A DNA stretch of 55,627 nucleotides from a bacterium (GCA_021795355.1 JAJYPL010000005.1:1-55627), one strand, 5' to 3'. Shown: positions 1 through 55,627, numbered from the stretch's first letter. Numbers and translations: made by a program. The notes: generated by a model from the letters alone, not told the origin.

Positions 1-154
1 CATTATTATAGCACGTTATGAAACAGCCGTCGTTCATAATATGGTCTTTTTCTAACGCCTGATTAGTTCCCGAACATCCGGAAAGCATCAGTCCTGCCGT
101 TAGTCCAAGAACGCAGGTCAGTAAAGCCGCAGTAATAATTTTTTTTAATTTCAT
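1..154 (-). CDS. Lipoprotein, N-terminal part (cut by window edge)
   Basis: The reading frame starts at an ATG at 154 and runs off the left edge, giving about 51 codons. It opens with a classic lipoprotein signal peptide: basic residues (MKLKK), a hydrophobic stretch, and the lipobox LSGC with the lipidated cysteine near residue 27. After it come ordinary polar residues and a few cysteines. A purine-rich ribosome site (AAAAAGG) lies just upstream. The mature protein is not visible, so no function can be given; membrane anchoring is inferred from the lipobox. Confidence 0.7.
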   Translation of the reverse strand, partial: MKLKKIITAALLTCVLGLTAGLMLSGCSGTNQALEKDHIMNDGCFITCYNN

Positions 155-188
155 ATTTTTTTACCTTTTTTCATATTGCATATATTTT

Positions 189-1088
189 TTAAATTTTATT
201 TATTTTATTTTTATTTTCATTTATTATTTTTAAAATATAATTGCCGTAACCGCTTTTTATATATTTTTTAGACAGATTCATAAGTTCTTCCTCGGAAATA
301 TAGTTCATTTTATAAGCTATTTCCTCTATACATCCGACTTTAAGCCCCTGTCTTTTTTCCATCATTTCGATAAATTTTGAAGCATCGAGCAGGCTTTCCG
401 GCGTTCCGGTGTCAAGCCATGCATAACCTCTGCCCAGCGTAACTGCGTTAAGTTTGCCGCGTTTTAAATATTCGTTATTTACGTCGGTTATCTCAAGCTC
501 TCCCCTCTCCGAGGGCTTTAAAGAGCCTGCAATATTAACGACTGCGTTGTCGTAAAAATAAACTCCGGTAACGGCATAGTTAGATTTTGGAACTTTCGGT
601 TTTTCTTCTATAGACAATACTTTTCCGTCGCCGCCCGTTTCTATAACGCCGTATCTCTGAGGGTCTTCGACGTAATAAGTAAAAATTACCCCTCCGCCTT
701 TTTGCTTTATTATATTTTTGGCATAATTAAACTTTTCGGGAATGCCGTGTCCGTAAAAAATATTGTCGCCGAGAATCAAGCAAACGTCTTCGGCGCCTAT
801 AAATTCTTTGCCTAATATAAAAGCCTCCGCAAGTCCGCCGGGAGAAGCCTGTTCCTTATAGGCTATATTAAGCCCTAAGTCTTTGCCGCCGCCGAATATA
901 ACCCTGAATTTTTCTAAATCCGCAGGGGTCGTTATTATAAGAATATCTCTTATTCCTGCCAGCATAAGACTCGACAGGGGATAATATATCATCGGCTTAT
1001 CGTAAACCGGCAAAAGCTGTTTGCAGACGCTCAGGGTTATCGGATAAAGTCTCGTTCCGCTGCCTCCTGCAAGAATAATGCCTTTCAT
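189..1088 (-). CDS. rfbA: Glucose-1-phosphate thymidylyltransferase
   Basis: This 299-residue enzyme makes dTDP-glucose from glucose-1-phosphate and dTTP, the first step toward dTDP-rhamnose and related surface sugars. The N-terminus has the nucleotidyltransferase signature MKGIILAGGSGTRLYPIT, followed by KQLLPVYDKPMIYYPLS and the metal/nucleotide-site segment LILGDNIFYG. The length matches the short RfbA/RmlA class. None of rfbB, rfbC or rfbD is adjacent. Its 3' end lies about 35 bases from the lipoprotein gene, which is read the same way. Cytoplasmic. The family is clear; the exact sugar pathway is inferred. Confidence 0.93.
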   Translation of the reverse strand: MKGIILAGGSGTRLYPITLSVCKQLLPVYDKPMIYYPLSSLMLAGIRDILIITTPADLEKFRVIFGGGKDLGLNIAYKEQASPGGLAEAFILGKEFIGAEDVCLILGDNIFYGHGIPEKFNYAKNIIKQKGGGVIFTYYVEDPQRYGVIETGGDGKVLSIEEKPKVPKSNYAVTGVYFYDNAVVNIAGSLKPSERGELEITDVNNEYLKRGKLNAVTLGRGYAWLDTGTPESLLDASKFIEMMEKRQGLKVGCIEEIAYKMNYISEEELMNLSKKYIKSGYGNYILKIINENKNKINKI

Positions 1089-1214
1089 GATTATTTTTTA
1101 CCGTATTTATTTATTTTTTTTATTCTTTATGTATCGTTTTAACTTTATATATTTATTAAATCTTATAAATAATATAATATAATAGTTTAAAAAACAAGGG
1201 GGCTAAAAGCTATA

Positions 1215-2543
1215 TTGCCGGATAAATTTAAAATGATCGACATCGATTCTTTATCTTACGGCGGGTGGGGCGTGGGAAGAACCGACTCCAAAGTCGTGTT
1301 CGTAGGCTATGCCGTTCCGGGCGACACCTTAAAAATAGAAATATTAGAAGAGCATAAAAATTACGACTTTGCCGCAATAAATAAAATCATAGAACCTTCA
1401 AAGGACAGAATAGAGCCGGTATGCAAATATTTCGGCATTTGCGGCGGATGCGATTATCTAAATATATCTTATGATACGGAAATTTACTGGAAAACAGAAA
1501 TTTTCAAAAAAGAATTTAAAAAAACTTTCGGCTCAGATTATTTTCCGCAGGACGTCGATATAAAATTTAATCCTTCAAAAGAAAATCTTAATTACAGGCA
1601 GAAAATAGGATTAAAAATACACGGAAAAGATATAGGATTTTATAAAAAATATTCCCACGACGTAGTAAACATCAGGAACTGCCGCCTTGCAAAAGACGGC
1701 TTAAACGAATTATTAAAAAAAGCCGGGGACGTATTGCTAAGCGAAAAGTATTACCGGACGGTCACTAAAAACATTTCGCTGTTAACGATAAGCGAAGCAG
1801 GATTAAAGAATATAATTTTCGGCGTTAAAAATAACTTTAAATTACCGGAGCAGTTTGTTAGAGATATATTTGCCGGCGCAAAATGCGACAATATTTTTCT
1901 GGAATCAGCCGGTAAAAAAATCATTAAATACGCAGCCGGAGATACCGATAAAAATAATAATAGTAAATTTCTGACTATAAAAGATAAAAAATTTTTATAC
2001 GATTTACCGTCATTTATACAGATAAATAAAGAACAGAACGAAAACATAATAAACGCAATATCCGATTATACCGAAACCGTCACGGAAAGAGGGGCAAAAA
2101 AATTTTCGAACGCCCTCGATTTATACTGCGGCTTTGGAAATATTACGCTTTTTTTAACGTCTTATGCAGATAAGATTACGGGAGTCGAATCCGGCGATTT
2201 TGCCGTCGAACTTGGAAAGAAAAACGCCTTACTGAACAATATAAGCAATATTAAATTCATTAAATCGGACGTGTCTAAATTTCTTGATAAAATTGAAAAA
2301 GATAAAAAATTCGATTTAATAATTTTAGACCCGCCGAGATCCGGCATTAAAGGTCTGACGGGGAAAATAACGGCTTTAAATCCGTCATATATAATATACG
2401 TATCTTGCGATACAATGACGTTCCTAAGGGATTTAAAGCAATTTGCGGAAACCGGCTACGAAATAGAAAAAATAGATCTGTTCGACATGTTTCCAAGAAC
2501 ATATCACTTGGAACAGATTGCATTCTTAAGAAAAACCGCGTAG
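1215..2543 (+). CDS. 23S rRNA (uracil-5-)-methyltransferase, RumA/RlmD-like
   Basis: The product (442 residues) is a SAM-dependent RNA m5U methyltransferase of the TrmA/RlmD family. An N-terminal TRAM-like domain (about 1-60) is followed by a [4Fe-4S] cluster set, Cys70, Cys76, Cys79 and Cys156. The SAM motif DLYCGFGNIT is at 302-311, LDPPRSG at 371-377, the catalytic Cys398 in VSCDTMT, and the general base Glu433 in FPRTYHLE. The start is TTG, chosen because AAGGGGG lies about 12 bases upstream and the TRAM domain begins at once. The cluster argues for the RlmD/RlmC type rather than tRNA TrmA; which uridine is modified cannot be told. Confidence 0.9.
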   Translation: MPDKFKMIDIDSLSYGGWGVGRTDSKVVFVGYAVPGDTLKIEILEEHKNYDFAAINKIIEPSKDRIEPVCKYFGICGGCDYLNISYDTEIYWKTEIFKKEFKKTFGSDYFPQDVDIKFNPSKENLNYRQKIGLKIHGKDIGFYKKYSHDVVNIRNCRLAKDGLNELLKKAGDVLLSEKYYRTVTKNISLLTISEAGLKNIIFGVKNNFKLPEQFVRDIFAGAKCDNIFLESAGKKIIKYAAGDTDKNNNSKFLTIKDKKFLYDLPSFIQINKEQNENIINAISDYTETVTERGAKKFSNALDLYCGFGNITLFLTSYADKITGVESGDFAVELGKKNALLNNISNIKFIKSDVSKFLDKIEKDKKFDLIILDPPRSGIKGLTGKITALNPSYIIYVSCDTMTFLRDLKQFAETGYEIEKIDLFDMFPRTYHLEQIAFLRKTA

Positions 2544-2580
2544 GCAGGCATGCAGGCAACTGACAGCTTTTATATTCCTA

Positions 2581-2787
2581 TTACTTGCCGACCTTAACCG
2601 CCCTGACTACTTTTCCGGCTTTAAGACATTTTGCGCAGACTTTTATTCTTTTATTGCCGCCGTTAGCAGTAACGGCCTTAACCATATGCAAATTAGGGAA
2701 AGATACTTTCTTTGTTTTATTATTGGCATGCGAAACGTTATTTCCGAACTGGATGCCTTTACCGCAAATACTGCAAACTCTTGACAT
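2581..2787 (-). CDS. rpmB: 50S ribosomal protein L28
   Basis: This 68-residue ribosomal protein starts [11 protein letters not shown] and keeps the family segments [12 protein letters not shown] and [12 protein letters not shown]. Cys5, Cys8, Cys51 and Cys54 form the zinc-ribbon set of the Zn-containing L28 form. The ribosome site AAGGAG lies eight bases before the ATG, and a strong promoter lies about 90 bases upstream. It is a stand-alone gene converging with the rRNA methyltransferase. L28 is part of the large subunit and is needed for assembly. Confidence 0.95.
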
Positions 2788-2876
2788 TTTAATATTCTCC
2801 TTATTCTTATAAAAACCTTAAATATATCTTGTATCTATTATATATAATATATAAATTTATTTAAACTGAGTTTTAT

Positions 2877-2906
2877 ATTTTATTACAACTCTAACCGTTT
2901 TGTCAA
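2877..2906 (-). promoter_or_regulatory. Sigma-70-type promoter of rpmB
   Basis: Read on the minus strand there is a perfect -35 TTGACA (2901-2906), an 18-base spacer and a -10 TAAAAT (2877-2882). Transcription from it would give a leader of roughly 80 bases before rpmB. The match is good but untested. Confidence 0.55.
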
Positions 2907-3059
2907 CCGGAAAAACCTTTAACAGATTTATTTCACTCCGGCGGACATGAAAGCTTCGCTTTTATAAACACCCGCCTCCGTATCTTACTCCTATTTGAGT
3001 TTTCTCGCTTTATGAATATAAATATTTTTTACTATTCAATAATTAGTCCTAAATTTTTC
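2907..3059. other. Intergenic stretch with no gene seen
   Basis: Between the rpmB promoter and the rubredoxin-like gene promoter lies AT-rich DNA with stops in all frames. The only structure seen is a short hairpin AAAGC-TTC-GCTTT near 2950. Divergent promoters flank it. Confidence 0.4.
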
Positions 3060-3087
3060 TTGCAATTTATTCTTTTTATGATAAAAT
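3060..3087 (+). promoter_or_regulatory. Promoter of the rubredoxin-like gene
   Basis: -35 TTGCAA (3060-3065), a 16-base spacer and -10 TAAAAT (3082-3087). The predicted leader is about 55 bases and ends with an ideal ribosome site GGAGGT at 3139-3144. Confidence 0.45.
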
Positions 3088-3149
3088 TAAAACAAATAAG
3101 GTTGTAAAAATTTTAAATTAATTAATTTTAATACTAACGGAGGTAAACT

Positions 3150-3482
3150 ATGAAATGGAAATGTTCGGTATGCGGCTACATTCACGACGGAGATTCCGCT
3201 CCTGATTTTTGTCCGAGATGCGGGGCGCCAAAAGAAAAATTTGAAAAAATTGCCGCAGATATTGAGCAATTAATAGACCGCTCGAGAAAAACCAACCAGC
3301 TGCATATGGATCTTACTCATTTACTCACTAAGGTTTTAGAAGTCGCCGAAGCCGGCATTGAAGATAATCTTGACCCGGGATGTCTTAACGTATTCCAAAA
3401 AGCTAAGAAAGCCGCATGGGAAGTAAGACAGATGTCTAAAGCCGAAATAGTCGTCCACATAAACAAACAGAAATGGGGTTAA
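3150..3482 (+). CDS. Rubredoxin-like small protein with helical tail
   Basis: The product (110 residues) begins with a rubredoxin-type iron site: Cys5-x2-Cys8 and Cys21-x2-Cys24 in a fold like the C-terminal rubredoxin domain of rubrerythrin (KWKCSVCGYIHDG, CPRCGAPKEKFEKI). Residues 35-105 are predicted helical and lack an obvious diiron E-x2-H pair, so this looks like rubrerythrin's rubredoxin part at the front of a different helical domain. A role as a small electron carrier in oxidative or nitrosative stress defence is inferred from the fold and from hcp being next door, convergent. A perfect hairpin terminator follows. The partner protein is unknown. Confidence 0.75.
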   Translation: MKWKCSVCGYIHDGDSAPDFCPRCGAPKEKFEKIAADIEQLIDRSRKTNQLHMDLTHLLTKVLEVAEAGIEDNLDPGCLNVFQKAKKAAWEVRQMSKAEIVVHINKQKWG

Positions 3483-3502
3483 TTATTTCAAAAAATATTT
3501 AA

Positions 3503-3562
3503 TTTTTTACGGAAGAAAGAACGCTGAATATTTTGCGCACTTTCTTCCGTAAGTTTTATTTT
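3503..3562. terminator. Bidirectional terminator between two convergent genes
   Basis: A perfect 13-bp stem (3507-3519 with 3540-3552, arm TTACGGAAGAAAG) encloses a 20-base loop. It is followed by a T-run on the plus strand and, reading the other way, also by a T-run. It sits between the rubredoxin-like gene and hcp and can serve both. Confidence 0.8.
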
Positions 3563-3569
3563 TTTTATT

Positions 3570-5207
3570 TTATCGATTCCCGTTTATATATTTCAAACTC
3601 TCCTCTACATTAGAAACAGCCATTATATTGAAGTTTTTAACAAGAAAATCAGCCACGTTCTCAGATAAAAATGCGGGCAGTTTATAGCCAAGCCTTATAT
3701 TTTTAACTCCTAAATACAGAAGCGCGAGCAGGACTATAACCGCTTTTTGCTCATACCATGCAATTTCGTAATAAATAGGCAGGTCATTTATGTCGCTTAA
3801 ATTTAATTTTTCTTTTAATTTAAGCGCCGCGACTGCAAGAGAATACGAATCGTTGCACTGACCCGCGTCTATAACTCTCGGCAGACCGTCTATATCCCCT
3901 AAATCCAACCTGTTATATCTATATTTAGCGCAGCCCGCCGTCAATATTACCGAATCATTCGACAGGCCGCTTGCAAGTTCGGAATAATATACTCTTTCTT
4001 TATCGTTAGAATCGCAGCCGGCCATAACGACGAATTTCTTTATTTTCCCTTCTCCTACCATTTTAATTATAGCGTCCGCTGAATTAACTAAAGTTTGCTT
4101 AGCGAAACCGGCGTCGATACTACCTTTTATATTTTCCGGCATCTCCTCCGAATTTAACGCCATATTAACAACTTCCGAAAAATCATGATTTGCTATGTGT
4201 TTAACTCCCGGCATTGCAACCGTATCCGTAGTAAAAATCCTGCTCTTATAACTTTTCAACGGCTTTTTAATGCAGTTAGTCGTCATTATTACAGGTCCTT
4301 TAAACTCCGCAAATTCCTTTTCCTGCTCCCACCATGCCCCGCCGTAATTGCCTATAAAATGGCTGAATTTTTTAAAGAACGGATAGGCGTGCGCCGGCAG
4401 CATTTCGCCGTGCGTATATATGTTAATATTTTTATTTTCCGTCTGAGCCAATAATTTTTCAAGCTCGTATAAATCGTGCCCGCTGATTAAAATCGATTTC
4501 CCCTGCTTAGTTCCGTTTAATACTTTAGTCGGCTCAGGTTCTCCGTAATGTTCCGTATTTGCTTTATCAAGGGTCTCCATAACATTAACGCCTATTTTAC
4601 CGCATTCGGTTACTAAATTTAATAAAACGCCGAAATCTTTATCTTCATTAGTCACGCAGCTTAAGGTTTTAATGATAAATTTTTTAACTTCATGGCTTGA
4701 ATAATTTAATATATATGCATGATACGCATATGCAGCCATGCCTTTTAATCCGTAAAGAATAAGTTCGCTTAACGACTCCGTATCGCTCAGCTTATTCGGC
4801 AACACTATTTCTTTAGCTTTATCTAAATATGTTTTAAGGCTTTTATTTTCAGGAACCCATAAATAAAATTCATTAATACCCTCATATTTGTTCTGCGACG
4901 GTTGCTTTAATATTTTAACGTATTTGTTTTTTATATCTATCGATTTATTGATTAAATCAAACATTCTTTGCTCGTCGAAATTAACGTTCGTTACGGTCGT
5001 AAATAATCCCTGCAAAATAAAAAAATAATCTTTTTCGTAATCGACGTCGCTTATTTCAATTTTATCTATCAGCATTGCAATTCCTTTTAGATTAAATATT
5101 AATAGATCCTGCAGGTCTGACACCTCCGAGGTTTTTCCGCAAACACCGCTTTTGACGCATCCCGTTTGGCTTAAAGTTTCTTCGCACTGGTTACAAAACA
5201 TACACAC
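3570..5207 (-). CDS. hcp: Hydroxylamine reductase / hybrid cluster protein
   Basis: This 545-residue protein is a prismane-type hybrid cluster protein, linked to reduction of hydroxylamine and to nitric oxide stress in anaerobes. The N-terminal cluster motif is Cys5-x2-Cys8-x8-Cys17-x5-Cys23. Ligands of the hybrid Fe-S-O cluster are all in place: His244 (SGHDLYELE), Glu268 (HGEM), Cys312 (NCIKKP), Cys398 (AGCDS), Cys426 (AGCAKYR) and Cys451 (GQCNDSY). The length fits the family. The ribosome site GGAGAG lies eight bases upstream. No hcr reductase gene is adjacent. A CRP/FNR-like operator lies upstream at the usual activating position. Cytoplasmic. Confidence 0.95.
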   Translation of the reverse strand: MCMFCNQCEETLSQTGCVKSGVCGKTSEVSDLQDLLIFNLKGIAMLIDKIEISDVDYEKDYFFILQGLFTTVTNVNFDEQRMFDLINKSIDIKNKYVKILKQPSQNKYEGINEFYLWVPENKSLKTYLDKAKEIVLPNKLSDTESLSELILYGLKGMAAYAYHAYILNYSSHEVKKFIIKTLSCVTNEDKDFGVLLNLVTECGKIGVNVMETLDKANTEHYGEPEPTKVLNGTKQGKSILISGHDLYELEKLLAQTENKNINIYTHGEMLPAHAYPFFKKFSHFIGNYGGAWWEQEKEFAEFKGPVIMTTNCIKKPLKSYKSRIFTTDTVAMPGVKHIANHDFSEVVNMALNSEEMPENIKGSIDAGFAKQTLVNSADAIIKMVGEGKIKKFVVMAGCDSNDKERVYYSELASGLSNDSVILTAGCAKYRYNRLDLGDIDGLPRVIDAGQCNDSYSLAVAALKLKEKLNLSDINDLPIYYEIAWYEQKAVIVLLALLYLGVKNIRLGYKLPAFLSENVADFLVKNFNIMAVSNVEESLKYINGNR

Positions 5208-5257
5208 TCTCCTTTTTAATTTGTTTTAATTTGTTATTTAGAAAATCGATAGATTTA

Positions 5258-5300
5258 ATTATAAGGAAATATGATTTGAAAATATGTGATTAAAGTCATT
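5258..5300 (-). promoter_or_regulatory. Activator-type promoter of hcp (FNR/HcpR-like site)
   Basis: On the minus strand a perfect -10 TATAAT (5258-5263) has no good -35. Instead a CRP/FNR-type dyad TGTGA-N6-TCATT spans 5285-5300. If transcription starts near 5251, the dyad centre (5292.5) falls at -41.5, the class II activator position. HcpR/FNR-family control of hcp is established in other bacteria; here it is inferred. Confidence 0.4.
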
Positions 5301-5361
5301 TAATTTTTTTAATATTTCAAATCGGTTATGAAGGCGCAATTTAAACTGCGCAATTTATTTC

Positions 5362-5390
5362 TTGCAATTAATATTTTTTTTTGCTAATAT
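5362..5390 (+). promoter_or_regulatory. Promoter of the small membrane ORF
   Basis: -35 TTGCAA (5362-5367), a 17-base spacer and -10 TAATAT (5385-5390), with TATAAT overlapping at 5388-5393. Just upstream the 10-mer GCGCAATTTA occurs twice, at 5334 and 5348. It faces the 47-residue ORF and tRNA-Lys. Confidence 0.4.
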
Positions 5391-5468
5391 AATTAAGTTT
5401 TATATTGAAATTAATATTCTATTTTTTTTAAATTGCAGATAATTTAATTAAGGGGGGGATTAATTAAC

Positions 5469-5612
5469 ATGGAAGACAATAACAAACATTTTACTAAAGT
5501 AATGTGGATAGTAGTCACCATTAGCGTTATAGTTATAATCGGCCTCGGCATTTTTGCGGCAAGCGGACTAAACTATACTTTTCCTAACATGAACAGCATT
5601 CTCCCGCTATAA
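5469..5612 (+). CDS. Small single-span membrane protein (47 residues)
   Basis: The ATG is preceded by a very strong purine ribosome site (AGGGGGGG, about ten bases upstream). It encodes MEDNNKHFTKVMW, then a hydrophobic helix (roughly residues 13-35, rich in I and V) and a short outer tail ending in ILPL. One membrane span, N-terminus probably inside. No family is recognised. The good ribosome site and promoter argue that it is real; its position just before tRNA-Lys gives no functional hint. Confidence 0.55.
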   Translation: MEDNNKHFTKVMWIVVTISVIVIIGLGIFAASGLNYTFPNMNSILPL

Positions 5613-5629
5613 AATTTTTTACCATTAAA

Positions 5630-5705
5630 GAGCCGCTAGCTCAGCAGGTAGAGCACCTGACTTTTAATCAGGTGGTCGTGGGTTCGACTCCCGCGCGGCT
5701 CACCA
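5630..5705 (+). tRNA. tRNA-Lys (anticodon UUU)
   Basis: A complete cloverleaf: acceptor GAGCCGC pairs with GCGGCTC, the D-arm carries AGCTCAGCAGGTAGAGC, the anticodon loop CTTTTAA gives UUU, and the T-arm has GGTTCGACTCC. A CCA end is encoded. The part from the anticodon stem to the CCA is the attachment site of the mobile element that follows; the element leaves the gene intact. Confidence 0.96.
5655..5705 (+). repeat. attL: 51-bp direct repeat inside tRNA-Lys
   Basis: The 51 bases from the anticodon stem to the CCA of tRNA-Lys recur exactly at 11631-11681, in the same orientation. The bases on either side differ at the two copies, so the repeat ends are sharp. This is the signature of site-specific integration into a tRNA gene. 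Confidence 0.93.
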
Positions 5706-5798
5706 TTCAAAACCGCAGTAAATAAGCCCTTCCAGACCTTGACAATAAATTCTAAATAATGTATATTTTGTATAAAATGTATCATTTTTTATGTAAAA

Positions 5799-5817
5799 TT
5801 GTCCCAAAATTGTCCCA
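5799..5817 (+). repeat. Paired TTGTCCCA sites near attL (putative integrase arm sites)
   Basis: Two direct copies of TTGTCCCA lie 11 bases apart (5799-5806, 5810-5817), just before the integrase start. The same pair, with the same 11-base step and orientation, lies near attR at 11555-11573. Short repeated motifs at both ends of an element are typical of tyrosine integrase arm-binding sites. Being this close to the integrase start, bound protein could also repress the gene. Confidence 0.5.
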
Positions 5818-5832
5818 TAAAGGATATTAAAA

Positions 5833-6876
5833 ATGTCGGAAAATATCAGAAAAAGAAAGAATAGTAAATATTACTACTACGATATGATGATAGACGGCGT
5901 CCGGTATAAAGGAACAACCAAGACCGCCGACAAAAAACTCGCCGAACATATAGCCGATACTATAAAAGTAGATATACTCCGCAAAAAACATAGCTTGCCA
6001 AACCTTATAAATTACCGGTTTAAAGATGTTTGGGATAATTATATATCATCTCAATCTTTGTGTTTTAAAACTCAAGAGTCTAAAATAAATTCGGCAAAGC
6101 ATTTTTTACCGATTTTTAAAGATAAAGAGATATTGAGTATAACATCGGAGCAAATCGAAAGCTACCAACTAAAAAGAAAATCGGAAATTACGGCAAAAAG
6201 CAATAAAAGAGTGCAAGAAATATCCTTTAGGTCTGTAAATATTGAAATATCCGAATTAAATTATTTTTTTAATTACTGTATTAAAAAAGGATATATCGAA
6301 AAGAACCCAGCTTCCGGCATTAAAAAACTTAACGAACTCTCCCGGAATAAAAATTTATCCGACTCGGACATCGATAAACTAATCGCCGGAGCTACGAATA
6401 AGCTTACAATAGATTTAATAGCCTTTTTAATCTATACCGGTTGCCGGAAAGGCGAAGCGCTAAATCTTAAATGGGACGACGTGGATTTACAGAACGACGT
6501 CATAGCTATTAAGGCGACTAAAACTAAATATGACCGCTATATTCCTGTCAGCAAGCCATTAAAAGAGCTTTTAAACGGGATAGAAAAGAAAGACGACTGT
6601 TTATATGTATTTAACGATGACGGACGAAAATTAGGCGATTTTAAGCGTTCTTTTCATACAGCCTGCCGTAATGCCGGAATTAAGGATATGCACATTCACG
6701 ATTTAAGGCACGTCTTCGCAAGTAAAATGGTTAAGAACGGCACGTCGCTATTTATAACCGGCGAGCTGTTAGGACATAGGACGACGCAGATGACTAAACG
6801 TTATAGTCATTTAGTGCCGGAGACGCTTAAGAAGGCGGTTGACGATGTGTGGGGCAGAGATAATAAAAACGGTTAA
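5833..6876 (+). CDS. Tyrosine integrase (tRNA-Lys element)
   Basis: The product (347 residues) is a phage-type tyrosine recombinase. It has a short N-terminal arm-binding-like region (about 1-55), a SAM-like core-binding domain (60-165) and a catalytic domain. The catalytic set is complete: Arg205 (GCRKGEAL), Lys232, His289 and Arg292 (HDLRH), His315 (LLGHRTT) and the nucleophile Tyr324 (KRYSHL). It lies 128 bases inside attL and points into the element, the usual place for an integrase that uses the flanking tRNA. It should catalyse integration and, with help, excision. No excisionase was recognised. Confidence 0.93.
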   Translation: MSENIRKRKNSKYYYYDMMIDGVRYKGTTKTADKKLAEHIADTIKVDILRKKHSLPNLINYRFKDVWDNYISSQSLCFKTQESKINSAKHFLPIFKDKEILSITSEQIESYQLKRKSEITAKSNKRVQEISFRSVNIEISELNYFFNYCIKKGYIEKNPASGIKKLNELSRNKNLSDSDIDKLIAGATNKLTIDLIAFLIYTGCRKGEALNLKWDDVDLQNDVIAIKATKTKYDRYIPVSKPLKELLNGIEKKDDCLYVFNDDGRKLGDFKRSFHTACRNAGIKDMHIHDLRHVFASKMVKNGTSLFITGELLGHRTTQMTKRYSHLVPETLKKAVDDVWGRDNKNG

Positions 6877-6932
6877 TGGTTTTATACCTGATTGAAAAAT
6901 TAAAGCCTTTAAAACGCATTATACGAAGTTTT

Positions 6933-7298
6933 TTATCGTTCCATAGAAGCATTTTTTACTGTTCTTGCGATATAATCGTCAATATGACCCTTTTTTCTTG
7001 TTTGAATGCCGGGACTAAAAGACAATATAGCTTTTGCGATATCGTCAGATTTAAACCCTTTTAATAAAGCATATTTTGCCGCCTTAAAATCCAAAGCCGA
7101 TAAATCGCAGTCTTTACCGGCACTCGAATAAACCTTTCGGATATAAGCACTACAACCGATTTCAAGTTTTTTTTCTCCCAGCGTAGCGGGGGGTGTGTCA
7201 ATATGTCTTTTAGGCAGTTCGATATTATAAAAAAATATTTTAGCAGCAGCTGTAGGTTCGGATTTTGTTTTTTTAAAATACGAACCTACATAATATTC
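6933..7298 (-). pseudogene. C-terminal fragment of a plasmid primase-like protein
   Basis: On the minus strand an open frame from a TGA at 7299-7301 to a TAA at 6933-6935 encodes about 121 residues but has no usable start codon. Its last 60 residues look like real protein: LSALDFKAAKYALLKGF, then DDIAKAILSFSP and RKKGHIDDYIARTV. This resembles the tail of plasmid RepB-like primases and relaxase/primase fusions (S-P-x-R-K-x-G-H-x-x-D-Y-x-x-R-T-V). A hairpin sits in its upstream part, so coding beyond about 7250 is doubtful. Most likely the remnant of a lost replication or mobilisation gene. Family assignment is by motif memory only. Confidence 0.55.
7251..7290. repeat. 10-bp inverted repeat beside the origin
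   Basis: TGTAGGTTCG (7251-7260) is mirrored by CGAACCTACA (7281-7290) around a 20-base AT-rich loop. It lies between the primase-like remnant and the AT-rich run 7317-7350. It could be a protein site, a terminator for the old gene or part of the origin. Confidence 0.5.
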
Positions 7299-7316
7299 TC
7301 ACTTATGCTTTCTCTT

Positions 7317-7514
7317 TTCTTTTATATATATATACTTTCTATATACTTTATAGACATCCGCAAAGTATCGTAAATATTGAACTTGCGGGGTGCAAATATA
7401 CCTTTTCTAATGCCAATCGATACCTTTTCTAATGCCAAAAATGAGAGAAATATACCTTTTCTAATGCCAATCGATACCTTTTCTAATGCCAATCGATACC
7501 TTTTCTAATGCCAA
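7317..7514. other. Putative replication origin with iterons
   Basis: An AT-rich run of alternating TA (7317-7350) is followed by five exact copies of the 19-mer ATACCTTTTCTAATGCCAA starting at 7398, 7420, 7452, 7474 and 7496. Steps are 22, 32, 22 and 22 bases, that is two or three helical turns, so the copies face one side of the DNA. Together with the Rep_3-type initiator encoded beside it, this is the layout of an iteron plasmid origin. Confidence 0.8.
7398..7514 (+). repeat. Five 19-bp iterons
   Basis: Identical copies at 7398-7416, 7420-7438, 7452-7470, 7474-7492 and 7496-7514. Where the step is 22 the gap is the trinucleotide TCG. These are the likely binding sites of the Rep protein encoded at 7640-8629. 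Confidence 0.88.
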
Positions 7515-7525
7515 AAAATGCTTTT

Positions 7526-7646
7526 ATGATATCATATGATGATCATATGACTAATATGTAACGTTAGCGTAACGTAACAATAGCAATCGTTTTTGAGATT
7601 ATAGTTGTAACGTTAGAATAACGTAACAGTAACGTAACGTTAATAG
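7526..7646. repeat. Palindromes and GTAACGTTA repeats between iterons and rep
   Basis: ATGATATCAT and ATCATATGAT palindromes cluster at 7526-7550, the latter core repeated at an 11-base step. A 22-base repeat built from GTAACGTTAG and TAACGTAACA occurs at 7558-7579 and 7607-7628, differing at two positions. More TAACG units run into the rep stop codon. These may be extra Rep or host-factor sites. Confidence 0.6.
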
Positions 7647-8629
7647 AAAATATCATAAGGCGATGAGGTGCAGACTTGTCCTGTTCCGTCGTAGTCGTTC
7701 CACGCGTATCTGTCCCATGCCCTTTGCAGCCATTCAAAAATATCGATACTCCAATCTTTTTCCTTAAGATTATTAAAATCAGTTTTTCTGACTACCCAAT
7801 CCTGCATTTTTTCAATTTCTTTTTCGACGTCAAGTCCGTCGAATTCTGTTGAATACCATACTATATCGCCGAATTCGATTCCGTCAAATTTTAAGGTCGC
7901 GGGATTAAAAGTTATTTTTCTTGATAGTATCTTCTTTGACGTTCTTTTTATAAGAAAAGACAGTTTCACGACTTTATTGCCGGATTTTATTGTTTTATAT
8001 TCTGCCGAAATATCCGCGTTTTTAAGATTAATTTTATCTAAAATAGATTGTTTGATTTTTGAAAACGGCATTTTTTCGATATTGAGCAGTTTTTTGAAGT
8101 CATCTATTTTAATTATGTAAATAAAGCCTTGCTTACCGCCAAGAACAGATACGAAAACTTCATAGAGTTTCATATCGTATTTACTTCTTAAATTTAGAAT
8201 AATATTCAGCGGGTATGTCGTAAACTTTTGTTTTAAATTTAACAAATACGGCGCAAGCTTCGGATTCAGATTTATTTCGACAATTCCGCCGGAGCAGCCG
8301 GCATCGGTGAACCAGCTGTAAATTTTCCAATTTTTATTATCTCTAAACGATTCGATAGGTTTTTTAATAAAACTTTTCAATAAAATATTGAGATATGAAT
8401 AGTTTTCATCGCCCAGACCGATAATTTTTAAGAATTGCCGGGCGGGCATTATAAAAGGCTTTAGTTCATCGTCGTCCTTATAGATTTGGCTCAATACGAC
8501 GCCTAAAGTTTTTATCTGATCCGCAGACAAATCGCACCGGGTAAATATTAAATCGTTATCCTTTTTAATTACATTATTATTCTTCAAAGCTTTGTAGGTT
8601 TCCAACCCGTCATTCGTAATTACCGACAT
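7640..8629 (-). CDS. Plasmid replication initiator, Rep_3 (RepB) family
   Basis: This 329-residue protein resembles initiators of iteron plasmids (Rep_3 fold, two winged helices). The N-terminal half has the typical LIFTRCDLSADQIKTLGVVLS and LKSFIKKPIESF segments; a central LNLRSKYDMKLYEVF stretch is the conserved region that precedes the second winged-helix domain. It would bind the iterons 130-240 bases beyond its stop codon and open the origin. It is the last gene of a leftward operon, 40 bases after the small unknown gene. Family recognition is by pattern, without a search, but the iterons beside it support it strongly. Confidence 0.85.
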   Translation of the reverse strand: MSVITNDGLETYKALKNNNVIKKDNDLIFTRCDLSADQIKTLGVVLSQIYKDDDELKPFIMPARQFLKIIGLGDENYSYLNILLKSFIKKPIESFRDNKNWKIYSWFTDAGCSGGIVEINLNPKLAPYLLNLKQKFTTYPLNIILNLRSKYDMKLYEVFVSVLGGKQGFIYIIKIDDFKKLLNIEKMPFSKIKQSILDKINLKNADISAEYKTIKSGNKVVKLSFLIKRTSKKILSRKITFNPATLKFDGIEFGDIVWYSTEFDGLDVEKEIEKMQDWVVRKTDFNNLKEKDWSIDIFEWLQRAWDRYAWNDYDGTGQVCTSSPYDIFY

Positions 8630-8669
8630 ATTTTATCTCCCCTGCCGCTGTTTCCGGCATAAAATTATT

Positions 8670-9110
8670 TTAAAAATTAATTTTTTTAAAAATTTTAATA
8701 AAATAAGTTCTGCTCATATTTATTGAATATTTTTGCTGAACGTATTGCTGAAGTTCTGCATAATTTAAATTCCGTTCTTCTTTTATCTTGTAAAGCTTAG
8801 GCATTAGGCGCATTAAACGGTTTAATTTAGGCGATTCTTTTGATTTCCGGCGTAGTTTCTTGATATGGCTCTCGTATATCCCGACCGATTTATAATCGCC
8901 GTCGGTTAAAATCTGCCCGGTAGTCTTTTTGGATTGCGATTGCAGGGATAATAGATTTTCTACTTTAGATAAAGCCGTATTGACGGCATTATCTAAGACT
9001 ACGTCATCGATAATGCAGAGCTTGCCGGTAAGGCGCAGGACTTCCAAAAGCGCGGGGATTTTATCTTTTTTCTTTTTTAAGATTTTTTCTAATTTTTCCG
9101 TATTTATCAT
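8670..9110 (-). CDS. Small basic protein of the rep operon, unknown function
   Basis: The 146-residue, lysine-rich product is not recognised. The N-terminal 35 residues are very basic and helical (EKILKKKKDK). The C-terminal 45 residues (LNYAELQQYVQQKYSINMSRTYFIKIFKKI) look like a helix-turn-helix of the kind in plasmid-encoded DNA-binding proteins. Its start overlaps the stop of the upstream recombinase by four bases (ATGA), so translation is probably coupled. A DNA-binding role in copy control or mobilisation is a guess from position and charge. Confidence 0.7.
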   Translation of the reverse strand: MINTEKLEKILKKKKDKIPALLEVLRLTGKLCIIDDVVLDNAVNTALSKVENLLSLQSQSKKTTGQILTDGDYKSVGIYESHIKKLRRKSKESPKLNRLMRLMPKLYKIKEERNLNYAELQQYVQQKYSINMSRTYFIKIFKKINF

Positions 9111-10024
9111 TTTGAATACACTCCCGTTATGATTTCGTTCCTGTTATGACCAAGTTCTGCCGACGTCATATGCACGGCTTCGACGTGCGAATAGCCTTGA
9201 CTTTCAAATTGTTTAACTGTTTCGATTGCGTAATTATGCCTTAAAGAATGAATTGACCCGCTATCGCCCAAAACCGCCCTGATTTCATTGTTTATCTTAG
9301 CTCCCGTAACGACATCGCCTAATTTTTCGATATTATTCTCTTTCAAAAATGTTTTAATATCTGAAATTAAAGACTTGTCCGAAATTTCCGATACAATTCT
9401 ATCTTTCCCGCCTTTTGCGCCGATTATCTCAATCTTATTTTCTTTTAAATTACTAATAGATAATTTAAGAATTTCGGATTTGCGCAGTCCAGCCGATAAA
9501 GCACAACGGACGGCGAGATTGACTGCTTTATCATGAATTTTTAAAAGTTTATCAACATCGTTTTTAGAATATGCGCGGACATCGGCGTGCTGCATATCTT
9601 TTTGAACCTGCCTGTTGAAATTTTCGTTCAGCTTAAAATCATAGTTTCTATTTAAGTTATGATGTTCGGAATAGCGGTTTAAGGCGGTTTCGAGTTTATT
9701 TAATGCCGATTTTTCAAGCTGGAAAGTTTTATGCGCGATATTTTCGTCAATCCTGCTTTGCAAATAAGATTTAACCGCTTCGGCCGTAGTTTTAGTCAAA
9801 TCTTTTAATCCTGCATTTTCTTTTGCCCAGTTTGCAAATTTAACGACGCTTTCCCTATATGAATCGGCAGTCCTGTAACTATAAATACCCGTTTCTTTAG
9901 CTATACCAGCCGACCCGACTGCTCCGGCTTGCCGGGCATTATTTTTAGCTTCGTATTTAGAATTTCCGATTGCTTTTATCTCTTTGAAAACTTCCGTAAC
10001 CTGCCATTTTACTGAACCTTTCAT
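9107..10024 (-). CDS. Second tyrosine recombinase, coupled to rep
   Basis: The product (305 residues) has the tyrosine recombinase catalytic set: Arg181 (SAGLRKSEIL), Lys207 (GGKDR), His259 and Arg262 (SIHSLRH), His293 (ELGHNR) and Tyr303 three residues from the C-terminus. A helical core-binding domain spans about 50-145. The protein ends just after the tyrosine. It heads the leftward operon with rep, which suggests plasmid multimer resolution or inversion rather than integration, since the tRNA-proximal integrase already serves that. It starts at ATG with TAGGAGA upstream. Confidence 0.85.
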   Translation of the reverse strand: MKGSVKWQVTEVFKEIKAIGNSKYEAKNNARQAGAVGSAGIAKETGIYSYRTADSYRESVVKFANWAKENAGLKDLTKTTAEAVKSYLQSRIDENIAHKTFQLEKSALNKLETALNRYSEHHNLNRNYDFKLNENFNRQVQKDMQHADVRAYSKNDVDKLLKIHDKAVNLAVRCALSAGLRKSEILKLSISNLKENKIEIIGAKGGKDRIVSEISDKSLISDIKTFLKENNIEKLGDVVTGAKINNEIRAVLGDSGSIHSLRHNYAIETVKQFESQGYSHVEAVHMTSAELGHNRNEIITGVYSK

Positions 10025-10555
10025 AATATAAATCTCCTATTTTTTATTAAAATAACGATGTTTTAGACAAGACTGTCCATTTAAAGTTAAGAACAGAAAC
10101 TTTTTTTTACAACGTGTTTGTCGTTGTGTTTATTTTTTCTTAAAAATAAGAAAATCGCATAAACAACGCGCTAAGATTTTACTTTGAAAAATCAGATAAA
10201 GCTCTGACGAGCTGAAATTGTTTGGCGGCTTAAATCTTTTAAAAGCCTAAAATTTGTGATTGTTATTGCAGAAATGAACCGCAACAACGGAGTATGCAGT
10301 TTTTATAATATATTTTTTGAATAAGAAGTTTCCCGAATAAAGCACGGGCGTTATAGGATGCAAATCTTTCTTTCCCCCCGTTTTATCGGGGTTGTGGGAA
10401 TATGTCCGGAGTTGAGATTTGCGCAGGGCGGCATGTATAGGAAAAATACGAACCGCCAAAAGATAATTTCCCAAAAAAAGATAAAGATATTCCTATACCT
10501 AAGGCATAAACGAATATAAGTTTAAATTTTAAAGGATTTTTTTAAGTAATTGGAT

Positions 10556-10735
10556 TTTTAGACAAGACTGCCATAAGGAATCAACGGTCGCTTCCGTTCA
10601 GGTAGTTAAGGTAAGACGAGAGTGCGAATATCTCGAATGAAACAAAATTATGTGCTTACACACGCTCATAAGACAGGGAAAATGTAAGTTTTACCCCTGA
10701 ATTTGTTCTAATCACGAGTTGTTTTGTGATTGGAT
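10556..10735 (+). ncRNA. Possible structured RNA of the element
   Basis: Five consecutive short hairpins occur within 150 bases: AACGG/CCGTT (10583-10598), CGAGA/TCTCG (10617-10635), TTATG/CATAA (10648-10671), CAGGGAAAA/TTTTACCCCTG (10674-10699, two-base bulge) and AATCAC/GTGATT (10710-10731). Loops are small and spacers short. Protein-coding potential is absent on both strands. Orientation cannot be decided; plus is chosen arbitrarily. It could be an antisense copy-control RNA or another regulatory RNA. Confidence 0.3.
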
Positions 10736-10886
10736 ATGCAAGTCGTATATTTTTTAAATTATCTCAAGCATTCGCCTGAAAAAATAATCTAAAAAAATAC
10801 ACCGCACGCTATTAATAATTTTATTATAGCATATAAAAATATCTTGTCAAGTATTTTTTGTAGCTTTATTGTTTTTTATCGCTTAC

Positions 10887-10934
10887 GGCTCTGTTTGTAT
10901 TTAATTCGCTTCGCTCTTAAATACAAACAGAGCC
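10887..10934. repeat. Perfect 18-bp inverted repeat (hairpin)
   Basis: Arm GGCTCTGTTTGTATTTAA (10887-10904) pairs exactly with 10917-10934 around a 12-base loop TTCGCTTCGCTC. A strong hairpin, possibly a terminator or a palindromic repeat unit; no clear T-run follows on either strand. Confidence 0.7.
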
Positions 10935-11116
10935 TACGTTTACGGACATTTCAGAATTAAAATAAAATTTGTAATAGTGTCGGAGAGAGTGTCATAATGT
11001 TGTGGTTTTTGCTTGCTTCGTCCGCTGTTTTTTCTTGCTCCGTTTTTTGCCTGACGGCAAAAACTCCGGCGAAAAAAGAGCGCAGACTACGGCGCAAAAA
11101 CTTTTAAGTGCATTAT

Positions 11117-11154
11117 TAAGGGGGCTCGCTTTGCCGACAAAGCTATCCCCCCTT
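11117..11154. repeat. GC-rich nested hairpin
   Basis: TAAGGGGG (11117-11124) faces CCCCCCTTA (11146-11154), enclosing an inner stem GCTTTG/CAAAGC with a four-base loop. It stands out from the AT-rich surroundings and resembles a REP-like unit. Confidence 0.5.
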
Positions 11155-11216
11155 AGACCCCCAAGAAATCGGGAATGGGGTAAAAACCTTTTTTGATTTT
11201 TCTTTTTAAAAAACTT

Positions 11217-11225
11217 TGGTATAAT
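11217..11225 (+). promoter_or_regulatory. Extended -10 promoter of the coiled-coil gene
   Basis: TGGTATAAT gives a perfect -10 (11220-11225) with the extended TG motif, about 38 bases before the start codon. No well-spaced -35 is seen, as is common with extended -10 promoters. Confidence 0.45.
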
Positions 11226-11262
11226 AACATTGTTAATTAATTTAATTAGGGGGTAAAAGTCT

Positions 11263-11544
11263 ATGGCGTCAGTTATTGTTTTGCCGGAAGCTTTGATTAA
11301 AAATACAAATAAAGAAGAGCAGAAGGAACTTGCCGAGTTTTTTAACGGAATTAGTAAATCGGCAAGCGAAGCAACTATTTTGACCGTAGAAGAAAAGTTT
11401 GAAAGACGCTTAACGGAAGAAATATCTAAAGTTAATACAAGAATTTCAGAAACAAAAACCGATATTATTAAATGGATGTTTATATTCTGGGTAGGACAGA
11501 TAGGCGTATTAGTGGCTATCTTAAGTCTGTTTTTTAAACATTAA
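11263..11544 (+). CDS. Membrane-anchored coiled-coil protein (DUF1640-like)
   Basis: The 93-residue product has a polar N-terminal half, a heptad-rich stretch (about 40-68, EEKFERRLTEEISKVNTRI) and one membrane helix at the C-terminus (WMFIFWVGQIGVLVAILSL). The pattern resembles small DUF1640-type coiled-coil proteins common in proteobacteria. A strong ribosome site AGGGGG precedes the ATG. It is the only clear gene in the right part of the element and the sole candidate cargo. Function unknown; membrane association and oligomerisation are inferred. Confidence 0.75.
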   Translation: MASVIVLPEALIKNTNKEEQKELAEFFNGISKSASEATILTVEEKFERRLTEEISKVNTRISETKTDIIKWMFIFWVGQIGVLVAILSLFFKH

Positions 11545-11554
11545 AAAATTGCTT

Positions 11555-11573
11555 TTGTCCCAAATTTGTCCCA
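11555..11573 (+). repeat. Paired TTGTCCCA sites near attR (putative integrase arm sites)
   Basis: Two direct copies of TTGTCCCA (11555-11562, 11566-11573) at an 11-base step match the pair near attL. They lie about 58 bases inside attR. Confidence 0.5.
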
Positions 11574-11592
11574 TAGCATTTTTTATAAAGAA

Positions 11593-11620
11593 AATAACTT
11601 AATAATATTAATAAGTTATT
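11593..11620. repeat. 9-bp hairpin beside attR
   Basis: AATAACTTA (11593-11601) pairs with TAAGTTATT (11612-11620) around a ten-base AT loop, ten bases before attR. It may end transcription of the coiled-coil gene or bind a recombination protein. Confidence 0.45.
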
Positions 11621-11630
11621 GTATGTAATA

Positions 11631-11681
11631 ACCTGACTTTTAATCAGGTGGTCGTGGGTTCGACTCCCGCGCGGCTCACCA
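11631..11681 (+). repeat. attR: 51-bp copy of the tRNA-Lys 3' part
   Basis: An exact copy of 5655-5705. It starts in the anticodon stem and ends with the encoded CCA. It lacks acceptor 5' strand and D-arm, so it is not a functional tRNA; it marks the right junction of the element. Confidence 0.93.
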
Positions 11682-11785
11682 CTTAAAACTACAGCAGATA
11701 AATATATTACGACATTTCTTTATGCATAAATAGACAGCTAAGACCGCTTATAAGTATTGCAAAATGTAATAATTATCGAGATATT

Positions 11786-13318
11786 ATGGGTATATTAAAT
11801 ATAAAGCCTTTATCCCGTGTCTCTAAAATCATATTTACCGGTTTATTTATTCTGATTTTATATTCAATTATCGCCTCATTCGTTTACGTAATTTTACAAA
11901 ACGAAATCGACCTTTACGTTAAAAAATCTACCGATCTTGCGCTTTATACTACTAAACTTTCTACCGATTTAAATGATCTGATTATCGAGTCTGCTTCAAT
12001 TATAAAATATTCTAAGTTAAACGATAAAAATAAGCTCAAAACATCCTTAATTAAAGCTAGAGCCTTAATAACCTCAACGGATAAAGATTTTAAAACTGTA
12101 AGACATTATATAAAAACTTCACGAATTGGAACAAAAACTATTTTACCTTACATAAATAAATCATATTTTAATTACACAAACCTTATAAGGCCGATAATAA
12201 AGAGGATTATAAAATATCACAGCTTAATTTCAAAAAAAATATTTCTCACGCCGATAGAACTTGCCCTATATAAAGATTCCCCCGTTTTTTCGCCGTTTGC
12301 AATAAAAGCAGTCGATAAAACAATAAAGCGTGAAAGAATCATACGAAACTATGTTAATCTGATTTATTTGACAGGTTCGCTGTTGATATTTGCATCTATA
12401 CTTTTTTTTATCTTTTATTCAAAAAGAAAAACTAAGGAAATAGAAAATCTTTATGCAAAATTCAATTTAATATTCGATAATATATACGATCTTGCTTATG
12501 TAACAGAATTTACCGATGATGCCGTTCCAAAACACTTTACAGAGGTAAATGACATGGCTTTAAAAAAACTTGGCTATTCTAAAAATGAATTTTTAAAATT
12601 AAGCCATCTAAATATTATTAATGCAGCCAATGAAGATATATTAAATATGATGAAACTTTTGTTTGAAAAAGGCACGATGACTTATACAACGGAAATTAAA
12701 ACAAAAGACGGAAAGATAATTCCTTTTGAAGTTACCAGCCGCATTTATAAAAATAAAAATCAACACCCTATAGGCGTATGTATTGCAAGAGATATAACGG
12801 ACAGAGTTAAACTGGAAAAAGAACTTAAAAAACTATCAGAAGTAGATCCTTTAACCGGAGCTTATAATAGAAATAAATACAAAGAGATTATTAGAAAAGA
12901 AATCGATAGGTCTAAAAGATACGGGTATCCTCTTTCCCTCATAATGATAGATGCAGATTTTTTTAAAAAAATAAACGATAAATACGGACATGCAACCGGC
13001 GACGAGGTATTAAAAGACATCGTTTCTCTTATAATGAAAAACATAAGAAGCGGCGATTATTTAATACGATGGGGCGGGGAGGAATTTTTAATAATAGCCC
13101 CCCCATACGCTTCTTTAAACAATGCCTATTTGCTAGCCGAAAAATTGAGGGTTCAGGCAGAATTAAACTATTTTTCGGCTAAAGGCATAAGAATAACTTT
13201 AAGTTTCGGCATTGCGGAACTTATGGAAAACGAAAACGAAACGCCCCTTATCAAAAGAGCCGATAATGCACTTTATAAAGCCAAAAATAGCGGAAAAAAT
13301 AAAAGTGTAATTTCTTAA
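11786..13318 (+). CDS. Membrane diguanylate cyclase with PAS and GGDEF domains
   Basis: The product (510 residues) has a first membrane helix (about 15-37), an all-helical periplasmic sensor region (40-188), a second helix (189-211), a PAS domain (about 222-340) and a GGDEF domain (345-508). The active-site motif is GGEEF (430-434), and the inhibitory I-site RSGD (421-424) lies at the standard five-residue distance. It should therefore make cyclic di-GMP and be subject to product inhibition. The signal sensed is unknown. It is the first chromosomal gene right of the element and stands alone, convergent with the next gene. Confidence 0.92.
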   Translation: MGILNIKPLSRVSKIIFTGLFILILYSIIASFVYVILQNEIDLYVKKSTDLALYTTKLSTDLNDLIIESASIIKYSKLNDKNKLKTSLIKARALITSTDKDFKTVRHYIKTSRIGTKTILPYINKSYFNYTNLIRPIIKRIIKYHSLISKKIFLTPIELALYKDSPVFSPFAIKAVDKTIKRERIIRNYVNLIYLTGSLLIFASILFFIFYSKRKTKEIENLYAKFNLIFDNIYDLAYVTEFTDDAVPKHFTEVNDMALKKLGYSKNEFLKLSHLNIINAANEDILNMMKLLFEKGTMTYTTEIKTKDGKIIPFEVTSRIYKNKNQHPIGVCIARDITDRVKLEKELKKLSEVDPLTGAYNRNKYKEIIRKEIDRSKRYGYPLSLIMIDADFFKKINDKYGHATGDEVLKDIVSLIMKNIRSGDYLIRWGGEEFLIIAPPYASLNNAYLLAEKLRVQAELNYFSAKGIRITLSFGIAELMENENETPLIKRADNALYKAKNSGKNKSVIS

Positions 13319-13376
13319 TAGAAATTAATTCATTAAATAGACTGAAATCATTAATTAATATTTAAAAAGCGAAAAA

Positions 13377-13730
13377 TTAATTTTCGTTTCTTTTAGAAGT
13401 ATTGTGCTCAATATCCATTAGTACCAAAATTAACTCCGCATAAGCCCATAACAATAAAAATATAACTATCGTTACTATTATGCCGCCGATCAATGAGAAA
13501 AAGAACGACGATAAAGCCGAACCTACATTAAATCCGCCCCCTCCGAACATTTCCGACATTTTTCCAGCCTGGTCGGCCCATACAAAAGACATTATAAAAG
13601 TACCTATTAATCCGACTGCCAAATAAACAAGGGCTGCTATTTTTAATATAAAAGCAATAAGAGAAAGCGCGGGGTATTTTGAGTCGTTATTTAAAGTGCC
13701 CCTGAATTTAAAGTAAGCGACGTAATTCAT
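13377..13730 (-). CDS. Two-span membrane protein of unknown function
   Basis: The 117-residue product has two strong membrane helices (about 22-50 and 78-107) separated by a glycine-rich segment FGGGGFN. A basic and acidic tail (MDIEHNTSKRNEN) closes it. An ideal ribosome site GAGGAGG is seen upstream of the ATG. No family is recognised with confidence, though the layout resembles small DUF4282-type membrane proteins. It lies just upstream of panB on the same strand, with a 48-base gap to it. Confidence 0.7.
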   Translation of the reverse strand: MNYVAYFKFRGTLNNDSKYPALSLIAFILKIAALVYLAVGLIGTFIMSFVWADQAGKMSEMFGGGGFNVGSALSSFFFSLIGGIIVTIVIFLLLWAYAELILVLMDIEHNTSKRNEN

Positions 13731-13778
13731 AAATATATCCTCCTCATTTCAAAAGTAACTGTATTAATTTTTATTTTT

Positions 13779-14582
13779 TTATTTGTGTTTATAAATATTT
13801 TCTTCCGCCGGAAAAGAGCCGTCTTTAACTTCCCTGCCGTACGCTTTTAAGGCTTCGACTATTATAGGGCGGGATTCTGCAAATTTTTTAACGAATTTAG
13901 GAGGTTTTTGAGCTAACATTCCTACCGCATCATAAAATACAAGCACCTGTCCGTCGGTATATTTTCCGGCTCCTATTCCTATCGTGGGAATATTTATGCT
14001 TTTTTTCACGATTACGGCGGCTTCTTCGGGCATTGCCTCCAGCACTATCATAAATGCGCCTGCATCTTCGAGAGCCTTAGCGTCTTCGACAAGTTTCTCG
14101 ATTTGCGAACTTATTTTGCCTTGAACTTTATAGCCGCCCATAACATTAATAAACTGCGGCATAAGACCTATATGCCCTATTACGGGAATACCGCTTTCGG
14201 TAAGTTTTTTAACGGTGCCGGCTATATTAGGGCCGCCTTCCATTTTAACGGCGTTTGCCCCGCCTTCTTTAAGTATTCTGCCGGCATTCGTCAAAGCCTG
14301 CTCCGTGCTTACCTGGTAAGACATAAAAGGCATATCGCATGCCAAAAAAGTATTTTTTAAACCTGTTCGAACTATTTTAGTGTGATAAATCATATCTTCC
14401 AATGTCACGCTTATAGTGTTATCTTTTCCCTGAACGGTGGTTGCAAGCGAATCGCCTACCAATACTATATCGACTCCCGCCTCTTCCGCAATACCGGCTT
14501 GAACGAAATCGTAAGCAGTTATCATGACGATTTTTTCGCCGTTTAATTTCATTTTAACAAAATCTTCGATTCCTTTTTGCAT
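13779..14582 (-). CDS. panB: 3-methyl-2-oxobutanoate hydroxymethyltransferase
   Basis: This 267-residue enzyme transfers a hydroxymethyl group from methylene-tetrahydrofolate to ketoisovalerate, giving ketopantoate for CoA synthesis. Family residues are all seen: Asp44-Ser45 (VGDSLA) and Asp83 (ACDMPF) for metal, Lys113 and Glu115 (VKMEGG) for substrate, and the catalytic Glu181 (VLEAMP). The length is normal. It begins ten bases after the stop of the Ptb-like gene, so the two form an operon. No panC or panD is near. Cytoplasmic. Confidence 0.95.
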   Translation of the reverse strand: MQKGIEDFVKMKLNGEKIVMITAYDFVQAGIAEEAGVDIVLVGDSLATTVQGKDNTISVTLEDMIYHTKIVRTGLKNTFLACDMPFMSYQVSTEQALTNAGRILKEGGANAVKMEGGPNIAGTVKKLTESGIPVIGHIGLMPQFINVMGGYKVQGKISSQIEKLVEDAKALEDAGAFMIVLEAMPEEAAVIVKKSINIPTIGIGAGKYTDGQVLVFYDAVGMLAQKPPKFVKKFAESRPIIVEALKAYGREVKDGSFPAEENIYKHK

Positions 14583-14591
14583 TTTATATTC

Positions 14592-15533
14592 TTATACCCA
14601 TGCTTTATATTCTAAAAATTTAGAATAATTTTCGGAGACTATAGAAGCAAACGCCGCCGAGTAAAGTCTCGCCTCTGCGTTATCAGACCTGGAAGTAAGC
14701 ACGACCGGCACTTTAAGCCCGACTACGATTCCCGCCACTTTAGCGCCTGCAAGATATTCCAAATCTTTAAAAAGTATATTGCCCGATTCTATATTAGGAA
14801 CCAATATTATATCGGCATCGCCTGATACCTCGCTTTTGATTCCTTTTTCTTCCGCCGCTTTTTTTGAAATAACGTTATCGAAAGCGAGCGGTCCGTCAAC
14901 TATGCCTCCTGTAATTTGACCCCTCTGTGCCATTTTGGAAATAATTGCTGCATCCATAGTAGAGGCTATCTTGGGATTGACGGTTTCCACCGCCGAAAGT
15001 ATTGCCGCTTTAGGATTTTTAACGCCGAGAATTTTGCAGATATCAATGGCATTTTGAAGTATCTGCGCTTTTTGAACGATATCCGGATTAATATTTATAG
15101 CCGCGTCAGTTATGAAGATTAATTTCTTGTAAGTTTTTATTTCCATGCAAAATATATGGGAAATAAACCTGTTAGTCCTTAATCCGCTTTCCATGCGGAT
15201 GAGCTGATGCATTAATATATCCGTATGGATATGTCCTTTTATTATTACGTCTGCTTTTTTATCGCAGGCTAATTTAACGGCAATAATAGATGCATCGGCA
15301 TCGTTGTCCGCGCCGATTATTTCAAAATCATTCGCAGAAATACTTTTTTCTTTTTTTTTAAGGATGGAAATTATTTTATTTTTGCTGCCTATAAGTTTTG
15401 GGATTATAATACCCTTTTTATAAGCTAAAACTATCCCTTCGATGACGAAATCGTCTTCGGCAACTACTACTGCCGCTCTTTTGGCTTTAAACGATTTCGC
15501 CGATATTATTAAATCGTCTAATTTTTTTTGCAT
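14592..15533 (-). CDS. Phosphate acyl (butyryl/acetyl) transferase, Ptb-like
   Basis: The product (313 residues) belongs to the phosphate acetyl/butyryltransferase family, which interconverts acyl-CoA and acyl phosphate. Diagnostic parts are ADVIIKGHIHTDILMHQLI, the FITDAAININPD segment, ITGGIVDGPLAFDNVISKKAA and GDADIILVPNIESGNILFKDLEYLAG. The length is typical of Ptb, shorter than full Pta. No acyl kinase gene lies beside it, so whether it uses acetyl, propionyl or butyryl groups is open. It shares a transcript with panB. Confidence 0.85.
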   Translation of the reverse strand: MQKKLDDLIISAKSFKAKRAAVVVAEDDFVIEGIVLAYKKGIIIPKLIGSKNKIISILKKKEKSISANDFEIIGADNDADASIIAVKLACDKKADVIIKGHIHTDILMHQLIRMESGLRTNRFISHIFCMEIKTYKKLIFITDAAININPDIVQKAQILQNAIDICKILGVKNPKAAILSAVETVNPKIASTMDAAIISKMAQRGQITGGIVDGPLAFDNVISKKAAEEKGIKSEVSGDADIILVPNIESGNILFKDLEYLAGAKVAGIVVGLKVPVVLTSRSDNAEARLYSAAFASIVSENYSKFLEYKAWV

Positions 15534-15546
15534 TTAAAATATCGTT

Positions 15547-15876
15547 CTAAACGATTTTACTCAATACGTTTCCGGTTTGATTCGTTCCGATAGTAACAGC
15601 CTGTCCGTTGTTATTATACTGATTCTGATTTGCCGTGTTGCCGTTACCCGCAGATTGAAGACTCTGGATATTTTGATTAAGGTTCGCCGTTGTTTGATTA
15701 AGCGCATTTACCAAACCTTGATTCAAAGTGCTGACCGTGTTTAGAGTTAATGCGGCGGTTTTATCCGCAACGTCGTTAGGACCGGAAATATTCTGATATT
15801 GTCCCTTATTGGCATTTGCCTGGTTGCTTTGGTATAGCTGGGATGCCGTGGGATTTGAATTAATTCCCTGAACCAT
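15547..15876 (-). CDS. Asn/Gln-rich protein of unknown function
   Basis: About 109 residues from the second in-frame ATG, chosen because GGGGGT lies eight bases before it; an ATG 15 bases earlier has no such site. The protein is rich in Asn, Gln, Thr and Ser and very poor in charged residues, with a middle amphipathic stretch (ALTLNTVSTLNQGLVNALNQ). No signal peptide is obvious. It resembles low-complexity, RebB-like or killing-factor-type small proteins only loosely, and I assign no function. It lies 13 bases before the Ptb-like gene and may share its transcript. Confidence 0.6.
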   Translation of the reverse strand: MVQGINSNPTASQLYQSNQANANKGQYQNISGPNDVADKTAALTLNTVSTLNQGLVNALNQTTANLNQNIQSLQSAGNGNTANQNQYNNNGQAVTIGTNQTGNVLSKIV

Positions 15877-15937
15877 TTTAACTACCCCCATTTTTAGAAT
15901 ATTTACTTAATTGATACATAAATAATATCTATATTCA

Positions 15938-15965
15938 ATAATATCACAAAAAATTAAATTGTCAA
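15938..15965 (-). promoter_or_regulatory. Promoter upstream of the Asn/Gln-rich gene
   Basis: On the minus strand a perfect -35 TTGACA (15960-15965), a 16-base spacer and -10 TATTAT (15938-15943). Just upstream TTTTGACC occurs twice at a ten-base step (15967, 15977), a possible operator. Confidence 0.5.
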
Positions 15966-16080
15966 ATTTTGACCAGTTTTGACCGAAGCTTTTGCCGATA
16001 AAATTAGCTGCGTCTTTAATTCAATATTGTATATAATTTACTATGCGGTTTATTTCTGTAATATTCCCATTTTTATTATT

Positions 16081-16593
16081 TTACGCGCTGAATTTAATAT
16101 ATTTATCTTTACGGCATCCGCAAACAGGACATTTGTCGGGAGCTTCCGGTCCCACGTGCGTATGTCCGCATACCGGGCATATATAAACTGTTTCCCCGTC
16201 AAAATCTTTACCGGCGTCAAAAAGTTCTTTAGCTTTTTTATAAATATCCCTGTGAATTTTTTCCGCCTCTAAAGCATAGTGCGTTGAGAGCTGGGCTTCC
16301 TTCTCATTCTGAAACTTAGCGGTTTCGTTGAAAACGGGATACATCTCTTCTATTTCATAATTCTCGCCGTTATATGCGGCTAAGATATTTTCACCGCTTT
16401 TTTTAATACCTCCGAGAGCCCTCAGATGATTTTTTGCATGTATAAGTTCCGCTCTGGCTATCGCCCTGAATATGTTGGCCAATCTTGGTTTTCCCTCTTT
16501 CTCCGCTTCTTCCGAAAAAATCATATATTTAACGTGCGCCTGGCTTTCTCCGGCAAAAGCCGCTTTCAAATCTTCTTCAGTCATGCTTCTCAT
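16081..16593 (-). CDS. Rubrerythrin
   Basis: The 170-residue product has a ferritin-like diiron domain followed by a rubredoxin domain. Diiron residues include Glu16 (GESQAH), Glu49-x2-His52 (RAELIH) and Glu111-x2-His114 (EAEKIH). The iron site of the rubredoxin part is Cys139-x2-Cys142 and Cys155-x2-Cys158. It reduces hydrogen peroxide in the cytoplasm of anaerobes using electrons from rubredoxin-type carriers. A good ribosome site (AAGGAG) precedes the start; MTEED three codons later is an alternative start. It is monocistronic. Confidence 0.95.
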   Translation of the reverse strand: MRSMTEEDLKAAFAGESQAHVKYMIFSEEAEKEGKPRLANIFRAIARAELIHAKNHLRALGGIKKSGENILAAYNGENYEIEEMYPVFNETAKFQNEKEAQLSTHYALEAEKIHRDIYKKAKELFDAGKDFDGETVYICPVCGHTHVGPEAPDKCPVCGCRKDKYIKFSA

Positions 16594-16679
16594 AATTAAA
16601 TCTCCTTAAAGTATGTAAAATTCTTAAAATTAAATTAAATTAAATTTTTATCGTTTCGTTTATATATAATTAATTATAA

Positions 16680-18716
16680 TTAATAAAAATAAACGTTTGA
16701 AACTGCGATAAAGTAATTTTTCATATACTGCAGATACGCCCTGATAATTTTTCTATATCTTTTATATTCTTCCGCCGCAACGGACGGTTTTTTGGATTCA
16801 AATTTATATGAGCAAATTAATTCCGCTTTATTATTTAAAAATTTACATTCCGAATATGCAGAACTTAAACTTCCTCTAATCTTTAGCTCCTTCGGCATAT
16901 AATACACGGAAGACTTCGCCGGAAGCTTAATTGTAATTAAGCCTTTGTGTTCAAAAGGATAACCTATGATTAAATTATACCGCCTTTTTCCCTTTAAAAC
17001 AAGCCCGAGCAATCCGGAATCGACCGGCAATACGGAATGAAACAGCAGCTTGTCTCCATTTTTCGTTCCGTAGTTCTTATCTTTAATTTTGATTATTAAT
17101 TTTAAATTTTTATTTATATTGCTTAAATTCTTAAAATTAAAATCTTTAATTTGCGCACCCGGTAAAAAATTATATAAAGAATTATAAACTTTAATTGTTT
17201 TTTCGTATTTATTTGTATTTTTCAGAGAAGACCTTTCATAATTAGAATAAACCCCTTTATACTCGACTGAAACCGTTCCGCTAAGCGTCCCGTTTTTGTT
17301 TATTTCTCCTTTAAACGAAAATATTTTTTCGTTTTGGTTCGGTTTTTCGGAAGGAGTTTTAATAAATTTAAATTTATTACGGCCTAAAATAGCAGCGCCT
17401 TTTCTGCCGGACAACTCGAAAGGAATATCGAAAGCTTTGTAGGAGGATGAATCCGGATACAGGTAACGGCGGACATACCGTCCGTTTTCTTTTAAAGTCA
17501 AACCTACTAAAACCGAATCAAACTGCTTAGGCGAAATTGTTTTCTTATTAAAATCCGCCGTGTTTAAAGACGCGATTAATACCGGGTAAGCGTTTATTTT
17601 TGCCGTTTTCAGCATAGCTATAAGCAGAGCCGCCAAAGATTTGGAATCGCCGTAACCGTCGTTAAAAACAACCTGAGCATCAGCCGGTATGTAACCGTTT
17701 ATTCCGTAGCCGATCCCCGCGTACCTGAAAGTTTTGACAAACTTATCGTATATAGATGCCGCATCTTTTTTTTCTAATATAATACCGCCGTTATCTTTGT
17801 TTTTATATTTTTTAATTGCGGATTTAACGAACTTTTCTATTTTTTTATCCGGCTTTTCGGCTTTTTCAAACATTGCGTTTATTCTGTTCAAAAGAGTCCG
17901 CCATGAAGTATAAGTCGATACGGATATATATTTTCTTAAATTTTTTTCCGGAGGCATATCGGATTCTTTTTTTATAGCGGGAACATTATTTGCGGAAATG
18001 CTTAATTTCGTAAATTTTTTATTCTTTAGCAAAACGGTTTTTTTTAATAAATAAGATTTTTTTAAATTATGAAGATATAGATTAAGCTTAACCCCCGCAG
18101 GATAAACGAGCGAAAAATTAATTTTTTGAACGGGAATGCCGTAAGAAAAATAGTCCGTGTAAAAAACGCCGTTTTTAATAAGGGGCTTAAAATTATTAAT
18201 TTCATAAGAAAAGTTTATTATTGAGCCGTCTTCTGCCGCCGGCATAGAAAGAGTCAGATATTTTATATCGGAGTAAGCCGGGTAATTAACCGCAAAACTA
18301 GGAGATACTATATTGACCGCATGTTTTCCTACGGGAATTTTAAACATTCCCTTAAGAAGGGTATAGGCGTATAAAAATTTAATTTTTTGATATTTCGTCG
18401 AAAAAGGTATAACGACTTCCGAATACTTGTTTATACCTCTTTGGGAAAGTATTTTTAAAGACTCTGCGACATATTCACGCAATCCGTATTTTTTATTGAG
18501 TTTTAATACGACGTCTTTTTTTATTATATACGCTCCGTATTTTTTGTATGCTTTTTCAATGTTTCTTCCTTTAATTTTTTTGACTGCAACGGACTTCTTA
18601 TTTAAAGTTTTATAAGAAAAAGCAGGGTGCGTATTTACTATATTTAAAAATGCCGTAAAAAATGCCGTAATAAACATAAAAAACAAAACAGGTTTTAATT
18701 TCTTATTTTTCATCAA
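16680..18716 (-). CDS. Exported DUF3857/transglutaminase-like protein, active site lost
   Basis: The product (678 residues) starts with a signal peptide or membrane anchor (about 8-33). A DUF3857-like beta region spans about 95-250, then a transglutaminase-like core (about 270-430) and a C-terminal beta domain. In active relatives the core has G-D-C-K-D, a later F-N-H and a D-P. Here these read GDSKS (Ser358 for Cys) and FDS (Ser401 for His), so two of the three catalytic residues look replaced. A binding or scaffold role at the cell surface is inferred. Lysine-rich throughout. It stands alone, with only about 65 bases to the gene upstream. Confidence 0.75.
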   Translation of the reverse strand: MMKNKKLKPVLFFMFITAFFTAFLNIVNTHPAFSYKTLNKKSVAVKKIKGRNIEKAYKKYGAYIIKKDVVLKLNKKYGLREYVAESLKILSQRGINKYSEVVIPFSTKYQKIKFLYAYTLLKGMFKIPVGKHAVNIVSPSFAVNYPAYSDIKYLTLSMPAAEDGSIINFSYEINNFKPLIKNGVFYTDYFSYGIPVQKINFSLVYPAGVKLNLYLHNLKKSYLLKKTVLLKNKKFTKLSISANNVPAIKKESDMPPEKNLRKYISVSTYTSWRTLLNRINAMFEKAEKPDKKIEKFVKSAIKKYKNKDNGGIILEKKDAASIYDKFVKTFRYAGIGYGINGYIPADAQVVFNDGYGDSKSLAALLIAMLKTAKINAYPVLIASLNTADFNKKTISPKQFDSVLVGLTLKENGRYVRRYLYPDSSSYKAFDIPFELSGRKGAAILGRNKFKFIKTPSEKPNQNEKIFSFKGEINKNGTLSGTVSVEYKGVYSNYERSSLKNTNKYEKTIKVYNSLYNFLPGAQIKDFNFKNLSNINKNLKLIIKIKDKNYGTKNGDKLLFHSVLPVDSGLLGLVLKGKRRYNLIIGYPFEHKGLITIKLPAKSSVYYMPKELKIRGSLSSAYSECKFLNNKAELICSYKFESKKPSVAAEEYKRYRKIIRAYLQYMKNYFIAVSNVYFY

Positions 18717-18781
18717 TTAGAATCCTTTTAATTTAAAAATTTAATTAAGTTTATAAACATACAAATTATATAAATAGAAAA

Positions 18782-19921
18782 TCAGCCTTTAAAATTACAA
18801 ATTGCATAAATACCGCACTTATCGCAATCCGAATGATTTCCGCCTTTTTTGCATATATCCAGTATTCCTAGCCTGGTAATAGCGAAATCGTATTTTATAG
18901 GGTCGGAATAATCCAATTTTTTAAGATTTCCCGTTATTTCTTCCGCCATTTTAAAAGACGGATTTTTCCGATTAGTCAAACCTATGTACCGGCTTATCCT
19001 TCCTATATGCGTATCTACCGGCATAATAAGCTGATAAGTCTGAATGCCGTTATTCCATATACCGAAATCGAGATTGTCCGAATTTCTGACCATCCACCTT
19101 AAATATAAATTTATCCTTTTACACGGGCTGTTATCTTTCGGCGACGTAAAGAAAAATCGAACCATAGACCGTTCAGGGATATTTTTTGTTCCGTATATTT
19201 GGGAAAAATCGGCAATATGCAAAGCTCTTTCGCAAAAACTTTCGATAGCTTTTTTTAAATTTATATCGGACGGATTATATCCTTCAAGGAAAAAATTTTC
19301 TATAGAACCGTATTGTTTTAGTATTTCGCTTAAAATCAGAAACAATGCGGCAATATCTTTTTCTTTTATGAATCGGTAATAAAAGCCTTTAAATAATTTT
19401 AATCCTTCTTCCGCATTAAAATTAAAAGTAAATTCGTAAAATTTATGCCCTGTTATACTATCTATTTTATCCAATGTTTTAAGAATCTGCGGGACGCCTC
19501 CGAAAGCAAATCCTGCCGCTATAAAACCTGCTATTTCTATATCTTTAGGGTCGCTGAATTTATGTACGAATCCGAGAGGGTCGGAATAAAGATAAGACTC
19601 CTCGAACTTGCAGTACAAATCTTCAAGGCATTCTTTTAATTTAAGACTGTTTCCGCCGTTATTAAACGATTCGACCTTGCTTATAATTCCGTTCCTGTAA
19701 ACAAAAGTTTTGCCGTCCGGAAGAGACCAGCAGTCGCCCTCCTCGAAAGGAAACGGAACATTCATCCCTCTGCCTATAAAAACATCTTCTCCGTTTATTT
19801 TTGTATAAAAGTTAAAATCGTTATCTTCCCATATCGAAGACTTGCCGGCGCCTTCGGCAGATCCGCCGTTTTTGCCGCCCGTTAACGATAAATCTTTATC
19901 CGACTCTTTATGATAATCCAT
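18782..19921 (-). CDS. TIGR02757 (DUF2400) family protein with N-terminal extension
   Basis: The product (379 residues) carries the DUF2400 segments DIEIAGFIAAGFAFGGVPQI, INLYLRWMVRN and MPVDTHIGRISR. This family has a helix-hairpin-helix DNA-glycosylase-like shape. A C-terminal cysteine set, DICKKGGNHSDCDKCGIYAIC, resembles the [4Fe-4S] loop of endonuclease III-type enzymes. The first 95 residues are extra compared with the usual family of about 260 and are not recognised. A DNA-repair role is suggested by the fold but unproven. Monocistronic. Confidence 0.85.
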   Translation of the reverse strand: MDYHKESDKDLSLTGGKNGGSAEGAGKSSIWEDNDFNFYTKINGEDVFIGRGMNVPFPFEEGDCWSLPDGKTFVYRNGIISKVESFNNGGNSLKLKECLEDLYCKFEESYLYSDPLGFVHKFSDPKDIEIAGFIAAGFAFGGVPQILKTLDKIDSITGHKFYEFTFNFNAEEGLKLFKGFYYRFIKEKDIAALFLILSEILKQYGSIENFFLEGYNPSDINLKKAIESFCERALHIADFSQIYGTKNIPERSMVRFFFTSPKDNSPCKRINLYLRWMVRNSDNLDFGIWNNGIQTYQLIMPVDTHIGRISRYIGLTNRKNPSFKMAEEITGNLKKLDYSDPIKYDFAITRLGILDICKKGGNHSDCDKCGIYAICNFKG

Positions 19922-20033
19922 TATAAATAACCTGTTTTACCTTATTCGGCCTATTTTATTCATTATTTTTTATTGATATATAAACAATTAATATGTCTAT
20001 AATAGATAATGCTATAAAAATGTTATAAAAATA

Positions 20034-21275
20034 CTATGAATCCTGCGTTATTTTGTATGCAAAATCCATTCCGAATTTTTCGCATTTAACCAGATCTTCA
20101 TCAAAAGGGGTCATCTGAATTTTTAATCCTTCCTGCGCAATAACAAACCGCAAGCTTTTCAAAATATCCTGAATCATCTGGACGGCTTCGCCGCTCCATC
20201 CGTAACAGCCGAATACCGCAGCTTTTTTATTTTTAACGTTAAGCATAACTAAAGACGATATCATATCGAATATAGGTTTGGGCGGTTTAGCGTTAAGCGT
20301 AGGAGAACCCACTATTACGGCATCCGCTCTTTCAATTTCATCGACTACGTAATCCGCGTCGCGGTCCACTAAATTTATTAAGGCAACGTCCGTAAGTCCG
20401 TCTATTGCCGCTCCCTTAGCAATGTGCTTTGCCATTTCTTCGGTATTTCCGTAAGCCGAAGCATAAACTATTACTATCTTCTTCAGGGTAGAATCTGCAT
20501 TGGTCGGCTTGCTTGCTTCAATATACCAGTCTATATATTTTTTTAAATTTTCCCTCAATACCGGACCGTGCGACGGCGCAATAACGTCTATATCTAAGTT
20601 TTTAAGTTTTTCTATCGCGCTCAAAGAATAATTTTTAAACGGTCTCATTATATGGGTAAAATAAAATTTAAAATCCTCGAATGCCTCTTCCTTATTTGTT
20701 ATTAAATCGTTAAAAATATTGGCGTCGCAATAATGCGCTCCGAAAAAATCGCAGGGGAATAGTATTTTATCTTCTTTTAGATAGGTAAACATAGTATCCG
20801 GCCAGTGTAGAAACGGAGCGCTGACAAACTGCAGGGTTTTGCCGCCCAAATCTAGGGAATCGCCGTCGCCTACGGTAATATTATTGTAATCTTTTTTAAT
20901 AATATGCTGTACGAAATGGTGGGCATTTTTTGAATAAACAAGCGTAGCGTCTTTGGCAATTTCTTTAATTATGTGAAGCGCGCCGGAATGGTCGGGTTCG
21001 GTATGATTAATAATTATATAATCTATTTTAGAAATATCGGCAACCGAATTTAATTTATTTATAAGCTGGTCTTTAGTATTCAATTTTACGGTATCTATTA
21101 GGGCGGATTTTTCGCTTCCCTGAATAAAATAAGAATTATAGCTTGTTCCGTTAGCGGTAGGTACGACTATGTCGAATACCCTGAGATCCGGATCGAATGC
21201 CCCCGTATAATATACTCCGTCCTTTATTTTGACCGCTTTTTGAGATAAAATATTGTTTTTAACATTATTATCCAT
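20034..21275 (-). CDS. A-type flavodiiron protein (FprA/ROO-like)
   Basis: The product (413 residues) has a metallo-beta-lactamase-like diiron domain and a C-terminal flavodoxin domain. Iron ligands are His91, Glu93, Asp95 and His96 (NHTEPDHSG), His157, Asp176 and His236. The FMN loop is YASAYGNTEEMA (about 271-282). Such enzymes reduce oxygen or nitric oxide using rubredoxin electrons. There is no extra C-terminal domain, so it needs separate carriers. It is divergent from hemW, with a good ribosome site (GGAGG) before the start. Cytoplasmic. Confidence 0.95.
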   Translation of the reverse strand: MDNNVKNNILSQKAVKIKDGVYYTGAFDPDLRVFDIVVPTANGTSYNSYFIQGSEKSALIDTVKLNTKDQLINKLNSVADISKIDYIIINHTEPDHSGALHIIKEIAKDATLVYSKNAHHFVQHIIKKDYNNITVGDGDSLDLGGKTLQFVSAPFLHWPDTMFTYLKEDKILFPCDFFGAHYCDANIFNDLITNKEEAFEDFKFYFTHIMRPFKNYSLSAIEKLKNLDIDVIAPSHGPVLRENLKKYIDWYIEASKPTNADSTLKKIVIVYASAYGNTEEMAKHIAKGAAIDGLTDVALINLVDRDADYVVDEIERADAVIVGSPTLNAKPPKPIFDMISSLVMLNVKNKKAAVFGCYGWSGEAVQMIQDILKSLRFVIAQEGLKIQMTPFDEDLVKCEKFGMDFAYKITQDS

Positions 21276-21458
21276 ATATTTAAACCTCCAGTTTAAATGT
21301 TAATGGATTTATATGGCCATGGGCTTATCCGGTCTATATAAATTCAATTTAATATTTACAAATTACGTTTTAAATATTATATCATATATAATAATAAATT
21401 TTAAGGATATGCGGGCAAATTTAACGATAAAACTAACGCATCATACGGGCGTAAACCA

Positions 21459-22694
21459 ATGAAGGAATTGAGCTTATATATTCATGTACCGTTCTGCAAG
21501 AGCAAATGCAATTATTGCAATTTTTATTCAATACCTTTAACTAAATTAAAAAAAACTTATAACTCCAACCTCGCGGAACTTTATCCTGGATTTTTAATAA
21601 AAGAAATAGGGATAAATACCGAAAAATATCATTTGGAAAATGCTAGTATAAACACTATATATTTCGGCGGAGGCACTCCTTCTGTTATGACTGTCGATTT
21701 TTTCAAAAGCTTAATGGAATTTATCGGAAAAAATTTCAAAATTGCAGCCGATGCCGAAATAACCGCAGAAGTAAATCCCGAAAGCTGCGATTTAGAAAAA
21801 TTATACTGCCTAAAAGCGCTTGGATTTAACAGGCTGTCTATCGGAGTGCAGAGTTTCGACGGCGGCGTACTGAAAACAGCAGGCAGAATTCATAATAAAA
21901 ACGACATATACCGCACCGTTAGTAACGCCAAAAAAGCAGGATTCGCCAATATATCGCTCGATTTAATAATAGGACTTCCCGGACAGACGAAAGAAATATT
22001 TTTAGACGATATTAATAATATTACGGATATTGCGCCTCAACATATCTCCGCCTATATGCTGTCCATTGAAGAAGGAAGCTTATTTTATAAAATTCATAAC
22101 GATAAAAACCATTTCCCCGTTAATAAACCGCCAGAATTCATAGGCGAAGAAAAAATAGCGGATTATTATATAATATTGTGCGAAATATTAAACGGGCAAT
22201 TTTACGAACATTATGAAATATCTAACTTTGCTAAAAACGGATATAGAAGCAGACATAATATAAACTATTGGAACAGAGGCAAATACTTGGGATTGGGACC
22301 ATCGGCTTCCTCTTTTTTTAAACTTGAAGACGGCAAAGAAATCAGAAAAACGAATATTCCGGATTTAGAAAGATATATCCGGAATATTTCAAAAGACAAT
22401 TATAATTATGAAGAAAAAAACTGCCCTATTAAAAAGCGGAACAGCATACGAAATAAAAACGGCGGAGACTTTGTAGAAATCCTTACGGAAAACGATAAAA
22501 TAAACGAGGAGATATTTCTGTCGCTGAGAACGTCTTCAGGAATTAACGAAAAAAGACTTAGGGAATTAGCCGGCGCAGAAATAATCGATAAATTAATTAA
22601 AGAAGGGCTTATGGAAAATTTTAAAGGCAATATTTCTCTTACTTTAAAAGGTATGCTTTTATCCTCGGAAATATTCGCACGCATTATGATATAG
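21459..22694 (+). CDS. hemW: Radical SAM haem chaperone HemW
   Basis: The product (411 residues) is a radical SAM protein of the HemN/HemW group. The cluster motif is Cys13-x3-Cys17-x2-Cys20 (PFCKSKCNYCNF). HemW-type features include IYFGGGTPS, SIGVQSF, DLIIGLPGQT and, in place of a HemN tail, HNINYWNRGKYLGLGPSA. HemN proper carries an N-terminal extension that is missing here. The role is haem insertion into respiratory enzymes rather than coproporphyrinogen oxidation. An odd charged insert sits at about 310-345 (KKRNSIRNKNGG). A palindrome that may end transcription follows. Confidence 0.9.
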   Translation: MKELSLYIHVPFCKSKCNYCNFYSIPLTKLKKTYNSNLAELYPGFLIKEIGINTEKYHLENASINTIYFGGGTPSVMTVDFFKSLMEFIGKNFKIAADAEITAEVNPESCDLEKLYCLKALGFNRLSIGVQSFDGGVLKTAGRIHNKNDIYRTVSNAKKAGFANISLDLIIGLPGQTKEIFLDDINNITDIAPQHISAYMLSIEEGSLFYKIHNDKNHFPVNKPPEFIGEEKIADYYIILCEILNGQFYEHYEISNFAKNGYRSRHNINYWNRGKYLGLGPSASSFFKLEDGKEIRKTNIPDLERYIRNISKDNYNYEEKNCPIKKRNSIRNKNGGDFVEILTENDKINEEIFLSLRTSSGINEKRLRELAGAEIIDKLIKEGLMENFKGNISLTLKGMLLSSEIFARIMI

Positions 22695-22708
22695 CATAAT
22701 TAATTTGT

Positions 22709-22739
22709 TACAGGGTCGGAATTGAATTCTGTCCCTGTA
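22709..22739. terminator. Palindrome after hemW (GGGACAGAATT family)
   Basis: An imperfect palindrome whose right arm is AATTCTGTCCCTGTA follows hemW. It belongs to the same repeat family as 27622-27652 and 48665-48693. It can fold into a hairpin and probably ends transcription. Confidence 0.6.
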
Positions 22740-22819
22740 TTTAAAGGGAACATTTTTATATTGCAATAATAGAAATCAATATTTATAATATAATATTACT
22801 ATAATAATAAACTCTATAA

Positions 22820-23215
<396 letters not shown>

Positions 23216-24148
23216 TTAACTTATATCTTTCCTTGCAAATAACAGCGAGGATATTATAAACAGAAGAACGGTATAAGAAATTCCGTATATAAGGCGGTAA
23301 AATATAATCCCTGAAGAAATATCTAATTTATATGCCGCTTCGGAACTTATATTGAATATTGAAAAATTGGGCAGGACGGTATAAATAAAGTGGACTATGG
23401 AAGTCAATATATGATTTGCCTGATTAACTATTACGACTTTGCCTTTAATAATCTTTTTTACGGGTTTGACTAAATCGTTCATGCGGCTCGAAACGTTGCC
23501 TATAAAAAAAATAAGTATCGCAAAAATAGATGCTAAAGCTTTCGAAGTTACTAAAGAAAACAGCAGGGCGGCGGCGGAAATAAATATCGATTCGATTATT
23601 ATAAACAGCCCTTGAATTATTAACGGCTGGGGAAGCATATAAAAAGTAAACGGATGATTAGGAGCGGCATAAGCGGCTGAACGATTTTGTAAATTAAAGT
23701 TATTATGAGCGGACTTTGCCCCCGAAACGACGGCTCCGGCGTTAGGTACTACCGGTACGATAAATTTATGCATAATCAGCAGTACAAAATAAAAAATAAA
23801 CATCATTATAACGGTCGAAAAAATTATAGCCGCGGCAAGCCCCAAAAAACGTCCCGTTAAATATTCGGTTCTTTTAACCGGTCTTGTAATGCCGATAAAA
23901 ATGCTTTTCTTTTCGACGTCGTCGTAAACCACGGAAGCTCCGATAAAAATTCCTATAAAAATATTGAAAATCGATATGGCAAATATAGAAAAATCCACCA
24001 TAATTCTTCCCTGGTTTATAAAGCTGGTCTGGGAAACGAAATAACTGCCGGATATAAGTATTAAAGCAAAGATTAAAAAAGAATAAAAAATTTTTGAATT
24101 CTTTATTTCTTTAAATGAATACATTATTCCGTATAAAATATTTTTCAT
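23216..24148 (-). CDS. ABC transporter permease (ABC-2 type)
   Basis: The 310-residue product has about six membrane helices: near the N-terminus (22-40), around 55-75, 105-130, 180-205, 208-225 and 285-305. The short motif SIFIGITRPVKRTEYLTGRFLG is typical of ABC-2 permeases. It is 13 bases downstream of its ATPase and shares the operon. The substrate is unknown. A large loop with few charges (about 133-170) faces outside. Last gene of the operon; the tRNA-Ser repeat begins right at its stop. Confidence 0.85.
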   Translation of the reverse strand: MKNILYGIMYSFKEIKNSKIFYSFLIFALILISGSYFVSQTSFINQGRIMVDFSIFAISIFNIFIGIFIGASVVYDDVEKKSIFIGITRPVKRTEYLTGRFLGLAAAIIFSTVIMMFIFYFVLLIMHKFIVPVVPNAGAVVSGAKSAHNNFNLQNRSAAYAAPNHPFTFYMLPQPLIIQGLFIIIESIFISAAALLFSLVTSKALASIFAILIFFIGNVSSRMNDLVKPVKKIIKGKVVIVNQANHILTSIVHFIYTVLPNFSIFNISSEAAYKLDISSGIIFYRLIYGISYTVLLFIISSLLFARKDIS

Positions 24149-24161
24149 TAAAAATACCCCG

Positions 24162-24941
24162 CTAATTTTTCCTGTTTTTAAGCATTAAATCGTAAAGATA
24201 AACCTCTAAAGGCGTATTATATTCGCCGCTTAAACGGTCTTCTTTTTTTTCTTCGGCATATACAGCCGCTTCTTTTTCTATATTTTCGAGGTTTTCGTTT
24301 TTTATTAATCTGCCGTTTACTAAAACGGCTATCCTGTCGCACAGCTCTTTGCTGTCGGCAAGCACGTGCGACGAAAAAAATATAGTTTTCTTCCTTTCTT
24401 TAAGTTTAAATATTATATCTTTAAACTCCTTGCGCCCTATAGGGTCAAGTCCGGACAGAGGTTCGTCGAATATTAAAATTTCCGGATCTCCTATAATAGA
24501 AACCGCCAATGCCAGCCTCTGCGTCATTCCCTTAGAATATTTATGAGCCTGAGTATTTTTTGCATAAAAAATGCCTGCTAATTTTAAAGCATCATAAATT
24601 TCGTTTTTATTTATTTTTTTATTTAAAAGTTTTGCATAGTAATTAATAATTTCTATGCCTTTTAATCCGCGCGGAAAACTCGGATTTTCGGGCAGATATC
24701 CTAATTTTAGCCTTGCCCTGTAATCGAACGAGTCGTATCCGTTAATTTTAATGCTTCCTTTCGACGCTTTAATTAGCCCTACTATCATCTTAATAGTAGT
24801 AGATTTGCCTGCTCCGTTAGGACCGAAAAAACCGGTAACTTTTCCTCCGTCTATGTCTAAAGAAAGGTCTTCTACCGCATTTTTCCGCGTCCCGAAAAAA
24901 CCAACCCTGAAATATTTTGTAACATTTTTTATTTCAATCAT
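24162..24941 (-). CDS. ABC transporter ATP-binding protein
   Basis: The product (259 residues) has Walker A GPNGAGKST (about 39-47), the signature YSKGMTQRL, Walker B ILIFDEPLSGLDP and the H-loop SSHVL. It follows the export-type pattern (TKYFRVGFFG, KSTTIKMIVGL, LGYLPENP) seen in ABC-2 systems. It powers the adjacent permease. It sits three bases after the TPR gene, so the two are probably translated together. Cytoplasmic face of the inner membrane. Confidence 0.95.
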   Translation of the reverse strand: MIEIKNVTKYFRVGFFGTRKNAVEDLSLDIDGGKVTGFFGPNGAGKSTTIKMIVGLIKASKGSIKINGYDSFDYRARLKLGYLPENPSFPRGLKGIEIINYYAKLLNKKINKNEIYDALKLAGIFYAKNTQAHKYSKGMTQRLALAVSIIGDPEILIFDEPLSGLDPIGRKEFKDIIFKLKERKKTIFFSSHVLADSKELCDRIAVLVNGRLIKNENLENIEKEAAVYAEEKKEDRLSGEYNTPLEVYLYDLMLKNRKN

Positions 24942-24944
24942 AAT

Positions 24945-25700
24945 TCACCTTCTTTTTTGAGGCATAAACAGTTTTAAAGAATATGGGATTTTATAGTTTT
25001 TATGCTCATTTTTAAGCGTTATCTCTTTTTTAACCGCATCTATCCTATACTTTATTACCTGCTTAATATAGGGATTTTTATTATTTTTATACATATCTTC
25101 AAGAAAACTTAAAGTTTTTTTAAGGCTTCCGGATTTATTAAGGAGCTTGATGTATAAAAATTCTAAATATTTCGGGCTGCCGTTCATATCAACGGCATAT
25201 TTTAGATAATATGCGGCTTTTTTATAATTCCCTATATTGTAAAAATAGTTAAAAGCTATAAGAAACGGTATATTCCAATTTCCCTTTAAATGATTCATGC
25301 CGAGCTTTAAAAGTTTTATGGCTCTTTTAGGTTTGCCCGCCAAACCGAGAAGCGTACCGCCCGCCTGATAAGCGTAATTGAAATTCGGGTTTAAAGAAAC
25401 CGTTATGAACGAAATTTTATACATATAAGGGTAATGCGCCTTCGCCAGACTGAAAGACGAAGCCTCCTGAACGAAAAGCGTCCAGAAGTAATCAGAAGCC
25501 AGCGTATTAAAATTAAAATCTATAAATTTTAAAAATTCAGGTTTCACTGACGAATATCTTAAGAACGAAACTAATTTCAATTTTAAACGGCTTTTGGAAA
25601 AAACCACTATATTAAAAGAAAATAGAATAGAATAGGCTAAAAATAGCATTATTAAAAAAATTGCTGCAACTTTTAAAAATTTATTGATACCTATGCTCAT
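24945..25700 (-). CDS. Membrane-anchored TPR-like protein
   Basis: The 251-residue product has one N-terminal membrane helix (about 7-31). Helical hairpins that look like tetratricopeptide repeats follow from about 70 to 220: AYQAGGTLLGLAGKPKRAIKLL, FNYFYNIGNYKKAAYYLKYA and similar units. The body is probably periplasmic and could be a docking partner for the ABC system. It lies between the glycosyltransferase and the ABC ATPase with tiny gaps. No specific family is assigned. Confidence 0.75.
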   Translation of the reverse strand: MSIGINKFLKVAAIFLIMLFLAYSILFSFNIVVFSKSRLKLKLVSFLRYSSVKPEFLKFIDFNFNTLASDYFWTLFVQEASSFSLAKAHYPYMYKISFITVSLNPNFNYAYQAGGTLLGLAGKPKRAIKLLKLGMNHLKGNWNIPFLIAFNYFYNIGNYKKAAYYLKYAVDMNGSPKYLEFLYIKLLNKSGSLKKTLSFLEDMYKNNKNPYIKQVIKYRIDAVKKEITLKNEHKNYKIPYSLKLFMPQKRR

Positions 25701-25718
25701 TTTTAGATATTTTATATA

Positions 25719-26888
25719 TTACTTATTTATTTTATTTACTTCGTTAAGCATCTCAAGATAAAATTCGGCGGTTTGGGACGTTACCGCTTTGGCGTCGAAT
25801 TTTTTTACGACTTCATTATAGCAGTTAATAGCAAAATTTTCAATTAAATCATATTTATCTATTAAATACATTATTTTTTCGGCAAGCTCTATAAAATCGC
25901 CGTTTTTAAACAACATCCCCGTTTCGTTATTTTTAATTATCTCCGGAATTCCGCCTACGTCGGAAGCTATTACTGCTTTTTTTAAAGCGCAGGATTCTAT
26001 TATAATGCTTCCCATTCCTTCAAGTCCCGACGGAACTGCAATCAAATCCGACGCATATATAAACTTTTCGATATTTTCTTTAAAACCGCTTACGGCGAAA
26101 TAGTCTTTAAGTCCTTTTGTTTTAATTAAATCGACGATATAATCGTGCAATTCTCCTTCGCCTATTATAACAAATTTTAAATCCTGCCTTTTTTTTATTA
26201 TTAATTCTGCCGCCTTTATAAATACTTCATGGCCTTTTTCGCCGGATAATCTTCCTATAAGGGAAATCATTTTTTCGTCTGGTTTAATGCCGAATTCTTT
26301 TCTTATTTCGGTTTTTTCGGATTCATAGAAAGAAGACGTTTTATCTTCATCGGCGTAGATCCTTGGGCTGTAAATAGTCTTGATTAAACTTTCGTCTATT
26401 CCTATGTCGTTAATCAATCTTTTTTTAATAAAATCCGATATAACGATAAATCTGTCGGTTAAAAATCTGTATATTAGAAATCCTTTTAAAAAATCCACTT
26501 TGTATGCAACATGCCGCGTTAAAACTTTTATTATCTTTTTTTTAAAAATAGAAACTGCTGCAATACCGCCTAAAAATTGGTCTAATGACGAATGAAAATT
26601 TATAAGGTCGATATCGTACCGCTTCAAAAAGCGCCTTATTTTCAATAAAGCAAAAATATCCATAAAATTCGTCATTCTTACGGAAAAATTACAAATGCCG
26701 CATTTATCCAATTCATCTCTTAACCTTTCGTTGTTATTATGGATAACGAATATATTGAATTCTTCGCTGCGGTACAGTTTCATAAATTTAAGCAAAATTA
26801 CTATGTCATTTTGCGCTCCGCCGAAATTTTTAAAAGCGTCTATATGAAGTATGTTAAATTTGCCTTTTTTATTTTTTTTGTTATTCAT
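25719..26888 (-). CDS. Glycosyltransferase family 4
   Basis: The product (389 residues) is a GT-B fold retaining glycosyltransferase. The donor-site motif E-x7-E appears as EGMGSIIIE, followed by KKAVIASDVGGIPEIIKNNETG. An N-terminal Rossmann part (NILHIDAFKNFGGAQNDIV) and ISLIGRLSGEKGHEVFI complete the pattern. It transfers a sugar from a nucleotide donor to a lipid or glycan. It heads the operon with the TPR and ABC genes, pointing to envelope glycan building or export. The sugar is unknown. Confidence 0.9.
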   Translation of the reverse strand: MNNKKNKKGKFNILHIDAFKNFGGAQNDIVILLKFMKLYRSEEFNIFVIHNNNERLRDELDKCGICNFSVRMTNFMDIFALLKIRRFLKRYDIDLINFHSSLDQFLGGIAAVSIFKKKIIKVLTRHVAYKVDFLKGFLIYRFLTDRFIVISDFIKKRLINDIGIDESLIKTIYSPRIYADEDKTSSFYESEKTEIRKEFGIKPDEKMISLIGRLSGEKGHEVFIKAAELIIKKRQDLKFVIIGEGELHDYIVDLIKTKGLKDYFAVSGFKENIEKFIYASDLIAVPSGLEGMGSIIIESCALKKAVIASDVGGIPEIIKNNETGMLFKNGDFIELAEKIMYLIDKYDLIENFAINCYNEVVKKFDAKAVTSQTAEFYLEMLNEVNKINK

Positions 26889-26958
26889 AATATTGTATGT
26901 TATTATAATGCTATATTATATATATTATATTCATTTAAAACAATTTTACTTTTAATTT

Positions 26959-27594
26959 ATGCAGAATATTATTTTAATTTTTTTCAAGGACATATTTCTC
27001 GCTTTAATTCCTATATTCGTCGCAATAGACGTTTTCGGAATTCTTCCGATTTATTTAGATTTTGTTAAAGACACCGATACCGATGAAGAAAAAAATATCA
27101 GGAAAAATTCGTTGATAACCGCTTTCAGCGTTGGCATAGGTTTTCTTCTGCTTGGCAAATCTCTTTTTGCCGTTATGGGTATTTCGATATACGATTTTGA
27201 AATGGCAGGGGGCATACTTTTATTTATAATATCCATAAATAATCTTCTTGCGGAAAAACGCAAAATCTATTCGTCGGCAGACAAAGCGGATTTGGGAGTA
27301 GTACCGATAGGCGTGCCTTTAATAGTAGGTCCGGGGGTTTTAACTACGCTGCTGATAATTACCGGAATATACGGATATATAATAGTCACTATTGCGTTTA
27401 TCGTAAATCTTTTAATTGTTTACATAGTTTTAAAAAATACAAGGCTTTTTTTAAGATATCTCGGAAAAAACGGTTCAAACGCCGCAGGGAAACTTGCAGC
27501 GCTGCTGCTTGCCGCATATGCAGTAATGATGATAAGGGTAGGAGTAATAAACACGATAATTACTTACATGAAGAGCCTGCATTCCCATTCGTAA
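26959..27594 (+). CDS. MarC family membrane protein
   Basis: This 211-residue protein has about six membrane helices and the MarC/UPF0056 segments PIFVAIDVFGILPIYLD, GGILLFIISINNLLA and GVPLIVGPGVLTTLLI. The family is often annotated as an NAAT-type transporter, though its substrate is unproven. It is divergent from the glycosyltransferase operon and convergent with ychF, with a palindromic terminator between them. Alone in its transcript. Confidence 0.88.
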   Translation: MQNIILIFFKDIFLALIPIFVAIDVFGILPIYLDFVKDTDTDEEKNIRKNSLITAFSVGIGFLLLGKSLFAVMGISIYDFEMAGGILLFIISINNLLAEKRKIYSSADKADLGVVPIGVPLIVGPGVLTTLLIITGIYGYIIVTIAFIVNLLIVYIVLKNTRLFLRYLGKNGSNAAGKLAALLLAAYAVMMIRVGVINTIITYMKSLHSHS

Positions 27595-27621
27595 AAGGCA
27601 CTGCCGCAAATTACAAGTTGT

Positions 27622-27652
27622 TATAGGGACAGAATTTAATTCTGTCCCTATA
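27622..27652. terminator. Bidirectional palindromic terminator between marC-like gene and ychF
   Basis: A perfect palindrome with arm TATAGGGACAGAATT is centred at 27637. It lies between two convergent genes and its right side runs into a T-rich stretch. It is another member of the GGGACAGAATT repeat family. Confidence 0.75.
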
Positions 27653-27658
27653 TTTATT

Positions 27659-28759
27659 TTATACGTTAAACCTGAAATGCATTATATCGCCGTCTTTAAC
27701 GACGTAATCTTTTCCTTCAAGCCTTAAAAGTCCCATTTTTGCGGCATTTGCTTCAGAACCTGCTTTTATAAAATCTTCGTAAGAAATAACTTCGGCTCTT
27801 ATAAAACCTTTTTCAAAATCTGTATGAATAGTTCCGGCAGCCTGCGGCGCTTTCCATCCGTTTTTTATTTCCCACGCCCTTACTTCCTGCTTGCCTGCAG
27901 TGAAAAACGATATTAAACCCAGAAGGTTAAAACTGACGGAAGCGACGGTATCTAAGGCGGAAGATTCTATGCCGTAATCTTTAAGAAAAACTTGCCTGTC
28001 TTCTTCGTTCAAAGAAGCAAGTTCTTCTTCTAATTTTGCGCATAATCTTATAACCGGTATATTTTTGGGATTTGCTATATTAATAATATCTTCTATATCT
28101 TTATTTAAAAAATCATTGGCAAGCATATCCTCATCAACGTTAAGAATATATAAAGACGGTTTTGCGGATATTATTCCGAGTGATTTAAGCAAAATTTTCC
28201 CGTCGTCTTCTAATGCAGAGATATCGATATAGCCGGTTTCGGAAAGGTTATCATTAATCTTTTTTAAAAACTCAAGATTAGATGCCGCCGTTTTGTCTCC
28301 GCTTCTTGCTATTTTTTCAAGCTTTTGTATATGTTTGGAAAGAATTTCTATATCGCTGAGCGCAAGCTCCGTATTTATAATATCTAGGTCTCTTGCCGGA
28401 TTTACTCCCCCCTCGACATGGACTACGGTGCTTTCTTTAAAAACTCTTATTACCTGAATAATTAAATCGACGTTTCTTATGTGGGATAAAAATTTATTCC
28501 CAAGACCTTCGCCGGACGAAGCTCCTTTTACTAATCCAGCAATATCGACAAATTCGACGTATGTAGGTGTAAATTTTTCAGGATTAAATATATCGCGCAG
28601 TTTTTCTAATCTGAGGTCTTTTACCGGTTTTATCCCTACGTTAGGCTCTATTGTGCAAAACGGATAGTTGCTAGCTTCCGCGCCTCCGGCGGTAATAGCG
28701 TTAAATATAGTCGATTTACCGACATTTGGAAGCCCGACTATACCGCATTTAAGTCCCAT
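27659..28759 (-). CDS. ychF: Ribosome-binding ATPase YchF
   Basis: The product (366 residues) is the universal Obg-family ATPase. P-loop GLPNVGKST (about 8-16), switch II DIAGLVKGASSGEGLG, and an N-V-D-E base motif (YILNVDED) in place of N-K-x-D, which is why it prefers ATP. A TGS domain ends the protein (HTDFEKGFIRAEVISYEDF). It binds ribosomes and is linked to stress responses. It lies downstream of pth in the housekeeping string. Confidence 0.96.
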   Translation of the reverse strand: MGLKCGIVGLPNVGKSTIFNAITAGGAEASNYPFCTIEPNVGIKPVKDLRLEKLRDIFNPEKFTPTYVEFVDIAGLVKGASSGEGLGNKFLSHIRNVDLIIQVIRVFKESTVVHVEGGVNPARDLDIINTELALSDIEILSKHIQKLEKIARSGDKTAASNLEFLKKINDNLSETGYIDISALEDDGKILLKSLGIISAKPSLYILNVDEDMLANDFLNKDIEDIINIANPKNIPVIRLCAKLEEELASLNEEDRQVFLKDYGIESSALDTVASVSFNLLGLISFFTAGKQEVRAWEIKNGWKAPQAAGTIHTDFEKGFIRAEVISYEDFIKAGSEANAAKMGLLRLEGKDYVVKDGDIMHFRFNV

Positions 28760-28838
28760 TAGATTATATACCTTATATTATATAACTTAGTTATTTTTGT
28801 TAATAGCGAATATTAAATGTTTAAATTTAAAACCACCC

Positions 28839-28883
28839 CGGCAGGCAAGCCTGCCGCCCCTCCTTTTTTAAAAGGAGGGGGGC
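28839..28883. repeat. Two adjacent REP-like palindromes
   Basis: CGGCAGGC-AA-GCCTGCCG (28839-28856) is followed at once by CCCCTCC/GGAGGGG with an AT-rich middle (28857-28880). Both are GC-rich, unlike the surroundings, and lie between ychF and pth. They look like dispersed palindromic units and may also slow or end transcription. Confidence 0.65.
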
Positions 28884-28905
28884 TTTTACTTCTTTTACTT
28901 AAAGT

Positions 28906-29511
28906 TTATTTACGATTGTAAAGATTCATTGTTTTAACAAGACCGTCCGTTACTAATGACATCAGGATTTCGTTTATATCTCTAAGAATTTCAGGCAATA
29001 TTTTCTGCTCTTCCTTGGAAAAATTAGCCAGAACATAATCCGCCCCGCTGCCGAATTTAAATCTTTCTGGCGAATTAATGCCCAGTTTCAGCCGGACGAA
29101 ATTTTTGCTTTGCAGGGAATTTATAACCGAATTAACGCCGTTATGCGACCCGCCGCTGCCGCCGAGCTTTATTTTGTAAGTTCCGAAAGCCAGATCTAAA
29201 TCGTCGTGAATCAATATTATATTTAAATCCTGAGTATCGGAATTTTCCGGCAATTTAAAAACGCCGTTTTTGTTTAAAACTTCTTTTACGGCTTTTCCGC
29301 TTAAATTCATAAAAGTAAGCGGTTTTATCAAAAAAACTTTTTTCTCGGAAATAATTTTATCTGAAATTAAATAGTTTTTTTTATTAATAAAACCGGGGAA
29401 ATTATTTTCTTCAGAAAAAAAATCTACCGCCGTAAAACCAAAATTGTGCCTTGAAAATTGATACTCGCGACCAGGATTTCCAAGTCCAAAAATAAATATA
29501 TTTCCCGGCAT
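28906..29511 (-). CDS. pth: Peptidyl-tRNA hydrolase
   Basis: The product (201 residues) frees tRNA from prematurely released peptidyl-tRNA. Catalytic features: Asn12 (GLGNPG), His22 (SRHNFGF), the FMNLSG loop and Asp in HDDLDL. GGSGGSHNGVNS is also typical. The length is normal. It lies 21 bases after rplY, the same order as in many proteobacteria, so the genes prs-rplY-pth are probably cotranscribed. Cytoplasmic. Confidence 0.95.
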   Translation of the reverse strand: MPGNIFIFGLGNPGREYQFSRHNFGFTAVDFFSEENNFPGFINKKNYLISDKIISEKKVFLIKPLTFMNLSGKAVKEVLNKNGVFKLPENSDTQDLNIILIHDDLDLAFGTYKIKLGGSGGSHNGVNSVINSLQSKNFVRLKLGINSPERFKFGSGADYVLANFSKEEQKILPEILRDINEILMSLVTDGLVKTMNLYNRK

Positions 29512-29532
29512 ATTTTTATTATTATAAAATCT

Positions 29533-30189
29533 TTAAGACTTTTTAGAATCTTGCTGCGCCGACGCCGCAGAAGGAGCCGCCGCCTGCGCCGCAGTTTCGC
29601 CTTCAGCGCCTCCCGCAGAAGCGGAAACTTCTTCAACCGTAGGTTCTGCAACAGTAACTATGGCCGCATCTTTTTCGGTTATGATTTCAATTTTGTCGCC
29701 CAAATTTAAATCTCCGACATGGATAATATCGCCTATGTTTAATCCGGAAACATCTATATTTATCGTGTCTATAATATCTTTCGGATAACCTTTTATGGCT
29801 ATATGTCTCATTAACGGCTCAAGAATACCCCCGAGCTTAACTCCTTCCGGCTTTCCGTTAAAATGAACAACGGCTTCTATTTCTATTTTTTCATCCATAG
29901 ATATTTCATGCAAATCAATATGGATAATGCCGTCTGTTACCGGATCCTTCTGAATTTCTTTTATGACCGCCATCTTACCGTTAACGTCGGCTTCGCTGCT
30001 CAATATATTTATGAACGAAGATATCGAATGTTTTGCAAAAGCTTTAAGAAATTCTTTGTAGTTAATGAGAATGATACGGGATCCTGTTTTTTTTCCATAT
30101 AGTACCGCCGGTATCAAGCCGTTTTTTCTTAATGTTTTAAGATTGTTTTCTTTTTTCCTGTTTTCAATATTTAAATTAATGATGTCCAA
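29533..30189 (-). CDS. rplY: 50S ribosomal protein L25 (Ctc-type)
   Basis: The product (218 residues) is the long, two-domain form of L25, like the CTC general stress protein. The N-terminal 5S-rRNA-binding domain includes LRKNGLIPAVLYG and VIKEIQKDPVTDGIIHIDLHEI. The C-terminal TL5-like domain includes VKLGGILEPLMRHIAIKGYP. A low-complexity Ala/Ser tail (about 190-218) ends the protein. Gene order prs-rplY-pth is conserved. It binds 5S rRNA on the large ribosomal subunit. Confidence 0.95.
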   Translation of the reverse strand: MDIINLNIENRKKENNLKTLRKNGLIPAVLYGKKTGSRIILINYKEFLKAFAKHSISSFINILSSEADVNGKMAVIKEIQKDPVTDGIIHIDLHEISMDEKIEIEAVVHFNGKPEGVKLGGILEPLMRHIAIKGYPKDIIDTINIDVSGLNIGDIIHVGDLNLGDKIEIITEKDAAIVTVAEPTVEEVSASAGGAEGETAAQAAAPSAASAQQDSKKS

Positions 30190-30229
30190 TTAAAATCTCC
30201 TTTTACATTTAGTTAATTTTATTTTTTAT

Positions 30230-31177
30230 TTATATAAACAGCGAACTCACGGAATCTTCTTCGTGAATCCTCTTAACGGCTTCTGCGAGAATATTAGCCG
30301 TACTTAATATTTTAAATTTGCCCGATAAATCGTTTCTATTTTTTTGATCTATAGTATCGGTTATTATAAGTTCTTTTATGGGAGAATTATTTATCTTTTC
30401 TACGGCATTGCCTGATAAAACGCCATGGGTAGCCATCGCAATTATTTCTTTTGCGCCGTTGTCTGCTAAAGCCGAGGCGCCTTGCGCAATAGTGCCTGCC
30501 GTATCTATCATATCGTCGAGCATAATTGCGGTTTTATTTTTTACGTCTCCTATTACGTTCATTATTTCGGCGACGTTTGCCTTTATTCTTCTTTTGTCGA
30601 TTATGGCAAGATTTGCTCCCAAGTGTTTAGCAAAAGATCTTGCCCTTTCGACGGCTCCGGCATCAGGAGAAACTACTACTATATCCGAAGAATCGTAATT
30701 CTTAGTCTTTATATAGTCCAGAAGAACCGGCGCCGCATATAAATGGTCCACGGGGATATTAAAAAATCCCTGTATCTGTCCTGCATGCAGATCCATGGAT
30801 AAAACTCTGTCCGCCCCGGCGGTCGTTATAATATCGGCTACTAATTTTGCAGTAATCGGAACCCTTGAAGCAGTTTTCCTATCCTGCCTTGCATAACCGT
30901 AATATGGAACCACGGCTGTTATCCTATACGCCGAAGCCCTTTTCATTGCGTCGATCATAATCAGCAGTTCCATCAAATTTCGGTCAACCGGATTAGACGT
31001 GGGCTGGACAAGAAAAATATCGCATCCCCTAACGTTTTCGTTGATATTTATAAACGTTTCGCCGTCGCTGAATTTATAAACTTCCGCATCCCCAAGAGAT
31101 ATACCCAGATAACCCGCCATTTTTTCGGCAAGCTCCTTGTTTGAATTTCCTGAAAACAATCTTAATTTATTTGTCAT
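30230..31177 (-). CDS. prs: Ribose-phosphate pyrophosphokinase
   Basis: The product (315 residues) makes PRPP from ribose-5-phosphate and ATP. Motifs seen: [15 protein letters not shown] at the N-terminus, the flexible loop [26 protein letters not shown] and the PRPP-binding loop [12 protein letters not shown]. The full class I length and residues are kept. It feeds nucleotide, histidine and tryptophan synthesis. It is 40 bases upstream of rplY and just downstream of tRNA-Gln. Confidence 0.96.
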
Positions 31178-31208
31178 TTTTTATTTAACTTTTATCTTAT
31201 CTATTTTC

Positions 31209-31234
31209 ATTCTGCCGGCTGGGGCGGGAGGATG
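31209..31234 (-). repeat. Decayed copy of the tRNA-Gln 3' end
   Basis: These 26 bases repeat the tRNA-Gln 3' end and its following bases (31300-31325) with one mismatch. The copy lies about 90 bases downstream of the tRNA and lacks the rest of the tRNA. It resembles an old attachment site. Confidence 0.7.
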
Positions 31235-31307
31235 ACTCCCTTCGGTCGTGATCGCCTAACCAACCATATAATCTATATTACTTTTATCTATTCTATAATC
31301 ATTCTGC

Positions 31308-31382
31308 TGGCTGGGGCGGGAGGATTCGAACCTCCGAATGCAGGAATCAAAATCCTGTGACTTGCCGCTTGTCGACACCCCA
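31308..31382 (-). tRNA. tRNA-Gln (anticodon UUG)
   Basis: On the minus strand: acceptor TGGGGTG pairs with CGCCCCA (one G-U), the anticodon loop TTTTGAT gives UUG, the T-arm has GAGGTTCGAATCCTC and a CCA end is encoded. It lies between spoVG and prs. Confidence 0.95.
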
Positions 31383-31454
31383 AATTAAAATATAAAAATA
31401 TTCATAACTTATAACTTTTTCATAACTTATAAGTTATGAACCGAAAATTACGAA

Positions 31455-31718
31455 CTATTCCTGATTGCTCACTGCGGTTTCATACGACGCAAGCACTGCC
31501 GTCTCTATCATATCTCTTGTTTCGTTGTTAAGAGGATGCGCCGTGTCTTTGAATGTGCCGTCTTTTCTTTTTTTGCTTGGCATAGCGACAAATAAACCGT
31601 CCTTTCCGTTAATAATTTTAAGATCTCTTACCACGAAACAATTATCGAACGTAATCGTAACATAGGCTTTTAATTTTTCTTCATTAACAGGAAAAACATT
31701 AACTTCTGTAACTTGCAT
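31455..31718 (-). CDS. spoVG: Septation protein SpoVG
   Basis: The 87-residue product matches SpoVG along its length: MQVTEVNVFP, AYVTITFDNCFVVRDLKII, LFVAMPSKKRKDGTFKDTAHPLN. In other bacteria SpoVG binds nucleic acid and affects cell division and gene expression; it is not limited to spore formers. The tail is short and acidic, as in non-sporulating species. A ribosome site (GGAGGG) precedes it. It lies between ispE and tRNA-Gln. Confidence 0.95.
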   Translation of the reverse strand: MQVTEVNVFPVNEEKLKAYVTITFDNCFVVRDLKIINGKDGLFVAMPSKKRKDGTFKDTAHPLNNETRDMIETAVLASYETAVSNQE

Positions 31719-31756
31719 AAAAATCCCTCCAAAAATGAAATCGGTTGAGTAATAGT

Positions 31757-32650
31757 TTATAAAGTTTCCGTCAAAAAAATCATGCGCACTCTGTTATAGA
31801 AATTAAACGATTTTATTTTACTTATGTAATCTTTAGCGCTATGCTCCGAAGTAAACGCCCCAAAAACCGCAGAGCCGCTGCCGGACAAAAGAGAAAATTC
31901 CGCTCCGTTTAAAATCATAGATTCTTTAATTTCTTCGATAACCTTATAATTTACGAATATAACGTTTTCGAAATCGTTTTTTAATTTTAAATCTTTAAAG
32001 CCTAAGTATTGAATATTATAATAATTTGACTTATTTGTCAACAAAAAATCGTCGTAATCGTCATATGCTTTTTTTGTGCTTATCCCAAAATCAGGAATAA
32101 CTAAAACTATATAATATTTAGCAAGGACGTCCGTTTCAATTTCTTCTACTTTTTCGCCGAATCCGGATACTACGGCATCTTTCCCGGTCAAAAAAAAAGG
32201 GACGTCCGATCCGATTTTCAAGGCTATTTCCGTCAATTCGGATTTAGCGAAAGGATTGCCGTAAATTTCGTTTAATTTTAATAAAAGTCCGGCTCCGTCG
32301 CTTGAACCGCCGCCTAAGCCGGCGTTAAAAGGAATATTTTTTTTTATTAATATGTCTACGCCTTTATTTTTTATATTTAAGGTATTAAAAAAAAGCTTTG
32401 CAGTTTTTATCGTTATGTTATCTTCATTGGAGAGCGATTGAAGTTCTAGTTCCGATATTTTGTTTTTTAAATTTGCACCTGCAACTGTTATAATTTTATA
32501 CGATCCATCGGTTAAATTAAACGTTATCTCATCTTTAACGTTAATTTTTCTCATAAGAGAAATAATTTGATGCAGTCCGCATGATTCTTTTTTACCGATA
32601 TTTAAAGAAAAGTTAACCTTGGCGGGAGCGTAATAAACTATATCTTGCAT
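31757..32650 (-). CDS. ispE: 4-diphosphocytidyl-2-C-methyl-D-erythritol kinase
   Basis: This 297-residue GHMP kinase acts in the MEP isoprenoid pathway. The N-terminus has YYAPAKVNFSLNIGKK and the ATP loop is PFNAGLGGGSSDGAGLLL. The C-terminal glycine loop SLLSGSGSAVFGAF is complete. It starts 13 bases inside the 3' end of nuoN, so it is translated from the nuo transcript or coupled to it. The spacing to spoVG is short. Cytoplasmic. Confidence 0.95.
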   Translation of the reverse strand: MQDIVYYAPAKVNFSLNIGKKESCGLHQIISLMRKINVKDEITFNLTDGSYKIITVAGANLKNKISELELQSLSNEDNITIKTAKLFFNTLNIKNKGVDILIKKNIPFNAGLGGGSSDGAGLLLKLNEIYGNPFAKSELTEIALKIGSDVPFFLTGKDAVVSGFGEKVEEIETDVLAKYYIVLVIPDFGISTKKAYDDYDDFLLTNKSNYYNIQYLGFKDLKLKNDFENVIFVNYKVIEEIKESMILNGAEFSLLSGSGSAVFGAFTSEHSAKDYISKIKSFNFYNRVRMIFLTETL

Positions 32651-34191
32651 AAAGAAGCTGCGGAATAATTGGCAAAATTAATAAATAATTGAGGATAAAC
32701 GCCCATTATAAGGGTAAAAAACAGGCATATTATTATTGCCAGCATTATTCCTTCACTTATATTTCCGTTAACTATACCGTAATTTTTACCTTCGGCCGCT
32801 ATGCATGAAACGGAAGAATCTTCCTTATCCGGCATATACATTTTAACTATTATCTTAATATAGTAATATGCCGCAAATGCGCTGTTAAGCAAAGCGATAA
32901 AAACTAACCAGTAATAGCCGGATTTTACGGCAGCCGAAAATACGTAAAATTTTCCCATAAATCCTCCGGTTACGGGTATTCCCGCAAGAGACAGCATAAA
33001 AAAAGCCATGGCTGCAGAAATAAACGGATATTTATACCCTACGCCTGAATATTTTTTTACGTCTAAAGAAACTATATCGGAATTTTCAAATATTATAACT
33101 ACGGCAAAAGCTCCTGCCGTCATAAAAATATATGCAAAAAGATAAAAAAGGGTTCCGGAATAACCGTAAAAACCGCCGCCTATTATTCCTACAAGTATGT
33201 AACCGGCTTGAGCTATCGAAGAATAGGCTAAAAGCCTTTTAATGTTCGAAGATAAAATAGCCGCTATATTTCCGAAAGTCATCGACAAAACGGCAAGTAT
33301 CCAGAGAATATCGTTGAAATTGATAACGTTGAAATTATAAATAAGCAGATAAATTCTTAAAAATATTGCAAAAGCTGCAACTTTTATTCCGGTTGCCATA
33401 AAAGAGGTTATCGGAGTAGGCGCTCCGTCGTAAGCATCAGGAGTCCATGCATGAAAAGGAAATAAAGACATTTTAAAGGCTAATCCTACCGTAAACAATA
33501 AAAGCCCTATAGTAAGATATTCGCCCATACCGTTTAAAATAGACGCACTGCCGTGTTTAACGTAAGAAATGTTTTCCAAATATGTATGTATGGAATTTAA
33601 GTTCAGGTGTCCGACTGCGGCGTAAATAAAAACAGAGCCGAAAATTAAAAATGCGGATGCGAAAGTTCCCAGTATAAGATATTTAAGCGCCGCTTCGGTA
33701 CTACGCGTGTTTCCCCTTATATATCCGGTAAGTATATATGCGCAAATAGACATAAATTCTAAAGATATAAAGACCATTATTAAATTATTGGACGACACCA
33801 AAAACATCATCGCCGATATTCCGAAAAGAATAATACTATAATATTCGGGGTAAGGCACATCGAAATTTTCTATATAATCCTTAGAAACAAGGACGGTCAA
33901 AAAACCGGACAACAAAATGGCGATAAATAAAAATACGTCGTAGCCGTTAAATACTACCGACCCGTAAAATCCCGTCAAATTTTTTCCCGACAGCATAACG
34001 ACGTATAAAATAGAAAACGCTATGCCGATTAAAGACAGATAATACGAATTTTTACCTTTTGCTATTTTCTCAAAAAACGTTAAAAATAGCACGATAAAGG
34101 CAAATAGTATTATTACCGCTTCCGGTATAATGCTTATCATGCTTTTTTCCAAAGAATTTAACCCGTATATTGCAGGCATAATATTATGCAT
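32638..34191 (-). CDS. nuoN: NADH-quinone oxidoreductase subunit N
   Basis: The product (517 residues) is an antiporter-like, proton-pumping subunit of complex I with about 14 membrane helices. Family segments: SLEFMSICAYILTGY, EAALKYLILGTFASAFLIFG, the helix-7 region with KMSLFPFHAWTPDAYDGAPTP and the AYSSIAQAGYI loop. Lysine and glutamate residues of the proton path are present. It overlaps nuoM by eight bases. Last nuo gene, inner membrane. Confidence 0.96.
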   Translation of the reverse strand: MHNIMPAIYGLNSLEKSMISIIPEAVIILFAFIVLFLTFFEKIAKGKNSYYLSLIGIAFSILYVVMLSGKNLTGFYGSVVFNGYDVFLFIAILLSGFLTVLVSKDYIENFDVPYPEYYSIILFGISAMMFLVSSNNLIMVFISLEFMSICAYILTGYIRGNTRSTEAALKYLILGTFASAFLIFGSVFIYAAVGHLNLNSIHTYLENISYVKHGSASILNGMGEYLTIGLLLFTVGLAFKMSLFPFHAWTPDAYDGAPTPITSFMATGIKVAAFAIFLRIYLLIYNFNVINFNDILWILAVLSMTFGNIAAILSSNIKRLLAYSSIAQAGYILVGIIGGGFYGYSGTLFYLFAYIFMTAGAFAVVIIFENSDIVSLDVKKYSGVGYKYPFISAAMAFFMLSLAGIPVTGGFMGKFYVFSAAVKSGYYWLVFIALLNSAFAAYYYIKIIVKMYMPDKEDSSVSCIAAEGKNYGIVNGNISEGIMLAIIICLFFTLIMGVYPQLFINFANYSAASLCKI

Positions 34192-35743
34192 TGGATAACC
34201 CCGTCTTTATTTTTATGGCATTATATAAAATCTTGTGATGATTCAGCATCGTTAAAAAATGTAAAACCGAAGGACCTATTCTGTCTAAAAAAGGAGATGG
34301 ATAAAATCCCATTAAAAACATTAATATTATTAAAGGCAAGACGGTTATAATTTCCCTAAGGTTCATATCGTCGAAAAACTCGAGATGATGATCGTATGGA
34401 GCAGTTTGATCGTGCGGATCCTGAAACATAACTCTCTGAAACATCCACAATAAGTAAACCGCCGCAAAAATAATGCCGCTGGTTGCTATAATCGTCAAAA
34501 CAGGATAAGAGCGGAACGAACCTATTAAAATTAAAAATTCGCCGATAAAACCGTTTAAACCCGGCAACCCGACGGAAGCCAGAACGGAAGTTAAAAATAA
34601 AACCGTTAAAATAGGAGCTTTTTTAGCTATGCCTCCTAAATCTTTAATCTGCCGAGTATGCATTCTTTCATAAATCATACCTACAAAAAGAAATAACGCT
34701 CCGGTATCAATCCCGTGGTTTAAAAGCTGATAAACAGCTCCGTTTATACTTACCGCGGTCAAAGCAAACAATCCTACCATTATAAAACCCATATGCGAAA
34801 CGCTGGAAAATGCGACCAATCTTTTAAGGTCTTTCTGAACTATAGAAACAAACGCCCCGTATAAAATGCCTATAACACCGATTACTACGATATATGGAGC
34901 TAAAATTAGCGCTGCATTCGGCAGTAAAGGTATGGCAAACCTAAAAAATCCATAAATTCCGAACTTCAATAAAACGCCGGCAAGTATAACGCTTCCGGCT
35001 GTCGGCGCTTCGGTATGCGCGTCAGGAAGCCAAGTATGAAACGGGAAAATGGGAACTTTAATTGCGAATCCAAGAAATAACGCTATAAACAGCAATATCT
35101 GCAAACCGACGGGAATATGGGTATTATACAGCCTCATTAAATTGAACGTAAAATTGCCGGTCTGTTCATAATGTATTATAAATATATAAATTATGCCGAA
35201 CAGCATGATCAAAGAGCCTGCAAGGGTATAAAGAAAAAACTTTACCGCAGAATATATTCTTTTTCCGGTACCCCACATTCCTATAATAAAATACATAGGT
35301 ATTAGCATGAATTCCCAAAAAACATAAAACAACAGAACATCTAACGCCGCAAAAGTACCTATCATGAAAGTCTCTAACAGAAGCATTAAGATAACGAATT
35401 CTTTAACGTGGTCTTTTATATATCTGTAACTTGACAGCAAGGATACGAACGTCAATAAAGTGGTCAAAAGAATTAAAAAAAGACTTACGCCGTCAATACC
35501 CAAAAAATAAGACGCGCCGAACGACGGAATCCAGTTAAATTTTTCTATGAATTGAAACTTATACGTATCCGGCTTAAAATAAATAAATAAATAATAAGAA
35601 GCGATAAACTCAACGAGCGACAACAAAGTCGCAAGGTTTCTTAAAAGCCCTTCATTTTTCTTATTTATAGGCAGTAATATCAATACGGCGACGGCTGGGA
35701 AAAAAATCAGTATAGTTAAAATGTATTTCATAAAAAAAGCCAT
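34184..35743 (-). CDS. nuoM: NADH-quinone oxidoreductase subunit M
   Basis: The product (519 residues) is an antiporter-like complex I subunit. Seen: FLGIDGVSLFLILLTTLL, FWEFMLIPMYFIIGMWG, KVPIFPFHTWLPDAHTEAPTAGSVILAG and VAFSSVSHMGFIMVG. All are standard for NuoM. About 14 membrane helices. The last bases overlap the start of nuoN. It pumps protons in the membrane arm. Confidence 0.97.
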   Translation of the reverse strand: MAFFMKYILTILIFFPAVAVLILLPINKKNEGLLRNLATLLSLVEFIASYYLFIYFKPDTYKFQFIEKFNWIPSFGASYFLGIDGVSLFLILLTTLLTFVSLLSSYRYIKDHVKEFVILMLLLETFMIGTFAALDVLLFYVFWEFMLIPMYFIIGMWGTGKRIYSAVKFFLYTLAGSLIMLFGIIYIFIIHYEQTGNFTFNLMRLYNTHIPVGLQILLFIALFLGFAIKVPIFPFHTWLPDAHTEAPTAGSVILAGVLLKFGIYGFFRFAIPLLPNAALILAPYIVVIGVIGILYGAFVSIVQKDLKRLVAFSSVSHMGFIMVGLFALTAVSINGAVYQLLNHGIDTGALFLFVGMIYERMHTRQIKDLGGIAKKAPILTVLFLTSVLASVGLPGLNGFIGEFLILIGSFRSYPVLTIIATSGIIFAAVYLLWMFQRVMFQDPHDQTAPYDHHLEFFDDMNLREIITVLPLIILMFLMGFYPSPFLDRIGPSVLHFLTMLNHHKILYNAIKIKTGLSNA

Positions 35744-35801
35744 TTTTTATATCCTTTATAGTTTATATGTTATCCTTACCGCGTTAATTTTTATATTGTA
35801 A

Positions 35802-37685
35802 TTACCTGATAAAATAATAAAAAAGAACCGCCGCTACGCCTATTGAAATCGTCAAGAGATAACTCATCAGCATACCGTTTTGAATCTTTCTCGCTTTAAC
35901 CGAAAAACTTCCAAATGCTCCGGCAATTCCGTTAACGGCGCCGTCTATTATCTTAATATCCACTACTTTCCAGAGAAAATCGAAAAAAACAAGAAGAGGT
36001 TTAACTATCAAAAAATTATATATTTCGTCTATATAAACTTTATTGTATGAAAGCGCATACACAGGCTTGAATATAGTCTTTATTTTTTCAGGATCTACAG
36101 CCTTTTTAATATACAATAAATAAGCTATATATATTCCGATTAAACCCGCAGCTACGGAAATTGAACTAAGAACATACCAAGGCATACCGTTAACTGCAGG
36201 AGCAAAATTTTTTGCATTCTGAAAATCGACGTTTAAAAAATTGTAAAATACGGAATGATTAAAAGGGGGTATTCCCAGAAATCCTATTGTTAACGCAAAA
36301 AAAGCCATTATAATCATAGGTACCGTCATAATTTTAGGAGATTCATGGACATGCAAGTTTTTGTCCACTTTGGACTCTGAAAAGAAAGCTAAAAATATCA
36401 GCCTGAAAATATAAAAAGCCGTCATTAACGCAGTTATCTCCCCAATAACCCATGCAAAGTAAAAACCCTTATTATAAACATCCGCTAATATAGCATCTTT
36501 AGAGAAAAATCCGGAAAAAGGGGGAATCCCCGATAGAGCGAGACCGCCTACTATGAAAGTAATTGCGGTAGTTTTCATTTTTGAGTATAATCCGCCCATT
36601 TTTCTTAAATCCAATTCTCCGGAAAGTCCGTGCATTACGCTGCCGGCAGTTAAAAAAAGCAGTCCTTTAAAAATAGCGTGGGATATAAGATGAAACATGC
36701 CTGCCGTATATGAACCTATACCTACCGCCATAAACATATAACCTAACTGGCTAACCGTGGAATATGCAACTATCCTTTTTATATCGTATTGAGTAAGAGC
36801 GATAAACGCGGCAAAAAATGCGGTGAACGTTCCTACTATAAGAACTACTTCCGAAGCTGTATGAGAATATGAAAACAACACGTGAAATCTTGCTATCATA
36901 TATACGCCGGCGGTGACCATAGTGGCGGCATGTATTAATGCGCTGACCGGAGTAGGTCCCTCCATTGCATCGGGAAGCCATACATGTAAAGGAAATTGGG
37001 CTGATTTTCCTACGGCGCCTGCAAACAACAACAGCGCTATAACGGTTACGGTCAACGTCGGCATAGTCGGAACCATGGCAAATATTTTTTCGTAATTAAG
37101 TGTTTTAGTCGACATAAATAAAAGAAATATTCCCGTAGCAAAACCAAAATCGCCGACTCTGTTTACTATAAAAGCTTTTTTGCCGGCATCGGAAGCAGAT
37201 TTTTTTTCATACCAGAAACCGATGAGTATGTATGAACAAAATCCGACCGCTTCCCAAAATACGTAGAGCAATAGCACGTTATTAGACATAACGAGCATAA
37301 TCATTGAAAACACGAACAGGTTTAAAAACGAAAAATATCTTGAAAACCCCTTATCGTCCTGCATGTATCCTATAGAGTATATATGAACTAAGGTGCTCAC
37401 CCCCGTAACCATAACGAGCATAATTACGGAAAGCCTGTCGATAACGGCAGAAACTCCTACTTTTAAAGTTCCTGCATGCACCCATGGATAAAGAGTATCG
37501 GTAAAACCGTGGGAATATGCGACTATAAAAAACAGAATAACGGACAGAATAAAGGATATTCCTATGAAAGCACTGGCCAAATATCCGGAAAATCCTTTAA
37601 AATATCTTCCGAATAAACCCCATAACAGCCATCCGGCAAGCGGAAATAACGGAATGAGCCACGTAATAGATGTTTTGAAATCCAT
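35802..37685 (-). CDS. nuoL: NADH-quinone oxidoreductase subunit L
   Basis: The product (627 residues) is the distal antiporter-like complex I subunit. Motifs: VFWEAVGFCSYILIGFWYEK, SAQFPLHVWLPDAMEGPTPVSALIHAATMVTAGVYM, IVAYSTVSQLGYM and the C-terminal long amphipathic lateral helix region with ILADVYNKGF. The length is full, so the lateral helix is intact. It lies 21 bases after nuoK and 58 bases before nuoM. Confidence 0.97.
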   Translation of the reverse strand: MDFKTSITWLIPLFPLAGWLLWGLFGRYFKGFSGYLASAFIGISFILSVILFFIVAYSHGFTDTLYPWVHAGTLKVGVSAVIDRLSVIMLVMVTGVSTLVHIYSIGYMQDDKGFSRYFSFLNLFVFSMIMLVMSNNVLLLYVFWEAVGFCSYILIGFWYEKKSASDAGKKAFIVNRVGDFGFATGIFLLFMSTKTLNYEKIFAMVPTMPTLTVTVIALLLFAGAVGKSAQFPLHVWLPDAMEGPTPVSALIHAATMVTAGVYMIARFHVLFSYSHTASEVVLIVGTFTAFFAAFIALTQYDIKRIVAYSTVSQLGYMFMAVGIGSYTAGMFHLISHAIFKGLLFLTAGSVMHGLSGELDLRKMGGLYSKMKTTAITFIVGGLALSGIPPFSGFFSKDAILADVYNKGFYFAWVIGEITALMTAFYIFRLIFLAFFSESKVDKNLHVHESPKIMTVPMIIMAFFALTIGFLGIPPFNHSVFYNFLNVDFQNAKNFAPAVNGMPWYVLSSISVAAGLIGIYIAYLLYIKKAVDPEKIKTIFKPVYALSYNKVYIDEIYNFLIVKPLLVFFDFLWKVVDIKIIDGAVNGIAGAFGSFSVKARKIQNGMLMSYLLTISIGVAAVLFYYFIR

Positions 37686-37705
37686 TTTATTAACTACCTT
37701 TTAAA

Positions 37706-37999
37706 TTAATTTTTTAACTCGTTTGCTTTATCCATATCCACAGTTCCTTTTTCCCTGTAAAAAGCGACTATAATGCCAAGAGCTACCGCGGCTTCGGCAG
37801 CCGCTACCACCATTACGAAAATAACGAATACGTCGCCGGAAATAAGATTTAAACGGTTCGATACCGCCACAAAACCGAGATTTGCGGCATTAAACATCAG
37901 CTCTAAGCTCATAAAAACAATTATTAAATTTTTCCGCATAAGAACGCCCAATGCGCCTATACAAAAAATAATTCCAGCCACTATCAAATAATTATTCAT
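37706..37999 (-). CDS. nuoK: NADH-quinone oxidoreductase subunit K
   Basis: The 97-residue product has three membrane helices and the invariant glutamates in FMSLELMFNAANL and AAEAAVALGIIVAFYR. Standard size. It is an integral part of the complex I membrane arm between nuoJ and nuoL. Confidence 0.96.
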   Translation of the reverse strand: MNNYLIVAGIIFCIGALGVLMRKNLIIVFMSLELMFNAANLGFVAVSNRLNLISGDVFVIFVMVVAAAEAAVALGIIVAFYREKGTVDMDKANELKN

Positions 38000-38028
38000 A
38001 TATTTATCACCCGACTTACAGCCGTCGT

Positions 38029-38532
38029 TTAAAGTTTTTTCTTAGCAAATAAATATGCCCCTATAATTGCTACAAAAAGAAGTATAGAAGCAATTTCAAA
38101 AGACAGAGTATATTTAGTAAATAAAAATTGCCCTATGACCTGCGTATTGCCTATCTTATTTATTACGGCGTGGGTAAATATGCCGGTAGGCTTTTTGGTC
38201 TTTCCGCCTACCGTATATATAACTATTTCCGCAAACAAAACTACTGCAATTACGATTCCGATAATTTTCTGATGAAAATCCGTCTTTACGGCGTTTAATC
38301 TTGAAATATTTAACAGCATTATAACCAATACTACAAGAACCATTATCGCTCCGGCATAAACCAGTATCTGCATAACGGCAAGAAACTGCATATCTAAAAG
38401 CACGTAAAAACCTGCAAGCGCAAAAAAACAAAGTACTAAATAAAGCGCCGAAGTCAATGGATTTTTCATAGATATAACCATCAACGCAGAAAAAATAGCT
38501 ATAAAAGCAAATATGTAGAAAAGTGCTTCCAC
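38029..38532 (-). CDS. nuoJ: NADH-quinone oxidoreductase subunit J
   Basis: The product (167 residues) has five membrane helices and family segments NPLTSALYLVLCFFALAGFYVLLDMQFLAVMQILVYAGAIMVL near the N-terminus. The tail (SFEIASILLFVAIIGAYLFAKKKL) is typical. Gene order I-J-K is conserved. Confidence 0.95.
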   Translation of the reverse strand: MEALFYIFAFIAIFSALMVISMKNPLTSALYLVLCFFALAGFYVLLDMQFLAVMQILVYAGAIMVLVVLVIMLLNISRLNAVKTDFHQKIIGIVIAVVLFAEIVIYTVGGKTKKPTGIFTHAVINKIGNTQVIGQFLFTKYTLSFEIASILLFVAIIGAYLFAKKKL

Positions 38533-38550
38533 TATTAATTACCTCAAATT

Positions 38551-39066
38551 TTATCTAGATTTAATTAGTTTATCTATACCGTAAATGCCTTCGTCTCTGG
38601 TATAAAAAGCAACCTCGTAATCCGTTCCCAAGCTGATAGCTTCCTCGGGACATATTTCTTCGCAGTAGCCGCAGCATATGCATCTCAATAAATCAATTTC
38701 GAATGAAGCAGGATGTCGCCTTCCGTCGTTGTAAATTCCTTTTTTTAAATTATCTAAGCTGTGGTTATGTTTTTGCCTTTCCGTAAGTTCGTGTTCTATT
38801 CCGTAGTCAACGTAACCGGCTTTTATCTTTATAGCTTCCGACGGACAGACGGTCTGGCATAAAATACAAGCTACACATCTTAAAGAACCGTCCCCGTTAA
38901 CGTTTAGATGAGGAAAAGCCCTAAATCTTTCGGCTATCGTAAGACGTTCCCTTGGGTACTGAAAAGTTACAGGTTTTTGAAAAAAAGTTTTAATAGTCGT
39001 TTTAAGGCCGATTAAAAAATTTTTAGAAATCTCCAAAATCGACTTTTCTTGTTTTTGGGTATTCAT
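38551..39066 (-). CDS. nuoI: NADH-quinone oxidoreductase subunit I
   Basis: The product (171 residues) carries the two [4Fe-4S] clusters N6a and N6b: CVACILCQTVCPSEAI and CICCGYCEEICPEEAI. It hands electrons toward NuoB. An N-terminal amphipathic helix attaches it to the membrane arm. Lies 18 bases before nuoJ and four bases after nuoH. Confidence 0.96.
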   Translation of the reverse strand: MNTQKQEKSILEISKNFLIGLKTTIKTFFQKPVTFQYPRERLTIAERFRAFPHLNVNGDGSLRCVACILCQTVCPSEAIKIKAGYVDYGIEHELTERQKHNHSLDNLKKGIYNDGRRHPASFEIDLLRCICCGYCEEICPEEAISLGTDYEVAFYTRDEGIYGIDKLIKSR

Positions 39067-39069
39067 TTA

Positions 39070-40056
39070 TTATCCTTTAAGCAAAACCATTACGAATCCT
39101 GTTACTATTATATTTGCAAGAGCTACAGGAAGCAGAAACTTCCATCCGAAATCCATAAGTTCGTCGTATCTAAGCCTTGGATACGTCCATCTCAGCCATA
39201 AATAAATAAGTATTATAAAAAACACTTTTATCAAAAACCATACAACCGGCGGCAAAAAAGGACCCTGCCAGCCGCCCAGAAACAAAGTCACAATTACTGC
39301 ACTGTTTACCACCATCTGAGCATATTCGCCGATAAAGTAGAAAGCAAATTCCATACTGGAGTATTCAGTGTGAAAACCGGCTACTATTTCTCCTTCAGCC
39401 TCTCCTATATCAAAAGGAACCCTGTTCATTTCGGCGGTTGAAGCGATTAAATAAAGCAGAAATCCTACAGGCTGATAAACTATAAACCATATATGCGACT
39501 GTTCGGAAACTATTTTAGATAAGCTTAAGTCTCCCGCAATCATTATTATGCCTATTATAGAAAGTACGAGAGCGATTTCGTAGCTTACCATCTGAGCGGC
39601 TGTCCTTATCCCTCCAAGAAGAGAGTATTTGCTGTTAGATGCCCAACCGCCTATAACGACTCCGTAAACGCCGAGCGAGGTCAGTGCAAGAATAAAAAGA
39701 ACCCCGACGTTTACATCCGTTACTTGAAGAGGAACGATATGCCCCATAATTTTTAACGGCGCGCCGAACGGGATAACGGCAAAAGTAGTTAAAGCCGGTA
39801 TAACTACTAATATTGGAGCCAAAATAAATAAAAACTTATTGGCGTCGCTCGGTATAATATCTTCTTTAAAAAATAGTTTAATGCCGTCGGCTATCGGCTG
39901 CAGCAACCCGTGAAATCCGGCTTCCATCGGACCCATTCTGTTTTGTATCCTTGCCGCAATTTTGCGTTCTAAGAGGGTTAAATAAGCGGCGGACAACAGC
40001 AGTCCGACAAACACTATTAATATTTTAATAACTTCAGCGATAAGCCAAAAGAGCAT
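39070..40056 (-). CDS. nuoH: NADH-quinone oxidoreductase subunit H
   Basis: The product (328 residues) has eight membrane helices and forms the quinone chamber with NuoB and NuoD. Seen: ERKIAARIQNRMGPMEAGFHGLLQPIADGIKLFFKEDI, EMNRVPFDIGEAEGEIVAGFHTEYSSMEFAFYFIGEY and WLRWTYPRLRYDELM. The acidic quinone-access residues are kept. Lies four bases before nuoI. Confidence 0.97.
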   Translation of the reverse strand: MLFWLIAEVIKILIVFVGLLLSAAYLTLLERKIAARIQNRMGPMEAGFHGLLQPIADGIKLFFKEDIIPSDANKFLFILAPILVVIPALTTFAVIPFGAPLKIMGHIVPLQVTDVNVGVLFILALTSLGVYGVVIGGWASNSKYSLLGGIRTAAQMVSYEIALVLSIIGIIMIAGDLSLSKIVSEQSHIWFIVYQPVGFLLYLIASTAEMNRVPFDIGEAEGEIVAGFHTEYSSMEFAFYFIGEYAQMVVNSAVIVTLFLGGWQGPFLPPVVWFLIKVFFIILIYLWLRWTYPRLRYDELMDFGWKFLLPVALANIIVTGFVMVLLKG

Positions 40057-40070
40057 TTTTATAATACCTT

Positions 40071-42194
40071 TTAATAATATAATTTTGTTCTATCGTTATA
40101 GTAAAATTTGCTTCTGCCTTTAATTTTATTGTAATATATCACGTTTCCGCTTTTAATTGAATTAAAAAAATCTTCGGTATCGTCCAAATTATATGCATTA
40201 TTCATTTTACCGGAAATTTCGGCAAATACGTCTATTAAATTATATCTGTAAATTCCAAAATTAAATTCGTTATTTATGTTTATGGTTTTACCCTCAAAAT
40301 TTTCATAGTATGTATTTTTTTCCTCCAAAAAATCTTTAACGGGTATAACAACATCCGCCATAGCCGACAAAAGGCTTGTTTTAGAAGAAAAAACGGCTAA
40401 AAATTCTAAATTTGAACTGTAGCGTATTATTTCTTTTCCGTAATCGTCGTCTTGTATATCTCCTATATATACAAGATTTTTAATTCTGCCTGTGTCGAGA
40501 CCGGCAATTATTTCTTTAAAACTATACGCATTTCCGGAAGGGTAAATACCCGCATGCAGCAATCCTCTATAATTCGACGGCTTCACGAGAGGGAACAAAT
40601 ACACCGATTTTTCCTGCTCGCGCAAAAATTTAATAATTTCCTGGAATATTAAAAAATCATTATCCATATCTATAGAAGACATAACGGAATCGCCTATTAT
40701 AAAAGAAATACAACCTGCATCCGCTATTACTTCTATAATTGATTTGCATTCATCGTCTAAATCGGTTTGCTCATTATACAGACTCATTCGCATTTTATTT
40801 AAATAAGTTTTTAAAAATGCTCCGTCGATATCTTTCTTAGAGCAGGCAATATCTTCAAACCTTGAAAAAGAACGAATCCTGCCGGCCTTCCCTGTTTTCG
40901 GATTTACTATAAAAAGCCTTCCTCCGTGTTCTCTGCGCGTTTTTAAAATGTTATACGCCGCAAACGGAATCTCGTCTTCTATACTGCCGAAATATAACAT
41001 GACTTCAGAATTTTTAATATCGTTTATGTCGAAATATTCTCCGGAAGGGAATAATCTTTTAAAATTTAATAAATTTTTCCTATAAAGTTCTGAAGCGGCA
41101 ATATCAAAATGTATAAGTTTCAAAGTATTCTTAGCAAATTCTAAAGAAGCCTTACCGCCGTTAATTGAAATATTAGGCGAAATTAAAACCGCCGTAGCGC
41201 CCTCCGCATTATTTTCTTTAATACCGTTCATTCTCAAACAAAACTCTTCTACGGCTTTATCTAACGTAACTTCTTCCGCGACCGCCTTTTTTTTGATATA
41301 AGGATTAGCAATATAATAGCTTTCGCAATCGCCGTTAATTGCGGAATAGAAAAAACCGGACTTGCAAAGGTATCCTCCGAAAGGAGCAGCAGTTCTCACT
41401 AAAGATTCATCGTGTCCGTATCTGTAATATTCAGTTCTGCAGGCGGCGGAACATTTATCGCAAATTGACGAAAAAGGCGTTTCCTGCCAGTATCTTTCTT
41501 TAAATTTTGAAGGTTTTGAAACTAAAGCGCCGACGGGACATACTTCAGCGCAGTTGCCGCAGTAATAGCAGTCTAAACGATCAGGTTCGACGGCAATTTC
41601 TTCAAAAGAACACCCTTCCGCCGGCTGAGAGCCAAGCTGAGTTTTAGTGTCGGTTTTAAGTCCTATATAACCGTTATTACCTTTGTCTTTCATCTGAAGG
41701 AAGGGATTGCCGTACATATCGCCGCAAACCCTTATACATCTCGAGCATAAAACACACCTTGTAGCGTTGTATTCTATTAAATCGCTTTTAAAAATTTTAG
41801 TCCTATCGGGATAAATTTTTTTGTCTTTTTGAGTAGTTACACTAAACTCAAATGTTAAATCCTGCAAAAGACAGTCTCCGGATTTGTCGCAAACCGGACA
41901 ATCCAGCGGATGATCTAATAGCAGTTGCGAAATAACTTCCTTTCTTATTTCCCATAATTTTTCGGTTTCGGTATATATTTCGTATCCTTCTTTAACCTTG
42001 GCAACGCAAGAAGGCAGCGGATTTTTTACGTCTTTCACCTCAACGACGCAAACCCTGCATGAACCTATCGGCTTGATTCTTTTTAGATAGCATAAAACGG
42101 GTATTTTAATTCCCGCCTGAGAGGCGGCTTCTAAGATGGTCAACCCTGACTGCGTTATAATTTTTTTTCCGTTTATAGTAATTTCTATATCCAT
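40071..42194 (-). CDS. nuoG: NADH-quinone oxidoreductase subunit G
   Basis: The product (707 residues) keeps the N-terminal iron-sulphur part of NuoG: [2Fe-2S] Cys35, Cys46, Cys49, Cys63; the His95-Cys99-Cys102-Cys108 cluster; and two further [4Fe-4S] sets at 147/150/153/157 and 209/212/215/219. The following part is a molybdopterin-type domain without obvious cofactor residues, weakly conserved and lysine-rich. It ends early compared with long NuoG forms. It is ten bases downstream of the NuoF-GltD fusion, which is its likely electron donor. Confidence 0.93.
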   Translation of the reverse strand: MDIEITINGKKIITQSGLTILEAASQAGIKIPVLCYLKRIKPIGSCRVCVVEVKDVKNPLPSCVAKVKEGYEIYTETEKLWEIRKEVISQLLLDHPLDCPVCDKSGDCLLQDLTFEFSVTTQKDKKIYPDRTKIFKSDLIEYNATRCVLCSRCIRVCGDMYGNPFLQMKDKGNNGYIGLKTDTKTQLGSQPAEGCSFEEIAVEPDRLDCYYCGNCAEVCPVGALVSKPSKFKERYWQETPFSSICDKCSAACRTEYYRYGHDESLVRTAAPFGGYLCKSGFFYSAINGDCESYYIANPYIKKKAVAEEVTLDKAVEEFCLRMNGIKENNAEGATAVLISPNISINGGKASLEFAKNTLKLIHFDIAASELYRKNLLNFKRLFPSGEYFDINDIKNSEVMLYFGSIEDEIPFAAYNILKTRREHGGRLFIVNPKTGKAGRIRSFSRFEDIACSKKDIDGAFLKTYLNKMRMSLYNEQTDLDDECKSIIEVIADAGCISFIIGDSVMSSIDMDNDFLIFQEIIKFLREQEKSVYLFPLVKPSNYRGLLHAGIYPSGNAYSFKEIIAGLDTGRIKNLVYIGDIQDDDYGKEIIRYSSNLEFLAVFSSKTSLLSAMADVVIPVKDFLEEKNTYYENFEGKTININNEFNFGIYRYNLIDVFAEISGKMNNAYNLDDTEDFFNSIKSGNVIYYNKIKGRSKFYYNDRTKLYY

Positions 42195-42203
42195 AATTAT
42201 GTC

Positions 42204-44126
42204 CTAATCCTCAAACTTAACGAGCATAAGATAGTAACATCTCATACATCTTGTAGCTTCATAAGCCGCGTCGTCGCTCGTAAAACCTTTATCGACTTCT
42301 TCAAAGCTTTTTATGCGTTCTTTAACAGGCTTAATTATCTGTTTGGGCGCAAAATTCCCGGGCGGCATATCGGCACTTTTAATTACTTCGTTTTTGTCAT
42401 AGACGCCTATCGTTTCAAACAAATTTTCGAACAGGCAGTCGTCCGTAGGAGTAAACGTTCCTGTTCTTATATACTGGTCTATTCTTCTGGCGGCATTTTT
42501 TCCGTCTCTGTTTGAATCTACTATGCTTATGGGACCCGTTAAAGCGTCGCCTCCGGCAAAAACGCCGGGCATATCCGTCATAAAAGTAAACTTGTCGGCA
42601 GATATAGTCTTTCCTTTGACTATTTTTATTTCAGGTTCGCCTTTAAAGCAGTCGAAATCCGGCACCTGCCCTATAGCCATAATAAAATCGTCGGTTTCTA
42701 TATCGAAATCCGAATCGGATATTTCCACCGGACTCCTCCTTCCGCTTGTATCTTTTTCTCCAAGTTTCATTCTTCTGCATCTGACGCCGGTAACTCTGCC
42801 GTTTTCATGAAGAATAGCTACCGGATTTGTCAAAAATTCAAACTTAACCCCCTCTTTTATTGCCGTTTCAAGTTCGTCGTATGCCGCAGGCATCTCTTCT
42901 TTGCTTCTCCTGTAAACCACGTTAACGTCTTTATAACCTAATCTAACCGCGGTTCTGCAGCAATCTATCGCAACGTTTCCGCCGCCTTCTATAATTACTT
43001 TTTTGCCTATGTCAATTTTTTGCCCGAGAGCTACTTTTCTTAAAAATTCGACCCCGTCAAAAAAACCTTTTAAATTATCGTTTTCGCCCGGCAGATTAAT
43101 ATTCTGTCCTAAATGCGCTCCTATTCCAAGAAATACGGCTTTAAATCCTTGCTCAAACAACTCTTTTATAGTAAAATCTCTTCCTAGTTTACTGTTTAAT
43201 TTATATTCTATTCCGGTAGAAAGTATATAACCTATTTCAGCGTCTAAAAAATATTTTGGCAGCCTGAACTTAGGAATTCCGACGTTCATCATGCCGCCCA
43301 AAACCGGAAGGGCTTCAAATATAATCGGCTTATACCCCATTAATCTTAAGTAATAGGCGCAGCTTAAACCTGCCGGTCCCGAACCGACTATAGCAACTTT
43401 AATATTATTATCTTTTATTTTAAAATCAGGTTTGTGATTGGAATAAAAAACTTCGTCTGCTGCAAATCTTCTGATAAGACAAATATTTATGGATTCGTCT
43501 ATATTAGCCCTGCGGCAGTTATCCTGGCATGGATGAAAACATGTTCTGCCGAGAATTCCGGCAAGCGGGGTATTTCTTCTTGCAGATTGTAAAGCGTCTT
43601 CATATCTGCCGTCCCTGACTCTTTCTATCCAGTTAGGTATGTCTAACTTTGAAGGGCATCCGTTAATGCAGGGAGCGGTGATATGAGCGATATAATCCCC
43701 TCTTTTTACTATTTCTTTATTTTTTATAACTTTTTCAAAGTCTTCTCTGTAATTATCGATAAGTTCTACTACGGAGGAAGGTCCTATGGTTCCTACGGTG
43801 CACTTGGACGAAGACATAATCCAGTCGCACTGGTTTCTTAATCTATCCAGATCTTCTATTATGGCTTTTCCGTTACAAATATTCTCTAAAATTTCCGACG
43901 CTACGGCAGTTCCATGCGCGCAGGGAGTGCAAACTCCGCAAGATATCTTCTGCAGTTCCTGCATGTAACATCTGGCAAGATCAACCTTATTATCGTTTTC
44001 ATCCAATAAGGCAACGCCCGTCCAGTTTAATACCGACGATATTTTTTTATGGCCTGAACGTTCAAAAAAATTCAGGTCTAATCTGTCGCTTAATCTGTCG
44101 ATGATTTTCATAATTTCACCTGTCAA
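42204..44126 (-). CDS. NuoF-type [4Fe-4S] segment fused to a GltD-like FAD oxidoreductase
   Basis: The product (640 residues) takes the place of nuoE and nuoF in the operon. Residues 25-130 match only the C-terminal cluster part of NuoF, with ligands Cys63, Cys66, Cys69 and Cys109 (ISCGVCTPC, SKC); the FMN/NADH Rossmann part and SLBB are absent. From about 150 it is GltD-like: a cysteine-rich segment (APCINGCPSK, GRTCFHPCQDNC), FAD loop GSGPAGLSC (248-256) and a second nucleotide loop GGGNVAID (381-388) with VVYRRSKEEMPA, which favours NADPH. A final CMRC pair closes it. It overlaps nuoD by 11 bases. Likely role: input of NAD(P)H electrons into complex I. Confidence 0.88.
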   Translation of the reverse strand: MTGEIMKIIDRLSDRLDLNFFERSGHKKISSVLNWTGVALLDENDNKVDLARCYMQELQKISCGVCTPCAHGTAVASEILENICNGKAIIEDLDRLRNQCDWIMSSSKCTVGTIGPSSVVELIDNYREDFEKVIKNKEIVKRGDYIAHITAPCINGCPSKLDIPNWIERVRDGRYEDALQSARRNTPLAGILGRTCFHPCQDNCRRANIDESINICLIRRFAADEVFYSNHKPDFKIKDNNIKVAIVGSGPAGLSCAYYLRLMGYKPIIFEALPVLGGMMNVGIPKFRLPKYFLDAEIGYILSTGIEYKLNSKLGRDFTIKELFEQGFKAVFLGIGAHLGQNINLPGENDNLKGFFDGVEFLRKVALGQKIDIGKKVIIEGGGNVAIDCCRTAVRLGYKDVNVVYRRSKEEMPAAYDELETAIKEGVKFEFLTNPVAILHENGRVTGVRCRRMKLGEKDTSGRRSPVEISDSDFDIETDDFIMAIGQVPDFDCFKGEPEIKIVKGKTISADKFTFMTDMPGVFAGGDALTGPISIVDSNRDGKNAARRIDQYIRTGTFTPTDDCLFENLFETIGVYDKNEVIKSADMPPGNFAPKQIIKPVKERIKSFEEVDKGFTSDDAAYEATRCMRCYYLMLVKFED

Positions 44127-45315
44127 CTTCGCCGAGCAATATATCGACGCTTCCCATTATTGCAATTAAATCCGCTATCATATGCCCTTTAACCATTTCG
44201 TTAAGAGCGCTTATATTGCAAAACGACGGCGGTCTTACTCTCATCCTGTACGGAAAACCGGAACCGTCTGAAACCAGATAAAAACCTAATTCTCCTCTGG
44301 GATTTTCTATAGAAACATACGCTTCGCCTTTCGGAGGCTTAATGCCTTCCATTCCGTATTTAAAAAGGAAAATCATACCTTCCATTGTAGTTAAAGCCCT
44401 TTTCTTCGGCGGTATAACGTATGACGGATATTCGTCATAACTTAAATATTCGCCTTCGGGAATATTTTCTACCGCTTGCGCTATTATCTTAAGGCTCTGC
44501 CGCATCTCTTCTATCCTGATTACGTACCTGTCGTACGTATCGCCGTTGTCGCCGATAGGCACTTCAAAGTCGAAATCTTCGTATCCTGAATACGGATTTA
44601 CTTTCCGTACGTCGTATTTAACTCCGCTGCCTCTTAAAGACGGCCCGGTCAACGCAAAATTTATTGCGCTTTCGGCTGAAATTATTCCTAAATTTTTTGT
44701 TCTTTCCAGCCATATTTTATTTTTAGTAAGAAGAGCTTCGTATTCATTTATTTTATCCGGAAAAATATTTATAAAACTCCTGGTTTTATCGATAAAATCA
44801 TTATGTATATCCATTGCAAGACCGCCGACGCGGAAAAAAGAAGGGGTCATCCTTTGACCTGTAACGCCTTCTATTATATCTAATATTAATTCTCTTTCGC
44901 GGAAACAGTATAAAAACTCGGTTAATGCGCCTAAATCTACGGCATGCGTAGCAAGCCAGACAAGATGCGAACTTATTCTGGTAAATTCGGCTAAAATTAC
45001 GCGGACATATTCAGCCCTCTTAGGAGCTTTTACTCCGCAAAGCTTTTCTACGGCTAATATATAACCGAGGTTGTTTGATGCTCCGGCTACGTAATCCATT
45101 CTGTCTGTAATAGTTTCAGCCTGATGATAAGTTTTATATTCTGCATACTTTTCCATGCTGGTATGCAAATAACCTATTATAGGCTCTGCATGAACTATAG
45201 TTTCTCCGTCCAGCTGGACTAAAACCCTGAGAACTCCGTGAGTAGCCGGATGCGAAGGCCCTATGTTCAATACGAACTTATCATTTTCTATGAGAAAATC
45301 TTTCTGCGCAATCAT
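44116..45315 (-). CDS. nuoD: NADH-quinone oxidoreductase subunit D
   Basis: The 399-residue 49-kDa subunit forms the quinone site with NuoB. Family parts: LNIGPSHPATHGVLRVLVQLDGE, IGYLHTSMEKYAEYKTYHQ, TDRMDYVAGASNNLGY and the closing IMGSVDILLGEVDR. It is not fused to NuoC, unlike in enterics. Overlaps the fusion gene by 11 bases; the start lies 23 bases after nuoC. Confidence 0.97.
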   Translation of the reverse strand: MIAQKDFLIENDKFVLNIGPSHPATHGVLRVLVQLDGETIVHAEPIIGYLHTSMEKYAEYKTYHQAETITDRMDYVAGASNNLGYILAVEKLCGVKAPKRAEYVRVILAEFTRISSHLVWLATHAVDLGALTEFLYCFRERELILDIIEGVTGQRMTPSFFRVGGLAMDIHNDFIDKTRSFINIFPDKINEYEALLTKNKIWLERTKNLGIISAESAINFALTGPSLRGSGVKYDVRKVNPYSGYEDFDFEVPIGDNGDTYDRYVIRIEEMRQSLKIIAQAVENIPEGEYLSYDEYPSYVIPPKKRALTTMEGMIFLFKYGMEGIKPPKGEAYVSIENPRGELGFYLVSDGSGFPYRMRVRPPSFCNISALNEMVKGHMIADLIAIMGSVDILLGEVDR

Positions 45316-45338
45316 AGTTAATTAAATTATTTATAGTA

Positions 45339-45872
45339 TTATTTGATTTGTTCTAAATCTACATAACCTGGGGCATCCATTTTAATATCTCCCGGTTCCG
45401 GTCTCTGCCTTAAGGGATAATCTTTAAGAAGCGGATGACCGATCCAGTCGTCGGGATTTAAAATTCTTTTTAAATCGGGATGACCTTTAAATTTTAGCCC
45501 GAACATATCGTAAACTTCTCTTTCAAACCAGCCTGCGGAATTATAAACGGATGTCAAACTAGGATATTCGGATTCGTCTATTTTGCTCCAAATTTTTACA
45601 AAAACTCTAAAATTATTTTTTATAGAATAAAAATTGTAAATTACCTCTATTCTTTCCGCTCTTTTAGGATAATCGACCGCAAATAAATCCGAAAGCATAT
45701 TGAATTCTAATCTTGCATCGTTTTTTAGAAATAAAACAAATTTTAACAAATCGTCTTTTTTAATTCTTATATGAGTATCGCCGTTAATAACGTCGGAAGA
45801 TATAATAGATTGCGGCATTGACTCTTTAATAACGGTTAAAGCGAACATTATATCCATATCGTCGGCTTTCAT
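45339..45872 (-). CDS. nuoC: NADH-quinone oxidoreductase subunit C
   Basis: The product (177 residues) is the 30-kDa subunit. The diagnostic run is [27 protein letters not shown] followed by [13 protein letters not shown]. It is a separate gene rather than a NuoCD fusion. Peripheral arm, next to NuoB and NuoD. Confidence 0.96.
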
Positions 45873-45908
45873 TAATATTTATTTATATTAATTAATATTA
45901 TTTTATAG

Positions 45909-46403
45909 CTATCTTACAATTTTAGGCGGTTCTTCATGTTTCAAAGTGCCTTTTTCTATTTTTTCTTGAAGTTTTACTATGCCGTAAATAAGGGCTTCAG
46001 GACGCGGAGGACAGCCGGGAATATATACATCGACCGGAATAATAGTATCGACCCCCTGGACAATACTGTAAACATTAAAAAGCCCTCCCGAACATGCGCA
46101 GTCGCCCATAGCGATAACCCATTTCGGATTAGGCATCTGGTCGTAAACTCTTTTAACCATGGGTGCCATTTTATATGAAACCCTGCCGGATACTATTATA
46201 AGATCCGACTGGCGCGGGCTGGACCTGAATATCAGACCAAGTCTGTCAAAGTCGTATCTTGAGGATGCCACCGTCATCATTTCGATAGCGCAGCATGCCA
46301 ATCCGAAAGTTGCAGGCCATATAGACCACTTTCTGCCCCATGAAACAATTTTATCCAATGAAGCGGTTATTATATTATCGCCTAGATGCTCTTCTATTCC
46401 CAT
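45909..46403 (-). CDS. nuoB: NADH-quinone oxidoreductase subunit B
   Basis: The product (164 residues) carries cluster N2, the last cluster before quinone. Cysteines lie in [19 protein letters not shown] and [35 protein letters not shown] is also diagnostic. It overlaps nuoA by ten bases, so the two are coupled. Confidence 0.97.
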
Positions 46404-46774
46404 TTAAGCGCTCCTTTTAGCCATACGTAAAGCAGACCTATAACTAATATTACTATAAATAAAAACATTTCGACAAAACCGAGTATTCCAAGATGCGAAA
46501 ATATAACCGCCCAAGGAAATAAAAAAATGGCTTCTATATCGAAAAGAAGAAAAAATATAGCTATTAAATAAAACTTTACGTCAAATTTAACGTGGGGTTC
46601 GCCGGTCGGCTCGACGCCGCATTCATATGCCTTTAGTTTGCCTGGCTCGTATGTTTTTTTTCCGATAAAATTAGATATTAAAATGGTAAAAACCGCAAAT
46701 ATAATTGCTATAACAAGCATTATAAATATGGGCAGAAATGAAATTAAACCGTTGTTGTTTATACTATTATTCAT
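46394..46774 (-). CDS. nuoA: NADH-quinone oxidoreductase subunit A
   Basis: The 126-residue product has three membrane helices and the loop [45 protein letters not shown], which includes the conserved Cys and acidic residues of NuoA. It is the first gene of the operon and has a good promoter upstream. Confidence 0.96.
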
Positions 46775-46826
46775 TTAATTAATAGTTAAGGTCATATAGT
46801 TTAATGTTATTAATCTAAACTTTTTG

Positions 46827-46856
46827 ATTATATCATATGATTTTATCAAAAATCAA
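46827..46856 (-). promoter_or_regulatory. Promoter of the nuo operon
   Basis: On the minus strand -35 TTGATT (46851-46856), an 18-base spacer and a perfect -10 TATAAT (46827-46832). It lies about 55 bases before nuoA and just inside the palindromic element at 46886. Confidence 0.55.
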
Positions 46857-46885
46857 GTTAAAAAATTATAATTTTTATAAAAAAA

Positions 46886-47052
46886 TTCTGAATTATGCAC
46901 TTGACAAAGCGAGATTGGTTAGCTTCGCCGGACTCTGTCCGCTATCGCTCGCAATGGCGTAATAGGCAGTCATTGCGAGCGATAGCGAAGCAATATCGCA
47001 GTTATTGTATAGTAAATAACAAACATTGCTTTGTCAAGTGCATAATTCAGAA
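46886..47052. mobile_element. MITE-like palindromic element with 25-bp terminal repeats
   Basis: The first 25 bases (46886-46910) and last 25 bases (47028-47052) are exact inverted copies, opening with TTCTGAATTATGCACTTGAC. Inside is a second inverted pair built on GCTATCGCTCGCAATG. The 167-base unit codes for nothing and runs of A flank both ends. A shared internal core recurs at 48784-48812 on the other side of pepA. Confidence 0.72.
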
Positions 47053-47065
47053 AAAATTTAAATAA

Positions 47066-48631
47066 TTATAATTTATGTTGATCTAAATAATAAAGTAAAG
47101 TCCTGACGCCGACGCCGGTACCGCCTTTTGGATTATAATTAAATCCCGTTTTGGTAAAAGCGGGTCCGGCTATATCTATATGACACCATTTAGCTTTATT
47201 AGGAACAAATTCTTCCAGAAACATTCCTGCCGTAATAGCCCCGCCGTATCTGTTGCCTACATTTTTTAAGTCGGCTACGGGACTTGAAAGTTTTTCCTTC
47301 ATATTATCGTCGAAAGGAAGTTCCCACATCCTTTCCCCTGTAATTTGACTTACCGATATTATATTGGAAATGAGGTCTTTATCGTTTCCCATAACTCCGG
47401 AAGTGTATTCTCCAAGCGCAATTACGCAAGCGCCGGTTAAAGTCGCAAGGTCTATAATTTCGTCAACCTCTAACTCGGACGTGAAACTTAAAGCATCCGC
47501 CAAAGTCAGCCTGCCTTCAGCGTCGGTATTTTCTATTTCTATAGTCTTGCCGTTTAAAGCTTTAACTATGTCGTCGGGTCTCTGAGCTCCGCCGTCGGGC
47601 ATATTTTCGCAAGCCGCAATAATACCGTGAACTTCTAAGTCTAAATCGAAATCTTTAATATACTTCATAATACCGAGCACGGTGCAGGCTCCTGATTTAT
47701 CGCTTTTCATGGTAGTCATAAAATCAGCCGGCTTCAACGAAAGTCCACCGCTGTCGAAAGTAATACCTTTTCCGATTAAGGCGATTTTTTTGATATTTTT
47801 ACTCTTCTGCTTATTTTTCGGTTTATACGTTAAATGAATAAACCTGGGCGGGTTTTTCGATCCGCGCGCTACGCCGTAAAAGGCGTTCATTCCTTTTTTT
47901 ACTATCTCTTTTTCGTTAAATATTTCGCAGCTCATACCGCTTTCTTTGGATATTTTCATTGCTAAATCGGCTAAATATTCGGGGGTTACGACGTTACCGG
48001 GTTCGTTTACTATATCGCGCGCAAAATTAGCCGCGGAAGCCGTTTTTTTTCCGAAATCGAAACCTTCATCAGTCGTTTTTGCGTTTTCCTTATTAACCTT
48101 TAATCCGCTGCAATAGATATTAATAACTTCGGGATATTTTTCGTCTTTGCCTATTTTTGTCTTTACCTTATTGCCTGAAGCGATAGACATATATTTTTTA
48201 AACTCGTATAAGCCTAATTCCACTCCCTCCGATATTGCCGCAGCCGAATAAAATAATCCTTTCTTTATATAATATTCGCCGCTTAATTCCGGAATGACGA
48301 CCGTTATTTCATTCGACTTGTTTGTCTTGGCAGTTTTAGCGGCCGCCGAAATAAAACTTCTTAGAGAGTCGTAATTAAATTTATCTTTTTTGTCTAAGCC
48401 GTAAACTAATGAATAAACAGGGGATTCTATAAGAACGCTCTTTCCTTTTTTTGCTTTAAAATCTAAACGTTTCAGCCTTTTATAAATAAATTCTAATTTC
48501 TTAAAATTTCCAGATTTTAAAAAACTATTTTCTTCCCCTTGAAAAACTCCGAAAACAAAAATATGGTTTAATTCATTTGTTTTATTTTCAGATAAGTTTT
48601 TTTCTATAGAATCTACTAATTTGAATTTCAA
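47066..48631 (-). CDS. pepA: Cytosolic aminopeptidase (leucyl aminopeptidase)
   Basis: The product (521 residues) is an M17 peptidase that removes N-terminal residues from peptides. The C-terminal catalytic domain has GKGITFDSGGLSLKP, MKSDKSGACTVLG and the signature NTDAEGRLTLADAL; metal-binding Asp and Glu and the Lys of the active site are present. The N-terminal domain (about 1-170) is poorly conserved, as usual. It stands alone between two related palindromic elements. Confidence 0.95.
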   Translation of the reverse strand: MKFKLVDSIEKNLSENKTNELNHIFVFGVFQGEENSFLKSGNFKKLEFIYKRLKRLDFKAKKGKSVLIESPVYSLVYGLDKKDKFNYDSLRSFISAAAKTAKTNKSNEITVVIPELSGEYYIKKGLFYSAAAISEGVELGLYEFKKYMSIASGNKVKTKIGKDEKYPEVINIYCSGLKVNKENAKTTDEGFDFGKKTASAANFARDIVNEPGNVVTPEYLADLAMKISKESGMSCEIFNEKEIVKKGMNAFYGVARGSKNPPRFIHLTYKPKNKQKSKNIKKIALIGKGITFDSGGLSLKPADFMTTMKSDKSGACTVLGIMKYIKDFDLDLEVHGIIAACENMPDGGAQRPDDIVKALNGKTIEIENTDAEGRLTLADALSFTSELEVDEIIDLATLTGACVIALGEYTSGVMGNDKDLISNIISVSQITGERMWELPFDDNMKEKLSSPVADLKNVGNRYGGAITAGMFLEEFVPNKAKWCHIDIAGPAFTKTGFNYNPKGGTGVGVRTLLYYLDQHKL

Positions 48632-48664
48632 GTTTTAATCCTCCTAATTTTATTTTTTTATATT

Positions 48665-48693
48665 ACGGGGACAGAATTCAATTCTGTCCCCGT
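48665..48693. terminator. Palindrome after acs (GGGACAGAATT family)
   Basis: A perfect palindrome with arm ACGGGGACAGAATT is centred at 48679. It lies between acs and pepA, both read leftward, and may end the acs transcript. Third member of the family seen at 22709 and 27622. Confidence 0.6.
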
Positions 48694-48706
48694 CACAAAA
48701 TTGATT

Positions 48707-48812
48707 CAGCGGAGATTAGTGAGCTTCGCTGGATTCCGTCCTCTGATGCTCGCAATGACTGAATTGACTAATCTTCCTCTTTTGCAGTCATTGCGAGCGA
48801 TAGCGAAGCAAT
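48707..48812. repeat. Second palindromic repeat element, related to the MITE
   Basis: It shares with the MITE a left part (GAGATT, GCTTCGC) and an identical 29-base core (48784-48812) including CATTGCGAGCGATAGCGAAG. The terminal repeats are not kept. The 16-base sequence TTGACTAATCTTCCTC occurs at 48764-48779 and again at 48837-48852, where it forms the end of acs, so the copy lies next to a direct repeat. Confidence 0.7.
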
Positions 48813-48840
48813 CTCTCCAAGTTAAACAAGAACTCTTTGA

Positions 48841-50748
48841 CTAATCTTCCTCGATCGTCGATAAATCTCCTTCGCTTATACCCATTTCCCTTGCTTTTAA
48901 AACTCTTCTCATAATTTTGCCGCTTCTTGTTTTAGGAAGAGAATCTACAAACTCTATCTCGTCCGGTTTTGCAATAGGACCAAGCGTTTTCCCAACGTTA
49001 GCTTTAATATCGTCCATAAGAGCTTCGGTTTTATCTATACCGGGCTTTAACACGACGAATGCCTTTATCGAATTGCCCTTAATGTCGTGCGGCTTGCCTA
49101 TTACCGCAGACTCTGCAACCGCTTCATGGGTAATTAAAGCGCTTTCTATCTCGGCGGTCCCCAGCCTGTATCCCGAAACTTTGATTACGTCGTCTATTCT
49201 GCCCATAACGTAAAAATAACCGTCTTCGTCTCTTTTTGCGGTATCTCCGGCAAGATATACGCCGTTAAATTTAGAAAAATAAGTTTCTTTATATCTGTTT
49301 TCGTCTTTATAAATAGTTCTCATCATTGAAGGCCAAGGCTTTTTAACTACCAGATATCCGCCTTTGTTAGGCTCTTCTATGCTTTTGCCGTTTTCGTCGA
49401 AAATATCGGCGTCTATTCCAAGAAACGGTTTTCCGCATGAGCCCGGTTTTAAAGGCAGCGAAGGTACGGGCGTTATAAGAAACATGCCGGATTCCGTCTG
49501 CCACCACGTATCCATAATAGGACATCTTTCTTTGCCTATATGCTTATAGTACCAGCGCCAAACTTCGGGATTTATAGGTTCGCCGACGCTTCCGAGAATT
49601 TTGAGGGAGCTTAGATTATGTCTGTTCGGCCAGTTTTCCCCGAATCTCATAACGCCTCTTATAGCGGTAGGGGAAGTATAAAATATATTTACGGCATGTT
49701 TTTCGACTATCCTCCACCATCTGTCGGGATAAGGATAATAAGGCGAGCCTTCCACCATAAGCGTCGTAGCCCCGTTGATCAAAGGTCCGTAAATTATATA
49801 GGAATGCCCGGTTATCCAGCCCGGGTCGGCGGCGCACCAGTATGTATCGGTATCGTTTATATTGAAAACATATTTTGAAGTTATATACGTTCCTACGGAA
49901 TATCCGCCGTGAACATGCAATATACCCTTAGGTTTTCCTGTAGTTCCCGACGTATAAAGTATAAAAAGGGGGTCTTCGGCATCAAGCTCTTCAGTTTTAA
50001 GATAAGGGTTAGCTATGGGCAGTTTCATAAGTTCGTCGTAATAAAAATCCCTAGAAGTATCCATAGAAACTTCTTTGCAGGTTCTTTTTACTACGATAAC
50101 GGTTTGAATGACCGGAGCTTTAGTTACCGCTTCGTCGGCTATTTTTTTAAGCTCTATAACCTTGCCGCCCCTTAAAGCTCCGTCGGCGGTAATAAGCAGT
50201 TTACTTTGTGCGTCTATTATTCTGTCCTTAAGCGCTAAAGCCGAAAAACCTGCGTAAACTACGCTGTGGATTGCTCCTATTTTTGCGCAAGCCAGCATGC
50301 TGATAGCGATTTCCGGTATGTTTGGAAGATAAATAGTAACGGTATCGCCTTTTTTTATTCCAAAACTTTTTAAAACGTTTGCAAACTTATTTACCTCTTT
50401 ATATAAAGAGAAGTAAGTATAAACCCTTTCCGTGCCGTCTTCGCCTTCCCATATTATCGCCAGCTTATTTTTTCTAAACGTCGTTATATGCCTGTCTAAT
50501 GCATTATGAACTATATTTGTCTTACCTCCCGTAAACCATTTATAAAAAGGAGGATTTGACTGGTCTAAAACTTTGTCCCAGTGCCTGAACCACAACAGCT
50601 GTTTTGCCGTTTCGTCCCAGAATTTTTCGTTTTCTTTTATGGAATATTCGTGTAATTTATCGTAATCCTCAACATAGCTGTTTTTCAAAATTTCTTTAGA
50701 CGGGAGAAAGATATCCTTCTCCTGAGACAGGCTGTCAAAAGTACTCAT
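48841..50748 (-). CDS. acs: Acetate-CoA ligase (acetyl-CoA synthetase)
   Basis: The product (635 residues) activates acetate to acetyl-CoA through acetyl-AMP. AMP-forming motifs: YTSGTTGKPKGILHVHGG, DTWWQTESGMFLITP, YLAGDTAKRDEDGYFYVMGRIDDVIKVSGYRLGTAEIE and the lysine region LPKTRSGKIMRRVLKA, whose lysine is acetylated for regulation in other bacteria. The size is typical. It stands alone, downstream of the MCP gene. The last codons are part of a 16-base direct repeat. Confidence 0.96.
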   Translation of the reverse strand: MSTFDSLSQEKDIFLPSKEILKNSYVEDYDKLHEYSIKENEKFWDETAKQLLWFRHWDKVLDQSNPPFYKWFTGGKTNIVHNALDRHITTFRKNKLAIIWEGEDGTERVYTYFSLYKEVNKFANVLKSFGIKKGDTVTIYLPNIPEIAISMLACAKIGAIHSVVYAGFSALALKDRIIDAQSKLLITADGALRGGKVIELKKIADEAVTKAPVIQTVIVVKRTCKEVSMDTSRDFYYDELMKLPIANPYLKTEELDAEDPLFILYTSGTTGKPKGILHVHGGYSVGTYITSKYVFNINDTDTYWCAADPGWITGHSYIIYGPLINGATTLMVEGSPYYPYPDRWWRIVEKHAVNIFYTSPTAIRGVMRFGENWPNRHNLSSLKILGSVGEPINPEVWRWYYKHIGKERCPIMDTWWQTESGMFLITPVPSLPLKPGSCGKPFLGIDADIFDENGKSIEEPNKGGYLVVKKPWPSMMRTIYKDENRYKETYFSKFNGVYLAGDTAKRDEDGYFYVMGRIDDVIKVSGYRLGTAEIESALITHEAVAESAVIGKPHDIKGNSIKAFVVLKPGIDKTEALMDDIKANVGKTLGPIAKPDEIEFVDSLPKTRSGKIMRRVLKAREMGISEGDLSTIEED

Positions 50749-50791
50749 AAAGTAAATCCCCCAATAAAGTAAATTAATTTTTATTAAATTA

Positions 50792-52579
50792 TTAATATTT
50801 AAATTTCTTTAATATACCTATTAATTTTTCGAGTTCTCCGTAAATAGACGCCGCCTCCTGTGCGGTATTAGAAGATTTTTCGGAATTAGACACGGAGAGC
50901 GTTGAGACCGTCTCGATATTCCGGGAAATCTCGTTAGTAGCCGCAGTCTGCTCTTCCGAAGCGGCAGCTATAGAACTTATCTGGTCGGTTAAAACAACTA
51001 TATTTTTTTCAATGCTGTCAAGCGATTCTCCGGCTTTTGAAGCATAGCCGACAGATAAATCTACTTCGCTTAAAGTCTTATCCATAGAAGTTTTGGTATT
51101 TTGAGTACTTTGCTGCATAGTCTGAACTTTCGCCGCAATTTCTTTTGTAGCTTTCACGGTTCTTTCCGCTAATTTTCTTACCTCGTCGGCGACGACGGCA
51201 AACCCCCTGCCCGATTCTCCGGCTCGTGCGGCTTCTATAGCGGCATTAAGAGCAAGCAGGTTAGTCTGATCGGCTATATCGTTAATAACGGAAATTATTT
51301 CCCCTATTTCAAACGAACTTTGCTCTAATCCGTTTATTAATCCTCCAAGCTGCTGGGTAAGCACTGCAACGTTTTTAATGCCGGATATCGATTTTTCTAC
51401 AATGTCGAAACCGCTTTTTGCGCTGTCCGATGCTTCTTTGGCGACAGAACTCACGTTCTGCGTATTTTTAGCAATTTCTTTAATAGTCTGCGACATCTCT
51501 TCCGAAGCCGCGGCTACATGGGTCGCAAGTTCCGCCTGTTCCCGGGCTTTATCGCTTATTTCATCGACGTGCCCCTCTATAGTAGTGCTTACGTCGACTA
51601 TAGTCATTGCTTCTTCGGTAATAGACTTTACTATCTCCCTTATATCTATAATAAATTTATTAAATTCGTTAACTACCGCAGTAATTTCGTCGTAAACGGA
51701 ATTTTTATAGACATTGCACTTTCTGCAAATATGTTCCCCTTTACCGCCGAATTTTTCTATCTGTTTATCCCAGCATCTCGACTCGAGTTCGGATTCGCTT
51801 AACATGCATTGTCTGTGGCGTTTTGCTATGATTTTAGGCTTGTCGAAACAATCCATAGGTATCAGCTTGCTTAAATCGCCTTCGCCCTTAGATATATCCC
51901 TGACCCTGTTATAAAAATTAGTAATAGGCTTTATAAAGGTTTGTTTTAGCATTAAATACATCAATAATATGGCTATAAATATTAATATAACAGAGAATAT
52001 AACGACGTTCCGCATAAAAATATTTGAAGCCTTAACAGTATTTTTAAGAGAATATACTAGTTCCACTCCGCCAAGAACTGTTCCTGATTTGACGGTATGG
52101 CACATTAGGCAGTCTATGCCCCTTGACATCTTTTTTGCAATAAAAGGAACGCCCACTTTCAAATATTTCTGTCCGTTTTTTTCGTAAACTCTTATTATCT
52201 CTTTCTTTGACGAAAGTATTTCTTTATCGAAATTCGTAACCGGCTTCTCCTGCTTTAAACCCTGTCCAAATTCTTTGTTTACGGAATTGCCTCTAACTAA
52301 TTTAAAAGACTTGATTCCCTTGATTTTTCTGTATATGCCGAATAACTGGCGCCTGTCGGATTTATTTGCAATAGTGCCGTTAAGCATCATGGCGTTTAAA
52401 CTGGAAAGCATTGTTTTTGCCGTAACTACTGCGTCAAAAGACGTAGTTTTTACCGACATCTTATTTTGAAAATACAATGCATAATAAGTAAGCGCAAAAA
52501 GCACCACTATCGCAGCAATTATAATCATTGAAATAAGTTTGGTTTTAATAGAAGTCTTCTTAATTATAGATAAATTCAT
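50792..52579 (-). CDS. Methyl-accepting chemotaxis protein with haem c site and Cys-rich linker
   Basis: The product (595 residues) has membrane helices at about 14-36 and 190-212 and a periplasmic sensor domain between. The sensor contains one c-type haem site, CLMCH (157-161). A HAMP segment (about 213-242) is followed by an insert with cysteines at 244, 258, 269, 285 and 288 ([20 protein letters not shown]), then the signalling domain with the hairpin [41 protein letters not shown]. Methylation sites are likely. It probably senses redox or a ligand through haem or metal and signals to CheA/CheW. No che genes are near. Confidence 0.88.
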
Positions 52580-52701
52580 ACAGGCACGCCCCCTTCGGAT
52601 ATAACAAATTATTTTAATAAAACAGCTATTTTATTTATTTTAATCCAATAAAAAAAAATATGTTACAATTATTTTTTAAAACAATAAATAAACTTAATTA
52701 G

Positions 52702-54048
52702 TTAAATTTTTATACCTGCTATCTTTCTGTAAACCGACCTTTCGCTTTCACCTATAATATAGGCTATTTCGGCTCTCGTATGTCCTTTGGAAAGAAGATA
52801 GCTTATGTACTTTTCTTCTATTTCTTTAATGGGTATTTTTTTTTCGAACATTACAAACTCGTCTCCGCAGTTTAAATTTTTGCCTCCGGCAATCTCAAGC
52901 TGAATGGCGTCGTCGGTAATTTCTTCTTTATCTTCCGATAAAACTATAGACCTTTCTATTACGTTTTTCAGTTCCCTGACGTTTCCGGGCCAAGCGTAAT
53001 CCATTAGCTTATTTAATGCCGACTGCGCAATAGGTTTAGAATATTGAACTTTATTTTCTTTGGTCATAAAATAGTGCGCTAAATAAGGAATATCTTCTTT
53101 TCTTTCCCTTAGGGGCGGAAGCTCTATAGTGAAACCGCTTATCCTGTAAAACAGATCTCCCCTGAATTTACCGTCTTCTACCATTTTTTTTAAATTTTTA
53201 TTCGTTGCCGTTATAATTCTGGTATCTATAAAAATATTTTTGGACGAACCTACCCTCCTGAAACTTTTTGTGTCGATTATCCTTAAAAGTTTTGCCTGTA
53301 TTATACTGCTTACTTCGCCTATCTCGTCGATAAAAAGAGTTCCTTTATCTGCATATTCAAGGAGTCCTTTTTTAAGAGCGTCCGCTCCGGTAAACGAACC
53401 CCTTTCATGCCCGAAAAGTTCCGATTCAAAAAGATTCTCGGATAAATTACAGGAATCGACTATTATAAAAGGATTATCTCTTCTCGAAGAAAGCCTGTGG
53501 AGCAAGTTTGCGCTAAGTTCCTTACCTGTTCCGGATTCCCCGGATATCAAGACGTTTAAATTAGATTTTGCCGCTACTGTAATATCGTCGATAACCTTAG
53601 CGGCGGCTTTCGATTTTCCTATAAAAAATTTTTTAAAGATTTCTCTCTTAAAATAAGAGGCATAATTTTTAAGCTGTAATTTTTCTACCAGCTTTTTTAA
53701 GGTTATACTGAGTTCTTCCAAGCTTAAAGGCTTCACCAAATAATCGCACGCCCCTATTTTTAAAGCCGATACGGCCGAATCGACGCTGCCGAATGCGGTA
53801 AGAATTATCATCTCTATGTCTTCCGACCTTGACTTTACGGTTTTTAACAGTTCTATTCCGGTTTTTCCCGGAAGTTTTAAATCAGATATAATAATATTAA
53901 AAAAATCTTTTTCTAATTTGCTTATAGCTTCTTCGGCCGAATTTACCGAATCTACGTCGTAACCTTCGTTTTTTAAAAAATCGGAGAGAATTTTCCTGTA
54001 ATTGATATCGTCATCTACTATAAGTATAGAAACTGAGTGGTTGTCCAT
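52702..54048 (-). CDS. Sigma-54-dependent response regulator (NtrC/AtoC type)
   Basis: The product (448 residues) has a receiver domain with phospho-acceptor Asp56 (ISDLKLPGKTG), a sigma-54 AAA domain with Walker A GESGTGKE, the sigma-contact loop GSFTGA (GAFTGA variant) and Walker B TLFIDEIGEV, and a Fis-type HTH (KGHTRAEIAYIIGESERSVYRKI). It activates sigma-54 promoters when phosphorylated. It lies 54 bases downstream of the kinase gene, its probable partner. Confidence 0.93.
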   Translation of the reverse strand: MDNHSVSILIVDDDINYRKILSDFLKNEGYDVDSVNSAEEAISKLEKDFFNIIISDLKLPGKTGIELLKTVKSRSEDIEMIILTAFGSVDSAVSALKIGACDYLVKPLSLEELSITLKKLVEKLQLKNYASYFKREIFKKFFIGKSKAAAKVIDDITVAAKSNLNVLISGESGTGKELSANLLHRLSSRRDNPFIIVDSCNLSENLFESELFGHERGSFTGADALKKGLLEYADKGTLFIDEIGEVSSIIQAKLLRIIDTKSFRRVGSSKNIFIDTRIITATNKNLKKMVEDGKFRGDLFYRISGFTIELPPLRERKEDIPYLAHYFMTKENKVQYSKPIAQSALNKLMDYAWPGNVRELKNVIERSIVLSEDKEEITDDAIQLEIAGGKNLNCGDEFVMFEKKIPIKEIEEKYISYLLSKGHTRAEIAYIIGESERSVYRKIAGIKI

Positions 54049-54102
54049 ATTAAACTGTCTTCATATTTAAGAAAATTATTTTATATTCCGTATTAAATTA
54101 TA

Positions 54103-55257
54103 TTAAATTTCTTTATCTTCCGAAAAATTTTTATTAACCGGAATTTTTATAGTAAATTTGGTTCCGTAATCAAGTTTCGACCTGACCTCTATGGACCCGC
54201 CGAGCGATTTGATAATACTCATAGATATAGACAAGCCGAGCCCGGTGCTTGCAGAGTTTTTTCTTTTAGAAAAAAACGGGTCGAAAATTTTTTTTATATC
54301 TTCCTGCGCGATACCGCATCCGTTGTCGACTATTATTATATAAATATAGTCTTTTATTTTTTTTGTTATAAAGTAAACTATTCCGGTTTCTTCGCGGACA
54401 GCCTGAACCGCATTTAAGCCGATATTTAATAAAATCTGCCTGAGCCCGGCTTCAGAAAAGCTAATCAGGGAAATATCGCGGGCAAGGTTCTTTTTTATCA
54501 TAATATTCTTTTTCCCGGCGGTGAAAGAAATAAGCGCAAGCGTTTCTTCTATTGAATTGTTTACGTTAACTATATCGCTGGAATTGGAAACCGGACGGGA
54601 CAAAGTAAGGAGTTTTTTTGTAATATCTTTGCATCTCTCAATTTCATCCTTCATTAATTCAAAATATTTCTTAATATCGCATCCGCCTTCTTTCATTATA
54701 TGAGTTATATCCGTATTTTGAATAAGCGCGGAATTGCCGGCGCATATTTTTATCATGTCTATAGATGCAAGGATATTGTTGAGCGGATTGTTTATCTCAT
54801 GAGCGACGCCTTCTGCAAGGAGTCCGACTTCAGACAAACGCTGGGATAGATTGAATTTTAAGTGAGCGTTAGAACCGTTTCCGAGGCATCTCAAAACCTC
54901 TACGGCATATCTTTTTCCGGTTTTTTCGTTCGTATAAGGTGCAGAATTTATCTCTACGGCAATTTCCTTGCCGTGCCTTCCGTAATGACCGTGTATAACT
55001 TTTACGGTCTTGCCTTTTTTAATAACCTCTTCGATGGAGCAGGATTCAAGCAGGGGATCGCAAGGTTCGTCCCTAAAATGACTAACCTTATAACAGTATC
55101 CTCCTATTATTTCGGAAGACGACATACCGGAATCGTCTATAAAACGCTTATTTGCATAAATTATTTTATAATTTTCGTCTATAACGATAATGCCGTCGCT
55201 TATATTATCTAAAATATCGGCAGCATTTATCGGCATATCGTTATATTCATTCTGCAT
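54103..55257 (-). CDS. PAS-domain sensor histidine kinase
   Basis: The product (384 residues) is taken from an ATG at 55257 because a longer frame would overlap rho by about 115 bases. It has a PAS domain (about 12-125) with Cys55, His60, Cys66 and Cys73 in a pattern YCYKVSH...PCDPLLESC, a phospho-acceptor His153 (VAHEINNPLNN) and the ATPase parts LNIGLNAVQAV, DNGCGIA, and GLGLSIS. No membrane helix, so it is soluble. The cysteines may sense redox state or a metal. It pairs with the sigma-54 regulator downstream. Confidence 0.88.
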   Translation of the reverse strand: MQNEYNDMPINAADILDNISDGIIVIDENYKIIYANKRFIDDSGMSSSEIIGGYCYKVSHFRDEPCDPLLESCSIEEVIKKGKTVKVIHGHYGRHGKEIAVEINSAPYTNEKTGKRYAVEVLRCLGNGSNAHLKFNLSQRLSEVGLLAEGVAHEINNPLNNILASIDMIKICAGNSALIQNTDITHIMKEGGCDIKKYFELMKDEIERCKDITKKLLTLSRPVSNSSDIVNVNNSIEETLALISFTAGKKNIMIKKNLARDISLISFSEAGLRQILLNIGLNAVQAVREETGIVYFITKKIKDYIYIIIVDNGCGIAQEDIKKIFDPFFSKRKNSASTGLGLSISMSIIKSLGGSIEVRSKLDYGTKFTIKIPVNKNFSEDKEI

Positions 55258-55286
55258 ATCTATAATATACCATACTTTTCCGACAA

Positions 55287-55627
55287 TTACTGATTCATTA
55301 AGTTTAAAAAGTCGGCGTTGGATTTTGTATTTTTTATTTTGTCGAGCAAAAACTCCATTGCTTCGGGAGTGTCCATAGTGGACAAGAGTTTTCTTAATAT
55401 CCATACCTTTTTTAAATGGTCTTTATCGACAAGGAGCTCTTCTTTTCTCGTGCCGGATTTATTTATATCTATTGCCGGGAAAATTCTTTTTTCTGAAAGT
55501 TTTCTGTCCAAATTAACTTCAAGATTTCCGGTTCCTTTGAATTCTTCAAAAATTACTTCGTCCATTCTCGAACCGGTGTCTATTAAAGCCGTTGCAATAA
55601 TAGTCAAACTGCCCCCTTCTTCTATAT
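55287..55627 (-). CDS. rho: Transcription termination factor Rho, C-terminal part (cut by window edge)
   Basis: About 113 residues of the C-terminus are visible, entering at the right edge with [34 protein letters not shown], a strong Rho run, and ending in [23 protein letters not shown]. The rest lies beyond the window. Rho is a ring-shaped RNA helicase that releases transcripts. It lies 29 bases upstream of the kinase start. Confidence 0.93.

Follow-up and report, generated by a model that had tools for sequence, protein, structure and literature searches.

A probable integrative replicon in a bacterial tRNA-Lys gene, a reduced member of a tRNA-targeting family

Results and discussion

Our analysis of a 55,627-nt stretch of bacterial DNA (GCA_021795355.1 JAJYPL010000005.1:1-55627, hereafter the window) indicated that an element of 5,976 bp, bounded by exact 51-bp copies of the 3' end of a tRNA-Lys(TTT) gene, is probably a plasmid-type element in its integrated state, in other words an integrative replicon, and a reduced copy from a family that targets tRNA genes across its lineage. 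The order in question appears to be Candidatus Acidulodesulfobacterales, which we presume from the style of the MAG names, the low G+C content and what is known of acid-mine-drainage genomes.

Element boundaries and site occupancy

The target gene, tRNA-Lys(TTT), was located at 5630-5705 on the plus strand (ARAGORN; Rfam tRNA, 72 bits). A repeat search identified its 3' 51 bp (5655-5705, +) as the left att copy and an exact repeat at 11631-11681 (+) as the right one, which confirms the 6-kb element between exact tRNA-Lys repeats given in a preliminary description of this DNA. The similarity between the two att copies extends ~20 bp past the 51-bp identity (71 nt at 92%). Since the 51-bp sequence has only two copies in the source assembly (≤3 mismatches allowed), a chance repeat was ruled out. 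The element therefore shows flanking direct repeats at a tRNA gene together with an integrase. Its G+C content (34.7%) is close to that of the flanks (35-36%), so composition gives it no foreign mark. Near its right end lies an ORF for a 93-aa coiled-coil, probable membrane protein (11263-11544, +; CCDC90-like in the family profile search, below the cut-off). This ORF had been passed over in the preliminary description, as had a second recombinase, a 146-aa ORF, a primase remnant and the arm-like sites, all treated below.

With the downstream GGDEF gene as an anchor, we looked for the corresponding site across 30 genomes of the order. An uninterrupted tRNA-Lys is joined directly to the same GGDEF flank in G012 and G017, whose contigs reach just 3 and 48 bp beyond the 5' end of the tRNA and do not cover the upstream side. 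G024 has the same right end as the window (97%), its contigs being broken at that point, and in G021 the site holds an insertion whose right end resembles that of the window element, with another, different element behind it. With regard to G016, partial tRNA copies precede an unrelated left end, a pattern that would be as expected of stacked elements. The empty tRNA-Lys site that the preliminary description had proposed looking for in relatives is thus present in two genomes, and the 6 kb are not kept in place across relatives. The reading thereby passes the check that the preliminary description had set for it, in which conservation of the 6 kb in position, together with the lack of any circular junction, would have been the refuting outcome. 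Because the flank is empty or differently occupied among these genomes, the tRNA-Lys site is a hot spot, and a core chromosomal locus was ruled out on the same grounds.

Integrase and putative arm-binding sites

The tyrosine integrase already recognised in the preliminary description (347 aa; 5833-6876, +; PF00589, 3.2e-27; phrog_1, 4.9e-61) is encoded by a gene that points away from tRNA-Lys. Its sister integrases are 64-76% identical and adjoin other tRNA genes. When 14 integrases beside Lys, Ala, Phe, Arg, Pro, Leu, Gly and Val tRNAs were compared, mean identity was 83% in the catalytic part, 46% in the N-terminal part and 51% in the core-binding part. Recombination is disfavoured as the cause of this two-part pattern, considering that identity at synonymous sites was barely higher in the catalytic half (0.55) than in the other half (0.50); selection rather than recombination would explain most of it.

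A motif scan detected paired sites of the form TTGTCCCA-nnn-TTGTCCCA at the left end (5799-5817, +; starts 5799 and 5810) and at the right end (11555-11573, +; starts 11555 and 11566), spaced by 11 bp in both cases, with one further copy only of TTGTCCCA in the window. The pair pattern occurred in 19/30 genomes of the order and 0 times in a reversed control. Such pairs are present at either end of the window element and of the G002 element, and at the left end in the case of the G004-Leu element, and the integrase N-terminal domains of these two sisters are 77% like that of the window. Paired sites were absent from the scanned elements with integrase N-domains of 31-46%, and G013 and G009 (N-domains 73% and 66%) showed single unpaired matches only. 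From their position at the ends and their co-occurrence with the type of integrase N-domain, we infer that the TTGTCCCA pairs are candidate arm-binding sites of the integrase.

Replication module

The replication initiator is of the Rep_3 type (329 aa; 7640-8629, -; PF01051 (Rep3_N), 3.5e-26; PF21205 (Rep3_C), 3.1e-5) and matches the structure of F-plasmid RepE (PDB 1rep) at 1.8e-11. The homology search recommended in the preliminary description therefore relates Rep to plasmid initiators such as RepE; the first scan of a genome collection with Rep returned no relatives. A block that begins with recombinase 2 (9107-10024) and continues with the 146-aa ORF (8670-9110) is closed by rep.

Directly downstream of rep, a tandem-repeat search found five 22-bp iterons (ATACCTTTTCTAATGCCAA + 3) at 7398-7441 and 7452-7517, starting at 7398, 7420, 7452, 7474 and 7496, and a second set of repeats (7557-7642; repeat search) has GTAACGT at 7558, 7569, 7607 and 7629. 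Read in the direction of Rep, the iteron is GGCATTAGAAAAGGTATCGATT in the window and GACATTATAAAACTTGCCTATA in G002, where the iterons likewise directly follow rep. Two CATTANAAAA cores at a 22-bp period were detected across the 30 genomes in the window, in G002 and at one low-complexity AT-rich site (G007), with 0 matches in the reversed control. A shared core and position with differing spacers would fit Rep and iterons that evolve together. The element hence holds a plasmid-type replication gene and origin, as seen in the Rep_3 domains, the five iterons and the core common to G002.

Between the iterons and the integrase there is an open stretch of 121 codons that includes a remnant of a RepB'-like primase (6936-7217, -; PF22448, 4.9e-15 over 6933-7094; alignment). 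Only C-terminal residues ~208-301, the last third of a RepB'-type primase, are retained in frame, and neither the whole stretch nor its homologous part has an ATG/GTG start. The RepB'-type primase is full-length in G002, G009, G004 and G013; the window copy thus does not have the intact primase of RepB'-type cryptic integrated elements. As for the "full plasmid replication unit" of the preliminary description, the Rep_3 initiator and iterons were borne out, but "full" was not, since the catalytic part of the primase is lost.

Recombinase 2, the 146-aa protein and a structured leader

A second tyrosine recombinase (305 aa; 9107-10024, -; TIGR02224, 1.3e-13; alignment) is 70-80% identical across the family, in whose alignment the candidate catalytic residues R181, K207, H259, R262, H293 and Y303 are invariant. 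The 146-aa ORF (P146; 8670-9110, -) overlaps recombinase 2 by 4 bp and is conserved at 49-79% identity in 7 relatives. Profile searches gave no confident family or structure match for its product, and the AlphaFold model was weak (pLDDT 69, pTM 0.34), with no PDB match.

The ~500 nt located 5' of recombinase 2 are noncoding yet conserved among family members, and folding and alignment delimit a conserved structured leader at 10030-10550 (-). Compared with shuffled versions, the recombinase-sense strand folds better, at z -4.1 against -1.5 for the other strand. In one hairpin stem, CCCCG/CGGGG is replaced by CGCCT/AGGCG, CGCAAGC/GCTTGCG and CCCT/AGGG across relatives, and double changes were seen in 14/43 consensus pairs, in an alignment that is rough and for which the RNAalifold covariation term is small (-0.28). 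A search with the leader model recovered 14 copies in 10 genomes, the majority of which are next to recombinase 2 or to a large portion of it. Another two copies adjoin recombinase-2 fragments (G004 C49, G028 C19), two or three are near contig ends with no recombinase on the available piece (G004 C66, G001 C19, G008 C3), and one is on a 7.2-kb contig (G004 C14) where no recombinase was found. The leader has no convincing Rfam family. To our knowledge, a cassette of recombinase 2 and the 146-aa protein with a structured leader is undescribed for cryptic tRNA-integrated elements with RepB'-type primases.

Sister elements

Sister elements in other genomes of the order occupy tRNA-Ala, Phe, Pro, Leu, Gly, Val and other tRNA genes and share the integrase, recombinase 2, the 146-aa protein and the primase. 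The G002 sister lies in tRNA-Ala between 51-bp repeats 14.3 kb apart. It has the gene order of the window, matching DNA at the right end, and identities of 70% in recombinase 2, 79% in the 146-aa protein, 48% in Rep_3 and 74% in the integrase. It also encodes an HTH_17 excisionase-like protein and a complete RepB'-like primase (PF16793 + PF22448), and its defence cargo, a type II restriction-modification pair plus the candidate gene PDC-S46, is followed by the integrase. Other elements with repeats of 45-49 bp were found in tRNA-Ala (G009, 7.1 kb), tRNA-Phe (the window's own genome, 10.5 kb) and tRNA-Pro (G008, 13.4 kb).

The genes for the 146-aa protein and the primase enclose a slot that is filled by Rep_3 in the window and G002, by a DUF3987 helicase-like gene in G009 (Pfam) and, by position and resemblance, likewise in G004. 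In G013, two genes precede the primase, one helicase-like and one initiator-like (Rep3_N at only 1.6e-4), and we read the pair as putatively RepA/RepC-like. The window copy has no HTH_17 gene, its 146-aa ORF and rep being 41 bp apart; this gene is present in L011, L075, L078 and L086, and L074 has no detectable HTH gene. Considering the lost catalytic part of the primase and the absent HTH_17 excisionase-like gene, the window copy is best read, judging from gene content, as a reduced form within a family that is common in the lineage. The view of the preliminary description that integrative plasmids of this minimal kind are uncommon is not supported, as sisters across the order share the core genes. 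In our assessment, the missing primase core and HTH_17 gene counted against the main reading.

It can also be proposed, albeit as a rather unlikely reading, that these elements form a separate class of tRNA-hopping replicons. In such a class, a constant core (RNA leader, recombinase 2 and 146-aa protein) would be combined with interchangeable replication modules (Rep_3 with iterons, a DUF3987 helicase-like gene or RepA/RepC-like genes) that precede a RepB'-type primase, an integrase with a conserved catalytic half and a fast-changing DNA-binding half would retarget among tRNA genes, and the leader would represent a structured RNA not described before.

Proposed mode of maintenance and alternative explanations

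According to our model, the integrase would recombine the 51-bp identity at the tRNA-Lys 3' end between a circular form and the chromosomal gene, using the TTGTCCCA pairs at both ends as presumed arm-binding sites. The outcome, a complete tRNA gene plus a duplicate of its 3' end, is shown by the att repeats and the empty sites. After excision, homology predicts that Rep_3, by binding the five 22-bp iterons that immediately follow rep, would start theta replication with host helicase and primase, the host primase replacing the lost one. Recombinase 2 and the 146-aa protein might serve multimer resolution or assist excision, which we suggest tentatively. Compared with the G002 sister, the loss of most of the RepB'-like primase and the absence of the HTH_17 gene may have impaired mobility or made it dependent on co-resident relatives.

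Excision and replication of the window element are plausible. No attP or circular junction was found in the source assembly or in an IMG/VR scan, a point against the main reading; its absence from the assembly says little, given that this is a 66%-complete metagenome bin. Ten short contigs were checked for ends that overlap exactly, and none was circular. Read depths taken from contig names were similar for element contigs and the chromosomal contigs binned with them (8.76 vs 8.98; 6.05 vs 5.95), a match that we do not use as proof because binning selects for equal depth. The plasmid, phage and viral collections searched yielded no close relatives, which we counted against the main reading.

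It is possible, though on balance we doubt it, that the element was once mobile and is now fixed in tRNA-Lys, having lost excision or full replication while integrase and Rep remain undecayed. This would be consistent with the primase cut to residues ~208-301, with an HTH_17 gene that four relatives have and the window copy does not, and with the one integrated copy in the assembly. However, the genes for integrase, Rep, recombinase 2 and P146 remain intact and keep their conserved residues, the att copies are identical and the iterons near-identical, and L074 is likewise without a detectable HTH gene. Movement in trans as a mobilizable island, by relaxases of co-resident elements with related integrases, appears quite unlikely. 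The same genome has such elements at tRNA-Phe and near tRNA-Leu/Phe, which carry MobA/VirD2-like relaxases (weak, below the Pfam cut-off) and TrbL/VirB6-like genes, and a covarying hairpin (11117-11190) is common to the window, L013 of the same genome and other elements. This hairpin could nonetheless be a terminator and was not detected in L012, an element with a relaxase-like gene; moreover, the window element has neither the relaxase of a mobilizable element among the ORFs scanned nor a recognised oriT. We can only speculate that the C13 and C51 elements of this genome, which have relaxase-like genes (weak matches), could in principle help it move.

A phage satellite of the P4/PICI sort, with integrase, replication genes, defence cargo in a sister and packaging by a helper phage, is very improbable. 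The best match of the integrase is the phage integrase family phrog_1, and the G002 sister combines an excisionase-like HTH, a primase, type II restriction-modification and the PDC-S46 candidate. On the other hand, no packaging, capsid-size or regulator genes were seen, nor others that would hijack packaging or capsids; in IMG/VR, pattern scans gave no relatives of Rep, recombinase 2 and the 146-aa protein, and relatives of the integrase were just 23-32% identical. Profile and phrog searches of the element ORFs also gave no relaxase, partition or phage structural genes, in agreement with the preliminary description.

Comparison with known systems and significance

The integrative replicon that we favour is of a general kind already known from cryptic tRNA-integrated RepB'-primase elements, integrative plasmids and Rep_3-bearing islands. 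Cryptic tRNA-integrated elements with PrimPol-PV1/RepB'-type primases (Kazlauskas et al. 2018, PMC5862659) similarly have tRNA att repeats, a tyrosine integrase and replication genes without conjugation or phage genes, and the sisters of the window element encode a RepB'-type primase (PF16793 + PF22448); the window element differs in having no primase core and relying on Rep_3 and iterons. The 11.2 kb integrative plasmid pHS87b of Pseudomonas aeruginosa, with a 45-bp att site at a tRNA 3' end, has been demonstrated experimentally in free and integrated forms (PMC4739549). It resembles our element in its small size and att site but has no recognised replication gene, whereas the window element has Rep_3 and iterons and is known from the integrated copy only. 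SGI1 and BcenGI2 (the latter in tRNA-Ala) are IMEs in which a tyrosine integrase is accompanied by a Rep_3 protein thought to maintain the excised element (reviewed in PMC5704250); they have a mobilization module, and none was found in the window element. The RepB'-type primase is shared with RSF1010 (IncQ, RepA-RepB'-RepC), and the G013 sister has helicase-like and initiator-like genes before it, but the window element has Rep_3 instead, is devoid of a helicase gene and retains nothing of the primase except its C-terminus. Rep itself has the Rep3_N/Rep3_C winged helices and the linkage to iterons of the F-plasmid RepE family (PDB 1rep); its iterons differ in lying downstream of rep, between rep and the primase position.

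For an uncultured acid-mine lineage (order as presumed above), the element offers mapped tRNA integration sites with matched integrases, and its compact Rep_3 origin could seed a genetic tool. It is also an example of integrated replicons losing parts in place, and the family provides a natural series for studying how one integrase family is retargeted among tRNA genes.

Conserved candidate RNA and hairpin structures

Upstream of the second tyrosine recombinase gene of the element (recombinase 2), we identified a conserved, structured noncoding leader with covarying hairpins (10030-10550, minus strand). Searching with an RNA model of this leader returned 14 matches across 10 genomes, the majority adjoining recombinase 2. 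Comparison with Rfam gave no convincing match, and the leader is a candidate for an RNA not yet described. A strong hairpin (GGGGG..GCTTTG tcgg CAAAGC..CCCCC; 11117-11190) recurs in several integrated elements, with both classes represented (L011, L013, L074, L085, L090, and L110), and its stems differ in sequence between elements. This hairpin could possibly be a terminator or a transfer-origin-like site.

Gene content of related elements

In three of the sisters (L079, L085, and L088), the RepB'-like primase is split at residue ~190-235, and in L090 and the window only its C-terminal part was seen. It may be that the helical C-terminal domain is retained by itself. The primase-integrase interval is a cargo slot, empty in the window element. 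In L011, a sister in genome G002, it holds paired type II restriction-modification genes together with a candidate defence gene, PDC-S46 (L011 11540-15383).

Two larger elements with related integrases were also detected in the window's own genome (L013, G000:C13; L012, G000:C51), positioned near tRNA-Leu/Phe and at tRNA-Phe. Both encode relaxase-like and TrbL/VirB6-like genes; one carries its own Rep_3 and the other a PF03090 replicase.

Possible traces of integration at tRNA genes

The sequences immediately following the two att copies (5706-5744 vs 11682-11701) were alike over about 20 bp, and in sisters L087, L090, and L107 the left-end start of the window element was found again beside different tRNA targets. 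The host flank may hold the scar of an earlier element. At the tRNA-Ser gene (22820-22908), a 134-bp unit occurs in 2.4 perfect copies (22891-23215), each opening with the final 18-19 bp of the gene. These repeats look like scars of repeated integration, with a second tRNA gene affected.
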